From Thermosipho sp. (in: thermotogales) (lineage in GTDB: Bacteria; Thermotogota; Thermotogae; Thermotogales; Fervidobacteriaceae), in contig JACDOA010000002.1 of the NCBI GenBank assembly GCA_017656335.1, positions 186,001-250,000 on the forward strand: 64,000 bases of DNA, in the 5' to 3' direction. The notes under the pieces were generated by a model. It was not told where the DNA came from, did no database searches, and saw nothing but the letters and a program-made list of their open reading frames with translations. A program made the translations under genes and the position numbers. Numbering within the stretch: the first letter of the stretch is position 1; each line of letters opens with the position of its first letter. This document shows, piece after piece, positions 1-64,000 of this stretch.

Positions 1-358
1 AACATATTTTGGAACAACATTTGCAATAAATTTATTTAACGTTTCTGATGAAGTTAAAAATTTAGTTATCGTTGCAATGGCCATCTCTATGGGATTTTTA
101 CCTCTGAAGGTTTATAACGGTCTTAACGTGGTTGGGTTTTTAAGGGCTGGTGGAGATACAAGATTTTCTTTTGCAGTTGAAGCTTCCACTCTATGGTTTC
201 TAGGAGTTCCACTCGCTGCAATTGGTGGATTAATATTAAAATTGAGTTTTCCAGTAGTTTTACTTTTGACCATGGCAGATGAAATTGTAAAATCAATAAT
301 ACTTTCATACCGTTTTAAAAGTAGAAAATGGATTAGAAATATTGTAGAAGGGCTATAG
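1..358 (+). CDS. MATE-family multidrug/Na+ efflux transporter, C-terminal part (5' end outside window)
   Basis: The frame is open from base 2 to the TAG at 356-358, so only the last ~118 codons are visible; the ATG at 77 is internal. The segment F-L-R-A-G-G-D-T-R-F followed by hydrophobic stretches and a G-V-P-L-A motif is typical of the second half of MATE transporters, which export drugs or metabolites in exchange for Na+ or H+. The protein ends in a short basic tail after the last membrane segment. The gene converges on the ABC-F gene, and the two stop codons share the palindrome CTATAG. The family call rests on this fragment alone. Confidence 0.75.
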   Translation, partial: TYFGTTFAINLFNVSDEVKNLVIVAMAISMGFLPLKVYNGLNVVGFLRAGGDTRFSFAVEASTLWFLGVPLAAIGGLILKLSFPVVLLLTMADEIVKSIILSYRFKSRKWIRNIVEGL

Positions 359-2104
359 AATTTTTGATAATCTTTCCAATTGTTCATCCAAATTTTCCAT
401 CTCCTGTAAAGTATTTAAAATTTCTTCTTCTAAAAATTCCTTTTTTCTAGTTAAATCCATAGCTTTTAAATAATCAGAACCAATGTTTAATAATTCTTTT
501 TCAATTTTTTCCAATTCTTTTGAAAGCATTCTTTCTTTCTCTTCTAGCTCCATAATTTGATTTTTCAATTTTTTTATTTGATTCCTAATTTTCTTTCTTT
601 CTTCAAATTCTGTAATGTCTTTTTTGGTCTGATTTCTTTTACTTTCAGGCATATCATATTCATCTACAGAAGAAATTTCCACAATTGTTTTTTCTTTAAT
701 AGCAAAAAATCTATTACATACATTTTTTATTAATTCTTCATCATGTGAAACAAGTACAATAGAACCTTTAAATTCTTTAAGAGCATTTTCAAGAATTTCA
801 ACAGTTTCAAGATCCATGTGATTGGTAGGTTCATCTAATATCAGTAAATTTGGTCTTTTTAATAAGACCTTTGAAAGTGCAAGTATCTGTTTTTCTCCTC
901 CACTTAATTCTGAAACCATTTTAAAAACATCTTCACCTTTAAAGCCAAATCTTCCGGCGTAGGCTCTAACAACATAATCTGGTTCCATTTCCATTTCAGA
1001 AGACATCTCTTCAAAAACCGTATTTTCAGGATCAAGATTTTCAACAAACTGATCGAGAAAAACTGGTTTTACATTGTGCCCAAATTTTACTATTCCATCT
1101 CCTTTAAGATTTCTGTTAATTAACTTTAAAATGGTAGTTTTACCACTTCCGTTTGGACCCATTATCGCAACTTTTTCTCCATTGTAAATAGTAAATGATA
1201 CATTTTTTATTACATCTAAAAAACCCAATTTTTTTACTTCTAAAACAATATACCCAGAAGATTCCGGTTCTGGAATTTTTACAATTTTATCAACTTCATC
1301 CTCCACAAATACTGTAGTACTTTCAAGTTCTTCGAGCATTTTTTGAAGTCTTTTTTCCTTGCTTTTTGCCTGTTTAATTGATTTTTCCCGACCCCATTTT
1401 CTATATCTTTCAATTATTGTTTTCAATCTCTCTATTTCTTTTACTTTGTTTTTTAACTCCCTTTCTTGGTGTAAAAGTAAATTTTTTCTTTCTTCAATAT
1501 ATCTGTCAAAGCTCATGTTAAAATCCCAAATTTTTTCATTATTTATTTCCAGAAATCTATCACACGTGTCCCTTAAAAAACTCCTATCATGGGAAATGAT
1601 TATATAACCACCATCAAAATTTTTTAAAAAATTTTTTAAAAAATGTATCCCAGATATATCTAGAAAATTAGTGGGTTCGTCTAAAAGCACAAAATCTGGA
1701 TTTTCCAAAAAGACCCTCCCAATATGAAGTCTTGTCTTTTCCCCACCACTAAATGTTGAAATTTCACGATTCCAATCTTTTTCTTCAAACCCCAAACCTT
1801 TTAATATACTCCTAACCATTCTTTCCTTTTCGGGTGTATCGGCAACTTTCATATAATATTTAAAAGGTGTTTTTTCATCAAAATTTCTAAATTGATCAAG
1901 ATATAGAATTTTACCAGAAGTAAAAATTTTACCGGTATAATCATTAAAAATACCGGCTATTGCTTTTAAAAGTGTAGTTTTTCCTGAACCATTTTTGCCA
2001 ATTAACGCAACTCTCTCCTTATCAGATATATTTAAATTTACATCTGATAATAAGGTTTTTCCAGGAAATGAAATTGTAAGGTTGTTAAGAACAATCAAAA
2101 CCAA
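353..2104 (-). CDS. ABC-F family ATPase (Uup/EttA-like, ribosome-associated)
   Basis: A 583-residue protein with two nucleotide-binding domains and no membrane segments, which is the ABC-F layout. Walker A motifs are GKNGSGKTT near residue 37 and GPNGSGKTT near 315. Signature motifs FSGGEKTR and LSGGEKQ, Walker B LLDEPTNFLD and LILDEPTNHMD, and a charged inter-domain linker are all visible. The last ~80 residues are strongly charged and probably a coiled coil, as in Uup. ABC-F proteins act on the ribosome in translation or antibiotic protection; which role applies here is not clear. The called start is TTG at 2104, but a second TTG at 2098 sits at a better distance from GAGGTG. Confidence 0.9.
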   Translation of the reverse strand: MVLIVLNNLTISFPGKTLLSDVNLNISDKERVALIGKNGSGKTTLLKAIAGIFNDYTGKIFTSGKILYLDQFRNFDEKTPFKYYMKVADTPEKERMVRSILKGLGFEEKDWNREISTFSGGEKTRLHIGRVFLENPDFVLLDEPTNFLDISGIHFLKNFLKNFDGGYIIISHDRSFLRDTCDRFLEINNEKIWDFNMSFDRYIEERKNLLLHQERELKNKVKEIERLKTIIERYRKWGREKSIKQAKSKEKRLQKMLEELESTTVFVEDEVDKIVKIPEPESSGYIVLEVKKLGFLDVIKNVSFTIYNGEKVAIMGPNGSGKTTILKLINRNLKGDGIVKFGHNVKPVFLDQFVENLDPENTVFEEMSSEMEMEPDYVVRAYAGRFGFKGEDVFKMVSELSGGEKQILALSKVLLKRPNLLILDEPTNHMDLETVEILENALKEFKGSIVLVSHDEELIKNVCNRFFAIKEKTIVEISSVDEYDMPESKRNQTKKDITEFEERKKIRNQIKKLKNQIMELEEKERMLSKELEKIEKELLNIGSDYLKAMDLTRKKEFLEEEILNTLQEMENLDEQLERLSKIL

Positions 2105-2110
2105 ATCACC

Positions 2111-2536
2111 TCAGGTTAATTTTTTTGTTAAAATAAAACATTCAATAGAAGTTAAAATTGCAAAAAGATGCCATAAAATAATAAAAATAACAATAAAAAT
2201 TAAATGTATTCCAGTTAATTCTGTGTCTCCATGAGCAAGTCCAGTAAAATTGGCATAAATGTTGGCAACTAAAAAGTTAATTACTGATAAGGAAAGATAT
2301 AGTACTAATTTTTTGTATTCCGAAAAACTTTTTTTGTTAACTACTTCCAATATAATAATACCCAAAGCAGAGAAAATTGTAAACAAAATCAGTTCAGCAG
2401 GCATCATAAAGTCATATAAGAATTTTCCCTTGGTAATTAAAATAATAAGAGTTAAAACAACAGGTATCGCAACTGGGAAGGTCGACGTTACTGAAAAAAG
2501 ATAACCTAAAACTTTTGAAACTTTATTTTTGTTCAT
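2111..2536 (-). CDS. Small integral membrane protein, unknown function
   Basis: A 141-residue protein with about four predicted membrane helices (roughly residues 20-37, 46-65, 78-95 and 112-133) and no cysteines or catalytic motif apart from one Cys near the C-terminus. A GGAGG-type site lies just upstream of the ATG. It is followed after 6 bases by the ABC-F gene, so the two are probably co-transcribed. I do not recognise the family. The reading frame looks genuine from its spacing and ribosome site. Confidence 0.6.
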   Translation of the reverse strand: MNKNKVSKVLGYLFSVTSTFPVAIPVVLTLIILITKGKFLYDFMMPAELILFTIFSALGIIILEVVNKKSFSEYKKLVLYLSLSVINFLVANIYANFTGLAHGDTELTGIHLIFIVIFIILWHLFAILTSIECFILTKKLT

Positions 2537-2609
2537 AATATCCCTCCCTCCTTCAAGCTTATTTTAACATAAATTATTTCTTATCATTTTATTTATTTTA
2601 TTTAGTTTC

Positions 2610-2663
2610 TTGACATAAAATTCATTATTTATACATATACACTAATTTAGTATGTGATATAAT
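2610..2663 (+). promoter_or_regulatory. Promoter region of the mrp-surE-def-... run
   Basis: The intergenic DNA contains TTGACA at 2610-2615 and, further down, an extended -10 element (TG, one base, TATAAT) at 2655-2663. They are too far apart to be one promoter. The extended -10 box at 2658-2663 is the more likely start point, about 30 bases before the mrp ATG. Sequence inspection only. Confidence 0.45.
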
Positions 2664-2694
2664 TTAAAAAAGGAAAAAATACGGAGGTGAGCAA

Positions 2695-3507
2695 ATGCCA
2701 AATCCACAATTTAATTTAAATAACGAACAAAACAAAGTAAAAGAAAAGATGAGTAAAATCAAACATAAGATTGCTGTTTTAAGTGGCAAAGGTGGTGTAG
2801 GTAAAACTACCGTTGCTGTAAATCTTGCTACGGCTTTAGCTGAAAGCGGATACAAAGTAGGATTGCTGGATCTTGATATTCACGGTCCAAATATTGTCAG
2901 AATGTTAGGTGAGAAACATCCTACAGTTGAAGATGACGAAATGGTCCCGGCAGAAATTTTGCCTAATTTAAAAGCTTTGTCAATCGGAATGCTGGTAGAA
3001 GAAGGTAAAGCAGTAATTTGGAGAGGCCCTCTAAAACATTCTGCAATAAAACAATTTCTAGGAGATACAAAATGGGGCGAACTTGATTATCTCATTTTTG
3101 ACTTACCACCTGGAACCGGCGATGAAGCTCTAAGTTTATTTCAAACTTTAGGAACTAGTGATGGAGTCGTTATTGTTACTACTCCCCAGAAAATTGCCTT
3201 GGATGATGTGAGGAGATCTATAGATTTTGTCCGTTCGATGAACCAAAAGTTAATAGGAGTAGTCGAAAATATGTCCTATGTAAAATGTCCAAAATGTGGA
3301 GAAAAAATAGATATTTTTGGTAATGGTGGAGGAGAAATTTTAGCTAAAGAGTACAATACAGAATTACTTGCTAAGATCCCACTCGATCCAAGAGCTGCAA
3401 AATTTGCAGATGAAGGAAAACCTATAACATTATATTTAAGAGAAACTGAAATAGAAGGAGAATTTAGAGAATTAGCAGAAAAAGTTGCAAAAATTGTTGA
3501 AAAGTAA
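2695..3507 (+). CDS. mrp: Mrp/NBP35-family ATP-binding protein (iron-sulfur cluster carrier)
   Basis: A 270-residue P-loop ATPase. The deviant Walker A S-G-K-G-G-V-G-K-T-T lies near residue 32, the D-L-D-I-H-G-P-N motif follows, and a C-P-K-C pair near residue 200 is the cluster-binding site of the Mrp/ApbC/Nbp35 group. These proteins bind and transfer [4Fe-4S] clusters to apoproteins in the cytoplasm. A GGAGGTG site 6 bases ahead supports the ATG at 2695; a second methionine at 2749 would lose the polar N-terminal extension. It is the first gene of a long plus-strand run and is 20 bases from surE. Confidence 0.92.
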   Translation: MPNPQFNLNNEQNKVKEKMSKIKHKIAVLSGKGGVGKTTVAVNLATALAESGYKVGLLDLDIHGPNIVRMLGEKHPTVEDDEMVPAEILPNLKALSIGMLVEEGKAVIWRGPLKHSAIKQFLGDTKWGELDYLIFDLPPGTGDEALSLFQTLGTSDGVVIVTTPQKIALDDVRRSIDFVRSMNQKLIGVVENMSYVKCPKCGEKIDIFGNGGGEILAKEYNTELLAKIPLDPRAAKFADEGKPITLYLRETEIEGEFRELAEKVAKIVEK

Positions 3508-3527
3508 CTTATGCAAGAGGTGAAACA

Positions 3528-4298
3528 ATGAAGGTATTAGTAACAAACGACGACGGTGTTACGGCCGATGGTATTTTGTGTTTGGCTAGATATCTGAGTA
3601 AAGAACATGAAGTAACTGTCGTCGCTCCCGAAACTGAACAAAGTGCCGTTGGGCATGCAATAACAATAAGGTTCCCATTGTGGCTCAGAAAAGTGGATAT
3701 AAAGGAACCTTTTGAAATATATTCTGTTTCTGGAACCCCAGCTGATTGTGTAAAGATTGGAATTGATGTTGTATTGGGTGAAAAACCAGACCTTGTTATA
3801 AGTGGCATAAATAGAGGAAATAATCTGGGAACTGATGTAATCTATTCTGGAACTGTTAGTGGTGCACTTGAAGGAGCAATTGCTGGTATTCCTTCCATTG
3901 CTATTTCAAGCTATGATTTTAAAAAACCAATGTACGAGACTGCCGCAAAATTTATTCTTAACTTTTTAAAAGAATTTGATGTTAAATCAATTCCAAGGTT
4001 TTCTGCATTGAACATAAATGTTCCATCAATTCCGTATGAAAAAATTCGAGGCTGGAAGCTAACAAGACAAAGTAAAAGAAGGTACGAAGATTATTTTGAA
4101 AAGAGGGTGGATCCATCAGGAAGCGACTATTACTGGATGATGGGAAATATAATTGAAAATGACCCCGATCCTAAAGCAGATTATAGGGTTTTAAAAGAAA
4201 ATTATGTATCTGTAACCCCAATTTCTCTTTTCATGACAAATGAAAAGTATTTACAAAAATTGGAGGAGCAATATGATGAAAATAAGATTGTTTGGTGA
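3528..4298 (+). CDS. surE: 5'/3'-nucleotidase SurE
   Basis: A 256-residue protein starting with M-K-V-L-V-T-N-D-D-G-V, the metal-binding N-terminus of SurE. Also visible are S-G-T-P-A-D-C-V and S-G-I-N-R-G-N-N-L-G with the later Y-S-G-T-V-S-G-A motif, all conserved active-site segments. SurE dephosphorylates nucleoside monophosphates in the cytoplasm with a divalent metal. The length is normal. The RBS is AAGAGGTGA. The 3' end overlaps the start of def by 26 bases. Confidence 0.95.
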   Translation: MKVLVTNDDGVTADGILCLARYLSKEHEVTVVAPETEQSAVGHAITIRFPLWLRKVDIKEPFEIYSVSGTPADCVKIGIDVVLGEKPDLVISGINRGNNLGTDVIYSGTVSGALEGAIAGIPSIAISSYDFKKPMYETAAKFILNFLKEFDVKSIPRFSALNINVPSIPYEKIRGWKLTRQSKRRYEDYFEKRVDPSGSDYYWMMGNIIENDPDPKADYRVLKENYVSVTPISLFMTNEKYLQKLEEQYDENKIVW

Positions 4299-4773
4299 TC
4301 CTATTCTAAGAAAAAAAGCTAAAGAAGTTTCTGATTTTGAATTTGTACAAAACATAAAAGAAGAATTTTTAAAAACAATGTATTTAGATGACGGGGTTGG
4401 TCTTGCCGCACCACAAGTTGGTATTTCCTTGCGTTTTTTCGCATTAGATGATGGGAACGGGCCACTGATTATCGTCAATCCCGAAATTCTTGATCACTCA
4501 GAAGAAAAAGAATTGGGTGAAGAAGGTTGCCTGAGTTTACCGGGAATTTTTGAAGACGTTTTAAGATATAAATGGGTAAAATTAAGATATCAAGATGAAT
4601 ATGGGAAAGTTCACGAGCAGTTGTTTGAAGGTTATTCTGCGCGCATTGTTCAACACGAAAGAGACCACTTAGATGGTATCCTCTTTATTGATCATCTGCC
4701 AACCAATATTAGAAAACAACTTGCTCCTGAGCTTGCAAAAATTTCGAAGATGAGATTGGAGGAAACTAAGTGA
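4273..4773 (+). CDS. def: Peptide deformylase
   Basis: A 166-residue protein with all three deformylase motifs: G-V-G-L-A-A-P-Q-V-G near residue 44, E-G-C-L-S-L-P-G near 87, and Q-H-E-R-D-H-L-D-G near 130. The Cys and two His residues bind the catalytic metal. It removes the formyl group from nascent proteins. The frame is open from 4240, but the ATG at 4273 (or the next codon) follows TGGAGGAG at the right distance, so the longer form is rejected. The start lies inside the surE tail, and its stop overlaps the GTG of the helicase, indicating translational coupling. Confidence 0.95.
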   Translation: MMKIRLFGDPILRKKAKEVSDFEFVQNIKEEFLKTMYLDDGVGLAAPQVGISLRFFALDDGNGPLIIVNPEILDHSEEKELGEEGCLSLPGIFEDVLRYKWVKLRYQDEYGKVHEQLFEGYSARIVQHERDHLDGILFIDHLPTNIRKQLAPELAKISKMRLEETK

Positions 4774-6320
4774 ATTTTAAAGATTTTAACTTAAGTAAAG
4801 ATGTGTTAACAGCAATTAACAGAAAGGGGTTTGAAAAACCCACACTTGTACAGGAAAAGGTTATTCCTATTTTGTTGAAAAAAGAAAAAAATTTAGTTGT
4901 ACAAGCAAAAACAGGCACTGGAAAGACTGCATCCTTTGGAATACCTTTAGTAGAACTTTTAGAACCTAAAGGATATGTCCAAGCAATTATTTTAACACCA
5001 ACTAGAGAACTAGCTTTGCAGGTTTCAGAGGAAATTAATTCTTTAAAAAAGAAGAGATTAAAAATACTACCGGTTTATGGAGGACAATCAATTAGTCACC
5101 AAATAAAGCATTTAAAAAACGGTGTAGATATTGTCGTTGGAACTCCCGGCAGAGTGTTAGATCACATTCAAAGAAAAACCCTTGATCTTTCAAAAGTTTC
5201 ATATTTTATTTTAGATGAAGCTGATGAAATGCTTGATATGGGATTTATCGAAGATGTGGAGAAAATTTTAAAAAGCACGTCAGATGATAAATTTTTCCTA
5301 ATGTTTTCTGCTACAATTCCCCAAAGAATTATTTCTCTTGCAAGAAAATATGTAAAAAATTACGAAGTAATAAAAATTGTAGATAAGGAATTAACTACAA
5401 ATCTAACAGAACAGATATATATTGAAGTAAATGAAAACGACAAATTTGAAGCCCTTTGCAGAATAATTGATCTTGAAGAAGAATTTTATGGTCTTGTATT
5501 TTGTAGAACAAAACTAGAGGTTGACAAAGTTTCTGGAAAACTGATTGAAAGAGGCTATGACGCCGAAGCTTTGCACGGTGATTTTTCTCAGTATCAAAGA
5601 GAACGTGTCTTAAAAAAATTTAAAGACAGAAAAATAAACATATTGGTTGCTACAGATGTTGCAGCAAGAGGTATTGATATCGATGGTTTAACTCATGTCA
5701 TTAACTATTCAATTCCCCTTAACCCTGAACATTATGTCCATAGAATTGGAAGGACAGGAAGAGCTGGAAAAGAAGGAATAGCAATAACATTTGTCACACC
5801 AAGAGAATATAGACAACTATTCAAAATCAGAAAATTTTCCAATGCAAAAATAAAAGAAGGAAAAATACCATCTATTGAACAAATAATTCAATCAAAAGCT
5901 CAAAAAATTAAGGAAGATATACTCAATAAGAAAATTCAATTAAATGATATTTATTACAAACTTGCTGACGAGCTTTTAGAGCAGGAAGAAAATAGAGAGT
6001 TAGTTGCAAAACTTTTATTTAAAGCATTTAAAGGGTTAGATCCAAATTCCTACGAATCAATTTCACACAGACCCAAAAATCAAAAATCTCAAGTACGTCT
6101 ATTTATTGCAAAAGGCAAAAATTCTGGTATGACAAAAAATGATCTATTAGATTTCATCGTTCAGAATACTGGGATTAGTAAAAATGTCATTCAGGATGTT
6201 GTTGTTTTAGATAAATTTTCATTTATTACTGTTCCATATAAAGAAGCAGAGATAATTCTTTCAGTTTTCAAAAAGAGAGGTCGAAGATCAATAGTTTCAA
6301 AAGCAAAGGCTAAAAACTAG
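4770..6320 (+). CDS. DEAD-box RNA helicase with DbpA-type RNA-binding domain
   Basis: A 516-residue helicase. Motifs appear in order: A-K-T-G-T-G-K-T (I), P-T-R-E-L-A (Ia), G-T-P-G-R (Ib), D-E-A-D (II), S-A-T (III), and H-R-I-G-R-T-G-R-A-G (VI). The last ~75 residues look like the DbpA/CsdA RNA-binding domain, which targets these helicases to structured RNA such as rRNA. The start is GTG at 4770, overlapping the def stop (GTGA), with GGAGG upstream. The probable role is ribosome assembly or RNA unwinding. Orthology to DeaD or DbpA specifically cannot be settled by eye. Confidence 0.92.
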   Translation: MNFKDFNLSKDVLTAINRKGFEKPTLVQEKVIPILLKKEKNLVVQAKTGTGKTASFGIPLVELLEPKGYVQAIILTPTRELALQVSEEINSLKKKRLKILPVYGGQSISHQIKHLKNGVDIVVGTPGRVLDHIQRKTLDLSKVSYFILDEADEMLDMGFIEDVEKILKSTSDDKFFLMFSATIPQRIISLARKYVKNYEVIKIVDKELTTNLTEQIYIEVNENDKFEALCRIIDLEEEFYGLVFCRTKLEVDKVSGKLIERGYDAEALHGDFSQYQRERVLKKFKDRKINILVATDVAARGIDIDGLTHVINYSIPLNPEHYVHRIGRTGRAGKEGIAITFVTPREYRQLFKIRKFSNAKIKEGKIPSIEQIIQSKAQKIKEDILNKKIQLNDIYYKLADELLEQEENRELVAKLLFKAFKGLDPNSYESISHRPKNQKSQVRLFIAKGKNSGMTKNDLLDFIVQNTGISKNVIQDVVVLDKFSFITVPYKEAEIILSVFKKRGRRSIVSKAKAKN

Positions 6321-6331
6321 GAGGTGTATTT

Positions 6332-6817
6332 ATGAAAAAGTTAGGTATGCTTTCAGTCGCTCTTGGATTACTTCTCTCATTTGTTTTGTTATTTGCTGGA
6401 AGCGATTCTGCCCAAGGGCCCAAACTTGCATATATTGATTCAACTAAGGTACTTCAATCATACGACAAATGGATTGACCTTCAATCAAAATACCAGGAAG
6501 ATTATCAATTTTATGCAAAAAAACTAAATGAACTTGTAGCTGAAATTAATCAATTAAAAGAAAGTGGTGCTTCTCAAGAAGCAATCAATGCAAAAACTCA
6601 GGAATATGTTCAAAAACAACAACAATATAACAAATTGTTAAATGATGAGTATCAACAAAAATTTAGTGAAATTGAACAGGAGATTTTATCTAAGATTCAA
6701 GAATTTGCTGAAATTATGGGATATGACTTTGTCTTTAATAGCAAATCAATGTCCTATGGTAGCCCTGAATATGATATAACTGCGAAATTTATCGAATATT
6801 TGAAATCTGGACAATAA
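6332..6817 (+). CDS. OmpH/Skp-family periplasmic chaperone
   Basis: A 161-residue protein with an N-terminal signal peptide (basic start, hydrophobic residues 5-22, cleavage probably after L-F-A-G). The Y-I-D-S-T-K-V-L segment and the long Gln- and Lys-rich coiled coil (about residues 45-125) are the Skp fold, a trimeric holdase for outer-membrane proteins. In Thermotogales the likely clients are proteins of the outer sheath (toga). The RBS is AGGAGGTG. It is followed 1 base later by an LptB-like ATPase, consistent with a shared envelope role. Confidence 0.85.
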   Translation: MKKLGMLSVALGLLLSFVLLFAGSDSAQGPKLAYIDSTKVLQSYDKWIDLQSKYQEDYQFYAKKLNELVAEINQLKESGASQEAINAKTQEYVQKQQQYNKLLNDEYQQKFSEIEQEILSKIQEFAEIMGYDFVFNSKSMSYGSPEYDITAKFIEYLKSGQ

Positions 6818-6818
6818 T

Positions 6819-7535
6819 ATGAAAATCACATGTGAAAATGTGGTAAAAAAATTTGGAAGAAAACTGGTTTTAAAAGGAATAAATTTATGTGTAAATAAAG
6901 GCGAAGTTGTGGGCTTGCTTGGGCCTAACGGTTCAGGTAAGACCACTTTGTTTAATATAATACTTGGAGTAGTTATTCCAACAAAAGGAAAGGTATTTTT
7001 CAACAAAGAAGAAGTAACAAATCTTCCAATTCATAAACGTGCTTTGATGGGAATAACCTACTTGCAACAAGAAACATCTGTTTTTAGAGAACTTTCCGTT
7101 TACAACAATCTTAAACTAATACTTGAATTCCATGAAAAAAGTAACAAAGATTCTATAGAATTAAAAATTGAGAATTTACTTAAAGAATTTGGAATATATG
7201 GACTAAAAGATCAGTTTGCTTCTGACCTTTCAGGTGGAGAAAAAAGAAGGTTAGAACTTGCTAGAATGATGACATTATCTCCAAAATTCTTGCTTTTAGA
7301 TGAACCATTTGTTGGAATTGATCCCAAAACTGTGAAAGAAATACAAAAAATGGTATTATTATTAAAAGAGAGAGGTTTAGGTGTAATTATTACAGATCAT
7401 AGTGTGGATGCATTAAAGGACGTTGTTGATAGATTGTATGTCATTCACAAGGGAGAAATAATTGCAAATGGAGAACCAGAAAAGGTTTTAAACGACAAAA
7501 TCGTAAAAGAAGTATATTTGGGGGGAGAAATATGA
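6819..7535 (+). CDS. LptB-like ABC transporter ATP-binding protein
   Basis: A 238-residue ATPase: Walker A G-P-N-G-S-G-K-T-T near residue 36, an L-P-I-H-K-R-A segment and Y-L-Q-Q-E-T-S-V-F-R-E-L-S-V near 78-91, signature L-S-G-G-E-K-R-R near 137, Walker B F-L-L-L-D-E-P-F. The Q-loop segment matches LptB, the ATPase that drives lipopolysaccharide export with LptFG. No permease partner is nearby. Branched amino-acid ATPases (LivF/LivG) are relatives, so the substrate is uncertain. It overlaps the next gene by 4 bases. Confidence 0.8.
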   Translation: MKITCENVVKKFGRKLVLKGINLCVNKGEVVGLLGPNGSGKTTLFNIILGVVIPTKGKVFFNKEEVTNLPIHKRALMGITYLQQETSVFRELSVYNNLKLILEFHEKSNKDSIELKIENLLKEFGIYGLKDQFASDLSGGEKRRLELARMMTLSPKFLLLDEPFVGIDPKTVKEIQKMVLLLKERGLGVIITDHSVDALKDVVDRLYVIHKGEIIANGEPEKVLNDKIVKEVYLGGEI

Positions 7536-8284
7536 CAGTATTGCTCAGTATTTTATTTTCAATTTGGGGGTTGTTAGGGCCAGAAAGTATAGCTTTAGAT
7601 GAATATGGCGGATATTATATTTCACAAATGGGTGAATTGTACACCGCAGATGGAAGTATGATTTTTCAAAACAAAGAAAAAACCGAAGAATTTTTTAAAT
7701 TAATTGATCCAAAAGGTATTCTTTTAGAAGATAATATACTTTGGATTGCTGAAAACGATAGACTTATCAAGTATGATACATCAAACTCCAATTTTAAGAA
7801 CTTTACAGCTGAAAGCGGACTTGCAAAATACTTAAATGATATTGTGAGATATAAAGGAAATCTCTACGTAACCGATACATACGCAGATATGGTTTACATC
7901 TTTAAGAATGATATTTTAGAACCTGTTTTAACCATTTCAAGACCAAATGGAATAACTACTGATGGAGAATATTTATATATCGTTTCATTTACAAATCCAG
8001 CTGTTGTTTACAAAAGTGATGGTAAAAAACTTCTTGAAGTTGTAACTTTAAAAGAAATTAACTTTGGTGATGGAATAGCATACGATAAAGAAAATGATAT
8101 TTTCTTTGTATCTGGTTTTAAATCAGGAAATGTTATAGTTTATAAAAATTGGAAAAAAATAGGAGAATATGACAAATTTACATCTCCAGCTGATATCTAT
8201 TACGATACATCTACAAAAACGCTTTATGTTCCTGATATGAAAACAGGGAAAATTATTGCTCTAAAGGTGGAGATTAGTGAGTAA
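7532..8284 (+). CDS. Secreted or membrane-anchored beta-propeller (NHL/SMP-30-like) protein
   Basis: A 250-residue protein with a short hydrophobic N-terminus (residues 3-15), then repeated blocks of the type L-Y-V-T-D-T, L-Y-I-V-S-F, I-F-F-V-S-G and L-Y-V-P-D, each preceded by a Gly-Ile/Asp turn. This is the pattern of an NHL or SMP-30 type propeller. No catalytic residues can be assigned. It overlaps the LptB-like gene at its start and the DUF2344 gene at its end by 8 bases, so the three are co-translated. An envelope role is suggested only by this context. Confidence 0.65.
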   Translation: MTVLLSILFSIWGLLGPESIALDEYGGYYISQMGELYTADGSMIFQNKEKTEEFFKLIDPKGILLEDNILWIAENDRLIKYDTSNSNFKNFTAESGLAKYLNDIVRYKGNLYVTDTYADMVYIFKNDILEPVLTISRPNGITTDGEYLYIVSFTNPAVVYKSDGKKLLEVVTLKEINFGDGIAYDKENDIFFVSGFKSGNVIVYKNWKKIGEYDKFTSPADIYYDTSTKTLYVPDMKTGKIIALKVEISE

Positions 8285-8882
8285 AGGATATATTATTCTT
8301 TTCAAGAAAATAGGTTTGTTTAGATATGTTTCTGCACTAGACACAATTACAATGATAGAAAGAACTTTCAGACGCAGCAAATTATCCCTTTGCTACACTG
8401 AAGGGTTTCATCCGAAACCAAAGTTTTCTTATATAGATCCCGTACCAACTGGTGTAATTGATTTAGCTTTTTATTTCAATGTATGTCTTGAAGAAGAGTA
8501 TGAATCAGCATTTATATATGAAAGTATAAAAAAAGTTCAACCAAGATTTTTGAAAATTCATAAAGTTTTTAATTCATCAATCAATCTTTCTAAAATTAAC
8601 CGTTATCAATTTTCATTAATTATCAAAAAACCATTTCACTTAGATTTAAATAAACAAATAGAAAAGAAAACAAAAAGAGGTATAAAATTAATCAATTTAA
8701 ACACACTAAATGATGTTGAATTATTTGAAAAAAAAGACTATGTTGTGTTAAACTATATTATTGACAAAGAACATCTATTTAATCCTTATCAATTTTCCGA
8801 GCAAGTTTATTTAGCTATGAGAAAAGAGGTTTTTGTTGATAAGCTTCCACTATCTACTTTGTTGAATAAAACTAGAGACTAA
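8277..8882 (+). CDS. DUF2344 / TIGR03936-type protein (usually paired with a radical SAM enzyme)
   Basis: A 201-residue protein whose first 65 residues match the DUF2344 core: F-K-K-I-G-L-F-R-Y-V-S-A-L-D, then E-R-T-F-R-R-S, then Y-T-E-G-F-H-P-K-P-K and a P-V-P-T-G-V segment. In many bacteria this domain is fused to, or encoded beside, a B12-binding radical SAM protein; no such partner lies in the window. The start is a GTG overlapping the preceding gene. The molecular function of the domain is not established. The middle region (residues 95-160) is poorly conserved. Confidence 0.75.
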   Translation: MSKGYIILFKKIGLFRYVSALDTITMIERTFRRSKLSLCYTEGFHPKPKFSYIDPVPTGVIDLAFYFNVCLEEEYESAFIYESIKKVQPRFLKIHKVFNSSINLSKINRYQFSLIIKKPFHLDLNKQIEKKTKRGIKLINLNTLNDVELFEKKDYVVLNYIIDKEHLFNPYQFSEQVYLAMRKEVFVDKLPLSTLLNKTRD

Positions 8883-8900
8883 GTCGCAGGAGGTGTACTA

Positions 8901-9458
8901 ATGATTGATGTTGGTTCATTATCAAAGGGTATGTATATTAAATACGAAGGAGAAATCTACAGGGTAGTTGATGTGAACAAGCATTTTAGAGCTCGTGGTT
9001 CCGGATTGATAAGGACAAAATTAAAAAATCTATCAACAGGTTTAATAAGGGAAGTAAATTTCAATAGCGGGGAAAAAGTTGAAGAAGCAGAAGTTACATT
9101 TAGAAAAGCAACATATATTTACAATGATGGCGATATGTATTATTTTATGGACAGCGAAACGTTTGAACAATACGGCATTCCTGAACATGAAATAGAAGAA
9201 GAAAAATATTATCTCGTTGAAAATACAGAAATAGATTTAATCATGCATGATGGAAAACCTATTGGAATTCAACTTCCCACAAGTGTGGTACTTGAAGTTG
9301 CAGAAACAGAACCTGGTTTTAAAGGAGATACCGTTTCTGGTGGAGGAAAACCCGCTGTTCTTGAAACCGGTTTAAAAATCACTGTTCCTTTCTTTGTTGA
9401 AACAGGTCAAAAAGTAAGAGTAGATACGCGTACGGGAGAATATATTGAAAGAGCTTAA
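8901..9458 (+). CDS. efp: Translation elongation factor P
   Basis: A 185-residue protein with the three-domain EF-P layout, ending in the T-R-T-G-E-Y motif and carrying [11 protein letters not shown] in domain III. EF-P relieves ribosome stalling at polyproline stretches. The loop that is usually P-G-K-G reads R-A-R-G-S-G here (about residues 30-35), so the tip residue aligned with the modified lysine is an arginine, as I recall for Thermotoga. A strong AGGAGGTG site precedes the ATG. It starts the efp-asp23-nusB group. Confidence 0.96.
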
Positions 9459-9473
9459 AAGGAGGTGTAAAAC

Positions 9474-9824
9474 ATGGAATTTGAACAAGGAAATATTAAT
9501 ATCAGCGATGAGGTTTTAAAGGAAATTGCCTTTAGAAGTTTTTTAGAAATTTTAGAGATAAACCCTGATGAAAAAGAAGCAAAAAAACTTAAAAAGAACA
9601 TTGAAATTGAGAGAACTCCTGATGACAGTGTCATTGTATACGTAAAAACCGCTGCTCCATACGGAAAAAGTATTGTGGAATTTGGAAAAAGAATTATGAA
9701 AAATATATCCGAAAACATTCAAAGAATGACAGAAATTCCAGTCACTGCTGTTAATGTTTCTGTTATTGATGTTGTTGAAAAAGTTGAAACCCCAAAAGGA
9801 GAAGAAGAAGAGGAGGAAGAATAA
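9474..9824 (+). CDS. Asp23/Gls24-family protein
   Basis: A 116-residue protein with the Asp23 pattern: I-S-D-E-V-L-K-E-I-A near the N-terminus, a central beta/alpha region with V-Y-V-K-T-A-A-P-Y-G, then I-Q-R-M-T-E-I-P-V-T-A-V-N-V-S-V. It ends in a run of acidic residues. Asp23-like proteins sit at the inner face of the membrane in Firmicutes and are often encoded next to nusB, as here; their biochemical role is unclear. The RBS is AAGGAGGTG. The stop is directly followed by the TTG of nusB. Confidence 0.85.
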   Translation: MEFEQGNINISDEVLKEIAFRSFLEILEINPDEKEAKKLKKNIEIERTPDDSVIVYVKTAAPYGKSIVEFGKRIMKNISENIQRMTEIPVTAVNVSVIDVVEKVETPKGEEEEEEE

Positions 9825-10253
9825 TTGGCAACAAGGCGTCATAGAATGAGAGAATATATATTTAAAACGCTATTTCAATGGGATTTTCAATCCGATAAAG
9901 ATTTGGAAGAAATTGCAAAGTTTGAATTAAGTTACTTAAAAGATGAGAAAATTAGAAAGCAGGCTTTTGATTACATTAATGGAATTAAAAGCAAAATTAA
10001 TGAAATAGATGAAATAATTCAGAAATATCTTGAAAATTGGACTCTTGATAGACTTTCAGTAGTTGATAGAAATCTTTTAAGACTTGGAACTTATGAACTT
10101 TTATTTGTTCCTGATGTTCCCATTGAAGTAACAATTGACGAGATAATTGAACTTGGAAAAACATTTGGAACTGAAAACAGTGGTAAATTTGTTAATGGCG
10201 TTCTTGACAAAATTGCAAAAGACAAAGCTCCAAAAGAAAAATTTGATTTATAA
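9825..10253 (+). CDS. nusB: Transcription antitermination factor NusB
   Basis: A 142-residue, all-helical protein with the NusB hallmarks [31 protein letters not shown] and the final [11 protein letters not shown]. It binds boxA RNA with NusE and promotes rRNA antitermination. The start is TTG directly after the asp23 stop, with AGGAGGA inside the acidic tail codons of asp23, so translation of the two is coupled. Confidence 0.95.
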
Positions 10254-10270
10254 AATGGGGGTAGGGGGAA

Positions 10271-10744
10271 ATTTCATATATAGAATTCTTACTAGTTTTT
10301 GTCCTTGCGTTGGAAATTACATTTTCTTCTTTTTTTATTTTTGATGCTACAATTGATTGGTATACAGAGTTAAAAAAAGATTATTCTCAATCTTTAAGTT
10401 CTTTTCATGTGATTAATTATATCAGACATGATTTTTACAATCGAGGAATTTCAGAAATTCATTTTATAAATTCAAAAAGATTTTTCTTTTATGAAATTGT
10501 TGATGGAAAGAAAAAGAAAGTTACATATAGAATTTTAAATACAAAAGATGATACCATTCTAATAAAAAGGGAAGTTTCTGGTACACGCGGAAAAAAAGGA
10601 GTTAATTATCTCGGACCTTATAAAATGGAGCTTGAATTTGAAAATTCAAAAGATTTTGTTATTTTAAAATCTTCCATTGGAAATTTCATCCTTCCTAAAA
10701 GTATTTCCAATAAAGAATTTATTCTTGGAATTAATTTAAAATAA
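10271..10744 (+). CDS. Probable minor pseudopilin (PilW/GspJ-like), start uncertain
   Basis: The frame is open from 10265 to the TAA at 10742-10744. The first codons give Y-I-E-F-L-L-V-F-V-L-A-L-E, a hydrophobic helix with an early Glu as in type IV prepilins. The body has features of PilW/GspJ minor pseudopilins: I-R-H-D-F near residue 50, F-Y-E-I-V-D, K-V-T-Y-R-I and L-I-K-R-E-V. No ATG exists in frame. Candidates are ATT at 10271 (used here), ATA at 10280, or TTG at 10310, which would cut the helix. An ATG at 10255 would join this frame if one G of the run at 10264-10268 were absent. It may be a frameshifted gene. Confidence 0.5.
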   Translation: MSYIEFLLVFVLALEITFSSFFIFDATIDWYTELKKDYSQSLSSFHVINYIRHDFYNRGISEIHFINSKRFFFYEIVDGKKKKVTYRILNTKDDTILIKREVSGTRGKKGVNYLGPYKMELEFENSKDFVILKSSIGNFILPKSISNKEFILGINLK

Positions 10745-10771
10745 GAATGCCCAGCTATAGCCAGGCATTCT
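10744..10771 (-). terminator. Rho-independent terminator of the purine nucleoside phosphorylase gene
   Basis: Arms AGAATGCC and GGCATTCT pair perfectly over 8 bases, and the loop holds a further small palindrome (GCTATAGC). Read on the minus strand, the hairpin is followed by a T-rich tract. The plus side is followed by AAAATGG, so termination of the pseudopilin transcript is less certain. Confidence 0.65.
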
Positions 10772-10798
10772 AAAATGGTAGCATATCATGTATACAAA

Positions 10799-11620
10799 TT
10801 AGAATTCTTTTATAAACTCTGAAATTATCTTAACCATCATTTCTCCAGTTCTATTTGCTACTTCCAAAACTTCTTCAGCAGTAAGAGGTTTAAGGTCTTC
10901 ATGAACAGCCTTATCTGTAATTGCCGATATACCTAAAACTTTAATTCCTCCGTGGTTTGCAACAATCACTTCAGGAACAGTTGACATTCCAACAGCATCT
11001 GCTCCCATCCATCTGAGCATTTTTAATTCGGCTGGAGTTTCAAAATTTGGACCTGCAACAGCAACATATACTCCTTCATAAAATGGAATGTTTAGTTTCT
11101 TTGCAATATTTACAGCTTTGTTTCTCAATTCTTTATTATATGCATTTGACATATCTGGAAACCTTGGACCCCATTCATCTACATTTGGGCCTATCAAAGG
11201 ATTATCTCCCATCATGTTTATATGATCTGTAATAAACATTGGCCTGCCTATTTCAAAATCTGGATTCATTCCTCCAGCTGCGTTTGTAACTATCAAAACT
11301 TCAACACCTAAAAGTTGCATAACTCTAATGGGAAATGTAACGGTTTTCATATCATATCCTTCATAATAGTGGAACCTTCCATTCATTAGCATAACATCTT
11401 TTCCATTCAATTTTCCAAAAATAAGTTCACCCCTATGTCCCGGTGCTGTGGAAACCGGAAATTCCGGGATTTCCTTATAAGAAATTCTTACAGGGTTTTC
11501 TATACTATCTGCTATCCCGTGCAACCCGGAACCTAAAATTATTGCAATTCTTGGCGTAGTTTCAAGTTTGGATTTTAAAAATTCAACTGCTTTATTAACT
11601 CTCTCAACGTATTCTTTCAT
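10799..11620 (-). CDS. punA: Purine nucleoside phosphorylase (trimeric type)
   Basis: A 273-residue enzyme that cleaves inosine and guanosine with phosphate. Motifs seen: I-L-G-S-G-L-H-G-I near residue 27, G-H-R-G-E-L-I-F-G, N-A-A-G-G-M-N-P, A-G-P-N-F-E-T-P-A-E near 190 and M-S-T-V-P-E-V with N-H-G-G. The Glu in N-F-E and the downstream Thr-Asp pair fit specificity for 6-oxopurines. The frame is open to 11665, but the ATG at 11620 follows GGAGGGGAGG closely, so the longer form is not used. It is followed by its own terminator. Confidence 0.93.
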   Translation of the reverse strand: MKEYVERVNKAVEFLKSKLETTPRIAIILGSGLHGIADSIENPVRISYKEIPEFPVSTAPGHRGELIFGKLNGKDVMLMNGRFHYYEGYDMKTVTFPIRVMQLLGVEVLIVTNAAGGMNPDFEIGRPMFITDHINMMGDNPLIGPNVDEWGPRFPDMSNAYNKELRNKAVNIAKKLNIPFYEGVYVAVAGPNFETPAELKMLRWMGADAVGMSTVPEVIVANHGGIKVLGISAITDKAVHEDLKPLTAEEVLEVANRTGEMMVKIISEFIKEF

Positions 11621-11680
11621 TTCCTCCCCTCCTTTTACAAAAAAACTACAATCCAATTCTAACATAATTAATTGTTATTT

Positions 11681-12271
11681 TTACTCTTCATCTAAAATGT
11701 ACACTATATCTCCAGTTTTAAGTAAAGCAGCGTTTGCTTCATCAGTATCAACATGAAATTCAAGTGCATACTTTTTACTAACTCTTATAAGTACATCATC
11801 AAAGATTAATTTCCTTCCTTGCTTTTCTACCAAAACCTTCACGATGTCTTTATCCTTAACCCCATATTTTTCTGCATCTTTTGTATGCATGTGAATATGT
11901 CTTTTAGCTATAATAACTCCTTTATCTTTTATAACACTACCTTTGGGACCAATAATAACTATCCCAGGTGTTCCATCTAAATCTCCAGAATCTCTCACAG
12001 GGGGCATTACTCCTAATTTAAATGCATCAGTTAAAGAAATCTCTATTTGTGTTTCTTTTCTTTCTGGACCAAGAACTCTAACTTTTTCTATTGCACCTTT
12101 TGGTCCTGCAATTATTACTGTCTCTTGACACGCAAATTGCCCTGGTTGACCTAAATCTTTAATAGGTGTAAGTTTATAATCTTTTCCAAAAAGTATTTCA
12201 ACATCCTCTCTTGAAAGATGAACATGTCTGTTACTTACCCCAGCTACAATACCAGGTTTCTTAACTTTCAT
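11681..12271 (-). CDS. PduL-type phosphate acyltransferase (phosphotransacetylase)
   Basis: A 196-residue protein with two PduL domains. The zinc-binding motifs N-R-H-V-H-L near residue 16 and K-R-H-I-H-M-H near 125 are both present, as are G-Q-F-A-C-Q-E-T and two I-I-x-G-P-K-G repeats. PduL converts acyl-CoA and phosphate to acyl phosphate. No microcompartment genes are nearby and there is no encapsulation peptide at the N-terminus, so a role as the acetate-forming phosphotransacetylase is likely. The start codon lies inside the end of yqeH, whose final codons supply the AGGAGGT site. Confidence 0.88.
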   Translation of the reverse strand: MKVKKPGIVAGVSNRHVHLSREDVEILFGKDYKLTPIKDLGQPGQFACQETVIIAGPKGAIEKVRVLGPERKETQIEISLTDAFKLGVMPPVRDSGDLDGTPGIVIIGPKGSVIKDKGVIIAKRHIHMHTKDAEKYGVKDKDIVKVLVEKQGRKLIFDDVLIRVSKKYALEFHVDTDEANAALLKTGDIVYILDEE

Positions 12272-13358
12272 GCTTTTTACCTCCTCTTTTTGGTTTTAAT
12301 AATCTATTTCTAACTACTACTTTTATATTTTTGGGAACTTTAACCATTATTTTAAATGGTCCTCTTTTAACATTTATAAAAGCAAGTCCAAATATAACTA
12401 ATTCTTTTTCCTCAGTCAAATCGTATCTTTCTTCTTTCCATTCTATATCTTTCATTTCGGCCTTTTCACAAGGCGGTATTAATAAATCACCTGCCCTTTG
12501 AATCATCAAATCATCAGCTTTTTCTTTTTTTGTTTCATGAAATTTTACATTTTTAGGTGCAAAAATTTGAAATATTGGCAAGAATTCTGCTTCAAACTCT
12601 ATTTCTATTTTACAAAATGCCCCAATTAGTATTGCCCTATCCTGAGTTATTTTATACGTTTTTCTTGAAAGTTGATTTGTATTTAAAATCTTTGCTTGAC
12701 ACTCTGGAGTAAGAAGGTCAATTATTCTGTCATTTGTTAAAATACCAGGAGTATCAACTAAATGGTATTTTGAATTTTTTATCTTTCTTTTTAACAAACC
12801 TAAAGTAGTTCCTGGAAAAGGTGAAATCGTTGGAGATGTGTTTGTAAATTTTGAAATTAATGAGGATTTTCCTACATTTGTGATACCTATAACCAATATA
12901 TCTTCCTTAAGAGATTTCAAAAATTTCTCGAGTTTTTTTAATCCAAATCCATTTCGGCTACTCGTTAAAAATATGTGACTTGAATCTGTATTTAACATTT
13001 CCTTGAGCCATTCCTGAGCTTCAACGGAACTTAGCGATCGAGGCATTAAATCAAACTTAGTTACAGCAAAATAAACTTCTTTTTCCTTTAAAGAATCCAT
13101 AATTTCTTTCCTATATGTTCCTTCAAAATCAATAATGTCAATGACGTATAAAACTTTATTGAAATCTTTCAGTATTTTATCGATTTTGTGTAAAAATAAT
13201 TCCTCTTCAATAGGAACACTGAGTTTTCCGTAATGCTTGATTCTGAAACACCTCTGACATAAGGGTTCCTCTGTGGTCTCAAGAACATGTTCAGGAATAT
13301 ATCCTGGTTTTTTAGGATCAATTGTTTGTAGTTCAACCCCACATCCATAACATTTCAT
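12261..13358 (-). CDS. yqeH: Ribosome-biogenesis GTPase YqeH
   Basis: A 365-residue circularly permuted GTPase. An N-terminal zinc finger (C-Y-G-C-G-V and C-Q-R-C-F-R-I-K-H-Y) is followed by the GTPase motifs in the order T-K-F-D (G4), T-S-S-R-N-G (G5), G-I-T-N-V-G-K-S-S (G1), F-P-G-T-T-L (G2) and D-T-P-G (G3). This order and the zinc finger define YqeH, which assists 30S subunit assembly. The C-terminal third is the usual RNA-binding region. It overlaps the pduL gene by 11 bases. Confidence 0.93.
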   Translation of the reverse strand: MKCYGCGVELQTIDPKKPGYIPEHVLETTEEPLCQRCFRIKHYGKLSVPIEEELFLHKIDKILKDFNKVLYVIDIIDFEGTYRKEIMDSLKEKEVYFAVTKFDLMPRSLSSVEAQEWLKEMLNTDSSHIFLTSSRNGFGLKKLEKFLKSLKEDILVIGITNVGKSSLISKFTNTSPTISPFPGTTLGLLKRKIKNSKYHLVDTPGILTNDRIIDLLTPECQAKILNTNQLSRKTYKITQDRAILIGAFCKIEIEFEAEFLPIFQIFAPKNVKFHETKKEKADDLMIQRAGDLLIPPCEKAEMKDIEWKEERYDLTEEKELVIFGLAFINVKRGPFKIMVKVPKNIKVVVRNRLLKPKRGGKKHES

Positions 13359-13360
13359 AT

Positions 13361-14641
13361 TTAACCTCCAACATAAACTTTAATTAAAGCATATCCTAAA
13401 CCAATTATAGAAGTAAGAAGATAGGGTTTAAAGGCCCATTTCATATATTCCCCAAAACCAAAATTCCTACCAATTTCTTTTGACAAAAGATTGACACCTA
13501 CAATATTTTGTACAGCTCCAAGTGGCGTTAAGTTGGTTGCCAAATTTGCGCTGATCCCATATACCCACCAGAACTGTGATGAAAAACCACTGCTTACAAG
13601 TATTTTTATTACTGGAGCAATAATTAGTGTTCCAGGAACAGCACTAAGCCAAGGAATCGAAATTGAAACAAAACCAAAAATTATAAAGGTAGCAAGTAAT
13701 TTGTGTGCTAATAAGGGCATAAATATACCGGCCAACAATTTCGTAATTCCAATTTCTTCCAAAGCATATGACAATATGTAAAGACCTGCATAAAAGAAAA
13801 GGGTATCCCAATCAATTTCTTTTGAAATATCGTTAAATTCCTTTTTGTGATACAACATAACAGCTACTGCTCCTAAGAGCGCTATAAATGAAAGATCAAC
13901 TTCTACAACATTGTGAAGAGCAAACAAGAAAATTACCACCAAGAAAACCGAAAGGGTAAATTTTAAAGATTTCGGTTCAACTATAGCTTTTTTCTCATCT
14001 ATATCTCTTAGATTTTCAAGCTTTTCTAAAATTTGTTTGTTTACCTTTGTATATTTTTTAAATAACAATAATACTACAACAAAACTGATGATGGTAATGA
14101 ATCCCATATTCTTAATAAAATCATTAAATCCTAGGCCACTTACGGAGCCTAGCACAAGGTTTAAAGGACTTCCAATTAATGTTGACATACCACCGATATT
14201 ATCAATAATGATAGTTAACATTAAAAATGGTATAGGATTGAGCCCAAGGGTATCAGAAATCAAGAAAATCATAGGGGCAATAAGAATTATTGTTACTAAG
14301 TTATCAAGAAAAGCTGAAGCAACAGCAACTAAAACCATTAACCCAACAATTGTCCAAAAAAAATGTTTCCCACCGATTTTAATAATCCGAATTGATAGAA
14401 ATTGAAATAAACCAGTCTTTTTCAAAAATTCTACAATAACTGTCATTCCCGCCAAAAGTCCAAGGGTGTTAAAATCAACAACTCTACTAATATTATCTGG
14501 ATTCAAGCCTTCAACTAGTTTTAATGCAGCTACAATTAATGCAAGGCCAAAAACAATAGGTGCCTTGTATTTCTTTCCAAAAATTATATAATAATATGCC
14601 AGTATTACTATGAGAAGAGCAACTATTTTTTCTATCTCCAT
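13361..14641 (-). CDS. ArsB/NhaD-superfamily ion transporter
   Basis: A 426-residue protein with 10-12 hydrophobic segments. Two inverted-repeat signature regions typical of the ion-transporter superfamily are visible: A-F-L-D-N-L-V-T-I-I-L-I-A-P near residue 110 and L-A-T-N-L-T-P-L-G-A-V near 365, plus S-T-L-I-G-S-P-L-N near 155. Members carry Na+/H+, arsenite or dicarboxylates; the substrate cannot be read from sequence. Its RBS is GGGGGTG, and the stop lies 2 bases before yqeH. It is the first gene of the minus-strand group carrier-yqeH-pduL-punA. Confidence 0.85.
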   Translation of the reverse strand: MEIEKIVALLIVILAYYYIIFGKKYKAPIVFGLALIVAALKLVEGLNPDNISRVVDFNTLGLLAGMTVIVEFLKKTGLFQFLSIRIIKIGGKHFFWTIVGLMVLVAVASAFLDNLVTIILIAPMIFLISDTLGLNPIPFLMLTIIIDNIGGMSTLIGSPLNLVLGSVSGLGFNDFIKNMGFITIISFVVVLLLFKKYTKVNKQILEKLENLRDIDEKKAIVEPKSLKFTLSVFLVVIFLFALHNVVEVDLSFIALLGAVAVMLYHKKEFNDISKEIDWDTLFFYAGLYILSYALEEIGITKLLAGIFMPLLAHKLLATFIIFGFVSISIPWLSAVPGTLIIAPVIKILVSSGFSSQFWWVYGISANLATNLTPLGAVQNIVGVNLLSKEIGRNFGFGEYMKWAFKPYLLTSIIGLGYALIKVYVGG

Positions 14642-15435
14642 TTGGGCACCCCCTTGGGATAATATCTACACTTAATTATACAACTTAATATTACATTTAC
14701 TTGTTAAAATAACTATAAAATTGTGTATTAACTTCTTTGCGAAATGAACTTGAAATTAAAATAAACTTTTAAAAAGTAGAAATGCTTTGCTTAAAATACT
14801 AAAAATTATTTCATTTCTTGTTTTACAAAGAAATTTTTTAATTGATATATTATTTAACCCAAAATTTCAATTTTAGTATGTTATAGAAAATATTATATGG
14901 AGTAAGCGGGATGTGACTGATACAATTTTTCTTAATAGATATCCCTTTTAAAATAAACTATTGCACTAAAGAAATTTAGTTTCAAGGTTCTTTAAAATCA
15001 TTCTGCTATATTAAAATATTAGAATCATAACATAACGAGATTATTTTAATCCCGTTTATTTTTTTGAAAAAAGAATGCTGACTTCACCTATTTTTGAACC
15101 GTCTATACTCTCTTATTAGAACAGATGTTAAGTAAGCATTAGAGATAAACTAATTCGTGAAAAAATTTGAAAATTTAGAAAAAAATATTAGAAAATAGAA
15201 AAGTATTTTGAATTGATAAAAGGAATATTTATACAATATTTCGAAATTGATCTCTTTGTGTAATAAAATAACTTTGATAAAAAATATCACTATTTAAAAA
15301 AACAAGTTTAGTTGCGAATTTTCTTTTTATTTACTTTTTAGATTCATCTATATTATCAAATTAAATTTGATTTAATAGTGGAAATGTAGGAAAATATAGA
15401 TGTATAATCGAAAATTTAAATATAGGAGTGATAAA
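14642..15435. other. AT-rich gap of ~790 bp without a recognised gene
   Basis: No frame with a start codon and ribosome site longer than about 40 codons is visible on either strand. An imperfect stem (AACGAGATT with AATCCCGTT, one mismatch) followed by TATTTTTTT lies near 15030-15070 and resembles a terminator facing the plus direction, although nothing is encoded ahead of it. The DNA may be the remnant of a lost gene between two divergently transcribed groups, but I could match it to nothing. Promoters for iorA and the carrier must lie within it. Confidence 0.5.
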
Positions 15436-17370
15436 ATGGCTAAAGTTACGGATTTAGTGCTTCTAAATAAACCCAACGAAAAAATTCTGCTTCTCGGAAA
15501 TCACGCAATTGCAAGAGGCGCATTAGAAGCTGGAATTGCTGTTTTTGCAGCATATCCAGGGACCCCTAGTTCCGAATTAACAGATACTATTGCAGCCATT
15601 GCAAAAGATGCTGGAGTTTATATGGAGTATTCAACAAACGAAAAAGTGGCATTTGAAACAGCTCTTTCTGCTTCCTGGAGTGGATTAAGAAGTATGACTG
15701 CCATGAAACATGTTGGACTAAATGTTGCAGCCGATAGTTTCATGAGCGCTGTTGGAATGGGAGTAGAAGGTGGTTTTGTTATCATGGTAGCAGACGATCC
15801 GAGTATGTGGTCTTCTCAAAACGAACAGGATACAAGGGTCTTTGCTAAATTTGCAAATGTTCCTGTTCTTGAACCTATGAGTGTTCAGGAAGCAAAAGAT
15901 ATGACAAAATACGCTTTTGAAATAAGTGAAAAATATAAACATATGGTAATTTTGAGAACCACCACACGTTCTTCTCATATGAGGGGAGACGTTACTTTAG
16001 GAGAATTACCTGAAGAAATAATTAATAAAAAAAGAAGGTTAGGTTCTTTTGAAAAAAATCCGAAAAGATTCGTGGATATTCCTGCACATTCTAGAAATTT
16101 CCATCCAAAAATTTTGGAAAACATTGAAAAAATTAGAACTGAATTTAACAATTCTCCATTTAACTGGATAGAAGGAGAAGGTAAAATAGGAATAATAACA
16201 TCTGGTCTTTCATATGCTTATGTTAAAGAAGCACTTTCCTGGTTAAATGTCGAAAATGTAAAAATATTAAAATTAGGAACACCTTTCCCTGTTCCTCTTG
16301 GACTAGTTGAAAAATTTATGAAAGGCTTAGAAAAAGTTTTAATTGTGGAAGAATTAGAACCAGTTGTTGAAGAACAAATAAAATTTTGGGCATATGATAA
16401 ACAGCTTAATATACCCATTTATGGAAAAAACATTGTTCCAAGAATTTTTGAAATGGACACAAAAAGAGCTGTTATAGCCATTTCTAAATTTTTAAATTTG
16501 GAAACACCTTTAAATTTTGAAAAGCTTGAAGAATCATATAATAATATTAACTCTTCACTTCCACCAAGGCCACCTTCATTGTGCCCTGCATGCCCTCACA
16601 GAAATACTTTTTTCGCAATAAATAAAGCCACAAAGAAAAATGCAATACTTCCTAGTGATATTGGATGCTATACATTGGGAGTTCTTCCACCACTTAATGC
16701 AGTCGATACAACCGTTGCAATGGGAGGATCCATTGGTATAGCCCATGGTTTAAGCATAGCATTAAATGGAGCCCTTAATGAAGAAATTGAAAATAAAAAA
16801 GATACTCAATTAATTGTTGCGACAATTGGTGATTCAACATTTTATCACACTGGACTTCCCGCGATTGCAAATGCTATATACAATCGCTCCAACGTAATTA
16901 TTGTCGTGGTGGATAATGAAATAACAGCAATGACAGGTGATCAACCAAATCCAGGAACTGGTGATACTCCCCACGGTTCTGGAAAAAGAATACCAATAGA
17001 AAATATTGTTGAAGCAATGGGTGCAGATTTTGTTGAGGTTGTAAATCCTTATAATATCAAGAAAACTACGGAAGTTGTCAAAAAAGCCATGGAAATTGAT
17101 GGGGTAAGGGTAATAATCTCAAGACAGGTTTGTGCATTACATAGAGTAGGTCAGATGAAAAGAAAGGGAATAAAATTACCAGTATTCACTGTAAATACTG
17201 ATAAATGTACTGGATGTAGGATTTGTATTAATACGTTTGGTTGTCCCGCTATCTCATGGGACAATGAAACTAAAAAAGCAAAAATTGTTCCAACAATGTG
17301 CTGGGGATGCGGTAGTTGTATTCAGGTATGTCCATATGGAGCTTTTGAAGTTGCTAAGGAGGCGGAATAA
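15436..17370 (+). CDS. iorA: Indolepyruvate ferredoxin oxidoreductase, alpha subunit
   Basis: A 644-residue thiamine-diphosphate enzyme that oxidatively decarboxylates aryl pyruvates to acyl-CoA with ferredoxin during amino-acid fermentation. The N-terminal pyrimidine-binding region contains [15 protein letters not shown] lies before the TPP domain, with G-D-S-T-F-Y-H-T-G and [10 protein letters not shown] in it. The C-terminus has two [4Fe-4S] motifs, C-T-G-C-R-I-C and [12 protein letters not shown]. The first is unusual in spacing (I-N-T-F-G-C-P). The ATG at 15436 follows AGGAGTG; an upstream ATG at 15400 lacks a site. Confidence 0.95.
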
Positions 17371-17975
17371 TGGTTAAAGAATACAATATAGTTATTACTG
17401 GTGTAGGAGGTCAAGGAATTTTAACCGCTGCTAATCTTTTAGGATGGACTGCCTTAAGAGAAGGCTACAAAGTTAGGGTTGGTGAAGTACACGGCATGAG
17501 TCAACGCTTTGGAAGTGTCATTTCTTACGTAAGGTTTGGTGAAAATGTATATGGTGCAATGGTTCCTGAAGGAAAAGCAGATGTAATATTATCATTTGAA
17601 CCAGTCGAAGCATTAAGATACATCAATTATTTAAAAAAAGGTGGGCTTGTTTTTACAAATTCAAGACCTATTTGGCCTGTTCAGGTATCTATGGGATTAG
17701 CAAAATACCCATCCCATGAGGAAATTAAAAGAATAGTTGAAGAAGATTTTGAAGCAAAATATATTAGTTTTGATGCCGAAAATCTTGCAAAAGAAGCTGG
17801 AAATGTTATTTCCACCAACGTTGTTTTAATTGGCGCGCTAACTCAAACTCCTGATTTTCCTTTATCTCCAGAAACTATACGTGAAGTTATAAAAGTCAGT
17901 GTTTCACCAAAGGTAATTGAATTAAATTTAAAAGCTTTTGAATTGGGACTAAAAAAAGCTAATAGTTTGTTGTAA
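17370..17975 (+). CDS. iorB: Indolepyruvate ferredoxin oxidoreductase, beta subunit
   Basis: A 201-residue gamma-type domain of 2-oxoacid:ferredoxin oxidoreductases, with the N-terminal [11 protein letters not shown] motif and the conserved [13 protein letters not shown] segment that contacts the cofactor. It forms the two-subunit enzyme with IorA. The ATG shares one base with the iorA stop and has AAGGAGGCG ahead, so the subunits are translationally coupled. A strong terminator follows. Confidence 0.95.
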
Positions 17976-18012
17976 TTTCAAGTTGCAAAACCACAATATA
18001 GTTTGAATTTTT

Positions 18013-18045
18013 AAAAATGGCTCTGGAAAATTCAGAGCCATTTTT
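18013..18045 (+). terminator. Rho-independent terminator after iorAB
   Basis: A perfect 13-bp stem (AAAAATGGCTCTG with CAGAGCCATTTTT) around a 7-base loop, followed by further T residues. It lies 38 bases after the iorB stop and 30 bases before the next gene. Confidence 0.93.
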
Positions 18046-18074
18046 TATGGTAAAATTATCTTGAGGTGTTTTTT

Positions 18075-18545
18075 ATGAAAAAGTTTCTTGTTATTTCCGA
18101 TCTTCACATTCCAACTAGAAATAAAGAAATTCATCCAAAAATAATTAATGAAGCAAAACTTTGTGATGGGATTTTTGCACTTGGTGATTTTGTTGATATA
18201 GATACCGTAATATATCTTCAATCACTTAATAAAAATTTTTATGCGGTTTCTGGTAATATGGATTATATTGACGTCAAAGACTATTTACCTTCTCAAAAGA
18301 TAGTACAAATCGGAACATATTCAATAGGACTAACACATGGTAGTGGTGCTCCCTTTGGCATCCACAAAAGAATTGTTAACTGGTTTCCAAATGAAGTAGA
18401 TATTATCTTGTTTGGACACAGTCATATATCATTTGATGCTTTATATAGAGGAAAACGTTTTTTTAATCCCGGTACTGCAATGGAAACATATGGAATTTTA
18501 ATTATTGACGATAATCAAATTAATTTTGAAATAAAAAAGCTTTAG
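18075..18545 (+). CDS. YfcE/MJ0936-family metallophosphodiesterase
   Basis: A 156-residue calcineurin-fold enzyme. Metal ligands are visible in the expected order: S-D-L-H, L-G-D-F-V-D, S-G-N-M-D, T-H-G-S-G and F-G-H-S-H. The N-P-G-T-A motif near the end is typical of the family. Relatives hydrolyse phosphodiesters of unknown physiological identity. The frame is open from a GTG at 18066, but GAGGTG then serves as the RBS for the ATG at 18075. It is followed 11 bases later by the amylase. Confidence 0.88.
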   Translation: MKKFLVISDLHIPTRNKEIHPKIINEAKLCDGIFALGDFVDIDTVIYLQSLNKNFYAVSGNMDYIDVKDYLPSQKIVQIGTYSIGLTHGSGAPFGIHKRIVNWFPNEVDIILFGHSHISFDALYRGKRFFNPGTAMETYGILIIDDNQINFEIKKL

Positions 18546-18556
18546 GAGGAAAAAAC

Positions 18557-19924
18557 ATGATTGGATATGAAATCTACATCCGTTCTTTTTATGATAGTGA
18601 TAACGATGGTTCAGGAGAATTCCTTGGGCTTGCTAATTCGGTAGATTATCTGAAAGATCTTGGCATAGATCTTGTCTGGCTTATGCCTCATTTTAAAGCT
18701 CCAAGCTATCATGGATACGACATTATTGATTTTTTTGATACTAATAAAGCATTTGGTAGTTTGGAAGAATTCAAAACTATGATAGATGTATTGCATAAAA
18801 ATGATATTAAAGTAGTAATTGACCTACCTTTAAACCATGTTTCTTCAAGACATCCTTGGTTCAAAGCAGCACTTAAAGGAGATCATGAATACAAAGATTA
18901 TTTTCTTTGGGCAAGAGAAAACACTAATTTAGACGAAAAAAGACATTGGGACAATGAACCTATATGGCATCCATATAAAGGTCAATGGTACTACGGGGTT
19001 TTCGGAGGATCGTCTCCTGATTTAAATTATGATAACCCCAAGGTAGTTGAAATAGCCCTTGAAATTGTCGAATTCTGGCTAAATCTTGGTGTTGATGGTT
19101 TTAGATTTGATGCCGCAAAACACATTTACGATTATGATATAAAAAACGGAAAATTCCATTATTTTCATGAAAAAAATATTAATTTCTGGCAAAAAATTAT
19201 GAGCAAAGCAAAAGAAATAAAACCTGATGTTTTTGCAGTAACTGAAGTTTGGGATGATCCTGAAATTGTTGTAGAATATGCAAAAACAATAGGTTGTTCC
19301 TTTAACTTTTATTTTACAGAAGCTATTAGAGAATCAATGAATCATGGTAGTACGTACAAAATAATGGATTGTTTTACAAGAACACTTACTGATAATAGGA
19401 GATTGTATATTCCTTCTAACTTTACTGGAAATCATGATATGACAAGACTTGCTTCAATTATTGAGTCCGAAGATCAACGCAAAGTATTTTTTGCGTTATT
19501 ATTGACAACACCAGGAATTCCATTTATTTACTATGGGGATGAACTTGGAATGAAAGGAATTTACGATTCTCATTTCACTGAACACGTTTTAGAACCATTT
19601 CCATGGTATGCCTCTCTTTCTGGCGAAGGCCAAACATTATGGAAATCTATTGGATTTAATCACGCTTTTACAGGAGTTTCAGTTGAAGAACAAAGCTTAC
19701 GTGAAAATAGCTTGTTGAATACAGTTAAAAAATGGATAGCTTTTAGAAAAGAAAATTCATGGATGACAAATGCATGGCTTGAGGATATCAGAACTTCTCA
19801 ATTTGTAGTTGGATACACAATAACGGACGGCAAAAATTCAATGAGGATTTTTCACAATATTGCAGGGCACGAAGAAGAATTGGATGGGATTAAACTTAAA
19901 GCTTATGAAACGAAGGTGCTATAA
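18557..19924 (+). CDS. GH13 alpha-amylase-type glycoside hydrolase, cytoplasmic
   Basis: A 455-residue (beta/alpha)8 enzyme without signal peptide. Conserved GH13 regions are D-L-P-L-N-H-V-S (I), G-F-R-F-D-A-A-K-H with the nucleophile Asp near residue 189 (II), A-V-T-E-V-W with the acid/base Glu (III) and F-T-G-N-H-D (IV). The short form resembles the oligo-alpha-glucosidase or maltooligosaccharide-acting subfamilies. It should act on imported maltodextrins or on glycogen. The RBS is AGGAGG. The stop overlaps the ATG of mutL by one base. Confidence 0.9.
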   Translation: MIGYEIYIRSFYDSDNDGSGEFLGLANSVDYLKDLGIDLVWLMPHFKAPSYHGYDIIDFFDTNKAFGSLEEFKTMIDVLHKNDIKVVIDLPLNHVSSRHPWFKAALKGDHEYKDYFLWARENTNLDEKRHWDNEPIWHPYKGQWYYGVFGGSSPDLNYDNPKVVEIALEIVEFWLNLGVDGFRFDAAKHIYDYDIKNGKFHYFHEKNINFWQKIMSKAKEIKPDVFAVTEVWDDPEIVVEYAKTIGCSFNFYFTEAIRESMNHGSTYKIMDCFTRTLTDNRRLYIPSNFTGNHDMTRLASIIESEDQRKVFFALLLTTPGIPFIYYGDELGMKGIYDSHFTEHVLEPFPWYASLSGEGQTLWKSIGFNHAFTGVSVEEQSLRENSLLNTVKKWIAFRKENSWMTNAWLEDIRTSQFVVGYTITDGKNSMRIFHNIAGHEEELDGIKLKAYETKVL

Positions 19925-21606
19925 TGCCGGTAATTAAGAAGCTCCCTCCTAACGTTGTTAGTAAAATTGCAGCTGGAGAAGTTGTTGCTGGTCCATATTC
20001 AGTTGTAAAAGAACTTATAGAAAATTCTATAGATGCAAAAGCAACTTCTATAGAAATAGAGATAATTTCTGGTGGAAAAAATTATATTAAAGTAAAAGAC
20101 AACGGTACTGGAATGTCTAAAGAAGATCTTCTTTTATCAATTGAAGAACATTCTACAAGTAAAATAGAAGATTTCGATGATATTTATAACCTTAAATCAT
20201 ATGGTTTTAGAGGAGAAGCGTTATCTTCCATCGCAAAAGTTAGTAGAATAATTATAATATCTAACAACGGAAAAGAATCAAATAGATTAGAAGCAATTGG
20301 AGGAAAAATTAAATCAATTGAATCTTACCCAACTAGTGAAAGAGGAACCATAATTGAGGTTTATGATTTATTTTTTAATGTTCCTGCAAGAAGAAAATTT
20401 CTTAAATCACCACAAACTGAAAAAAGGCTTGTAACAGAGTTCGTTGAAAAATTCATCTTGGCTAATCCGGAAATTGCTTTTATTTTCAAATCAGACAACG
20501 AAATCATCTATAACGTAAAACCTTCCACACTAATAGAAAGATTTAACTTGATTTTCCCCGAGGTAAAAGAATTTAATGAAATTAGAGGAAAATATGTGCA
20601 TGGAATTATTTCATCTCCAAATTACAATAGAAAAAACAGAACTGGGCAGATTTTTTTTGTTCAAAAAAGATATGTTAATGATAAAATGCTTTATTATATC
20701 TTTGAAAAGGGATATGGAGAAGCTTTAAACAATCATCCATATGGTGTTTTGTTTATAGATGTTCCATCACATTTGGTTGATGTAAATGTGCATCCTCAAA
20801 AATTAGAAGTAAAATTTTCAGATCCAAATTTGATTTACTCAGATATAATTAGAAGTGTACGTGAAGGAATTAAAAAGTTTATTTCTAAAAATATATTTGT
20901 TTCCCAAACAAAACCTGAACACAATGAGACTAGAAATTCATATATTCAAAACCAAAATTTTATTAAAGAACCACCTCAAAGATACCAAGGTATGGAAAAA
21001 CAATATAATCAACCTTCCTCAATATTTGACGTTGTAAGAAAAAATATTGAATTAAAAGAGGATATTTTAATTCTCAAAAAACGATATGTTCTTTTTGAGG
21101 GAGAAGATGGAATATATATTATGGATTTTCATGCTGCTCATGAAAGAGTTTTATATGAAGAAATTCTTGAAAAACTCAATGAAAAATTAGATGTCGTTGA
21201 TCTGATTGTACCTATAAATATAAAGGTCGGAAAAAGTTTAAAAGAAATCGTAAAGGAAAAAGCAGACGATTTTAAAAACTTTGGATTTAAAATCAAAATT
21301 TCCGAAAATGAAATTAAAATTCTTTCTATTCCATCTTTCATTAAACTTTCAGATGTTGAAGATACATTTAAAGAAATTATTGATAAACTTAGAATTCCTT
21401 CTCAAAATCCAAAAAATCTAAAACATATAATAGCAGATAAAGCCTGCAAATCAGCGGTAAAAACTGGATATGACATAAACTCCAAAGAAGCCAAACAATT
21501 AATTGATGAAGTATTAAAAAGAAGGCTTACCACATGCCCACATGGAAGACCTTTATTTTTAAAAATTTCGTTTAAAGAGTTAGATAAATATTTTGAAAGA
21601 ACCTGA
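19924..21606 (+). CDS. mutL: DNA mismatch repair protein MutL
   Basis: A 560-residue protein. The GHKL ATPase domain shows I-A-A-G-E-V-V near residue 17, E-L-I-E-N-S-I-D-A near 31, D-N-G-T-G-M near 60 and G-F-R-G-E-A-L-S-S-I near 97. The C-terminal domain contains D-F-H-A-A-H-E-R-V-L-Y-E, which fits the endonuclease metal motif, and ends with A-C-K-S-A-V and C-P-H-G-R-P. It is therefore probably a nicking MutL, as in bacteria lacking MutH. mutS is not in the window. Confidence 0.96.
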   Translation: MPVIKKLPPNVVSKIAAGEVVAGPYSVVKELIENSIDAKATSIEIEIISGGKNYIKVKDNGTGMSKEDLLLSIEEHSTSKIEDFDDIYNLKSYGFRGEALSSIAKVSRIIIISNNGKESNRLEAIGGKIKSIESYPTSERGTIIEVYDLFFNVPARRKFLKSPQTEKRLVTEFVEKFILANPEIAFIFKSDNEIIYNVKPSTLIERFNLIFPEVKEFNEIRGKYVHGIISSPNYNRKNRTGQIFFVQKRYVNDKMLYYIFEKGYGEALNNHPYGVLFIDVPSHLVDVNVHPQKLEVKFSDPNLIYSDIIRSVREGIKKFISKNIFVSQTKPEHNETRNSYIQNQNFIKEPPQRYQGMEKQYNQPSSIFDVVRKNIELKEDILILKKRYVLFEGEDGIYIMDFHAAHERVLYEEILEKLNEKLDVVDLIVPINIKVGKSLKEIVKEKADDFKNFGFKIKISENEIKILSIPSFIKLSDVEDTFKEIIDKLRIPSQNPKNLKHIIADKACKSAVKTGYDINSKEAKQLIDEVLKRRLTTCPHGRPLFLKISFKELDKYFERT

Positions 21607-21642
21607 AAAACTAAATTTAATTAGTTTAAAATTATAAAATCA

Positions 21643-21804
21643 ATATCTAACTCTTATTGTTAGAATACAAACTATGGCCCTCAATTGTCTTCTTATCTTC
21701 TGAAGATAAGTTCAATCCCTCATAGGCAGAATACAGACTTCTTTGGTTTATACTCCAACACTCAGTCAAATTTAGCTTCAATCCCTTATAGGTAAAATAC
21801 AAGC
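21643..21804 (-). CRISPR. Relic CRISPR array: three decayed 30-nt repeats with two 36-nt spacers
   Basis: Three related units lie at 21643-21672, 21709-21738 and 21775-21804, an exact 66-base period. The second and third share TTCAATCCCT, then ATAGG, then AATACA; the first keeps only the last ten bases (GAATACAAAC) and scattered positions. Read on the minus strand, units two and three end in GGGATTGAA plus a variable final pair, close to the ATTGAAAC end of type I-B/III repeats of thermophiles. The most decayed unit is then distal to the leader, the usual pattern. No cas genes are present and each unit has substitutions, so the array is probably dead. Confidence 0.72.
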
Positions 21805-21871
21805 ACTTGTTAAATGACATTAAATTATTTTTTTACGTTATTAATTGGAATTTTTTGCTAAATTAGTTTCT

Positions 21872-22627
21872 TCAAATCGCTCTATCTAATCCTTTTTCTT
21901 TAACCTTTCTTGCGTTTTTACGGATTTGTTTTGATAAAAATTTCCCAAACATTACTGCCAAAATATATGAGAATGGGTCCGTAAAATATTTGTAGTAAAA
22001 AGTTTTTTTGATAAGGTTGTTTTCTTTCCAATATTTCTTGTCAATTTCCATTAAATTACTTGCCATTGCTTTTTGAACTTGAAATCTAAATAATTTGTTA
22101 ATTCCTATATATTTTGTAGAATTTCCTTCCATTGCTTTAATGAAGCTTTTTACTTCTTGTTCTTTAACTATTCTACTTTGAGATATTCTTCTTCCTATTT
22201 TTCCACCTTGTACCATTCCCCAAGTTGTTGTAATATTCTCAAGGTATCTCAAAACAAAGTTTAAAGAACTTCCTGCAGTGGTAGCAACTAAAAGAACGGG
22301 TTTTCCGATTAACGGAGGTCTATGATACCATCTACAAGTTCTATCTAAAAATTTCTTTAAAAGTCCCGAAACATTTTCAATGTATACAGGTGTTCCAATA
22401 ATTAAGCCATCTGCTTTTTTAATTTTATTCATTAATAACTCTGCCTCATCTTTTATCACGCAATAATCTTTCTTTATACATACTTCACAACCCAAACATT
22501 CATTTATGTTAAAATCTTTTAAATTAACAATTTCACTTTCATAAGGTAATTTTTCAACAATATTTTTAAGAAGTTGGTATGTCCTACCTTTTCTAGCACT
22601 TCCATTTATTACCAAAACTTTTTTCAT
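21872..22627 (-). CDS. Flavodoxin-fold NAD(P)H-dependent FMN reductase / iron-sulfur flavoprotein-like
   Basis: A 251-residue protein beginning with V-L-V-I-N-G-S-A-R-K-G-R-T, the FMN phosphate loop of the flavodoxin_2 / Isf family. A compact cysteine cluster, C-L-G-C-E-V-C-I-K-K-D-Y-C near residue 45, matches the [4Fe-4S] site of iron-sulfur flavoproteins. G-T-P-V-Y near residue 80 is the flavin-ring contact. The C-terminal ~90 residues are basic and lack a recognised domain. The electron partner is unknown. It stands alone, 43 bases downstream of a phosphoesterase gene. Confidence 0.8.
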   Translation of the reverse strand: MKKVLVINGSARKGRTYQLLKNIVEKLPYESEIVNLKDFNINECLGCEVCIKKDYCVIKDEAELLMNKIKKADGLIIGTPVYIENVSGLLKKFLDRTCRWYHRPPLIGKPVLLVATTAGSSLNFVLRYLENITTTWGMVQGGKIGRRISQSRIVKEQEVKSFIKAMEGNSTKYIGINKLFRFQVQKAMASNLMEIDKKYWKENNLIKKTFYYKYFTDPFSYILAVMFGKFLSKQIRKNARKVKEKGLDRAI

Positions 22628-22669
22628 TATTACACCTCGTGTTTTCAGATTCTTAATTTATCTTTTAAA

Positions 22670-23449
22670 TTAAACCTTGAAAAATCGAATATTATTTTTT
22701 TCGTTTTTTGATTTTCCCATATCAAACGTTGAACCAAGAGTAAGTACAGTTGCAAGTTCAACAGGAAGTCCAACTTTGATTATTTTTTCAACAGTTTTTT
22801 TAACTTCATATTCTACAAATTTGAATTTGTAGTTAAACACTCCTTTATCAATTTCAATTATTAAATAAGTTGCTCCAGATTTCCCATCTTTTGTTCTTCC
22901 AACACTTCCAGGGTTTAATATTGTTTTACCAAATAAATGTTTTGCCATCATCAAATGTGTATGACCTGTTATTATAATTTCTTCTTCAACTGATTTTGCT
23001 ATAATCTTTAATCTCTCAGCATCTATTTCTGGTTTTACATATTCAAGTAAATAATTTAATGGACTTCCATGAACAAGTAAAATTGTTACTCCTTCAATTT
23101 CAAGCGAAAGTTTTTTTGGAAGATTTTTTAAAAACTTTTTATTTTCTGAACTAGTCACCTTTATGGTCCAGGATAAAGATTCATCACCAACTTCTGTTTC
23201 TCTCCCAGGGTTATAGGAACAACCACAATTATCTTTTTCATTTCCAACGGCATCGTCATAATTTCCCATTACAGTTGTAATTTTATTTTCCTTAATAATT
23301 TCGATTACTTCATTAGGGTTTGGACCATATCCAACTAAATCACCCAAACAATATATCTTATCTACATCTTCTTTTTTAATATCTTCTAGGACACTTTTCA
23401 ATGCTTCTAAATTTGAATGAATATCAGAAATAAAAGCTAATTTCTTCAA
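22670..23449 (-). CDS. Calcineurin-like metallophosphoesterase
   Basis: A 259-residue enzyme with metal-site motifs S-D-I-H-S-N, L-G-D-L-V-G-Y-G-P, M-G-N-Y-D, V-H-G-S-P and T-G-H-T-H, then N-P-G-S-V-G. This arrangement is the YfcE-like group with an extra 90-residue C-terminal part; relatives include diadenosine-tetraphosphate hydrolase-like proteins. The substrate is not known. The start is a TTG preceded by AGGGGAAAA. A weak AT-rich hairpin at 23486-23507 separates it from aglA. Confidence 0.85.
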   Translation of the reverse strand: MKKLAFISDIHSNLEALKSVLEDIKKEDVDKIYCLGDLVGYGPNPNEVIEIIKENKITTVMGNYDDAVGNEKDNCGCSYNPGRETEVGDESLSWTIKVTSSENKKFLKNLPKKLSLEIEGVTILLVHGSPLNYLLEYVKPEIDAERLKIIAKSVEEEIIITGHTHLMMAKHLFGKTILNPGSVGRTKDGKSGATYLIIEIDKGVFNYKFKFVEYEVKKTVEKIIKVGLPVELATVLTLGSTFDMGKSKNEKNNIRFFKV

Positions 23450-23508
23450 AATTTTCCCCTTTCTCTATTCTGTTTATACTTTTAATTTTAACAACTTTTT
23501 GTTAAAAA

Positions 23509-25087
<1,579 letters not shown>

Positions 25088-25100
<13 letters not shown>

Positions 25101-25356
25101 CAATAAATCTATACCTCTTTACAAATCTTTTATTTATTTAATAGGCCCTATACTTGTCTTTTGTATTTTTCGCTATATTCAAAAGCTCCGCTTTTTTCAT
25201 ATATTTTGAAATATTTGATTGTGTAATATTCAAAACATTTTCTATATCACAGTTACAAAGCTTTTTATGCCAATGCAAGAAAAGAATTCTTGTACGAGTC
25301 TTATCGGAAAAAAGTGTAACAATCTCTATTAATTTAATCACAATACCACTTCTCAA
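25088..25356 (-). pseudogene. ArsR-family repressor, broken by a stop codon and joined to the GH130 remnant
   Basis: A 72-codon frame (TTG start at 25356) carries a winged-helix domain: F-S-D-K-T-R-T-R-I-L-F-L, then L-C-N-C-D-I-E-N-V-L-N-I-T-Q-S-N-I-S-K-Y-M, close to arsenic- or metal-type ArsR sensors with the C-x-C before the recognition helix. It stops at 25138-25140, just after K-Y-R-A-Y. Reading on in the same frame gives I-N-K-R-F-V-K-R-Y-R-F-I-E-K-M, the expected ArsR C-terminal helix, so the stop is a nonsense mutation. The remainder then runs into GH130 sequence around 25090-25100 in another frame. A 10-bp palindrome, ACTATATAGT, upstream could be its old operator. Confidence 0.7.
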
Positions 25357-25398
25357 CCATATGACTATATAGTAATTAATTATAGCATTTTGAGTAAA

Positions 25399-25439
25399 AA
25401 AAGGTTTCGTAGAAAAATCTACGGTATTAATAACCTTTT
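25399..25439 (-). terminator. Terminator after the six-hairpin protein gene
   Basis: Outer arms AAAAGGTT/AACCTTTT and a perfect inner stem CGTAGA/TCTACG. Read on the minus strand the structure ends in a run of seven T residues. It lies 15 bases after the stop of the gene at 25454. Confidence 0.75.
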
Positions 25440-25453
25440 CTTGCCAAAATTAA

Positions 25454-27529
25454 CTAATATTCACCAGTTATACCAAAAAGATGAACATTGATTTCATCTG
25501 GCAAAATTATTTTTTCAACCTCATCATTTACTTCAAGCTTTATCACTTTAAAACCACATTTTATAAACTGTTTTTCCCCTGTTGCAAGATATCTGAAGTC
25601 TTCTACAATGTCCAGTTTATTTGAGCACCAATCTGGAACCTTTACCGTGTAAACCTTTTCGCCTATTTTAAAATTAACTTTATAATTCCCGTGGTTTGCA
25701 GAAACTAATAAGTATAGATTTTTTATGTATACACTATCAAAGGTTATAATCTGACCATTACATCTTATATTATCGTTCCCTCTAAAAGAAATTTTAAATG
25801 GTATGTTATAATCTTTAGCTTTATTTAAAATATCTTTTGATAAATAACTTCCCAAAACTGATCCAAGGTTATCAAAATTTGCTCTTTCTTCAAAAGGAGT
25901 TCCTATACCGTTATTGTTAAAAATAGGTTCTAAGTCAAACAAAAAGAACTTGTTGTTAATTTCAAAACTAACTTTATATTCTTTGTTCTTTTCGATTTCT
26001 GATTTCTTAACTGTTTCTTCTTTTATAACCAAACCATTTTCATACAAAACTGTAATACTCGAAGTTGAAACACCAAACTTTTCGGGAATTAAAATTATTT
26101 GATCGATTATACCTTCTCCCTTACATATTAATCTGAAAGATTCCAAGTTTATTTTTCCCATATAAACGTAATTTTCCATTAAATCTTTTGTTAATTCACC
26201 GTCCGAAGACGAAATTGTACAGGTGTATTTTCCCTTACCTACTACTATTACATCGTATATTGACTTTGTAACTTTAAATTTTAACCTAACATTATCTGAA
26301 AAAGAAATAGCACTTGAACCACCATATCTTCCATCAATCACTATTTCTACATCAGATATACCCCAATCACCTGATTCGGCTTCTAACACCAGTATAGGAC
26401 ACAAATTTACCAACTTTTCTTCGGAATATTTTCTCAATTGCTCTGGTAAAGTTTCTAAATAAAGCATTGTTCTTAATGCGGAAATAGTTGATTCTGCTCC
26501 AGCATTATGATTAACATGTGCAAATTCTAAGCCATCATAACCTTCACCATTAGGTCCATATAAAGGTTTTCCTAATCTGTTTAAACCCTTATACCATCCC
26601 GCTAATAAAGCCGCTAATATTCCTATATTTTCTTCCTTTGTTATTTGATAATATTTTATTGCACCAACCGTTATACTTTCTACAGCATAAGAAAGTTCTG
26701 GAAATAATTTTACATTAGAATCTATTTCATAGATAAAACCAGTTGAAAGAAATAATGGACCTTCTATTTCCAGAGCTTTCCTTGCATATTTTAAGTAAAG
26801 CTCGTTTTTTGTAACTTTATAACTTTCAACTAATGCTTCTACAAATCTATTACCCCATCCATGCCAGGAAAATTTGTCAGGGTATACACTAAAAAAACCA
26901 TAGTTATAAAGTTTTATCAAAGCATTTGCAGACGTTTCTATATCAACTTCAATTCCAAGTTCTTTTAAAGCAACTAACCCCAGTAAATAAACTGCCGTTT
27001 GATCCCCTACACCGTTCAGTAATCCATCTTTTACATATTTTGAAAGTAATTTATAAGTTTTTAAAGTACTTTCATAAAAATTTTTATCATATTTTGAAAT
27101 TTCTGCTAACGCCCATAATGCTCTAACCGCCCACCATGAGTGCTGTTTTGAACTTGTTATTCCTGTTTTGTTGATTGTTCCATCTACATACACAAAATTG
27201 TAGAAATCTCCATCATAATCCTGCATTTGAACAAGAAATTTTGCAGAATTTCTAGCTATTTCAAGATAATTTCGATCTTTTGTATATTCATAAAGTTCAA
27301 CGTAAAAAACTACCGCTCGTGCAACATCATCTACACAAATATCACCTTCACCCACTGCCGAAACTTTTTTGTAGGTTTCTCCAACTTTATTTGCATATAC
27401 CCAATACCCATGCACTTTTTCTCCATTTAATACAAAATCTTCCCCTAAAAATTCTAAATGGTTGGTATTTATTTGTGAAAAAAAGTATATTGAAAAAATT
27501 AAAAATAAAAACACTGTCACCTTTTTCAT
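25454..27529 (-). CDS. Secreted six-hairpin (alpha/alpha-toroid) glycosidase-like protein with C-terminal beta modules
   Basis: A 691-residue protein with a signal peptide (hydrophobic residues 5-19). Residues ~30-375 show the repeated helical pattern of six-hairpin glycosidases, with G-D-I-C-V-D-D-V-A-R-A near residue 60, H-S-W-W-A-V-R-A-L-W, W-H-G-W-G-N-R-F and H-V-N-H-N-A-G-A-E-S. The remaining 300 residues look like beta-rich carbohydrate-binding modules without clear family. Substrate and catalytic residues cannot be assigned. The ATG at 27529 follows GGGAGATGA, which is the tail of the aglA remnant. It stands between the two damaged copies of the GH130-aglA pair and could have arrived with that rearrangement. 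Confidence 0.65.
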   Translation of the reverse strand: MKKVTVFLFLIFSIYFFSQINTNHLEFLGEDFVLNGEKVHGYWVYANKVGETYKKVSAVGEGDICVDDVARAVVFYVELYEYTKDRNYLEIARNSAKFLVQMQDYDGDFYNFVYVDGTINKTGITSSKQHSWWAVRALWALAEISKYDKNFYESTLKTYKLLSKYVKDGLLNGVGDQTAVYLLGLVALKELGIEVDIETSANALIKLYNYGFFSVYPDKFSWHGWGNRFVEALVESYKVTKNELYLKYARKALEIEGPLFLSTGFIYEIDSNVKLFPELSYAVESITVGAIKYYQITKEENIGILAALLAGWYKGLNRLGKPLYGPNGEGYDGLEFAHVNHNAGAESTISALRTMLYLETLPEQLRKYSEEKLVNLCPILVLEAESGDWGISDVEIVIDGRYGGSSAISFSDNVRLKFKVTKSIYDVIVVGKGKYTCTISSSDGELTKDLMENYVYMGKINLESFRLICKGEGIIDQIILIPEKFGVSTSSITVLYENGLVIKEETVKKSEIEKNKEYKVSFEINNKFFLFDLEPIFNNNGIGTPFEERANFDNLGSVLGSYLSKDILNKAKDYNIPFKISFRGNDNIRCNGQIITFDSVYIKNLYLLVSANHGNYKVNFKIGEKVYTVKVPDWCSNKLDIVEDFRYLATGEKQFIKCGFKVIKLEVNDEVEKIILPDEINVHLFGITGEY

Positions 27530-27533
27530 TCTT

Positions 27534-27782
27534 TCATCTCCCATAGTATCTTTTCATCTCTTTGTTTTCCGGAAGATTTAGTATATCATTAAAACACCTT
27601 CAACTTGTTCTTCAGATTTAGTTTTTGAATCCCTAAGTAAAAAATTTTTTAATAACTCAAAATCACCTTTCACTGCTTTTAACACCATTTCCATTTTCAT
27701 TATCCTTGGAGTTAAGTAATATTTAATAATTCTTAAAGAAAAAAACAGTGCCCCCTGCGCCTATTATTGCAACCTTAAACAT
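27534..27782 (-). pseudogene. aglA remnant with large internal deletion
   Basis: The minus strand starts with ATG and codes for M-F-K-V-A-I-I-G-A-G, as in aglA. After about 15 codons it continues directly with sequence matching the last ~60 codons of aglA: Y-Y-L-T-P-R-I-M-K-M-E-M, then [10 protein letters not shown], then L-P-E-N-K-E-M-K. Two frame breaks are visible, one at the join and one before L-P-E-N-K. Both ends of the deletion code for similar residues (L-R-I-I-S in the N-terminal part, R-V-I-K-Y in the C-terminal part), which suggests recombination between short similar stretches. It lies 3 bases after the intact GH130 gene. Confidence 0.88.
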
Positions 27783-27785
27783 ATT

Positions 27786-28670
27786 TTATCCCCTCATCCA
27801 TTTTTCAACTTTTTCAACATCGACAGTTGCAAGTGCAATATAATTATCTGCTCCACCGTAATAAACGTAATATTTGTTTTTATATTTTACCATCGCATCT
27901 GAAAATACAACATTCGGCACCCCTCCAAAAATTTCCCATTCTTCTTCAGGTTCCAAAATAGGTTCTTCAGATCTCTTAATTAGCTTTGTAGGATTTTTTA
28001 AATCAAGTAAAATGAATCCTAATCTATATGTATATCTTGGCCCTTCTTCCACACCATGATACAGTAAAAGCCAGCCATATTCTGTTTTTATCGGAGGAGC
28101 ACCTGCTCCAATTTTTACATTATCCCAATAATCTTTTCTTGGAGAAGCAATTTTTACATAATTATCCCAATGAATTAAATCATCAGAAAAAGCCAGCCAT
28201 ATATCTGGTTCAATTCTGTGAATTAGTACATATTTACCATTAATTTTTTCAGGGAAAAGTGCAGCATCTTTATTGGGACTTTCAGGAAGTATGGGCCCAA
28301 ATCTGTCGTATGTAATAAAGTTCTTTGTTCTTGCCATTGCAACTTTTATTCCAGTTGGGGAATAAGCTGTATAGTTAATATAATAATATCCTTCAAGATA
28401 AGTTATTCTAGGGTCTTCAACACCGTATAATTCTTCCTGAATAGCTGGTGAAAAAACGGGTTTTTCAAATCTATTCCAATTAACTCCATCAACACTAACT
28501 GCATAACCAAATCTTGAAACCATATCTTCACCTTGTGCTCTATAAAGCATATGAAAAAGTTCTCCATCATAAACTACTGCAGGATTGAAGACAAATCTAC
28601 TTTCCCAAGAATGGTTGGGATTCGGGCCAAACAAAGGATTTTTTGGATGTCTTTCAAGTTTCAATTCCAT
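27786..28670 (-). CDS. GH130-family beta-mannoside phosphorylase or related enzyme
   Basis: A 294-residue five-bladed propeller protein without signal peptide. Motifs include R-H-P-K-N-P-L near the start, F-N-P-A-V-V-Y-D-G, Y-R-A-Q-G, G-V-E-D-P-R-I-T with the probable catalytic Asp near residue 93, and G-A-G-A-P-P-I-K. The family phosphorolyses beta-mannosyl linkages, releasing mannose 1-phosphate; some members are hydrolases. The phosphomannomutase at 40005 could use that product. The RBS is AGGAGG. It is followed by the aglA remnant. Confidence 0.88.
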   Translation of the reverse strand: MELKLERHPKNPLFGPNPNHSWESRFVFNPAVVYDGELFHMLYRAQGEDMVSRFGYAVSVDGVNWNRFEKPVFSPAIQEELYGVEDPRITYLEGYYYINYTAYSPTGIKVAMARTKNFITYDRFGPILPESPNKDAALFPEKINGKYVLIHRIEPDIWLAFSDDLIHWDNYVKIASPRKDYWDNVKIGAGAPPIKTEYGWLLLYHGVEEGPRYTYRLGFILLDLKNPTKLIKRSEEPILEPEEEWEIFGGVPNVVFSDAMVKYKNKYYVYYGGADNYIALATVDVEKVEKWMRG

Positions 28671-28693
28671 ATACTATAACCTCCTCTTAAATC

Positions 28694-36319: not shown

Positions 36320-36946
36320 ATGAAAATTCTTGTAACGGGTTTTGAACCATTCGCAGGAGAAGTTATAAACTCTTCATTAGAGGCCATTCAGCTACTTCCA
36401 GATACAATTGAAAATGCACAAATTGTTAAAACTACCATACCCACTGTTTTTGGGAAAAGTATTGAAACTCTTAAAGAAATGCTCGAAAAAGAAAAACCAG
36501 ATGTAGTCATCTGTGTCGGCCAAGCAGGTGGAAGAGCAAAAATAACAATAGAAAGGGTTGCAATTAATATTGATGATGCATCAATTCCTGATAATGAAGG
36601 AAATTTACCTAAAGATCAGATTATTTTCAAAGATGGAGAAAATGCATATTTTTCAAATTTGCCAATTAAAAAAATTGTAGAAGCAATTAAAGAATGCAAA
36701 ATTCCTGCTTCAATTTCAAATTCCGCCGGCACATATGTTTGTAATCATTTAATGTATGGCCTTCTCTATTTCATTAATAAAAAATACAAAAACATTAGAG
36801 GAGGTTTTATTCATGTTCCTTATTTACCAGAACAAGTTCTAAACAAGAAAAATGTTCCAAGTATGTCTCTTGATAACATTGCTTTAGCTCTGAATTGTAC
36901 TATTAAAAAAATAATAGAAGAAAGCCATTTTGATAAATCACTTTGA
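36320..36946 (+). CDS. pcp: Pyroglutamyl-peptidase I
   Basis: A 208-residue cytoplasmic cysteine peptidase that removes N-terminal pyroglutamate. It begins V-T-G-F-E-P-F-A-G-E, the family signature. The catalytic Cys lies in S-N-S-A-G-T-Y-V-C-N-H near residue 142, the His in G-G-F-I-H-V-P-Y near 167, and the Glu in the I-T-I-E-R-V-A region near 78. Preceded by AGGAGGT. It runs into the transglutaminase-like gene, suggesting a shared role in peptide breakdown. Confidence 0.94.
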   Translation: MKILVTGFEPFAGEVINSSLEAIQLLPDTIENAQIVKTTIPTVFGKSIETLKEMLEKEKPDVVICVGQAGGRAKITIERVAINIDDASIPDNEGNLPKDQIIFKDGENAYFSNLPIKKIVEAIKECKIPASISNSAGTYVCNHLMYGLLYFINKKYKNIRGGFIHVPYLPEQVLNKKNVPSMSLDNIALALNCTIKKIIEESHFDKSL

Positions 36947-36965
36947 AAAGATTGGGGGGAAAATT

Positions 36966-38285
36966 ATGAAATTTTTGACAACACCACTTCCAAAAGATAT
37001 CGAGAAACTTCTAAATTTAGGAATGTTTAAACAGGCAAAAAAGGTGGTTTTAGAGAGATTTAAAAAACCTATTCCACAGACGTTGAAAGAACGCTTAAAA
37101 TTCGAACTATTTAAACTTGAACTTTTAGAAAAGACTTATCCATATAACGAAAAAGATGCTTTTAAACTTTTCAAACAACTATTCAAAAATGCAAAAAAAC
37201 AGGAGTTTGAAAGTCTTTTGGAAGATGGATTTCTCGATTTTCGTTTCATTAATGGTGAAAAAAGATTTCAAGAAAGATTTCATTATAACGTTGCCTTCTC
37301 TCTCAACGAGTATAAACAAAGACAAAAAGAAGATAAAAATAGGACCAAGCTGAGAAAATTAACCAATGATGCAATCAAAAGACTTATATCAACCAAAAAA
37401 GAAAAAACATATTCTGTAACCGCCAGAATTTCCATAAAAAGAAAAAAACCGAAAAACAAAGAAGTTTTTGTTTGGCTTCCCGTTCCTTTTGAAAAATTCC
37501 AACAAAGCTCAGTTAAAATAACTGATGCAAGCCATAACTATGTTTTATCTTCACCTAAAACCTTACAAAAAACTGTGCACATGAAAGGAAAAGACACTGA
37601 AACTTTTTGGGTAAAATTTAGCTACAATGTTTCTGAATGGATCGGAGAAAAGTCCAAATTTTTAAATCCTCCTAATAAATCAGATTTAGCTGAAAAGCCT
37701 CCACATGTTTTGTTTACCCCATATTTAAAAGAAGTACTTAAAAAAGCTCTAAAAGGAGTCGATACTACTAAAGATTACGAAGTAGCAAAAAGCATTTATA
37801 ATTATCTTACCCGCAACGTTTATTATTCTTACGTTCTTCCTTACGCACTTTATGATAACATTCCTGAATATGTCACAACAGTTTTTAGAGGAGATTGTGG
37901 TTTTTACGCAATAACATTCATTACGTTATGTAGATTAGCTGGTATACCAGCAAAATGGCAATCAGGCTGGTTCGCAACTCCTTTAGGTGCATCTCCGCAC
38001 GATTGGGCTTTAATTTATCTAAAAGATTTAGGTTGGATACCTGCTGATTTATCCTTTGGAGGAAGTAGAAGAAATAATGAGGAAATGAGAATGTTCTATT
38101 TTGGTAATTTAGATGGTTTTAGAATGTTTGCCAATCTTGATTTTCAAGTTAACTTTTCTCCAAAGAAAAAATACTACAGAAATGATCCATATGATAATCA
38201 GGTTGGTGAAATGGAAAGTAAAGATGGGTATATAATAGATACTGAATCAAAAATAGAAATTTTATCATTTGAAGAAATTGATTAA
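36966..38285 (+). CDS. Transglutaminase-like cysteine protein, cytoplasmic
   Basis: A 439-residue protein without signal peptide. The transglutaminase-like core is at ~280-375: G-D-C-G-F-Y-A-I-T-F with the catalytic Cys, then P-H-D-W-A-L-I-Y with His, then W-I-P-A-D with Asp. The N-terminal 150 residues are Lys-rich and helical; a beta domain follows (V-F-V-W-L-P-V-P-F). Such proteins usually act as peptidases or amidases on peptides. The frame is open from 36930, but the ATG at 36966 follows TTGGGGGG. Neighbours (pcp, dipeptide epimerase) suggest use of cell-wall or dietary peptides. Confidence 0.82.
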   Translation: MKFLTTPLPKDIEKLLNLGMFKQAKKVVLERFKKPIPQTLKERLKFELFKLELLEKTYPYNEKDAFKLFKQLFKNAKKQEFESLLEDGFLDFRFINGEKRFQERFHYNVAFSLNEYKQRQKEDKNRTKLRKLTNDAIKRLISTKKEKTYSVTARISIKRKKPKNKEVFVWLPVPFEKFQQSSVKITDASHNYVLSSPKTLQKTVHMKGKDTETFWVKFSYNVSEWIGEKSKFLNPPNKSDLAEKPPHVLFTPYLKEVLKKALKGVDTTKDYEVAKSIYNYLTRNVYYSYVLPYALYDNIPEYVTTVFRGDCGFYAITFITLCRLAGIPAKWQSGWFATPLGASPHDWALIYLKDLGWIPADLSFGGSRRNNEEMRMFYFGNLDGFRMFANLDFQVNFSPKKKYYRNDPYDNQVGEMESKDGYIIDTESKIEILSFEEID

Positions 38286-38299
38286 AAGGAGGTAAAAAT

Positions 38300-39331
38300 A
38301 TGGGAAAAATAAAATCTGTAAAATTTAAATTGAATGTATTTGAATATGAAAAACCCTTTCATATTACCAACAGTATCTCATCTCAAACAAGAAATATAGA
38401 AGTTTCAATTGAACTAGAAAACGGTATACACGGTTTCGGAGAAGCATCTCCTTCTTTTAGAGTTAATGGCGAAAAAGTCGAAGCTTTACTTTCACTTGAA
38501 CCTGTAATAAATGAAATGATAAAAGGATATGACGTCAAAAATTACAGACAAATTTTTGAAATTACTGATAAATTGTTTGCGTTTCCAAGTATTAAAGCAG
38601 CAGTTCAATATGCTACTTTAGATGCTTTATCTGAAGAAATAGGTTTGCCTGTTTATAAAATTTTAGGAGGTGCAAAAGAAAAAATAGAAACTGACAAAAC
38701 AGTTTCTATTGGCACGTTGGACGAAAGAGTAAATGATGCCAAAAAAATTTTTGATGAGGGATTTAGAGTTATAAAAATAAAGGTGGGAGAAAATTTAAAG
38801 GAAGATATAGAAGCACTTATTAGAATACACGAAACCACCAAAGGAGCAAAATACATTGTAGATGCCAATATGGGTTATACTCCAAAAGAAGCAGTTATGT
38901 TTGTAACCGAATTGTACAAAAAAGGTATTGATATTAGTATTTTTGAACAACCTGTAAAGATGCATGACATTGAAGGTTTAAAATTTGTTAGGTTTCATTC
39001 ACCTTTTCCAGTTGGAGCAGATGAAAGTGCAAAAACAAAATATGATGTTATGAAGTTAATAAAAGAAGAAGCAGTTGACTATATAAATATTAAGCTTATG
39101 AAAAGCGGAATTTCAGATGCCTTAGCTATTGTCGAAATGGTAAAAGCCGCTAATTTACATCTAATGATAGGGTGCATGGGAGAATCAAGTTTGGGTATAA
39201 ATCAAAGTGTTCATTTTGCTTTAGGAACCGGAGCTTTTGATTTCCACGATCTTGATAGTGCAATTATGATTAAAGAAAAAACATTTAGAGGAAAATATAA
39301 AACGGAAATTCCTTATCATTTTGCAATTTAA
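38300..39331 (+). CDS. Dipeptide epimerase (L-Ala-D/L-Glu epimerase type, enolase superfamily)
   Basis: A 343-residue enzyme of the muconate-lactonizing/enolase fold. The K-I-K-V-G motif near residue 160 carries the catalytic lysine pair, metal ligands appear in V-D-A-N-M-G-Y (about 190), F-E-Q-P-V (about 216) and G-A-D-E-S (about 241), and K-L-M-K-S-G holds the second lysine. The C-terminal D-x-D motif of dipeptide epimerases is seen as H-D-L-D-S-A. These enzymes epimerise L-Ala-D-Glu from peptidoglycan so that peptidases can cleave it. The RBS is AAGGAGGT, and a strong terminator follows. Confidence 0.9.
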   Translation: MGKIKSVKFKLNVFEYEKPFHITNSISSQTRNIEVSIELENGIHGFGEASPSFRVNGEKVEALLSLEPVINEMIKGYDVKNYRQIFEITDKLFAFPSIKAAVQYATLDALSEEIGLPVYKILGGAKEKIETDKTVSIGTLDERVNDAKKIFDEGFRVIKIKVGENLKEDIEALIRIHETTKGAKYIVDANMGYTPKEAVMFVTELYKKGIDISIFEQPVKMHDIEGLKFVRFHSPFPVGADESAKTKYDVMKLIKEEAVDYINIKLMKSGISDALAIVEMVKAANLHLMIGCMGESSLGINQSVHFALGTGAFDFHDLDSAIMIKEKTFRGKYKTEIPYHFAI

Positions 39332-39335
39332 CAAA

Positions 39336-39359
39336 ACCCCATCTCAATTGAGATGGGGT
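39336..39359 (+). terminator. Rho-independent terminator of the pcp-epimerase cluster
   Basis: A 24-base perfect palindrome (ACCCCATCTCAA with TTGAGATGGGGT) followed by CTTTCTTT. It begins 5 bases after the epimerase stop. Confidence 0.88.
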
Positions 39360-39432
39360 CTTTCTTTACATAACTTTTATATTCAAATTTTTAAATTATA
39401 TTTCCACATTCCCGTGGCATGTTCACATTAAA

Positions 39433-39897
39433 TTATCCTAATAAAACTTCTTCAATTTCTTTATATGGTGGTTCTTTTCCAGGATCATCAGACACCCAGC
39501 TATAAATAATCTTTCCTTCTTCATCAATTACATAAACTGCTCGTTTAGAAACTACAAAATTCTCAATTCCAAGAAATTCTTCATGGACTCCTCCATATTT
39601 TCTTGAAACATTTCCTCCAAAATCAGAAAGAAGTTCAAAATTTAGTCTATTTTTTTCTGCAAATGCTTTATTTGCAAAAGGCGAATCAACACTTATTCCA
39701 AAAACTTTTGTTGATAAGTTATTGAATTTTGCCATGATATCTCTAAATGTACATAACTCTTTTTCACAAACACTTGTAAAAGCTCCAGGATAAAATGCTA
39801 AAGCTATTTTTTGTCCAATTAACGAAGAAAGTCTTATTTTTTCAAGCTTTTTGTTCACAAGTTCAAAATCAATATATAAATTTCCTTTTTCTAACAT
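39433..39897 (-). CDS. Peroxiredoxin (Bcp/AhpC-TSA family)
   Basis: A 154-residue thiol peroxidase. The peroxidatic Cys is in F-Y-P-G-A-F-T-S-V-C-E-K-E-L-C; the second Cys five residues on is the resolving Cys position of many Bcp (PrxQ) proteins. It reduces peroxides at the expense of thioredoxin or a similar donor, useful to an anaerobe meeting oxygen. The RBS is AAGGGGCGAG. An inverted repeat lies just upstream. Confidence 0.9.
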   Translation of the reverse strand: MLEKGNLYIDFELVNKKLEKIRLSSLIGQKIALAFYPGAFTSVCEKELCTFRDIMAKFNNLSTKVFGISVDSPFANKAFAEKNRLNFELLSDFGGNVSRKYGGVHEEFLGIENFVVSKRAVYVIDEEGKIIYSWVSDDPGKEPPYKEIEEVLLG

Positions 39898-39909
39898 AAT
39901 CTCGCCCCT

Positions 39910-39929
39910 TAATTAGTTATACCTAATTA
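39910..39929 (-). promoter_or_regulatory. Inverted repeat upstream of the peroxiredoxin gene
   Basis: TAATTAG and CTAATTA form perfect 7-bp arms around TTATAC, 12 bases ahead of the start codon and touching the RBS. It could be an operator for an oxidative-stress regulator. It is not a clear match to the PerR box, and AT-rich DNA produces such repeats easily. Confidence 0.35.
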
Positions 39930-40004
39930 TACCATATAATTCAAAAAACAAAAATTCATATAGTGTTATAATATTATTGATATGAAAAAATTTGCGGAGG
40001 TGAA

Positions 40005-41735
40005 ATGATGAATGATTATATGAAAGAATATAAAGCCTGGCTTGAAAGCCCCTATATTGATGAAGAAACAAAAAAAGAGCTTTTATCAATTAAAGAAAAC
40101 AAAGAAGAAATCAAAGAAAGATTTTTTAAAGATCTTGAATTTGGAACAGCTGGTTTAAGAGGAAAAATAGGAGCAGGAACTAATAGAATGAATAAATATA
40201 TCGTTGCAAGGGTTACCCAAGCTCTTGCAGACTTTATTAATTCCAAAGGAGAAGAAAGGGCACAAAGAGGAGTTGTGATTGCATATGATGTAAGGCATTT
40301 TTCAAAAGACTTTGCAAGAATAACAGCTGAGGTTTTGGCAGGCAATGGTATCAAAGTTTACATATTCGACGATATTCGACCAACCCCTATGCTTTCTTTT
40401 GCCGTTAGACATTTGAATGCAACTGCAGGTATAGTTATTACAGCAAGTCATAATCCGCCTGAATATAATGGATATAAAGTATATTGGGAAGAAGGCTCAC
40501 AAATTCTGGATGATGTTGCTATTCCTGTTCAAAAAAATATTAAAAAAATAAAAGACTTTGGAGTTATCAAAAAAATTTCTTTTGACGAGGGAATATCAAA
40601 AAATCTTATTGAGATAATTGGAAAAGAAGTTGATAACGTCTACTATGAAAATGTTTTAAGTCTGGCTTTAAATGACGAAATTGATAAAAACATAAAAATA
40701 GTGTATACCCCTTTAAATGGAACAGGAAACATACATGTAAGACACATTTTAAAAGAAAGAGGATTCAACAATGTCTATGTTGTTAAAGAACAAGAACTTC
40801 CTGATCCCAATTTTTCAACTGTTGGATATCCAAATCCAGAAGATATCAAAGCGTTCAAGTTAGCACTTGAACTTGCAAGAGAAAAAGACGCGGACATTGC
40901 TCTTGCAACCGATCCTGATTGTGATAGGCTTGCTGTAATGGTAAAACACAATGGAGAATATGTTGCACTTAACGGGAACCAAACAGGAGCCATCTTGATC
41001 CAATATCTTTTATCACAAAGATATGAAAAGAAACTTTTATCAGACAAAAGTATGATAATAAAATCTATAGTTACAGGTAACTTGGGGAAAATGATTGCAG
41101 ATGAATATAAAGTATATACATTTGAAACACTTACTGGCTTTAAAAATATTTGTGGGCTTGAAAACAAACTTGAAAAAGAGGGTTATCAATTTGAATTTGG
41201 TTATGAAGAAAGTATAGGGTTTGTAACTGGAAACTTTGTAAGGGATAAAGATGGTGTGATCTCTGCTATGATTGTCTCAGAAGCAGCAGGTTTTTATAAA
41301 AAAGAAGGCAAAACTCTCGTTGATGTTTTAAACGAAATATACGAAAAATACGGCTATTATCTTGAAAATAATTTCTCCCTTATTTACGAAGGAATTGAGG
41401 GACTTGAAAAAATATCTACTATAATGAACCATTATAGAAATAATTTTCCTAAAAAAATCGGAAATTTACAGCTTGTTAAATACATTGATTATCTTGAAGG
41501 AAATGAATACGATCAAAGTGGAAATATTATAGGAAAAGTTAACAGAGAACACATACCTACATCTAACGTTTTAAGATTTTTCTTTGATGATGGAAGCTGG
41601 TATGCTTTAAGACCTTCTGGAACTGAACCTAAACTGAAGGTATACATTTATTCTTTTGCAAAAACTAGAGAAGAATCTGAAGAAAAATTAAAATTAATCG
41701 AGAAAACTTTTAGAAATATTGTTGAAAGCATCTAA
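40005..41735 (+). CDS. Phosphoglucomutase/phosphomannomutase
   Basis: A 576-residue alpha-D-phosphohexomutase of the long PGM2-like type. Motifs: F-G-T-A-G-L-R-G near residue 45, the active-site serine loop T-A-S-H-N-P-P near 147, the metal loop D-P-D-C-D-R near 306, the sugar-binding G-Y-E-E-S-I-G near 403 and the phosphate-binding R-P-S-G-T-E-P-K near 541. It interconverts hexose 1- and 6-phosphates and would channel glucose 1-phosphate or mannose 1-phosphate from the phosphorylases here into glycolysis. The first of two adjacent ATGs is used. A decayed second copy lies near 34.3-34.7 kb. Confidence 0.93.
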   Translation: MMNDYMKEYKAWLESPYIDEETKKELLSIKENKEEIKERFFKDLEFGTAGLRGKIGAGTNRMNKYIVARVTQALADFINSKGEERAQRGVVIAYDVRHFSKDFARITAEVLAGNGIKVYIFDDIRPTPMLSFAVRHLNATAGIVITASHNPPEYNGYKVYWEEGSQILDDVAIPVQKNIKKIKDFGVIKKISFDEGISKNLIEIIGKEVDNVYYENVLSLALNDEIDKNIKIVYTPLNGTGNIHVRHILKERGFNNVYVVKEQELPDPNFSTVGYPNPEDIKAFKLALELAREKDADIALATDPDCDRLAVMVKHNGEYVALNGNQTGAILIQYLLSQRYEKKLLSDKSMIIKSIVTGNLGKMIADEYKVYTFETLTGFKNICGLENKLEKEGYQFEFGYEESIGFVTGNFVRDKDGVISAMIVSEAAGFYKKEGKTLVDVLNEIYEKYGYYLENNFSLIYEGIEGLEKISTIMNHYRNNFPKKIGNLQLVKYIDYLEGNEYDQSGNIIGKVNREHIPTSNVLRFFFDDGSWYALRPSGTEPKLKVYIYSFAKTREESEEKLKLIEKTFRNIVESI

Positions 41736-41754
41736 AAACTTTAGGGTGATTAAT

Positions 41755-42813
41755 TTGATTTTTGAAAACGTATTACTTGTAAATCCCACAGAAAAAGAAT
41801 TTGTTTGTGATATTGAAATTGAAAATGGAACGATTATAAATATAAAAAAGAAAGATGCTTCTTGGAAGTATATATTATTTCCTGGTTTTGTTGATACACA
41901 CACCCATGGTTATATGGGTATTGACTGTATGTCCGCATCAAGCAAGGATTTTGAAAACTGGGCAAGTTTGTTGGAAAAAGAAGGAGTAACTTATCTTTTT
42001 CCAACTACAGTTTCTGCATCAAAAACTTCTATCGAAAAAGTGTTAGAAGAATTTAATAAGGCAAAACACCCTTCTCTTTCAGGTATTCATCTTGAAGGAC
42101 CATTTGTTAATAAAGAAAAAGCAGGAGCACAAAACAAAGAATTTATAACTTCTTTTTCACAAGAAAAATTACCCAAAAACCTAGATAACGTGAAAATTAT
42201 TACTGCTGCTCCAGAAATAGAAGGCTTTGAAAAATTGTATTCAATTTCTTCAAGCAAAAAAATTAAAATTTCAATTGGTCATTCTGATGCAAAATTTTCC
42301 GACTATAGCTTCTGGTACAGAAAAGGAATTAATAGAATAACTCACCTTCCAAACGCCTTGAGACCCCTTCATCACAGGGAAGTTGGGGCTGTTGGAGCAG
42401 CTGTTTTACTTGGTTTTTATGTCGAATTAATTGTTGATGGTATACATCTTTCGCCTGAATTTGTTAAATTTGTTTATAAAACTATAGGCCCATCAAGAAT
42501 AATTCTTATAACAGATAGTATATCTGCTACTGGCCTTGGAGATGGAAAATATGATCTCTATGGACTTGAAGTTTATGTCAAAAACAACGTGGCTAGACTT
42601 TCAAATGGAAATTTAGCAGGAAGTACCTTAACCTTTTCAAATGCGGTTAAAAATTTCGCTAAAATTACAGGTTGTAGTTTGCATGAACTTTCCCTTGTAA
42701 CTTCATATAATGCCCTCAAAAACCTTGGCAATGAAATTAAAATCCAGCCCGGTGAAAGAACAAAGTTTGTTTTGGTTGATCAAGATTTGAATATAATAAA
42801 AACAATAATATAA
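41755..42813 (+). CDS. nagA: N-acetylglucosamine-6-phosphate deacetylase
   Basis: A 352-residue amidohydrolase. Metal and substrate motifs include P-G-F-V-D-T-H-T-H-G near residue 48, H-L-E-G-P-F near 117, G-H-S-D-A near 185, H-L-P-N-A-L-R-P-L-H-H-R near 205 and T-D-S-I-S-A near 260. It deacetylates GlcNAc-6-phosphate from wall recycling or chitin. The frame is open from 41719 inside the mutase gene, but the TTG at 41755, preceded by AGGGTGA, matches the N-terminus M-I-x-E-x-V-L-x-V of Thermotoga NagA as I recall it. Confidence 0.93.
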   Translation: MIFENVLLVNPTEKEFVCDIEIENGTIINIKKKDASWKYILFPGFVDTHTHGYMGIDCMSASSKDFENWASLLEKEGVTYLFPTTVSASKTSIEKVLEEFNKAKHPSLSGIHLEGPFVNKEKAGAQNKEFITSFSQEKLPKNLDNVKIITAAPEIEGFEKLYSISSSKKIKISIGHSDAKFSDYSFWYRKGINRITHLPNALRPLHHREVGAVGAAVLLGFYVELIVDGIHLSPEFVKFVYKTIGPSRIILITDSISATGLGDGKYDLYGLEVYVKNNVARLSNGNLAGSTLTFSNAVKNFAKITGCSLHELSLVTSYNALKNLGNEIKIQPGERTKFVLVDQDLNIIKTII

Positions 42814-42833
42814 GGGGCTTTAAAGCCCCTTAT
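42810..42833. terminator. Bidirectional terminator shared by nagA and the GH3 gene
   Basis: A 24-base perfect palindrome ATAAGGGGCTTT/AAAGCCCCTTAT that overlaps both stop codons. It is flanked by A- and T-rich tracts on both sides, though no long T run follows, and it closes the 21-kb minus-strand operon. Confidence 0.85.
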
Positions 42834-44989
42834 ATTTCAAATTCTTTTTCTTCTAAATATATTTTACCTTCCAGCCTTATATCCCTCGATGAAGCTCCGA
42901 CTCTAATATAATAATCTCCTTCTTCAAGAATCCATTTGTTTTTACAAAAACTTGTTAAATCTTTTAATTTGATTAAGAGAGATACTCTTTCACTTTCGTT
43001 TGGTTTTAAAAGTTTTGTTTTATAAAATCCTTTTAGTTCGTGATATGGCTTATCTATTTTTCCTTTTGGAGCTTTTACATAAACTTGAGCAATTTCTTTT
43101 CCTTCAACTTTTCCAATATTTTTAATTTCAAAACTAACTTCAATATTTTCTCCATTTTTACTAATACTTAAATCTTTATATTCAAAATTGGTATATGAAA
43201 GACCATATCCAAATTCAAACAACGGTTCTACCTGGAATGTATCATAATATCTATATCCAACATAAATATCTTCTTCATATATTACCTCTGTCGGATTTTC
43301 CTTGGGTGCACCGGGAAATGATTTTGAGGGAATATCTTTATAATCTTTTGGAAAAGTTGTTGGTAATTTTCCAGAAGGATTTACATTCCCCATACAAACA
43401 TCGGCAACTACTCTTCCTGCTTCCTGCCCAGGTTGCCATACAAGTAATAAACCATCGACCAGATCAATCCAACTTGCTATTTCTATTGGGCCACCAATGT
43501 TTAATAATACAATTACTTTTTTACCTTTTTCTCTGAATTTTCTAGAAATATCTTCGATGAGCTTCCTTTCATCGTCGCTCAAATAAAAATCTCCCTTAAC
43601 TGCTTTTCTATCAACAAATTCACCAGAAATTCTACTAATTACGATAATTGCTAAATCGTTTTTTTCAGAAGCCTCGTCAATAGTTTTTTCAGCCAGAATA
43701 TCTTCAGGTAATTTCGGAGGAATTTTTAGGTTAAATTCATTAACATATGCTGGCTTGTATTGTCCATTTCTTAATTCCCTTACTTTTTCACGATAAAATT
43801 CCCCAAGATTTTCATCAACTTTAACGCCCTTTTCTTTAAATCCATCAAAAATATTTATTGTATATCTTGGATGGGTATCTCCGCTTCCAAATCCTCCTTT
43901 TACTGTTTCAATCTGTCCAGTTCCAAAAATTGCAACTTTTGCAACTTTTGTAAACGGAAGAACGTTTTCATTTTTCAAGAGAACTATACCTTCAGATGCA
44001 GCCTTATAGGAAACTTCTGCATGCTTTTCAAAATCAGGATTGTTAGAATATTTATAGCCCTTAAACGATGGAGTTTTAACCAAAACATTCAATATTGTTC
44101 TAACCCTTTCGTTTAAAATCTCATCAGTAATTTCTCCTTTTTCATATGCCTCTTTTAGCTCTTCTATTTCATCTCTTCTGTTTTTAAATACATTATAAGT
44201 TTTTCCGGGCATTATTAAATCATTTCCTGCTTTAATCTGTTCAACTGGGTTGTCTCCAGCAAACCAATCGCTCATCACAAAACCTTCAAATCCCCATTCT
44301 TCCCTTAAAACTTTGGTTAATAACCACTTATTTTGAGAACAGTACTTTCCATTCAATTTATTGTATGCACTCATAACTGTCCATGGTTTTGCATTTTTTA
44401 CTACAATTTCAAAACCCTTTAAATAAATTTCTCTTAAAGCTCGTTCAGAGACAATTGTATCTATAAACATTCTATTTGTTTCTTGATTATTTGCAGCAAA
44501 ATGTTTTAAACTTGTTCCAACTCCTTCAGATTGAACACCTTCAACAAAACAAGAAGCAAGTTCTCCTGTCAGAACAGGATCCTCGGAATAATATTCAAAA
44601 TTTCTTCCACACAAAGGATTTCTGTGAATATTAATTGCAGGAGCAAGTAAAAAATCGACACCATATTCTTTTGTTTCATTTCCCATAGCTTTGCCTACTT
44701 CAAATAAAATTTCTCTGTTCCATGTAGAAGCAAGCATTGAAGCTATCGGAAATGCGGTAGCATGATACTTTTTCTCTTCATTTGGTCTTTCGGGATTGAT
44801 TCTTAATCCTGCAGGGCCATCTGCATGAACCGTTGCTGGAACATTCAATCTTTCAATTGGGTGTGTTTCTCCAGCTGCGCCAGGAACTATAGAAGGTTCA
44901 TTTCCAAACATCCCAGGTAATCCAACGCCCACAACTAATTTAATTTTTTCTTCTACCGTCATCTGAGAAATTATTTTTTCAACATCCAT
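42830..44989 (-). CDS. bglB: GH3 beta-glucosidase (Bgl3B type), cytoplasmic
   Basis: A 719-residue GH3 enzyme without signal peptide. The catalytic nucleophile is the Asp in G-F-V-M-S-D-W-F near residue 241; K-H-F-A-A-N-N-Q-E-T-N-R near 163 is the substrate-binding loop. The alpha/beta sandwich and the C-terminal fibronectin-like domain are present. From memory it closely resembles Thermotoga neapolitana Bgl3B. It releases glucose from beta-linked glucooligosaccharides. It is the last gene of the operon, 15 bases after the GH2 gene. Confidence 0.93.
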   Translation of the reverse strand: MDVEKIISQMTVEEKIKLVVGVGLPGMFGNEPSIVPGAAGETHPIERLNVPATVHADGPAGLRINPERPNEEKKYHATAFPIASMLASTWNREILFEVGKAMGNETKEYGVDFLLAPAINIHRNPLCGRNFEYYSEDPVLTGELASCFVEGVQSEGVGTSLKHFAANNQETNRMFIDTIVSERALREIYLKGFEIVVKNAKPWTVMSAYNKLNGKYCSQNKWLLTKVLREEWGFEGFVMSDWFAGDNPVEQIKAGNDLIMPGKTYNVFKNRRDEIEELKEAYEKGEITDEILNERVRTILNVLVKTPSFKGYKYSNNPDFEKHAEVSYKAASEGIVLLKNENVLPFTKVAKVAIFGTGQIETVKGGFGSGDTHPRYTINIFDGFKEKGVKVDENLGEFYREKVRELRNGQYKPAYVNEFNLKIPPKLPEDILAEKTIDEASEKNDLAIIVISRISGEFVDRKAVKGDFYLSDDERKLIEDISRKFREKGKKVIVLLNIGGPIEIASWIDLVDGLLLVWQPGQEAGRVVADVCMGNVNPSGKLPTTFPKDYKDIPSKSFPGAPKENPTEVIYEEDIYVGYRYYDTFQVEPLFEFGYGLSYTNFEYKDLSISKNGENIEVSFEIKNIGKVEGKEIAQVYVKAPKGKIDKPYHELKGFYKTKLLKPNESERVSLLIKLKDLTSFCKNKWILEEGDYYIRVGASSRDIRLEGKIYLEEKEFEI

Positions 44990-45004
44990 TTTACTTTTCC
45001 TCCT

Positions 45005-47386
45005 TTACAAATAATTAAATAATGATCTTATACGTAATTTTTTATTTGTTTTAAATATCCTTCTTTCTCCCGGAAATAAAACAAAAAAGTTATCGTTTTC
45101 ATATAATTTGCCATTTTCTTCTCTAATTTCCACACCTATTGCAGGTTTTTTACATGTAACTATAACTTGATTTTTCAAATAATCAACGTTAATTTCTGGA
45201 TTTTCTGGTTTATATTTTCTTAAATTAGCAAGTATCTTATGATTTTCGTATAACATCTCCTCTGTTTTAAAGTAAACTTTTGCTACACTTCTTTCAATTA
45301 ACTCTTTTTCAAGGAAAAATTCATCAAGTTTATAAACGAAATCTTCACCTACTGTTATCCCAGAATACTTTTTTTCAAAAATTGTGTTACCTGAAATATC
45401 CTTGATCTCTATTCTTGCATCACCTGATATCTTTTTTCCATCATTAAGTATCAGCAGAATTAACTTTTCTTCTTCTTGTTTCAAAACTGGTAAAATATTG
45501 GAATAGAAATTTTTGGTATAAAAATATAAAGCTTTTGGCCTACTGAAATAGTCTATAGAAGACCAGCTAAATACGGGCCAGGAATCGTTTAATTGCCAAT
45601 AAATTGTCCCAGAGGTTTTGTATTTTTTACTTCTCCAGTGTTCAACTCCCAATTTTATTGCCTCAGCCTGGTTTAATTGTGAAAGGTAAACAAAGGAGTC
45701 AAAATCTTTCGGAAGGCCAAATCTAGCTGATATAAATCTAATTAACCTTTCCATTCCTTCAATTTGTTTGTTATGATTTAACATTATATCAGAAAAAATC
45801 TCTCTTTCACTTTCATTTGCAAAAAATTTTATTGTTTCAATATCTGGAGCCGCTTGAAATCCAAATTCACTTACAAATTTCGATGTATCTTTTTCATATT
45901 CTTTATAATCCTGCCATCCTGACCACACATTCCAAACATGAGTGTCTCCCGCAAGATTCGAATTAGCTTTTAATCCTTTCCCACTGAACGGACTTGATGG
46001 CCAGTATGGTCTTGAAGGATCTTCCTTCAAACACATCTTTAGAAAATCTTCAAGATAAAGTGTATCTCCAAGATTTTTATTGTTAACCTTTAAATTGTAC
46101 CCCCACTCTTCAAAAGCCCAATTATTTTCGTTGTTCCCACACCAAATTACTATACTCGGATGATGTCTTAATTTTAAAACATTTTCCCTAACTTCCAGAT
46201 TAGATAGATCTCTAAACCAATCGAGATGATCTGGATATTCCGCACATGCAAACATAAAATCTTGCCAGATTAAAATTCCAAGTCTATCGCAAGTTTCATA
46301 GAATACCTCTTTTTCGTAAATCCCCCCTCCCCAGACTCGCAGCATATTTATATTTGCATTATAAGCCATCTCTAAAAGCTTTTGATATCTCTCATTTGAT
46401 GCAAAACTTAGTATATTATCTACAGGGATCCAATTTGCACCTTTAATAAAGACTTTTTTGCCGTTTATTACAAATATAAAGCTTTCTCCGTTTCCATCAC
46501 TTTCTTTAAGTATTTCCACTGTTCTAAACCCTATCTTTTTTGCTTCAGAATAACGAACTTTTCCTTCTTTAATAAGATTAAATGAAACATCATAAAGATA
46601 CTGTTCTCCGAGATCTCTTGGATACCAGAGCTTTATGTTTTCTATATTCTTTTCCCCTCTAAATTTATACTCATTGCCCTCTTTAAAAATTGGTAATTTT
46701 GCAATTTCTCTTCCATTCATTAAAACCTGTACTTCATACTTTGTAGAATCATTAATGTTTTCAACATATCCTTCGAAAACAACCAAACCTTTTAAATCCT
46801 TTAAAAAGGCTGTTGTATATTTTAGTTTTCCATCAGACAATTCTTCGATATACACGTTTTTATAAATACCACATGAAACTATTCTTGCACCCCAATCCCA
46901 ACCAAAAGAATACTGCGCCTTTCTTATATAAACCCTTGTGGAATCTTCTGTAGCGTGAAGTTTTCCGTATATTTTTTCTTGTTGTTTTGCATATTCAGTA
47001 GCAGAATGTATAATAACCTTTACTTTGTTTTCCCCTTCTTTTAAAAAGCTGGAAATATCATATCTGTAAGTCAAAAACATATTTTCTGTTTTTCCAAGAT
47101 AAATATCATTTAAATAAATTTCTGATACTGTATCAATTCCTTCAAATACTAGAAAATATGTCTTTTTTTCAAATTTTTCTATAAAAAACGTTTTTTCATA
47201 TACCCAAGTTTTGTTTTCTAATTTTCTAAATAACTTTTCGTTAAGACCTACGTAAGGATGAGGCATTAAATTCTGTTCAATAAGATCACCCTGAATCGTC
47301 CCTGGAACATTTCCAAATAATTCAAATTCTTTTTCGGTATCATATACTTTCCATTCACCATTTAAAGAAATAATAAAAACCACCAC
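45005..47386 (-). CDS. GH2 beta-mannosidase
   Basis: A 793-residue enzyme with the GH2 sugar-binding, immunoglobulin-like and TIM-barrel domains. The acid/base Glu is in V-I-W-C-G-N-N-E-N-N near residue 420, and the nucleophile Glu in F-V-S-E-F-G-F-Q near 518. These match beta-mannosidases rather than beta-galactosidases. No signal peptide, so it acts on imported oligosaccharides. The start is unclear: GTG at 47386 lies within the GAGGTGGTGG site, and ATT codons follow it; no ATG is near. Confidence 0.9.
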   Translation of the reverse strand: MVVFIISLNGEWKVYDTEKEFELFGNVPGTIQGDLIEQNLMPHPYVGLNEKLFRKLENKTWVYEKTFFIEKFEKKTYFLVFEGIDTVSEIYLNDIYLGKTENMFLTYRYDISSFLKEGENKVKVIIHSATEYAKQQEKIYGKLHATEDSTRVYIRKAQYSFGWDWGARIVSCGIYKNVYIEELSDGKLKYTTAFLKDLKGLVVFEGYVENINDSTKYEVQVLMNGREIAKLPIFKEGNEYKFRGEKNIENIKLWYPRDLGEQYLYDVSFNLIKEGKVRYSEAKKIGFRTVEILKESDGNGESFIFVINGKKVFIKGANWIPVDNILSFASNERYQKLLEMAYNANINMLRVWGGGIYEKEVFYETCDRLGILIWQDFMFACAEYPDHLDWFRDLSNLEVRENVLKLRHHPSIVIWCGNNENNWAFEEWGYNLKVNNKNLGDTLYLEDFLKMCLKEDPSRPYWPSSPFSGKGLKANSNLAGDTHVWNVWSGWQDYKEYEKDTSKFVSEFGFQAAPDIETIKFFANESEREIFSDIMLNHNKQIEGMERLIRFISARFGLPKDFDSFVYLSQLNQAEAIKLGVEHWRSKKYKTSGTIYWQLNDSWPVFSWSSIDYFSRPKALYFYTKNFYSNILPVLKQEEEKLILLILNDGKKISGDARIEIKDISGNTIFEKKYSGITVGEDFVYKLDEFFLEKELIERSVAKVYFKTEEMLYENHKILANLRKYKPENPEINVDYLKNQVIVTCKKPAIGVEIREENGKLYENDNFFVLFPGERRIFKTNKKLRIRSLFNYL

Positions 47387-47391
47387 CTCAG

Positions 47392-50300
47392 TTATTCAAA
47401 ATAACAAATAATCTCGTCTACTTCTCTATTTCTAAGTTTGTATGCAAGCTCTCCTTTAATTTTGCTCCCTTTGATTTCGTACTTTTTCCCATCAACAAAA
47501 AGTTCTATTTTACTAATTTTATCTTTTAGATAAGGATTTACATATTTTATCAAAGTTTTTGAAAACAATTTAAATTCTATTACACCGTTATCAAAAAATT
47601 CTTTGCTCAACTTTGGATTAAAATTAAATGTAAGCTCACCATCCACAAGGGTAAATAATTTATCTCCAATAAATATATGCTTCCACATGCTTAAAAATTC
47701 CGCCGTTGAACCACTAAGTCTTGCATAAAAACCTCTTCCGTGAAGTTCCGGGTTTGAGTTTGCACTACTTACAATAAACGAAGAATTTTCAAGTATGCTT
47801 CTTCCATATACATTGTAATCCATATACGGTGGAAGCATTGTTTTAATATCTTCGTAAAATTCATCAATCATTCCAGATTTAATTATTTCAAGCAAATACT
47901 TAAATTCCATATGCATAAAAACAGATTCATTTTCAAGCCATCCAGGTGTGAACGCTCGTATCCTACCAATACTGTATGGTTGATTTAAAATACTCTCAGA
48001 TGTTTTGTACATCTTCAGTTTTTTGTCATAGATATTGGAGTTTTTAACAAAATTATACAACATTTTCTTTTCTTTTTCGTCTATTACTTTAAATGCCCTT
48101 ACAATTCCTTCCAAGAAATATGGTAATACATTTACCTCAAATCTTTTTGGTATTATCCCATTATCTTGAATATCGTAATCAACTAGTTCGTATGTAAAGA
48201 AAGTGGGATAAATTCCTTTTCCATATTCTTTAGCCTTTTTGACACCTTCTTTAAGTTTCTGGAGCATTTTTTCAAAAATATTTAATAACTTATCCTTTAA
48301 TATTTCCTTTTTGTCCCCAGAGATGCTAAAGAATACCTTACTTCTATATTCTTCTTTTGCGTTTGATGCGTTATTCCAGTATTTGAATTGATCTTTTTCT
48401 TTGAAGTATCTGTCAAGTTCTAAATTAATTTTCTCAATAAATTCATACAATTCTTCGAAAACCTGAATATTACCATCGAAGCTTTTTAACTCTTCGTATA
48501 AGAAATTTATTAAACGTATAAGTTCAAAGGTTTCACTCATCCCTGAACCAAACAATGCAGGAAGGCCGTTAAGTGCATCGTTCCATCCAGGTTTGTTTGC
48601 TTCCATTTCAAGTCCCATGCCATATGGATCAAGAGTTGCAAACTTATTCACTGCAAGTATTAATAATTTTTCAAACATATTTGTTTTATAAATTTTACCG
48701 CTTTTATCCGTTAGATAATTATGCCCTCTTTTTTGTATAATTTCACGCTTTTCATGGGATTCTCCAACTGCAGCAATCTGCCTTACTTTTCCTTTATATA
48801 CTTTATATTTCTCCTTTCTTGGTTTAACGTATGCATAACTATCATATGTTTTGTAATCAAATTTTTCAAAAAGAGTTTCTTTTAACTTATCTGGATAAAT
48901 TTCTTTATATGTATCAACCAAATCCATTAAATAAGTCCAGTGGTCAATCCAATAACCCTCACCAAACTCTGCTTGTTCATGCTGCGAAGAGTAATATAAA
49001 AGTTTTTCAATAAACTTATCTTCATCAATGTTTTTGTTTTTCAATCTATCCAAAACCTCACCAGGAGTAAAGTAGTTGTTCATAATAAAATCTTTAAGTT
49101 CTTCATCCACTTCATCTAATATTGAAGGATCACCTTCAAATTTAAATCTTGTACCTTTAACAACCAGAGGATTATTTCCATCAGCTTGAATTAAATTTAC
49201 AAACATACTTAAATTAAAATCTTCAATTTCCGGATGAAAAATCACATCATTTCTTCTGTTTTGTATAACATCTCTGAAATTACCATTTCCTTGAGAATAC
49301 TTGTTTGCTTCTATCACAAAAAAATTGTAATCTCTTTCTAAATCTCCGTGTTTTCTAGAATATATGTGATACACTATCTTTCCATCTTTGTTTTCAAAAA
49401 CAAGTGGATATCCACCTCTTAGTATATTATCAAGATAATTCTGTTCACAATATTTATCAAACATTTGATTGGAAGTTTTTGTTTGAATTTCACTTACTAT
49501 TTCTTCAACTATCCTATCTGCTTCTTCTTTTTTTGAGATAATGTACTCATCTTTCTTCAAAGTTTCTACATAGTAGTTTATAAAGTCCTTATCTTTTGAA
49601 AAGCCAATCATACTGTTAATTACTATTTTATCCTTCAAATCTTTTTCCAATATTCCAAATGCACTTGGAAGAAGATTTTCATCATATTGTTTTTTTGATA
49701 ATACTTCCTTAATTCCACCATTTTTGAAAATTGGAGGTTCTTGAAGGGAAGTTATATTTCCAAATAAAACTTCTTTATCAAAGACAACATCTAGAAGCTC
49801 CCCATCACTTGCAGCAAAATAAAAATATCCATTTTCAATTTCTTCAACTATTTCAAGATCACCAATTGTAGTTCTTACACTATAAAATGGGATCTTTTTC
49901 TCGTAATTATAAACGTGCATCCAAGCCCTTGCTGTATATCCCATTTCTTTAAAAAGTCCATTTGAAACTCCATATGGAATTACTTCTGGAAGTCCATCCA
50001 CTATTTCAATATGCTTTTCTTTTTCATCGGTATTTTCAATTTCAAGTCTTCTAACAAGTGCCGCAAAATTTTCATTTGGTAGAACAAAGTAAATAACCTT
50101 AACTTTCAATCCTAACTTTTCATTTAATTCTTCTATTTCAAGGTTATTTTTACTAATTTTCATTTTTCTTTCGAAATTATTTAAATCAGAAAAAGGTTCA
50201 TAATATTTACCATCTATTTTAATAAAAGTTCTAAAGCCTTTCAGAGGTGTATCGGTATAGCTTTGACCTGCAGGTTTAAATTCCAAAATGGAATTTGCCT

Positions 50301-50451
50301 TATTTTCAATTCCAAAACTTGCAATACATTGACCCCTATTAACATAAAATACCCATAGAGGGATTCCATGTTTTCCCGCTACACCTGGCAGAAAACTTGA
50401 AAAAAGTTTTTGTTTGGAATAATTTTCAATCACAAAATCATATCTTTCCAT
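47392..50451 (-). CDS. GH94-like glycoside phosphorylase, probable beta-1,3-glucan phosphorylase (GH149/GH161 type)
   Basis: A 1019-residue cytoplasmic enzyme with the GH94-clan layout: N-terminal beta-sandwich (about 1-300), linker, then an (alpha/alpha)6 barrel. The catalytic Asp is in K-P-G-W-N-D-A-L-N-G-L-P-A-L-F near residue 640. GH94 enzymes are about 800 residues; this length fits GH149 or GH161, families with beta-1,3-glucan phosphorylase activity that yield glucose 1-phosphate. Two GH16 genes in the same operon support that substrate. ATG at 50451 follows AGAGGTGA; an upstream ATG at 50484 would overlap the reductase gene. Family assignment is by length and context. Confidence 0.8.
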   Translation of the reverse strand: MERYDFVIENYSKQKLFSSFLPGVAGKHGIPLWVFYVNRGQCIASFGIENKANSILEFKPAGQSYTDTPLKGFRTFIKIDGKYYEPFSDLNNFERKMKISKNNLEIEELNEKLGLKVKVIYFVLPNENFAALVRRLEIENTDEKEKHIEIVDGLPEVIPYGVSNGLFKEMGYTARAWMHVYNYEKKIPFYSVRTTIGDLEIVEEIENGYFYFAASDGELLDVVFDKEVLFGNITSLQEPPIFKNGGIKEVLSKKQYDENLLPSAFGILEKDLKDKIVINSMIGFSKDKDFINYYVETLKKDEYIISKKEEADRIVEEIVSEIQTKTSNQMFDKYCEQNYLDNILRGGYPLVFENKDGKIVYHIYSRKHGDLERDYNFFVIEANKYSQGNGNFRDVIQNRRNDVIFHPEIEDFNLSMFVNLIQADGNNPLVVKGTRFKFEGDPSILDEVDEELKDFIMNNYFTPGEVLDRLKNKNIDEDKFIEKLLYYSSQHEQAEFGEGYWIDHWTYLMDLVDTYKEIYPDKLKETLFEKFDYKTYDSYAYVKPRKEKYKVYKGKVRQIAAVGESHEKREIIQKRGHNYLTDKSGKIYKTNMFEKLLILAVNKFATLDPYGMGLEMEANKPGWNDALNGLPALFGSGMSETFELIRLINFLYEELKSFDGNIQVFEELYEFIEKINLELDRYFKEKDQFKYWNNASNAKEEYRSKVFFSISGDKKEILKDKLLNIFEKMLQKLKEGVKKAKEYGKGIYPTFFTYELVDYDIQDNGIIPKRFEVNVLPYFLEGIVRAFKVIDEKEKKMLYNFVKNSNIYDKKLKMYKTSESILNQPYSIGRIRAFTPGWLENESVFMHMEFKYLLEIIKSGMIDEFYEDIKTMLPPYMDYNVYGRSILENSSFIVSSANSNPELHGRGFYARLSGSTAEFLSMWKHIFIGDKLFTLVDGELTFNFNPKLSKEFFDNGVIEFKLFSKTLIKYVNPYLKDKISKIELFVDGKKYEIKGSKIKGELAYKLRNREVDEIICYFE

Positions 50452-50470
50452 CTTTTCACCTCTTTCTTTT

Positions 50471-51361
50471 TTATGGTACGTCATACCCCCTTGAAGCTTT
50501 TAATAAATAAAACCAGTCCTGCCTATCAAGTTCAATATCTAAAGCTTCAACAGCTATTTTTATTCTTTCAAATTTCCCACTACCAACAACAGGAAAAATT
50601 TTTGAAGGGTGCTTGTAAAGCCATGCATAAGCAACATGCTCTGGAGTTGTGGAATGATTCTTTGCTACTTCAACCAAGGCATTATATATCCTCAAAACCC
50701 TTTTTTCTTCCTGCCTGTCTTCTTCTTTAAAAAACCTTCCTCCTGCAACAGGAGACCAGGCCATAGGAAGTATATCCTTTTCCTGACAATAATCTAGCGT
50801 TCCATCGAAAAGAGAATCTACATTCCAAAGCGAAATTTCAACTTGATTGTACAATATGGGCTCTGAAACTTTCTCTTTAAAAAGCGACATATGCTGATGT
50901 TTAAAATTTGAAACTCCAAAACTTAAAACCATTCCTTTGTCTTTTAAATATTCAAAAGCCTCTGAAATTTCATCGGGTTTCATCAAAGGGTCTGGCCTGT
51001 GAATCAAAAGAACGTCAATATAATTGGTTCTCAAATCTCTTAATGTTTTTTCAACAGATTTTATAATATGCTTTTTTGATGTATTATAGTGCTTTACATA
51101 TATTTGTGGATGTTTATCAGAAAGGAGTACTATACCTGTTTTTGAAATTATTTGAATTTTCTCTCTTAAAGATGGAGCTTTTTCCAAAACCCTTCCAAAA
51201 ATTTCCTGAGCATCATAATTTCCATATATATCTGCAAGATCAAATGTGGTAACTCCCAAATCTATTAGTTTGTAAACAAGATTTAGTAGGTCATAAGTTG
51301 TATATTTCCAATCTTTAATTCTCATTAAACCGTGAATAACTCTACTTAAATTTACTTTCAT
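50471..51361 (-). CDS. Aldo/keto reductase
   Basis: A 296-residue TIM-barrel reductase. Visible are F-D-L-A-D-I-Y-G with the catalytic Tyr near residue 45, S-K-T-G-I with the Lys near 71, L-I-H-R-P-D-P with the His near 118, and a C-terminal G-S-G-K-F-E-R-I NADPH-phosphate loop. It is close to the YdhF/oxidoreductase group. Its place inside a glucan operon suggests it acts on a sugar or sugar-derived aldehyde or ketone, but no substrate can be named. Confidence 0.9.
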   Translation of the reverse strand: MKVNLSRVIHGLMRIKDWKYTTYDLLNLVYKLIDLGVTTFDLADIYGNYDAQEIFGRVLEKAPSLREKIQIISKTGIVLLSDKHPQIYVKHYNTSKKHIIKSVEKTLRDLRTNYIDVLLIHRPDPLMKPDEISEAFEYLKDKGMVLSFGVSNFKHQHMSLFKEKVSEPILYNQVEISLWNVDSLFDGTLDYCQEKDILPMAWSPVAGGRFFKEEDRQEEKRVLRIYNALVEVAKNHSTTPEHVAYAWLYKHPSKIFPVVGSGKFERIKIAVEALDIELDRQDWFYLLKASRGYDVP

Positions 51362-51371
51362 ATTTAACCCC

Positions 51372-52376
51372 CTACCCTATTTTTTTAACTGATTCTCTTA
51401 TAACCAATTCAGTTGGAAGTACTACATTTCTTGGAAGTCTAGATTTCTTTGCTGTAATCCTATCAATTAAGATCTGGGTTGCTGTATAACCTAATTCCCA
51501 TCTTGGTTGTCTAACAGTTGTTAGTTTAGGTTCTATAAAATCAAGAAAAGGAGCATCATCGAAACCAATTACTGAAATATCATCAGGAACCTTTAATCCT
51601 TTGGATCTTAATGCATCAATTGCACCAATAGCACTCCAATCATTAATTGCAAAAATGGCTGTGAAATTTAAATCATTTTTGTCCAGATATTCGAATACTG
51701 CATCTCTACCGTCTTGAGAATTATATCCTCTTATGTTAGCATAATATATTTCAAGATCATCAACTTGGTCTAAAAATCTCTTTATTCCTTTCTCCCTTTC
51801 AAAGGTTGCTGGTGACCATTCCGGCCCAGGAATAAACAATATTTTTCTATGGCCATTTTCATATAAATACTTAATAGCCTTATATGCCCCCATCATGTTA
51901 TCAACATTGACAACATCAAAATTTATTTCTTCTATACTGAAATCAAGAACCACCAGTGGAATACCACTTTTTAAAAATTTATCAATGTAATTTTCTCCCC
52001 CCAAAAGCTCTGCTACTATTATTCCATCAATTTTCCGCCTAAAATACTTATCAAGAATATGTTTCTCATTATCCACATCAGCTTTTGGAATAGCCAACAT
52101 CACATCAAAACCATTTTCATATGCACAGCTTTCTATAGCCATAACAATATCGCTATAATGGTATCCTCTTATATCTGGAATAAGCACACCAATTGTCTTG
52201 AAAAAAACCTCTTTCGTACCTCCAATAACTGGACGAGGCCTGAAATTTAATTTTTTCATTGCCCTTAGAACTTTTTTACGAGTCTCTTCAGACACATTAT
52301 TGCTGCCATTTATAACTCTTGAAACAGTAGCAATCGAAACATTTGCCTCGCGGGCAACATCCCTAATTCCTACCAT
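51372..52376 (-). CDS. LacI-family transcriptional regulator of the glucan operon
   Basis: A 334-residue repressor with helix-turn-helix I-R-D-V-A-R-E-A-N-V-S-I-A-T-V-S-R-V-I-N-G at the N-terminus and a sugar-binding effector domain (V-I-G-F-D-D-A-P-F near 264, T-T-V-R-Q-P near 282). It lies within the operon between the GH16 genes and the reductase, so it may control it by feedback. ATG at 52376 follows GGGTG; a GTG three codons earlier is possible. No matching operator was seen in the window; the operon promoter is beyond its right edge. Confidence 0.92.
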   Translation of the reverse strand: MVGIRDVAREANVSIATVSRVINGSNNVSEETRKKVLRAMKKLNFRPRPVIGGTKEVFFKTIGVLIPDIRGYHYSDIVMAIESCAYENGFDVMLAIPKADVDNEKHILDKYFRRKIDGIIVAELLGGENYIDKFLKSGIPLVVLDFSIEEINFDVVNVDNMMGAYKAIKYLYENGHRKILFIPGPEWSPATFEREKGIKRFLDQVDDLEIYYANIRGYNSQDGRDAVFEYLDKNDLNFTAIFAINDWSAIGAIDALRSKGLKVPDDISVIGFDDAPFLDFIEPKLTTVRQPRWELGYTATQILIDRITAKKSRLPRNVVLPTELVIRESVKKIG

Positions 52377-52388
52377 TCTTTTCACCCA

Positions 52389-53228
52389 CTATTCTACTTT
52401 TTGCCAGACCTTTATGTAATCAACATACATTCTTGCAGGAAATTTAGTTGTATTATCTGGATAACCTGGCCAATATCCTCCTACTGCTAAATTCACTATT
52501 AAAAAGAAGTAATTATCAAAAACCCACGGATGTCCCTGTTTTAAAATAGCTTTCTTTGTAACAGTGTAATACACCGTATCATCAACGTAGAAAGAAATTT
52601 TTTCACTGTCCCATATAATACCAAACGTATGGAATTCTTCGGTAAAATCTGGTTCATCAATATCCAACCTGTATTTCCAGGATTTTGCTTTATCTTTACT
52701 GTAGCCTGGACCATGAAGCGTTCCATAAACTGTGTATCTATCATGTCCTAAAAATTCAACAATATCAATTTCTCCACACATTGGCCATCTAACATACCTG
52801 TAATTTGTTCCCAACAACCAAATCGCTGGCCACAATCCTTTTCCATATGGAAATTTTGCCCTTGCTTCAATTTTTCCATATTTTACTTTAAATTTATTTT
52901 CCGTATTTATTCTTGTAGATGTGTAATAATACTCACCATATGAATCCTTCACTTTTTCCTTTCTAGCTTCAATAACAAGCATTCCATTTTCAAGATACAT
53001 ATTGTCTCCTTCTGTGTAATATTCAAGTTCTCCATTTCCCCATCCAGGATTCCACCTTGAATGTCCGTTACCAATATCAAATTTCCATATTTCAGTATTA
53101 AGTGTATCTCCATCAAACTCTTCAGACCAGATCAATTTCCATTCATTTTGCTTCATTTCATCGCCTCCATTTGCAAAATAAATTGAGACTAAAACAGTAA
53201 TGAGAAACAATAACAATGTTTTTTTCAT
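52389..53228 (-). CDS. Secreted GH16 endo-beta-1,3-glucanase (laminarinase)
   Basis: A 279-residue enzyme with signal peptide (hydrophobic 4-19, then A-N-G-G). The catalytic site is G-E-I-D-I-V-E-F-L-G near residue 141, with the beta-bulge (E-x-D-x-x-E plus insertion) of laminarinase-type GH16. W-G-N-G-E-L-E-Y-Y and W-P-A-I-W-L-L-G are also family hallmarks. It should cut beta-1,3-glucan outside the membrane. Its last 35 codons are nearly identical in DNA to those of the neighbouring GH16 gene. Confidence 0.94.
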   Translation of the reverse strand: MKKTLLLFLITVLVSIYFANGGDEMKQNEWKLIWSEEFDGDTLNTEIWKFDIGNGHSRWNPGWGNGELEYYTEGDNMYLENGMLVIEARKEKVKDSYGEYYYTSTRINTENKFKVKYGKIEARAKFPYGKGLWPAIWLLGTNYRYVRWPMCGEIDIVEFLGHDRYTVYGTLHGPGYSKDKAKSWKYRLDIDEPDFTEEFHTFGIIWDSEKISFYVDDTVYYTVTKKAILKQGHPWVFDNYFFLIVNLAVGGYWPGYPDNTTKFPARMYVDYIKVWQKVE

Positions 53229-53253
53229 GAAACCACCTCACAATCATACATAT

Positions 53254-54087
53254 TTATTTTACTTTTTGCCAGACTTTTATGTAATCAACATACATTCTTG
53301 CAGGAAATTTAGTTGTATTATCTGGATAACCTGGCCAATATCCTCCTACTGCTAAATTTACTATTATAAAAAAAGGTTTATCAAATACCCACTTAAGACC
53401 TCTGCTCGAAATTGATGCTTTTGAAACTGCATGATAAATCTTATCATCCACATAGAAACTGATGCTTTCATCGTCCCATACTATTCCAAAGGTATGAAAA
53501 TCCTCAGTAAAACTTGGATTTTTTGTGGTGTAATTTCTTGATATCCCATTTCCACCGGAGTAGCCAGGACCATGTACTGCCCCATATATTTTGTTAGGAT
53601 TATCTCCCAAAAATTCAACTATATCTATTTCTCCACAATTTGGCCAACCTACCTTTCCAATATCTGAGCCCAAAAGCCATATCGCCGGCCATAACCCTTT
53701 CCCATTTGGAAACTTTGCCCTAACCTCAATCCTTCCGTACTTAATTTCAAATTTTTCCTGTGTATTTATTCTCGTTGAAGTATAACTGTAATCTCCATAT
53801 TGATCTTTTCTATATTCTTTCCTTACCTCTATAACCAAAATACCATTTTCAATATATGCATTTTCTCCATCGGTGTAATATTCAGCCTCGGCATTTCCCC
53901 ATCCAGGAATTCCCTTTGAATGTCCATTTCCTACTTCAAAGTTCCAAACATTTCTATCAATAGTCTTGCCATCAAATTCTTGTGCCCATATAAGCTGCCA
54001 ATCATCGGTATTATTAAAAACTTTATTTTCACACGATCCTAATATAAATGAAATAAACACCAACAAAAACGCCAATATTTTTTTCAT
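53254..54087 (-). CDS. GH16 endo-beta-1,3-glucanase, lipoprotein
   Basis: A 277-residue GH16 enzyme whose N-terminus ends in the lipobox L-G-S-C near residue 19, so it is probably membrane-anchored, unlike its soluble neighbour. The catalytic motif G-E-I-D-I-V-E-F-L-G is present. The two proteins share most motifs but differ in loop residues (S-K-G-I-P-G-W-G against S-R-W-N-P-G-W-G). The ATG at 54087 has the right spacing from GAGGTG; GTG at 54096 and ATG at 54093 are alternatives. It follows the permease gene after 11 bases. Confidence 0.93.
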   Translation of the reverse strand: MKKILAFLLVFISFILGSCENKVFNNTDDWQLIWAQEFDGKTIDRNVWNFEVGNGHSKGIPGWGNAEAEYYTDGENAYIENGILVIEVRKEYRKDQYGDYSYTSTRINTQEKFEIKYGRIEVRAKFPNGKGLWPAIWLLGSDIGKVGWPNCGEIDIVEFLGDNPNKIYGAVHGPGYSGGNGISRNYTTKNPSFTEDFHTFGIVWDDESISFYVDDKIYHAVSKASISSRGLKWVFDKPFFIIVNLAVGGYWPGYPDNTTKFPARMYVDYIKVWQKVK

Positions 54088-54098
54088 GTTCATCACCT

Positions 54099-55001
54099 CT
54101 ACTCTCCTGTGATCCCTGTTCTTTCAAGACTTTCAACAAATTGCCTCTGTAAAAATAAATAAGTTATTAGCAAAGGTAATATTGTAATAAAAGTCGCAGC
54201 AAGGCGTATTCCTTCGTTTAATCTGTTTGAAGGACTTCCAGTTGATGATGGAAACATCTGTGCAAATCTCCAAATAAAGTCTCTCAAAGCAATTGGAAGT
54301 GTTTTTATGGAATTTCCCAAAATCAAACCCGAAACAAGCGTTTCGTTCCAGTACCAAACAAGTGAAAAAATAAATGTTGTAACCATTGCAGGAATTGAAA
54401 GTGGTAGCATTATAGTCCAAAAAATTCTAAAGGGACCCGCACCATCAAGTTCGGCTGCTTCATCAAAGGTTTTTGGGAGCATCTGGAAAAAGTTGTAATA
54501 AAGTAAAATAAAAATTGCACTTTTAATTCCCTGACCAAATAAAGCAGGCAAGAAAGAAGCAAGTGGAGTTCCAACTAATTTTAATTTACTAAATAATATG
54601 TACTTGGTAACAAGTGTTGTCTGAGCAGGGATCAAAAATGTTGCTAAAACCAAAACAAGCCAGAATCTTTTCAAAGGTATATCAAATCTTTGAAGCCCAT
54701 ACGCTATTAATGCTGTACTGAAAGTTTGAATTAACGCAGGAACAACTGATAGATATATACTGTTGACTAAGGACTTTGAAACTTCCAAAACTTCCCATGC
54801 AAGTTTATAATTATTTAGCGTAGGATGAACCGGAATCCATCTAATTGTAGGATTTACAAGATCTTCTACGCTCATAAAGCTTGTGGTAATCATGTATAGT
54901 AATGGATACAAATAAGCATAACCAATTCCAATTAACAAAACGTAGAGAACCAGTTTAGTTCCAGGTGTTTTTATGTATTTGTAATAAAAAGATCCTCTCA
55001 T
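54099..55001 (-). CDS. Carbohydrate ABC transporter permease (MalG type), pair A
   Basis: A 300-residue protein with six membrane segments and the coupling motif E-A-A-E-L-D-G-A-G-P-F-R-I-F near residue 193. It pairs with the permease upstream. Between the last membrane segments it carries a longer loop (S-S-T-G-S-P-S-N-R-L) than the MalG-like protein at 60096. No ATPase is encoded here. Confidence 0.92.
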   Translation of the reverse strand: MRGSFYYKYIKTPGTKLVLYVLLIGIGYAYLYPLLYMITTSFMSVEDLVNPTIRWIPVHPTLNNYKLAWEVLEVSKSLVNSIYLSVVPALIQTFSTALIAYGLQRFDIPLKRFWLVLVLATFLIPAQTTLVTKYILFSKLKLVGTPLASFLPALFGQGIKSAIFILLYYNFFQMLPKTFDEAAELDGAGPFRIFWTIMLPLSIPAMVTTFIFSLVWYWNETLVSGLILGNSIKTLPIALRDFIWRFAQMFPSSTGSPSNRLNEGIRLAATFITILPLLITYLFLQRQFVESLERTGITGE

Positions 55002-55014
55002 ATTTTCACCTCAT

Positions 55015-55866
55015 TTAATCCTTTCTTCTTAAAATCAAAAATGCTACCCCAATAATAGCCATTACGGAAACAAAATATATCCAGGATAAAGCGGATGAAT
55101 ATGAATATGGCTTATCAATATCAAACATATGCTGAGTAATACTGGTGTTAACAGCGTTGTTTGCAAATGAAGCAAGATCTACAATAGTATATATTGTATT
55201 TATTAATATAAAAGGTCTTATCAAAGGTAAAGTTATTTTCCAGAAAATCACCCATGAATTAGCGCCATCAATTTTTGCTGCTTCGTAAATCGATGAACTT
55301 ATTTTCTGCAAACCAGCTAGGAAAAACAGAATCTGAACTCCAGAAAACCATAGTATCAAAACTAAATTATCAAACATATATAGAAAAGGGAAACTAATCC
55401 TATCGGGTAAAGTAGTGAAAAACTGGTATATAAAGTATTTTCCAGGATCTACAATTTGTGCGGCATTGTTTGCAATAAGTTCGGAAACAACCGGACCGCT
55501 GATAATAACAACAGGTAAAAAATATAAAAGTCTGAAAAATGCCCTAAACCTTATTTTATTGTTCAGTAGAATTGAAACTATTAGAGCAAAAATTACTATT
55601 AGAGGAGTTGATAAAATAATGCTTGTAATAGTATTAGTAAAATTAATAGGAAAAGTGAGATCTCCTCTAAATGCATATTTATAAAATTCAAATCCGACAA
55701 ATGTTGATTCAACTCCTGAAACTGTAAATCTTACTTTAAAAAAGCTTAAATAAAGTGAATAAAAAAACGGATATGCAGTAAAAACTAAAAATCCAATTAT
55801 CCATGGTGAAAAAAACAAATATCCAACCAGTGCTCTTTTTGTTTTTACTTTTAATTTTTTACTCAT
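55015..55866 (-). CDS. Carbohydrate ABC transporter permease (MalF type), pair A
   Basis: A 283-residue protein with about six membrane segments and coupling motif E-A-A-K-I-D-G-A-N-S-W-V-I-F-W near residue 195. A long periplasmic stretch follows the second helix. Its start overlaps the end of the DUF5696 gene by 8 bases, so the two are translationally coupled. The protein ends R-R-K-D soon after the last helix. Confidence 0.9.
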   Translation of the reverse strand: MSKKLKVKTKRALVGYLFFSPWIIGFLVFTAYPFFYSLYLSFFKVRFTVSGVESTFVGFEFYKYAFRGDLTFPINFTNTITSIILSTPLIVIFALIVSILLNNKIRFRAFFRLLYFLPVVIISGPVVSELIANNAAQIVDPGKYFIYQFFTTLPDRISFPFLYMFDNLVLILWFSGVQILFFLAGLQKISSSIYEAAKIDGANSWVIFWKITLPLIRPFILINTIYTIVDLASFANNAVNTSITQHMFDIDKPYSYSSALSWIYFVSVMAIIGVAFLILRRKD

Positions 55867-58099
55867 CTTTCTCTTCCCCTTTATTTATTAATATCCACGA
55901 TTCAGGCTGTACTTCCAAATTCTTGTAAACAAAGGATTCTTTCGTATAATTAATTAAAAACTTTATACCATTTTCATAGCTTACCAAAACAATTCCAGGA
56001 GCAATTACCTTTCTGTCTTCTATAGAATAACCTCTTACATGCTTTAGTGCTTCATTTATTTGAGAGTAAATATCTATAATACTTTTTTTCCAATCTTCAA
56101 ATTTTGTAGAAGGATAACACCAAAGCGGTGTTTTAAAAAGATAGTAATTGTCTATCTCTGTTAGTATGAAGTTTGGATATGCACCAAAATCAATAGATTT
56201 TAAAACATCCAATCTTGAAAAAAATCCGTCATTCATAAAAGGAACAAAATAGTCTATATAACCACTTAAAACAATCTGCAAAAACGGAACTGTATCCGTT
56301 TCAAAAAGGTATTGACTGTTGTTCATAGGAATATTTACTATTGCATCTGCATATTTCCAAAGGTAAGAATTTGCATTGAAAAATACTAGGCTCATATCTT
56401 CTGTAATCTTTTCAACAGTTTCTTTTACCAATTCTTTTGCTTGATCTCTAAAGATTTCCTTGTCAACCAGTAAATCACCATACAATTTTATTCCATATTC
56501 CTGAATAGCTAAATTTTTAATTCCTAATTCATCTAATTTTGAAGCTTTTTCTTCCAAATATTTGCTTGCAAGTTTTATGTTTGTATAATAAGATCTATAA
56601 AACCAAAGATCTTTGTTATTTTTATCTTCATAAATTAAAGATTGGGAAAGATTAGTTCCTGCTTCTTTATTTATGTTGATTTGTTTTTCAGTTACTTTGG
56701 TAACATTCTCAACCAGCACTATCTTTGTTTTTTCATTATTATAGTTCTCATATAAATGAAGTAATTCATCTTTTCCGCCACTTGATTTTTCAAAAGATAA
56801 TTTAGATATTTTATTTCCACTTCTTCCTCCATCTTGCCAGCCTTCGATCATTACAAGCAAATTTTCAATGCCCTTTTCTTTGAAAAGATTGATAACATCT
56901 TCTATATACTTATAACTTGTTGTACTCAAAACATTGAATCCCAAAACTTTCTTTTCTAATTCAGATGCCACAAAATCAAGAGAAAGTGGAATATCTCCTG
57001 TCTTAAACTTCTTACTCAATATTCCTTCACTTAAAAGCATACTTCTGTATAGTTTTGCCATTCCAATATAATTTGCATCATTTCCATTTAAAAAGTAGAT
57101 TTGTAATTTAGCGTTAAATTGATTTTTCTTTTTTTGAGGAACCTGTATTCCACTTCCACTTCTACTTGTGGGTTGTAAATATTTTTGTCTATAAATAAAC
57201 TTAACACTTGCCCAATTAAACGGTGTTACTGAACCACTTGGATATGCAACTATTGAACTGTACTCATCACCGGAAACAACTCTACCAAACATAGCATTCT
57301 GATTAACTCCATGTACAATTCCAAATACTGGCATGTAAATTGTTGGCTCATCTCTTAAAAAATCGTTTGGTCTACTTGCTTTTAAATCACTTACTTCTCT
57401 TAAATTTTCTATACTGTAGTCTTTACCGTAAATTCTTTTTTCAAAAATATTTGAAGAAAGAGAAGATTTAGAAAACCTAACTAGCGCTCCAGAACCATCT
57501 GGTATGAAAATATAACCGTACTTTTTGTTTTCTCTTACTGCTCCTAAAAATGGTGCAATATAAACTGATGCAAGTTTAAATTCTCCAATTTCTTTTATGC
57601 TTTCAAATGGAATATAAAATTCCAAATGATCATTTTTTAAGGATATAAAAAGTTGGAGTAAAATCCCAAGATTTTCATATTCAATATTTATCTTCAAACC
57701 ATCTTCTAAGGGTATAAACTCTTTTTTTACGCTATCATCAGATATACTTAAAAGATAACTCAAAGCATTTTTATCAAAATATTCTATTGTCAAAACCGAA
57801 GATGCTATTCCTTTCCAAACTCTATTCATTCCTGATAGATTTTTTGAATCTACAAGCCCCCAAATATATCCACTTTCCTTATTCACTACCCTTATGGAAT
57901 AAGTATCTTCATCAAACCAGAGTTCTAATTTCTCTGATTCTGCAATTAAATTAAAACCCTCTGTTGTCAAATCATTTACAACCAAAATATTTTTATCGGG
58001 CTTTGTAAATCTATTTGAAAGATAATCATCTCCAATCGAAAACAATAGTGATGATATTAAAATTAAAAAAGCTATAGATAACTTTATTTTATCTAACAC
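55859..58099 (-). CDS. DUF5696-type secreted or anchored protein of sugar-transport operons
   Basis: A 746-residue protein with an N-terminal signal or anchor (hydrophobic 7-23). An early beta-rich part (E-L-W-F-D-E-D-T-Y-S-I-R-V-V-N-K-E-S-G-Y near residue 60) and a central TIM-barrel-like part (L-V-M-I-E-G-W-Q-D-G-G near 417) are visible. The pattern agrees with DUF5696 proteins, which I recall from ABC sugar operons of Paenibacillus and others and which lack a known activity. A glycosidase fold is possible but no catalytic pair is certain. It overlaps both neighbours: 11 bases with the NHL gene and 8 with the permease. Confidence 0.7.
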   Translation of the reverse strand: MLDKIKLSIAFLILISSLLFSIGDDYLSNRFTKPDKNILVVNDLTTEGFNLIAESEKLELWFDEDTYSIRVVNKESGYIWGLVDSKNLSGMNRVWKGIASSVLTIEYFDKNALSYLLSISDDSVKKEFIPLEDGLKINIEYENLGILLQLFISLKNDHLEFYIPFESIKEIGEFKLASVYIAPFLGAVRENKKYGYIFIPDGSGALVRFSKSSLSSNIFEKRIYGKDYSIENLREVSDLKASRPNDFLRDEPTIYMPVFGIVHGVNQNAMFGRVVSGDEYSSIVAYPSGSVTPFNWASVKFIYRQKYLQPTSRSGSGIQVPQKKKNQFNAKLQIYFLNGNDANYIGMAKLYRSMLLSEGILSKKFKTGDIPLSLDFVASELEKKVLGFNVLSTTSYKYIEDVINLFKEKGIENLLVMIEGWQDGGRSGNKISKLSFEKSSGGKDELLHLYENYNNEKTKIVLVENVTKVTEKQININKEAGTNLSQSLIYEDKNNKDLWFYRSYYTNIKLASKYLEEKASKLDELGIKNLAIQEYGIKLYGDLLVDKEIFRDQAKELVKETVEKITEDMSLVFFNANSYLWKYADAIVNIPMNNSQYLFETDTVPFLQIVLSGYIDYFVPFMNDGFFSRLDVLKSIDFGAYPNFILTEIDNYYLFKTPLWCYPSTKFEDWKKSIIDIYSQINEALKHVRGYSIEDRKVIAPGIVLVSYENGIKFLINYTKESFVYKNLEVQPESWILINKGEEKDE

Positions 58100-60080
58100 G
58101 ATATAGCACCTCCTGAATTATTCCGTAAACCGTTTCCACTATTTGATCCCAAAGCATGTACACAATTGAAAATACAAGAATAATTACAAGAATCCAAACA
58201 ATAGAGTAAATAATGCTTCCAATTGTGCCTTTTAATTCATAATCGTGTGTCTCTTTAACTCCAATGAATAAAACAATGAAGGTCCATGAAATAATAAAGA
58301 AAGAGCCAAAACTAATTAAAAAACTTTCGTTATATGTTAAAACATACGTAAGAAGTATGATAAAAGGCTGGAAAATTATATATGGAGCAGTAGAATATGC
58401 TGTAAAAATATAGATATTTTTCAATGTTCCTCTACCTTCGTTTATGGAACTAACAAGATAATTTGAAAAAATCCATAAGAATATGGGAACAATTGCTGAA
58501 AATACCACATATCCAACAGATCTTTCGGATGTGTTCAGGTTGAAAATAAAACTTCTTCCCATGTAATCGAAGGTTACAACAAGAACAAATAAAGCATATA
58601 TTATTGTCGCAGACAGGATACTTCCGTGGGTACTTTTTCTCAGATAATAGAAGCTATCAATTGGATGTCTTATGAGATTTTTTAGGTACAATATATCACT
58701 TAAAAGTTTATTTCTAATTTTTATTTTTAACCTTATGCCTTTCTTTTTAAGAATTCTACCTCCCACTTCAAATAAAACAAAAATAACAAATAAAAGTATT
58801 ATTATTACTTTCATATTTTTTTGTAAAAACTGATTTCTAATTTCCCAATATGCTTCAGAATATTCTCTTTTGCTGTAAGCAACTTTGAAATGTAAAGCTG
58901 CTTCTTTGTAATTTCCTTCTTGAAAATATGCTTTTCCAAGTCCATTATGAATAATACTTGAATATCCATCATATTTTAAAACATCTTCCCAAATGGATTT
59001 ACTTTCAATATATTTTCCTTGGATGTATAAATTCAACGCTTTGTGTATTTTTGTTGCATAAATTGTTGGATTAAATATCTGCACCAAGCCTTTTTCTCTA
59101 TCTAAAACATATACTCTTCCTTCATCATCCACTTCAATTGCAGAAGCTACCGAAAAAAGCCCATTTTTGTCATACAAAATAGCTCTTCCGCCAAATGAAA
59201 AGATCAAGTTTCCTTCCTGATCGTATTCATATATAAGTCCAGTTTCTGTTAAAGCATATATTCTTCCATCGTTATCAACGGTTATATCAACAAAATTCCC
59301 TTCATCAACCATTGATTCCAAACGTGATAGATACAAGATATTATTTCCAAGCGTATTGTGCTTTTTTATTGCATCACCGTGTTCCTTCTGGGTTATTGTA
59401 TAAATTAATCCCTTATTATCTATTGCAAGGTTATAATATGGTTTTGGTGCTCTTGTTAAAAGCCTTTCTTTTTGTTCTTTTGAATAAAATAGATCTATAA
59501 ATTTATCTAAGGCAGTGATTCTCACTTTGTTTGCACCAAAATATCCTAAAAACTCTCCATTTCTGTCAAGTTGAATAATTCCATCCAAAGAACCTTCACT
59601 TACAATATACAAATTACCTCTTTTATCAACAACAATTTTTCTGGGTTTAAATTTCGTATATTGTCCAAATAAAATACTCTTTGGTTTTCCTATTGTTTTT
59701 ATCTCATTCCCGTTTTTATCAAAAATCACAATTTCAGATAATCCAACATCTGCAACATATATGTAGTTATTATCAACAAAAACTCCGGTAGGAGTAAAAA
59801 GAGACCAAGCACCTATTTCTGAGATTTTTCTAGTTTTTAAGTCATATACAAGTATTCTTGCATTTCCAGAATCAGCTATATAAAGTTTCCCATCTTTTAA
59901 ATACATATCTTCAGGATAGTATAGTCCAGCATCTTCAAGAATAACCTCACTCACAAGATAAGCATCCTGGGTAATTTTCCATTTGTTGTTCTGCCCAATT
60001 GTATATGTCAAAAATGTACTATTTGAAGAAAAAGCTAAAATTGATAAAATCAAAAGGATGAAAATTGCTTTTTTTCTCAC
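58089..60080 (-). CDS. NHL beta-propeller / TPR / Yip1-domain membrane protein
   Basis: A 663-residue chimera. A signal peptide (1-19) precedes an extracellular NHL propeller (about 35-340; repeats such as K-L-Y-I-A-D-S-G-N-A-R-I-L-V-Y and Y-I-Y-V-A-D-V-G). Then come two TPR-like helices pairs (about 345-410, G-L-G-K-A-Y-F-Q-E-G-N-Y-K-E-A-A), one membrane segment (about 424-442), a cytoplasmic basic stretch, and a Yip1-like domain with five membrane segments (about 490-650). No enzyme motif is present. A sensor or scaffold for glucan binding and transport is an inference from architecture and from overlap with the DUF5696 gene. Confidence 0.72.
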   Translation of the reverse strand: MRKKAIFILLILSILAFSSNSTFLTYTIGQNNKWKITQDAYLVSEVILEDAGLYYPEDMYLKDGKLYIADSGNARILVYDLKTRKISEIGAWSLFTPTGVFVDNNYIYVADVGLSEIVIFDKNGNEIKTIGKPKSILFGQYTKFKPRKIVVDKRGNLYIVSEGSLDGIIQLDRNGEFLGYFGANKVRITALDKFIDLFYSKEQKERLLTRAPKPYYNLAIDNKGLIYTITQKEHGDAIKKHNTLGNNILYLSRLESMVDEGNFVDITVDNDGRIYALTETGLIYEYDQEGNLIFSFGGRAILYDKNGLFSVASAIEVDDEGRVYVLDREKGLVQIFNPTIYATKIHKALNLYIQGKYIESKSIWEDVLKYDGYSSIIHNGLGKAYFQEGNYKEAALHFKVAYSKREYSEAYWEIRNQFLQKNMKVIIILLFVIFVLFEVGGRILKKKGIRLKIKIRNKLLSDILYLKNLIRHPIDSFYYLRKSTHGSILSATIIYALFVLVVTFDYMGRSFIFNLNTSERSVGYVVFSAIVPIFLWIFSNYLVSSINEGRGTLKNIYIFTAYSTAPYIIFQPFIILLTYVLTYNESFLISFGSFFIISWTFIVLFIGVKETHDYELKGTIGSIIYSIVWILVIILVFSIVYMLWDQIVETVYGIIQEVLYRVR

Positions 60081-60095
60081 TTTTACTCCTCCCGA

Positions 60096-60968
60096 TTACT
60101 TCAATCCGCTATGAGCCATGGTGTTCATAACTCTTGATTGCATAAAGATAAATAACACAAGATTTGGAACAAACATTATCAAACTTGCTGCCGCGGCAAT
60201 TCCTTGACCGGCTATTGTATTTCCTGTAACAGCAGTGAGATTTGAAACATAAAATGCAAATGTTCTTAAATTTTCATTGTTAATAAAATACGTTGACGCA
60301 TCGGCACTATTCCAGGCCACCTGAAATGCTAGAATTCCAACAGTTGATATTGCCGGCTTAAGAAGAGGCATAATGAGGTTAAAAATAATTTGAAAATCAT
60401 TTGCCCCATCAATTAATGCCGCTTCAATTAAAGCATCAGGTATCTGGTCAACAAATTGCTTTATCAAAAAAATACCAATTGGCATTGCAAGAAGAGAAAG
60501 TATATTTATAATAAATGTATCTATTAACCCTAATTTTTGGACAATTAAATACCTTGGAATTATTACAGCAATTGGAACAAACATAAGTGCAAGATTATTA
60601 ATTGTGAAAATCAAATTTTTTGCTTTAAATCTTTTCTTTGATAAAGCATATCCGGCAAAAACAGAAATAATAATTGTAAAAATTACTGTAAATAAAGCAG
60701 TTAAAATACTGTTTATAAGATACCTGCTTACCGGAATACTTGAACCCTTCGTAGCAGCAAAAAGTTCATAAAAATTGTTAAGCGTAGGTCTTCTCACAAA
60801 AAATCTTGGAGGATATAAGAATAGCTCATCAATAGGCTTAAATGCCTGGGAAAAAATGAATATAATAGGTAAAAGCATAAATACTGCAATTGGAGTTAAA
60901 ATGAAATAAAATTTTAATTGACTTTTATGGAATCTTTTTGGATTGGTTTTAGTTACATAACCTGCCAC
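60096..60968 (-). CDS. Carbohydrate ABC transporter permease (MalG type), pair B
   Basis: A 290-residue protein with six membrane segments and coupling motif [15 protein letters not shown] near residue 184. It is the second MalG-like permease of the operon; together with the gene at 60985 it forms a pair separate from the one at 54-56 kb. It ends M-A-H-S-G-L-K. Confidence 0.92.
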
Positions 60969-60984
60969 TCTATCACTCCTTTAA

Positions 60985-61869
60985 TTAACTCTCACCAAAC
61001 AATTTCCAGGCAATCCTTGAGAAAAGATAAATAATAATTAGAAGCACTACCGAAACAGCTGCGGCATACCCCATTTCATAGCGTAAAAAACCATAATCTT
61101 CTATGTGATTTACAATTAACTGGCCTGCATATTGTGGTGTTGGATTTGTACCAGATAATGCAACCCCAATACCAGCAGTTGTAAATGTTTGAACAATTGA
61201 CATTACAGCTCCAAATAACATTTGAGGTTTCATCGCTGGAATGGTAATGTATATAACCTCTTGAAGTCTGTTTTTTATTCCATCAATGTATGCTGCTTCA
61301 TATAACGTTTCATCTACATTTAAAATTCCAGCAAGCATTGCAAGAAATCCAACCCCCATGCTACTCCACAATGAAACTATTATCATTATGGTCAATAAAT
61401 ATTCAGGTGATTGAAGCCATTGGATTGGTTTGTCAATAAACCCCAATCTAAGTAAAAGGGCGTTTAGATACCCTTGCTGATCGCCGTTAAATAAAACCCT
61501 CCAAACAACAGCCATAGTTACACCTGCTGTTAGAGAAGGAGAATATAAAATCAAAGCAAAAATCGTTCTTGGTATTTTAGTAAGTTGTGCAACAAGCCAG
61601 GCTAAAACAAATGATAGAATATATCCACCTGGGCCCACAATTAAAGAAAATTTAATCGTATTTGGTAAAACCTTTTGCATAAAAATTTCATCTCTGGTAA
61701 AAAGATCTATATAATTTTGCAAACCAACCCACCTTGGAGGTTGAATAGCATTAAAATAAGTAAACGAAAGGTAAATTGCAACAATAATAGGCAGCAGAAT
61801 AAATATGATAAACAACGTTAAATATGGGGATAAAAGAATCCAGTGCATGTATTTTTTTATCTTTTTCAT
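60985..61869 (-). CDS. Carbohydrate ABC transporter permease (MalF type), pair B
   Basis: A 294-residue protein with six membrane segments and the coupling motif [12 protein letters not shown] near residue 198, which departs from the usual D-G-A. ATG at 61869 overlaps the stop of the binding-protein gene (ATGA) and lies 6 bases after GAGGTG, hence chosen over the GTG at 61878. Confidence 0.92.
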
Positions 61870-64000
61870 TTGGACCACCTCTTAAAAAAGTCGTAAATAG
61901 AATCGTACATTGGAAATTCCTTAACAACCTTTCCATCTTTTATATATCCAAATTCTGTCAACTTTCTTTCAAGTTCCCTGTTTATTACTATCTCAGCTCT
62001 ATCAATTGTTGGTCTTAGACTTTTGCCTTCGATTACAACAGCATTCCATACATTACTTACCTCTCTTTCTGTCATATAACCTCCAGGATGCCTTTGAACT
62101 TCTTTTATCCAATTCCATTGTTCAAGAATAACCTTTTTGTGATTTTCAGGAAAATAATCTAATTCCTTAAACGCAGAAATATTTGCAGTATTAAACATAT
62201 ACTCTGGACCATATCTATTAACTAACATTCTTGCATATTTTACCTGAGTTTCTTTGGAAAGCCACCATTTTAAAAATGTCCAGGCTTGTTGCTTTTTATC
62301 AGAATTTTGAAATATAACGTCAGCCCTATCACTTGCAACTTGATATCTTACAATTTCTCCTTTTTCATTTCTCACTCCTGGAGAAGGAGCAATATCCCAT
62401 AGTCCGTATATTTCATCAGCTGCATTTGAAAGTAAAATATAGTTTGCAAAATCAGCTACACCAATTGGAATAAGGCCGTACCTAAAACTATTGTAAAAAC
62501 TTGCAACCTGCTCAGGTAAACCATATATAGAAAATAAATCTGTCATTAACTCAAAACCTTTAACTGCTTTTTCTTCTCCAATAGCAGTTTTTAAACCATC
62601 TTTGCTATATATTCTTCCTCCAGTCTGGAAAATAAATGGAGCTGTGGTATTAAAAAATTTTGTTGTTTGTTCACACATAGGAATAAAGAAATTCATGCCT
62701 CTTCGTTGAAGCTCGGGAAGAATTTTTTTTACATCTTCCCAAGTTTGAGGAATTGGTACATCAAGTTTTTCTAAAATATCTTTTCTGTAAAACAAGATAT
62801 AGAAATTCTGTGTTTCAGTAACTCCATAAATTTTGTCTTCTAAAATATAAGGTAATAAGGTTTCAAGATTATAATCATTTTTTAATGTATCAACAAAATC
62901 TGGGAAAGCTGACAATGGGTATAGTGCTCCTCTTATTGCAAGATCAAAAGGAATCCAGCTACTTATACCAAGTGCAATATCAGGAGTGTTACCCGCAGCA
63001 CTTGCTAAAATCAATTTCTGCTCATTTTGCATTATTGAAAGTTTTACTTTTATTCCATACTTTCTTGTAAAATCTGAATCAATTAAGTACTGCAGTGTTT
63101 CAACATATTGAACTGGTCTATTCACCCATACGGAAAGTTCATCTTCAGATGTTTTTTCATATACAGAATAATACTCATTTTTGTTTGTAAATGACAAGAA
63201 CAATTTGTAAAGTTCTGCATATGAATTAATTAAAAACCTGCTTTCACTACTTTGAACAAAATCATCGTTTGAATAAATAAATATCTTATCAAGCCCCAAT
63301 GGCTGTTCCTTCAATGTCAAAGAAAGATTTGAAAGTCTTTGGGCAATTGAAGCAGCTCCTTCACTTAAAACATCCAAATAAAATGGAAGCCTTTCAGGTT
63401 CCTTTATAATTTCCCTGATAAGATCCGCTGCTACCATCATGTCTGAAATTGATGCCCTACCTTGCTCACCTAATATTTCTAATAAAGATTTGTATTCTTC
63501 CTCTAGTTCATCGGAAAGATTTTTTAAATCACTTACAACATTTGGCATATATTTTTCAATATTCCATGTTCTATTTGGGTCAAAATTATTTCCAATCAAC
63601 TTTCTAATATCAAGTCCTATATCCTGAATCTTTCTAACACTTTGTTGTAGAAATTTTATATATTCTTCAAAAGGGCCGGTTACAACCTCTAAAGTTAACA
63701 CATGCAGTCCTTTATCCAGATAAATATAATATGGTTTTGAATTATTTGAAAGGGTTTCAGTTGTCCATTTATAGCCAGTATAATTAAATGGGTAAAATTC
63801 CAATTCTTTAAATGGTATTTCTCCGTCTATTTTTATACTTCTGTATGAAGGTATACCTTTATTAACCGTTTGCTTATATCTAAAAGCTATTTTGTATAAA
63901 CCAGGATTTTCTATATTAAACACCCACATTATCTTCTGCCCTGAGGATGAAAATGTTTCTTCTAAAATATTGTTTAGTCTTTTTTTTGTAATTTCATATG
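61866..64000 (-). CDS. Large extracellular sugar-binding protein, N-terminal part outside window
   Basis: The frame is open through the right edge of the window; at least 711 codons are present and the ATG at 63929 is internal. Residues before and after it ([10 protein letters not shown] and I-K-I-D-G-E-I-P-F, then [13 protein letters not shown]) look like a carbohydrate-binding beta domain. A helical spacer follows, and the last ~420 residues are a family-1 solute-binding protein ([13 protein letters not shown], then [11 protein letters not shown]). Normal binding proteins are ~420 residues, so this one carries a long N-terminal extension. It overlaps the next gene by 4 bases. Confidence 0.85.

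Follow-up and report, generated by a model that had tools for sequence, protein, structure and literature searches.

Between mutL and a flavoprotein gene, a Thermosipho genome carries a short stretch (positions 21643-21804; Table 1) of three repeat units and two spacers. Very probably, this relic is all that is left, dead and orphaned, of a Csh1/Csh2-type I-B CRISPR array: its last three repeats and two spacers. The window, i.e., the whole stretch of DNA analyzed, spans 64,000 nucleotides (positions 186001-250000 of contig C2 in genome G000). Here, we establish the periodicity of the units, the family to which the repeat belongs, its many copies in relatives, the absence of cognate copies from the genome assembly, and the restriction of the interval to its own lineage. 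From the same material, we infer the direction of transcription, an order of events, and the loss of function.

Table 1. Features of the relic and its right-hand neighborhood (window positions)
Feature	Position	Strand	Remarks
Unit 1	21643..21672	minus (probable transcribed strand)	Most decayed repeat; probable leader-distal terminal repeat; stands in register (-66 relative to unit 2); no Rfam match
Spacer 1	21673..21708	minus	36 bases, length from unit positions; no protospacer found
Unit 2	21709..21738	minus	Decayed repeat; RF01315 26.3 bits (gathering 37)
Spacer 2	21739..21774	minus	36 bases, length from unit positions; no convincing protospacer
Unit 3	21775..21804	minus	Best kept repeat, probably leader-proximal; RF01315 38.6 bits (gathering 37)
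Short AT-rich stretch at the expected leader place	21805..21871	.	Leader not recognized
Flavoprotein gene, NADPH-dependent FMN reductase family	21872..22627	minus	PF03358, E 1.6e-27

The sequence-only reading had described three 30-base units and two 36-base spacers repeating with a period of 66 bases, with units 2 and 3 sharing 23 of 30 positions. Our recount gives the same values: start-to-start spacing is 66 and 66, and units 2 and 3 agree at 23/30, while unit 1 agrees with each of the others at 20/30. Regular direct repeats separated by two unlike 36-base spacers are the layout of an array. The near-identical repeats that are expected of a working array are not found, given pairwise identities of 20, 23, and 20 of 30. 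The unlikeness of the stretches between the units also led us to reject a plain 66-base tandem repeat.

Chance periodicity is rejected by a scan of the window and by resampling. When offsets of 50-90 were scanned, the relic supplied both the best 30-base pair (24/30, at 21706; next best, 21) and, at a summed identity of 43, the top triple of equal period (next best, 36). Across 40 first-order Markov resamples, the maxima were 23 for pairs and 39 for triples, and the relic exceeds all of them. A pattern built from units 2 and 3 has two matches in the window versus 0.02 expected. Unit 1 is weak by itself and not significant; it counts through standing in register. Specifically, it matches the repeat of family member G006, discussed below, at 19/30, a level reached by 7 of 127,942 window 30-mers, the three units included. 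That four other 30-mers equal unit 1 is what can be said for the view that the locus is not a CRISPR at all and arose by chance or from some other periodic repeat. We regard that view as extremely improbable given the exact register, the unlike inter-unit stretches, the Rfam match, and the presence of same-repeat arrays in relatives; the latter two findings refute it outright for units 2 and 3.

The repeat belongs to a known CRISPR family, both by its match to Rfam CRISPR-DR2 (RF01315) and by the occurrence of the same repeat in the arrays of relatives. Unit 3 scores over the Rfam gathering threshold and is the only match at that threshold in the whole window; unit 2 scores under it. The full model is covered. 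Allowing at most one mismatch, the relic pattern is present in 6 of 20 family genomes: G011 (178 copies), G015 (279), G006 (40), G008 (25), G003 (1), and the window's own genome, G000 (2). A control search with the reversed pattern gave no match in any of the 20. The four genomes with many copies (25-279) carry intact versions of the repeat. Csh2, the Cas7 of Csh2-type I-B systems, scores over its cut-off in four of the 20 genomes, and these are the same four; the odds of such a coincidence by chance are 1 in 4845.

The closest comparison is G006, in which a type I-B array matching RF01315 lies beside genes for Csh1-type Cas8b, Csh2-type Cas7, and Cas5. By eye, the open reading frames of this locus also include cas3, cas4, and cas1, the last in two pieces; the two neighboring frames (L076, 7702-8741) look like one gene split mid-way. 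The G006 array shares with the relic a 30-base repeat and spacers of about 36 bases (mean 35.9). Its repeat is identical to unit 2 at 23/30 and to unit 3 at 25/30. The differences are that in G006 the repeat GTTTCAATCCCTCATAGGTAATATGCAAAC recurs exactly 39 times, with variants of it at one end of the array, and a cas locus adjoins it, whereas the relic has three unlike units and no cas genes beside it. In G003, a member of the same genus as the window, a single repeat copy, matching unit 2 at 25/30, stops 5 bases short of where its contig ends; Csh2 had no match in that genome. All three units have AATACA where G006 and G003 have ATGCA, so the relic comes from its own variant of the repeat. 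Three findings support the earlier proposal of a degenerate CRISPR array: the Rfam match, the many copies of this repeat in four genomes of the family, and the Csh1/Csh2-type I-B cas locus adjoining the G006 array. The proposal had named as its refutation the lack of any related repeat in genome and relatives alike; this was not what we saw.

Direction can be read from the repeat ends. As had been proposed, units 2 and 3 end on the minus strand in the handle plus a variable pair (GGGATTGAACT and GGGATTGAAGC); unit 1 has not kept the handle. According to the accessible part of PMC4869251, ATTGAAA(N) at the repeat 3' end marks array direction, and mutations accumulate at the end far from the leader. 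In the relic, the minus-strand ATTGAA handle places the leader to the right, and the array was probably transcribed from the minus strand, with unit 1 as its leader-distal terminal repeat. Decay is greatest in unit 1, as that part of PMC4869251 describes for array ends. Unit 1 differs from the three-unit majority at six positions, all in the outer 18; in the transcribed direction, positions 1-12 are preserved and the handle end is lost. The stretch at 21805..21871 showed no similarity beyond that of shuffles to the flank of the G006 array or to the leader of the array on contig C6 of the window's own genome. Between genera, however, leader sequences show little conservation in general.

In units 2 and 3, we counted changes foreign to both the G006 and the G003 repeat. 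At inner positions 3-18, a cut chosen after the data had been seen, unit 2 has none and unit 3 has one; outside those positions, the counts are 5 and 4. These near-intact inner positions could be read as constraint, against the interpretation that the relic is dead.

The state of the window's own genome (1.79 Mb, 33 contigs, 98.7% complete) bears directly on whether the relic could function. It had been suggested that the array is either dead or served in trans by a distant cas locus, and that the genome be searched for the intact repeat and for cas operons. We find no intact relic repeat. Only two copies of the relic repeat are recognizable, and at up to three mismatches there is no further copy except one stretch on contig C7, with three mismatches to a looser pattern. 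Csh2 is not found above its cut-off (171.55) in the 33-contig assembly. Cas1 has one match, on contig C6, within a I-B locus encoding Cas6, Cas8b, Cas7, Cas5, Cas3, Cas4, Cas1, and Cas2 and accompanied by an array of 24 exact repeats GTTTTTACATTACCTTGTAGGAATTTAAAT. The earlier statement that no cas genes lie within 64 kb agrees with these results for the models tested: the sole Cas1 and the sole Csh2-like matches are on that other contig, and matches to the Cas10 palm also lie outside the window. The Cas8 of the C6 locus (L006, 9414-11213) is a divergent Cas8b: PADLOC gives a single match, to Cas8b, while at E 0.001 neither Pfam nor NCBIfam gives any. By eye, transposase-like open reading frames are present on the same contig (L006, 18966-19793).

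The C6 locus is the obvious candidate for serving the relic in trans. In such a scenario, the worn repeats would be processed by its Cas6 and the two guides loaded into its Cascade. A complete I-B locus with 24 exact repeats is indeed present, and its repeat is related to the majority sequence of the relic units (21/30). However, compared with units 1, 2, and 3 singly, the C6 repeat matches at only 15, 18, and 19 of 30, and the 8-base handles differ (ATTTAAAT at C6 versus ATTGAACT and ATTGAAGC in the relic). Against the Csh2 model, the C6 Cas7 reaches 69-71 bits, well short of the cut-off, which we read as placing the C6 system in another I-B branch than the kin of the relic. Finally, the relic units are unlike one another, and no leader is recognized. 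We therefore consider service in trans unlikely. Of the two earlier suggestions, death is favored: the sole cas1 locus serves another repeat, and the intact relic repeat is absent from the assembly. With 33 contigs at 98.7% completeness, a cognate cas locus hidden in an assembly gap is improbable but conceivable. If a live array with the relic repeat sat in such a gap, copies should show at contig ends, on the pattern of G003, and we found none. The sequence-only reading had also likened the handle to those of types I-B and III. The I-B part stands, as the kin of the relic are type I-B. The type III part is set aside, with the two palm matches in this genome to Cas10, which marks type III, reaching only 25.8 and 19.9 bits (cut-off 27).

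A comparison of the spacers with phages and plasmids, which had likewise been suggested, yielded no protospacer there or in viral contigs. Among phages, no match covered >80% of either spacer, and the best had E about 1. Against plasmids, the whole array used as a query gave one match only, at E 5. In viral contigs, 19-base spacer cores had no match, nor did a piece of spacer 1 other than its last part. Two 18-base pieces of spacer 2 matched 12 and 3 contigs, with at most 23/36 identity across the spacer, a value also reached by unrelated stretches of the window. Many genuine spacers have no known protospacer. With respect to self-targeting, BLAST revealed no other match to the spacers in the window's own genome.

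A different way in which the locus could matter is as a regulatory mini-array under selection, of the CreTA type or similar. The notion would be that Cas6 of the cell cuts the worn repeats and that the guides direct Cascade to host promoters or other targets. The available portion of PMC9458426 describes CreTA as typically having few, ectopic, degenerate repeats, as the relic does, and the relic's unit 1, with its beginning kept and its handle end lost, resembles the second CreTA repeat described there. Other traits given in that portion of PMC9458426 differ. CreTA is physically linked to a CRISPR-Cas locus, whereas the relic has no such linkage, the cas genes of its genome, with the single Cas1 match, being on another contig, C6. 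The first CreTA repeat is the more diverged one, whereas the first transcribed repeat of the relic is the best kept, the opposite order of decay. The worn last repeat is, by the accessible text of PMC4869251, the ordinary fate of array ends. Nor was a target found: with ten seed positions, spacer 1 matched once in the window, at 17863 (16/36 overall), and spacer 2 never, which is about the level of chance. No seed match fell in the neighborhood of the relic, where a CreTA guide would partly match the promoter of a toxin RNA next to it; outside the window, the genome was covered by BLAST. We judge a regulatory role, too, to be unlikely.

The position of the relic speaks to its history. In five relatives (G001, G002, G003, G010, and G014), a phosphodiesterase gene directly follows mutL; in G006, G007, and G012, no phosphodiesterase match lies behind mutL. 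None of these eight relatives, inspected from among 19 found, carries either the relic units or the flavoprotein gene behind mutL. The interval with the relic between mutL and the phosphodiesterase gene is thus specific to its own lineage among the eight inspected, and we rejected the idea that the relic is an ancestral part of the mutL locus. The direct gene order in the five relatives indicates that the relic and the flavoprotein gene are an insertion in the lineage of the window. Homologs of the flavoprotein gene exist in another genus, in G012 (L127, 1455-2214) and G007 (L128, 1390-2000). They lie elsewhere, without a repeat in their vicinity, and stops or frame breaks interrupt them. No repeat above 18/30 was found in the scanned half, 17 of 34, of the flavoprotein-like loci (L106 and L127-L142, several overlapping). 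The possibility that the array and the flavoprotein gene travel together is unsupported by these 17 loci.

Under the reading we prefer, that of a dead remnant, a minus-strand array with its leader beyond 21804 and unit 1 as its last repeat would have settled between mutL and the phosphodiesterase gene within its own lineage. The assembly shows neither the rest of the array nor the cognate Csh2-type cas genes. Point changes would then have eroded the repeats while the 66-base spacing was retained. The relic probably makes no working crRNA today. As a fossil, it would show that its lineage formerly possessed, or acquired part of, a Csh2-type I-B system of the kind that other genera of the family carry today. 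The present I-B system of the lineage uses another repeat, and such turnover is familiar. Most likely, then, the relic is dead: a real but ordinary genomic fossil of little novelty. It would gain importance only if crRNAs came from it.

Parallels exist in the literature. The available part of PMC5294841 reports that, in Streptococcus pyogenes, isolated CRISPRs were judged to be orphans because their repeats differ from those of live systems. Like the relic, those arrays stand apart from cas genes and do not share the repeat of the live array; the relic repeats are further decayed than the orphan arrays as described in that part. Within Thermosipho, the portion of PMC6211235 at hand reports cas3 as disrupted or absent in several genomes. 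We found no description of the relic locus itself in the accessible portions of the literature.

Some minor features of the locus and its flanks deserve mention. The interval that contains the relic showed no terminator-like site. A match in G060 to the right flank of the relic appears by eye to be AT-rich coding sequence, and a BLAST search of the window's own genome gave a match on contig C19. Finally, a hairpin (21692-21710) with a perfect 8-bp stem and a loop of three bases occupies mostly the end of spacer 1 and reaches into the start of unit 2; it is one of 20 perfect hairpins of that size within the window.
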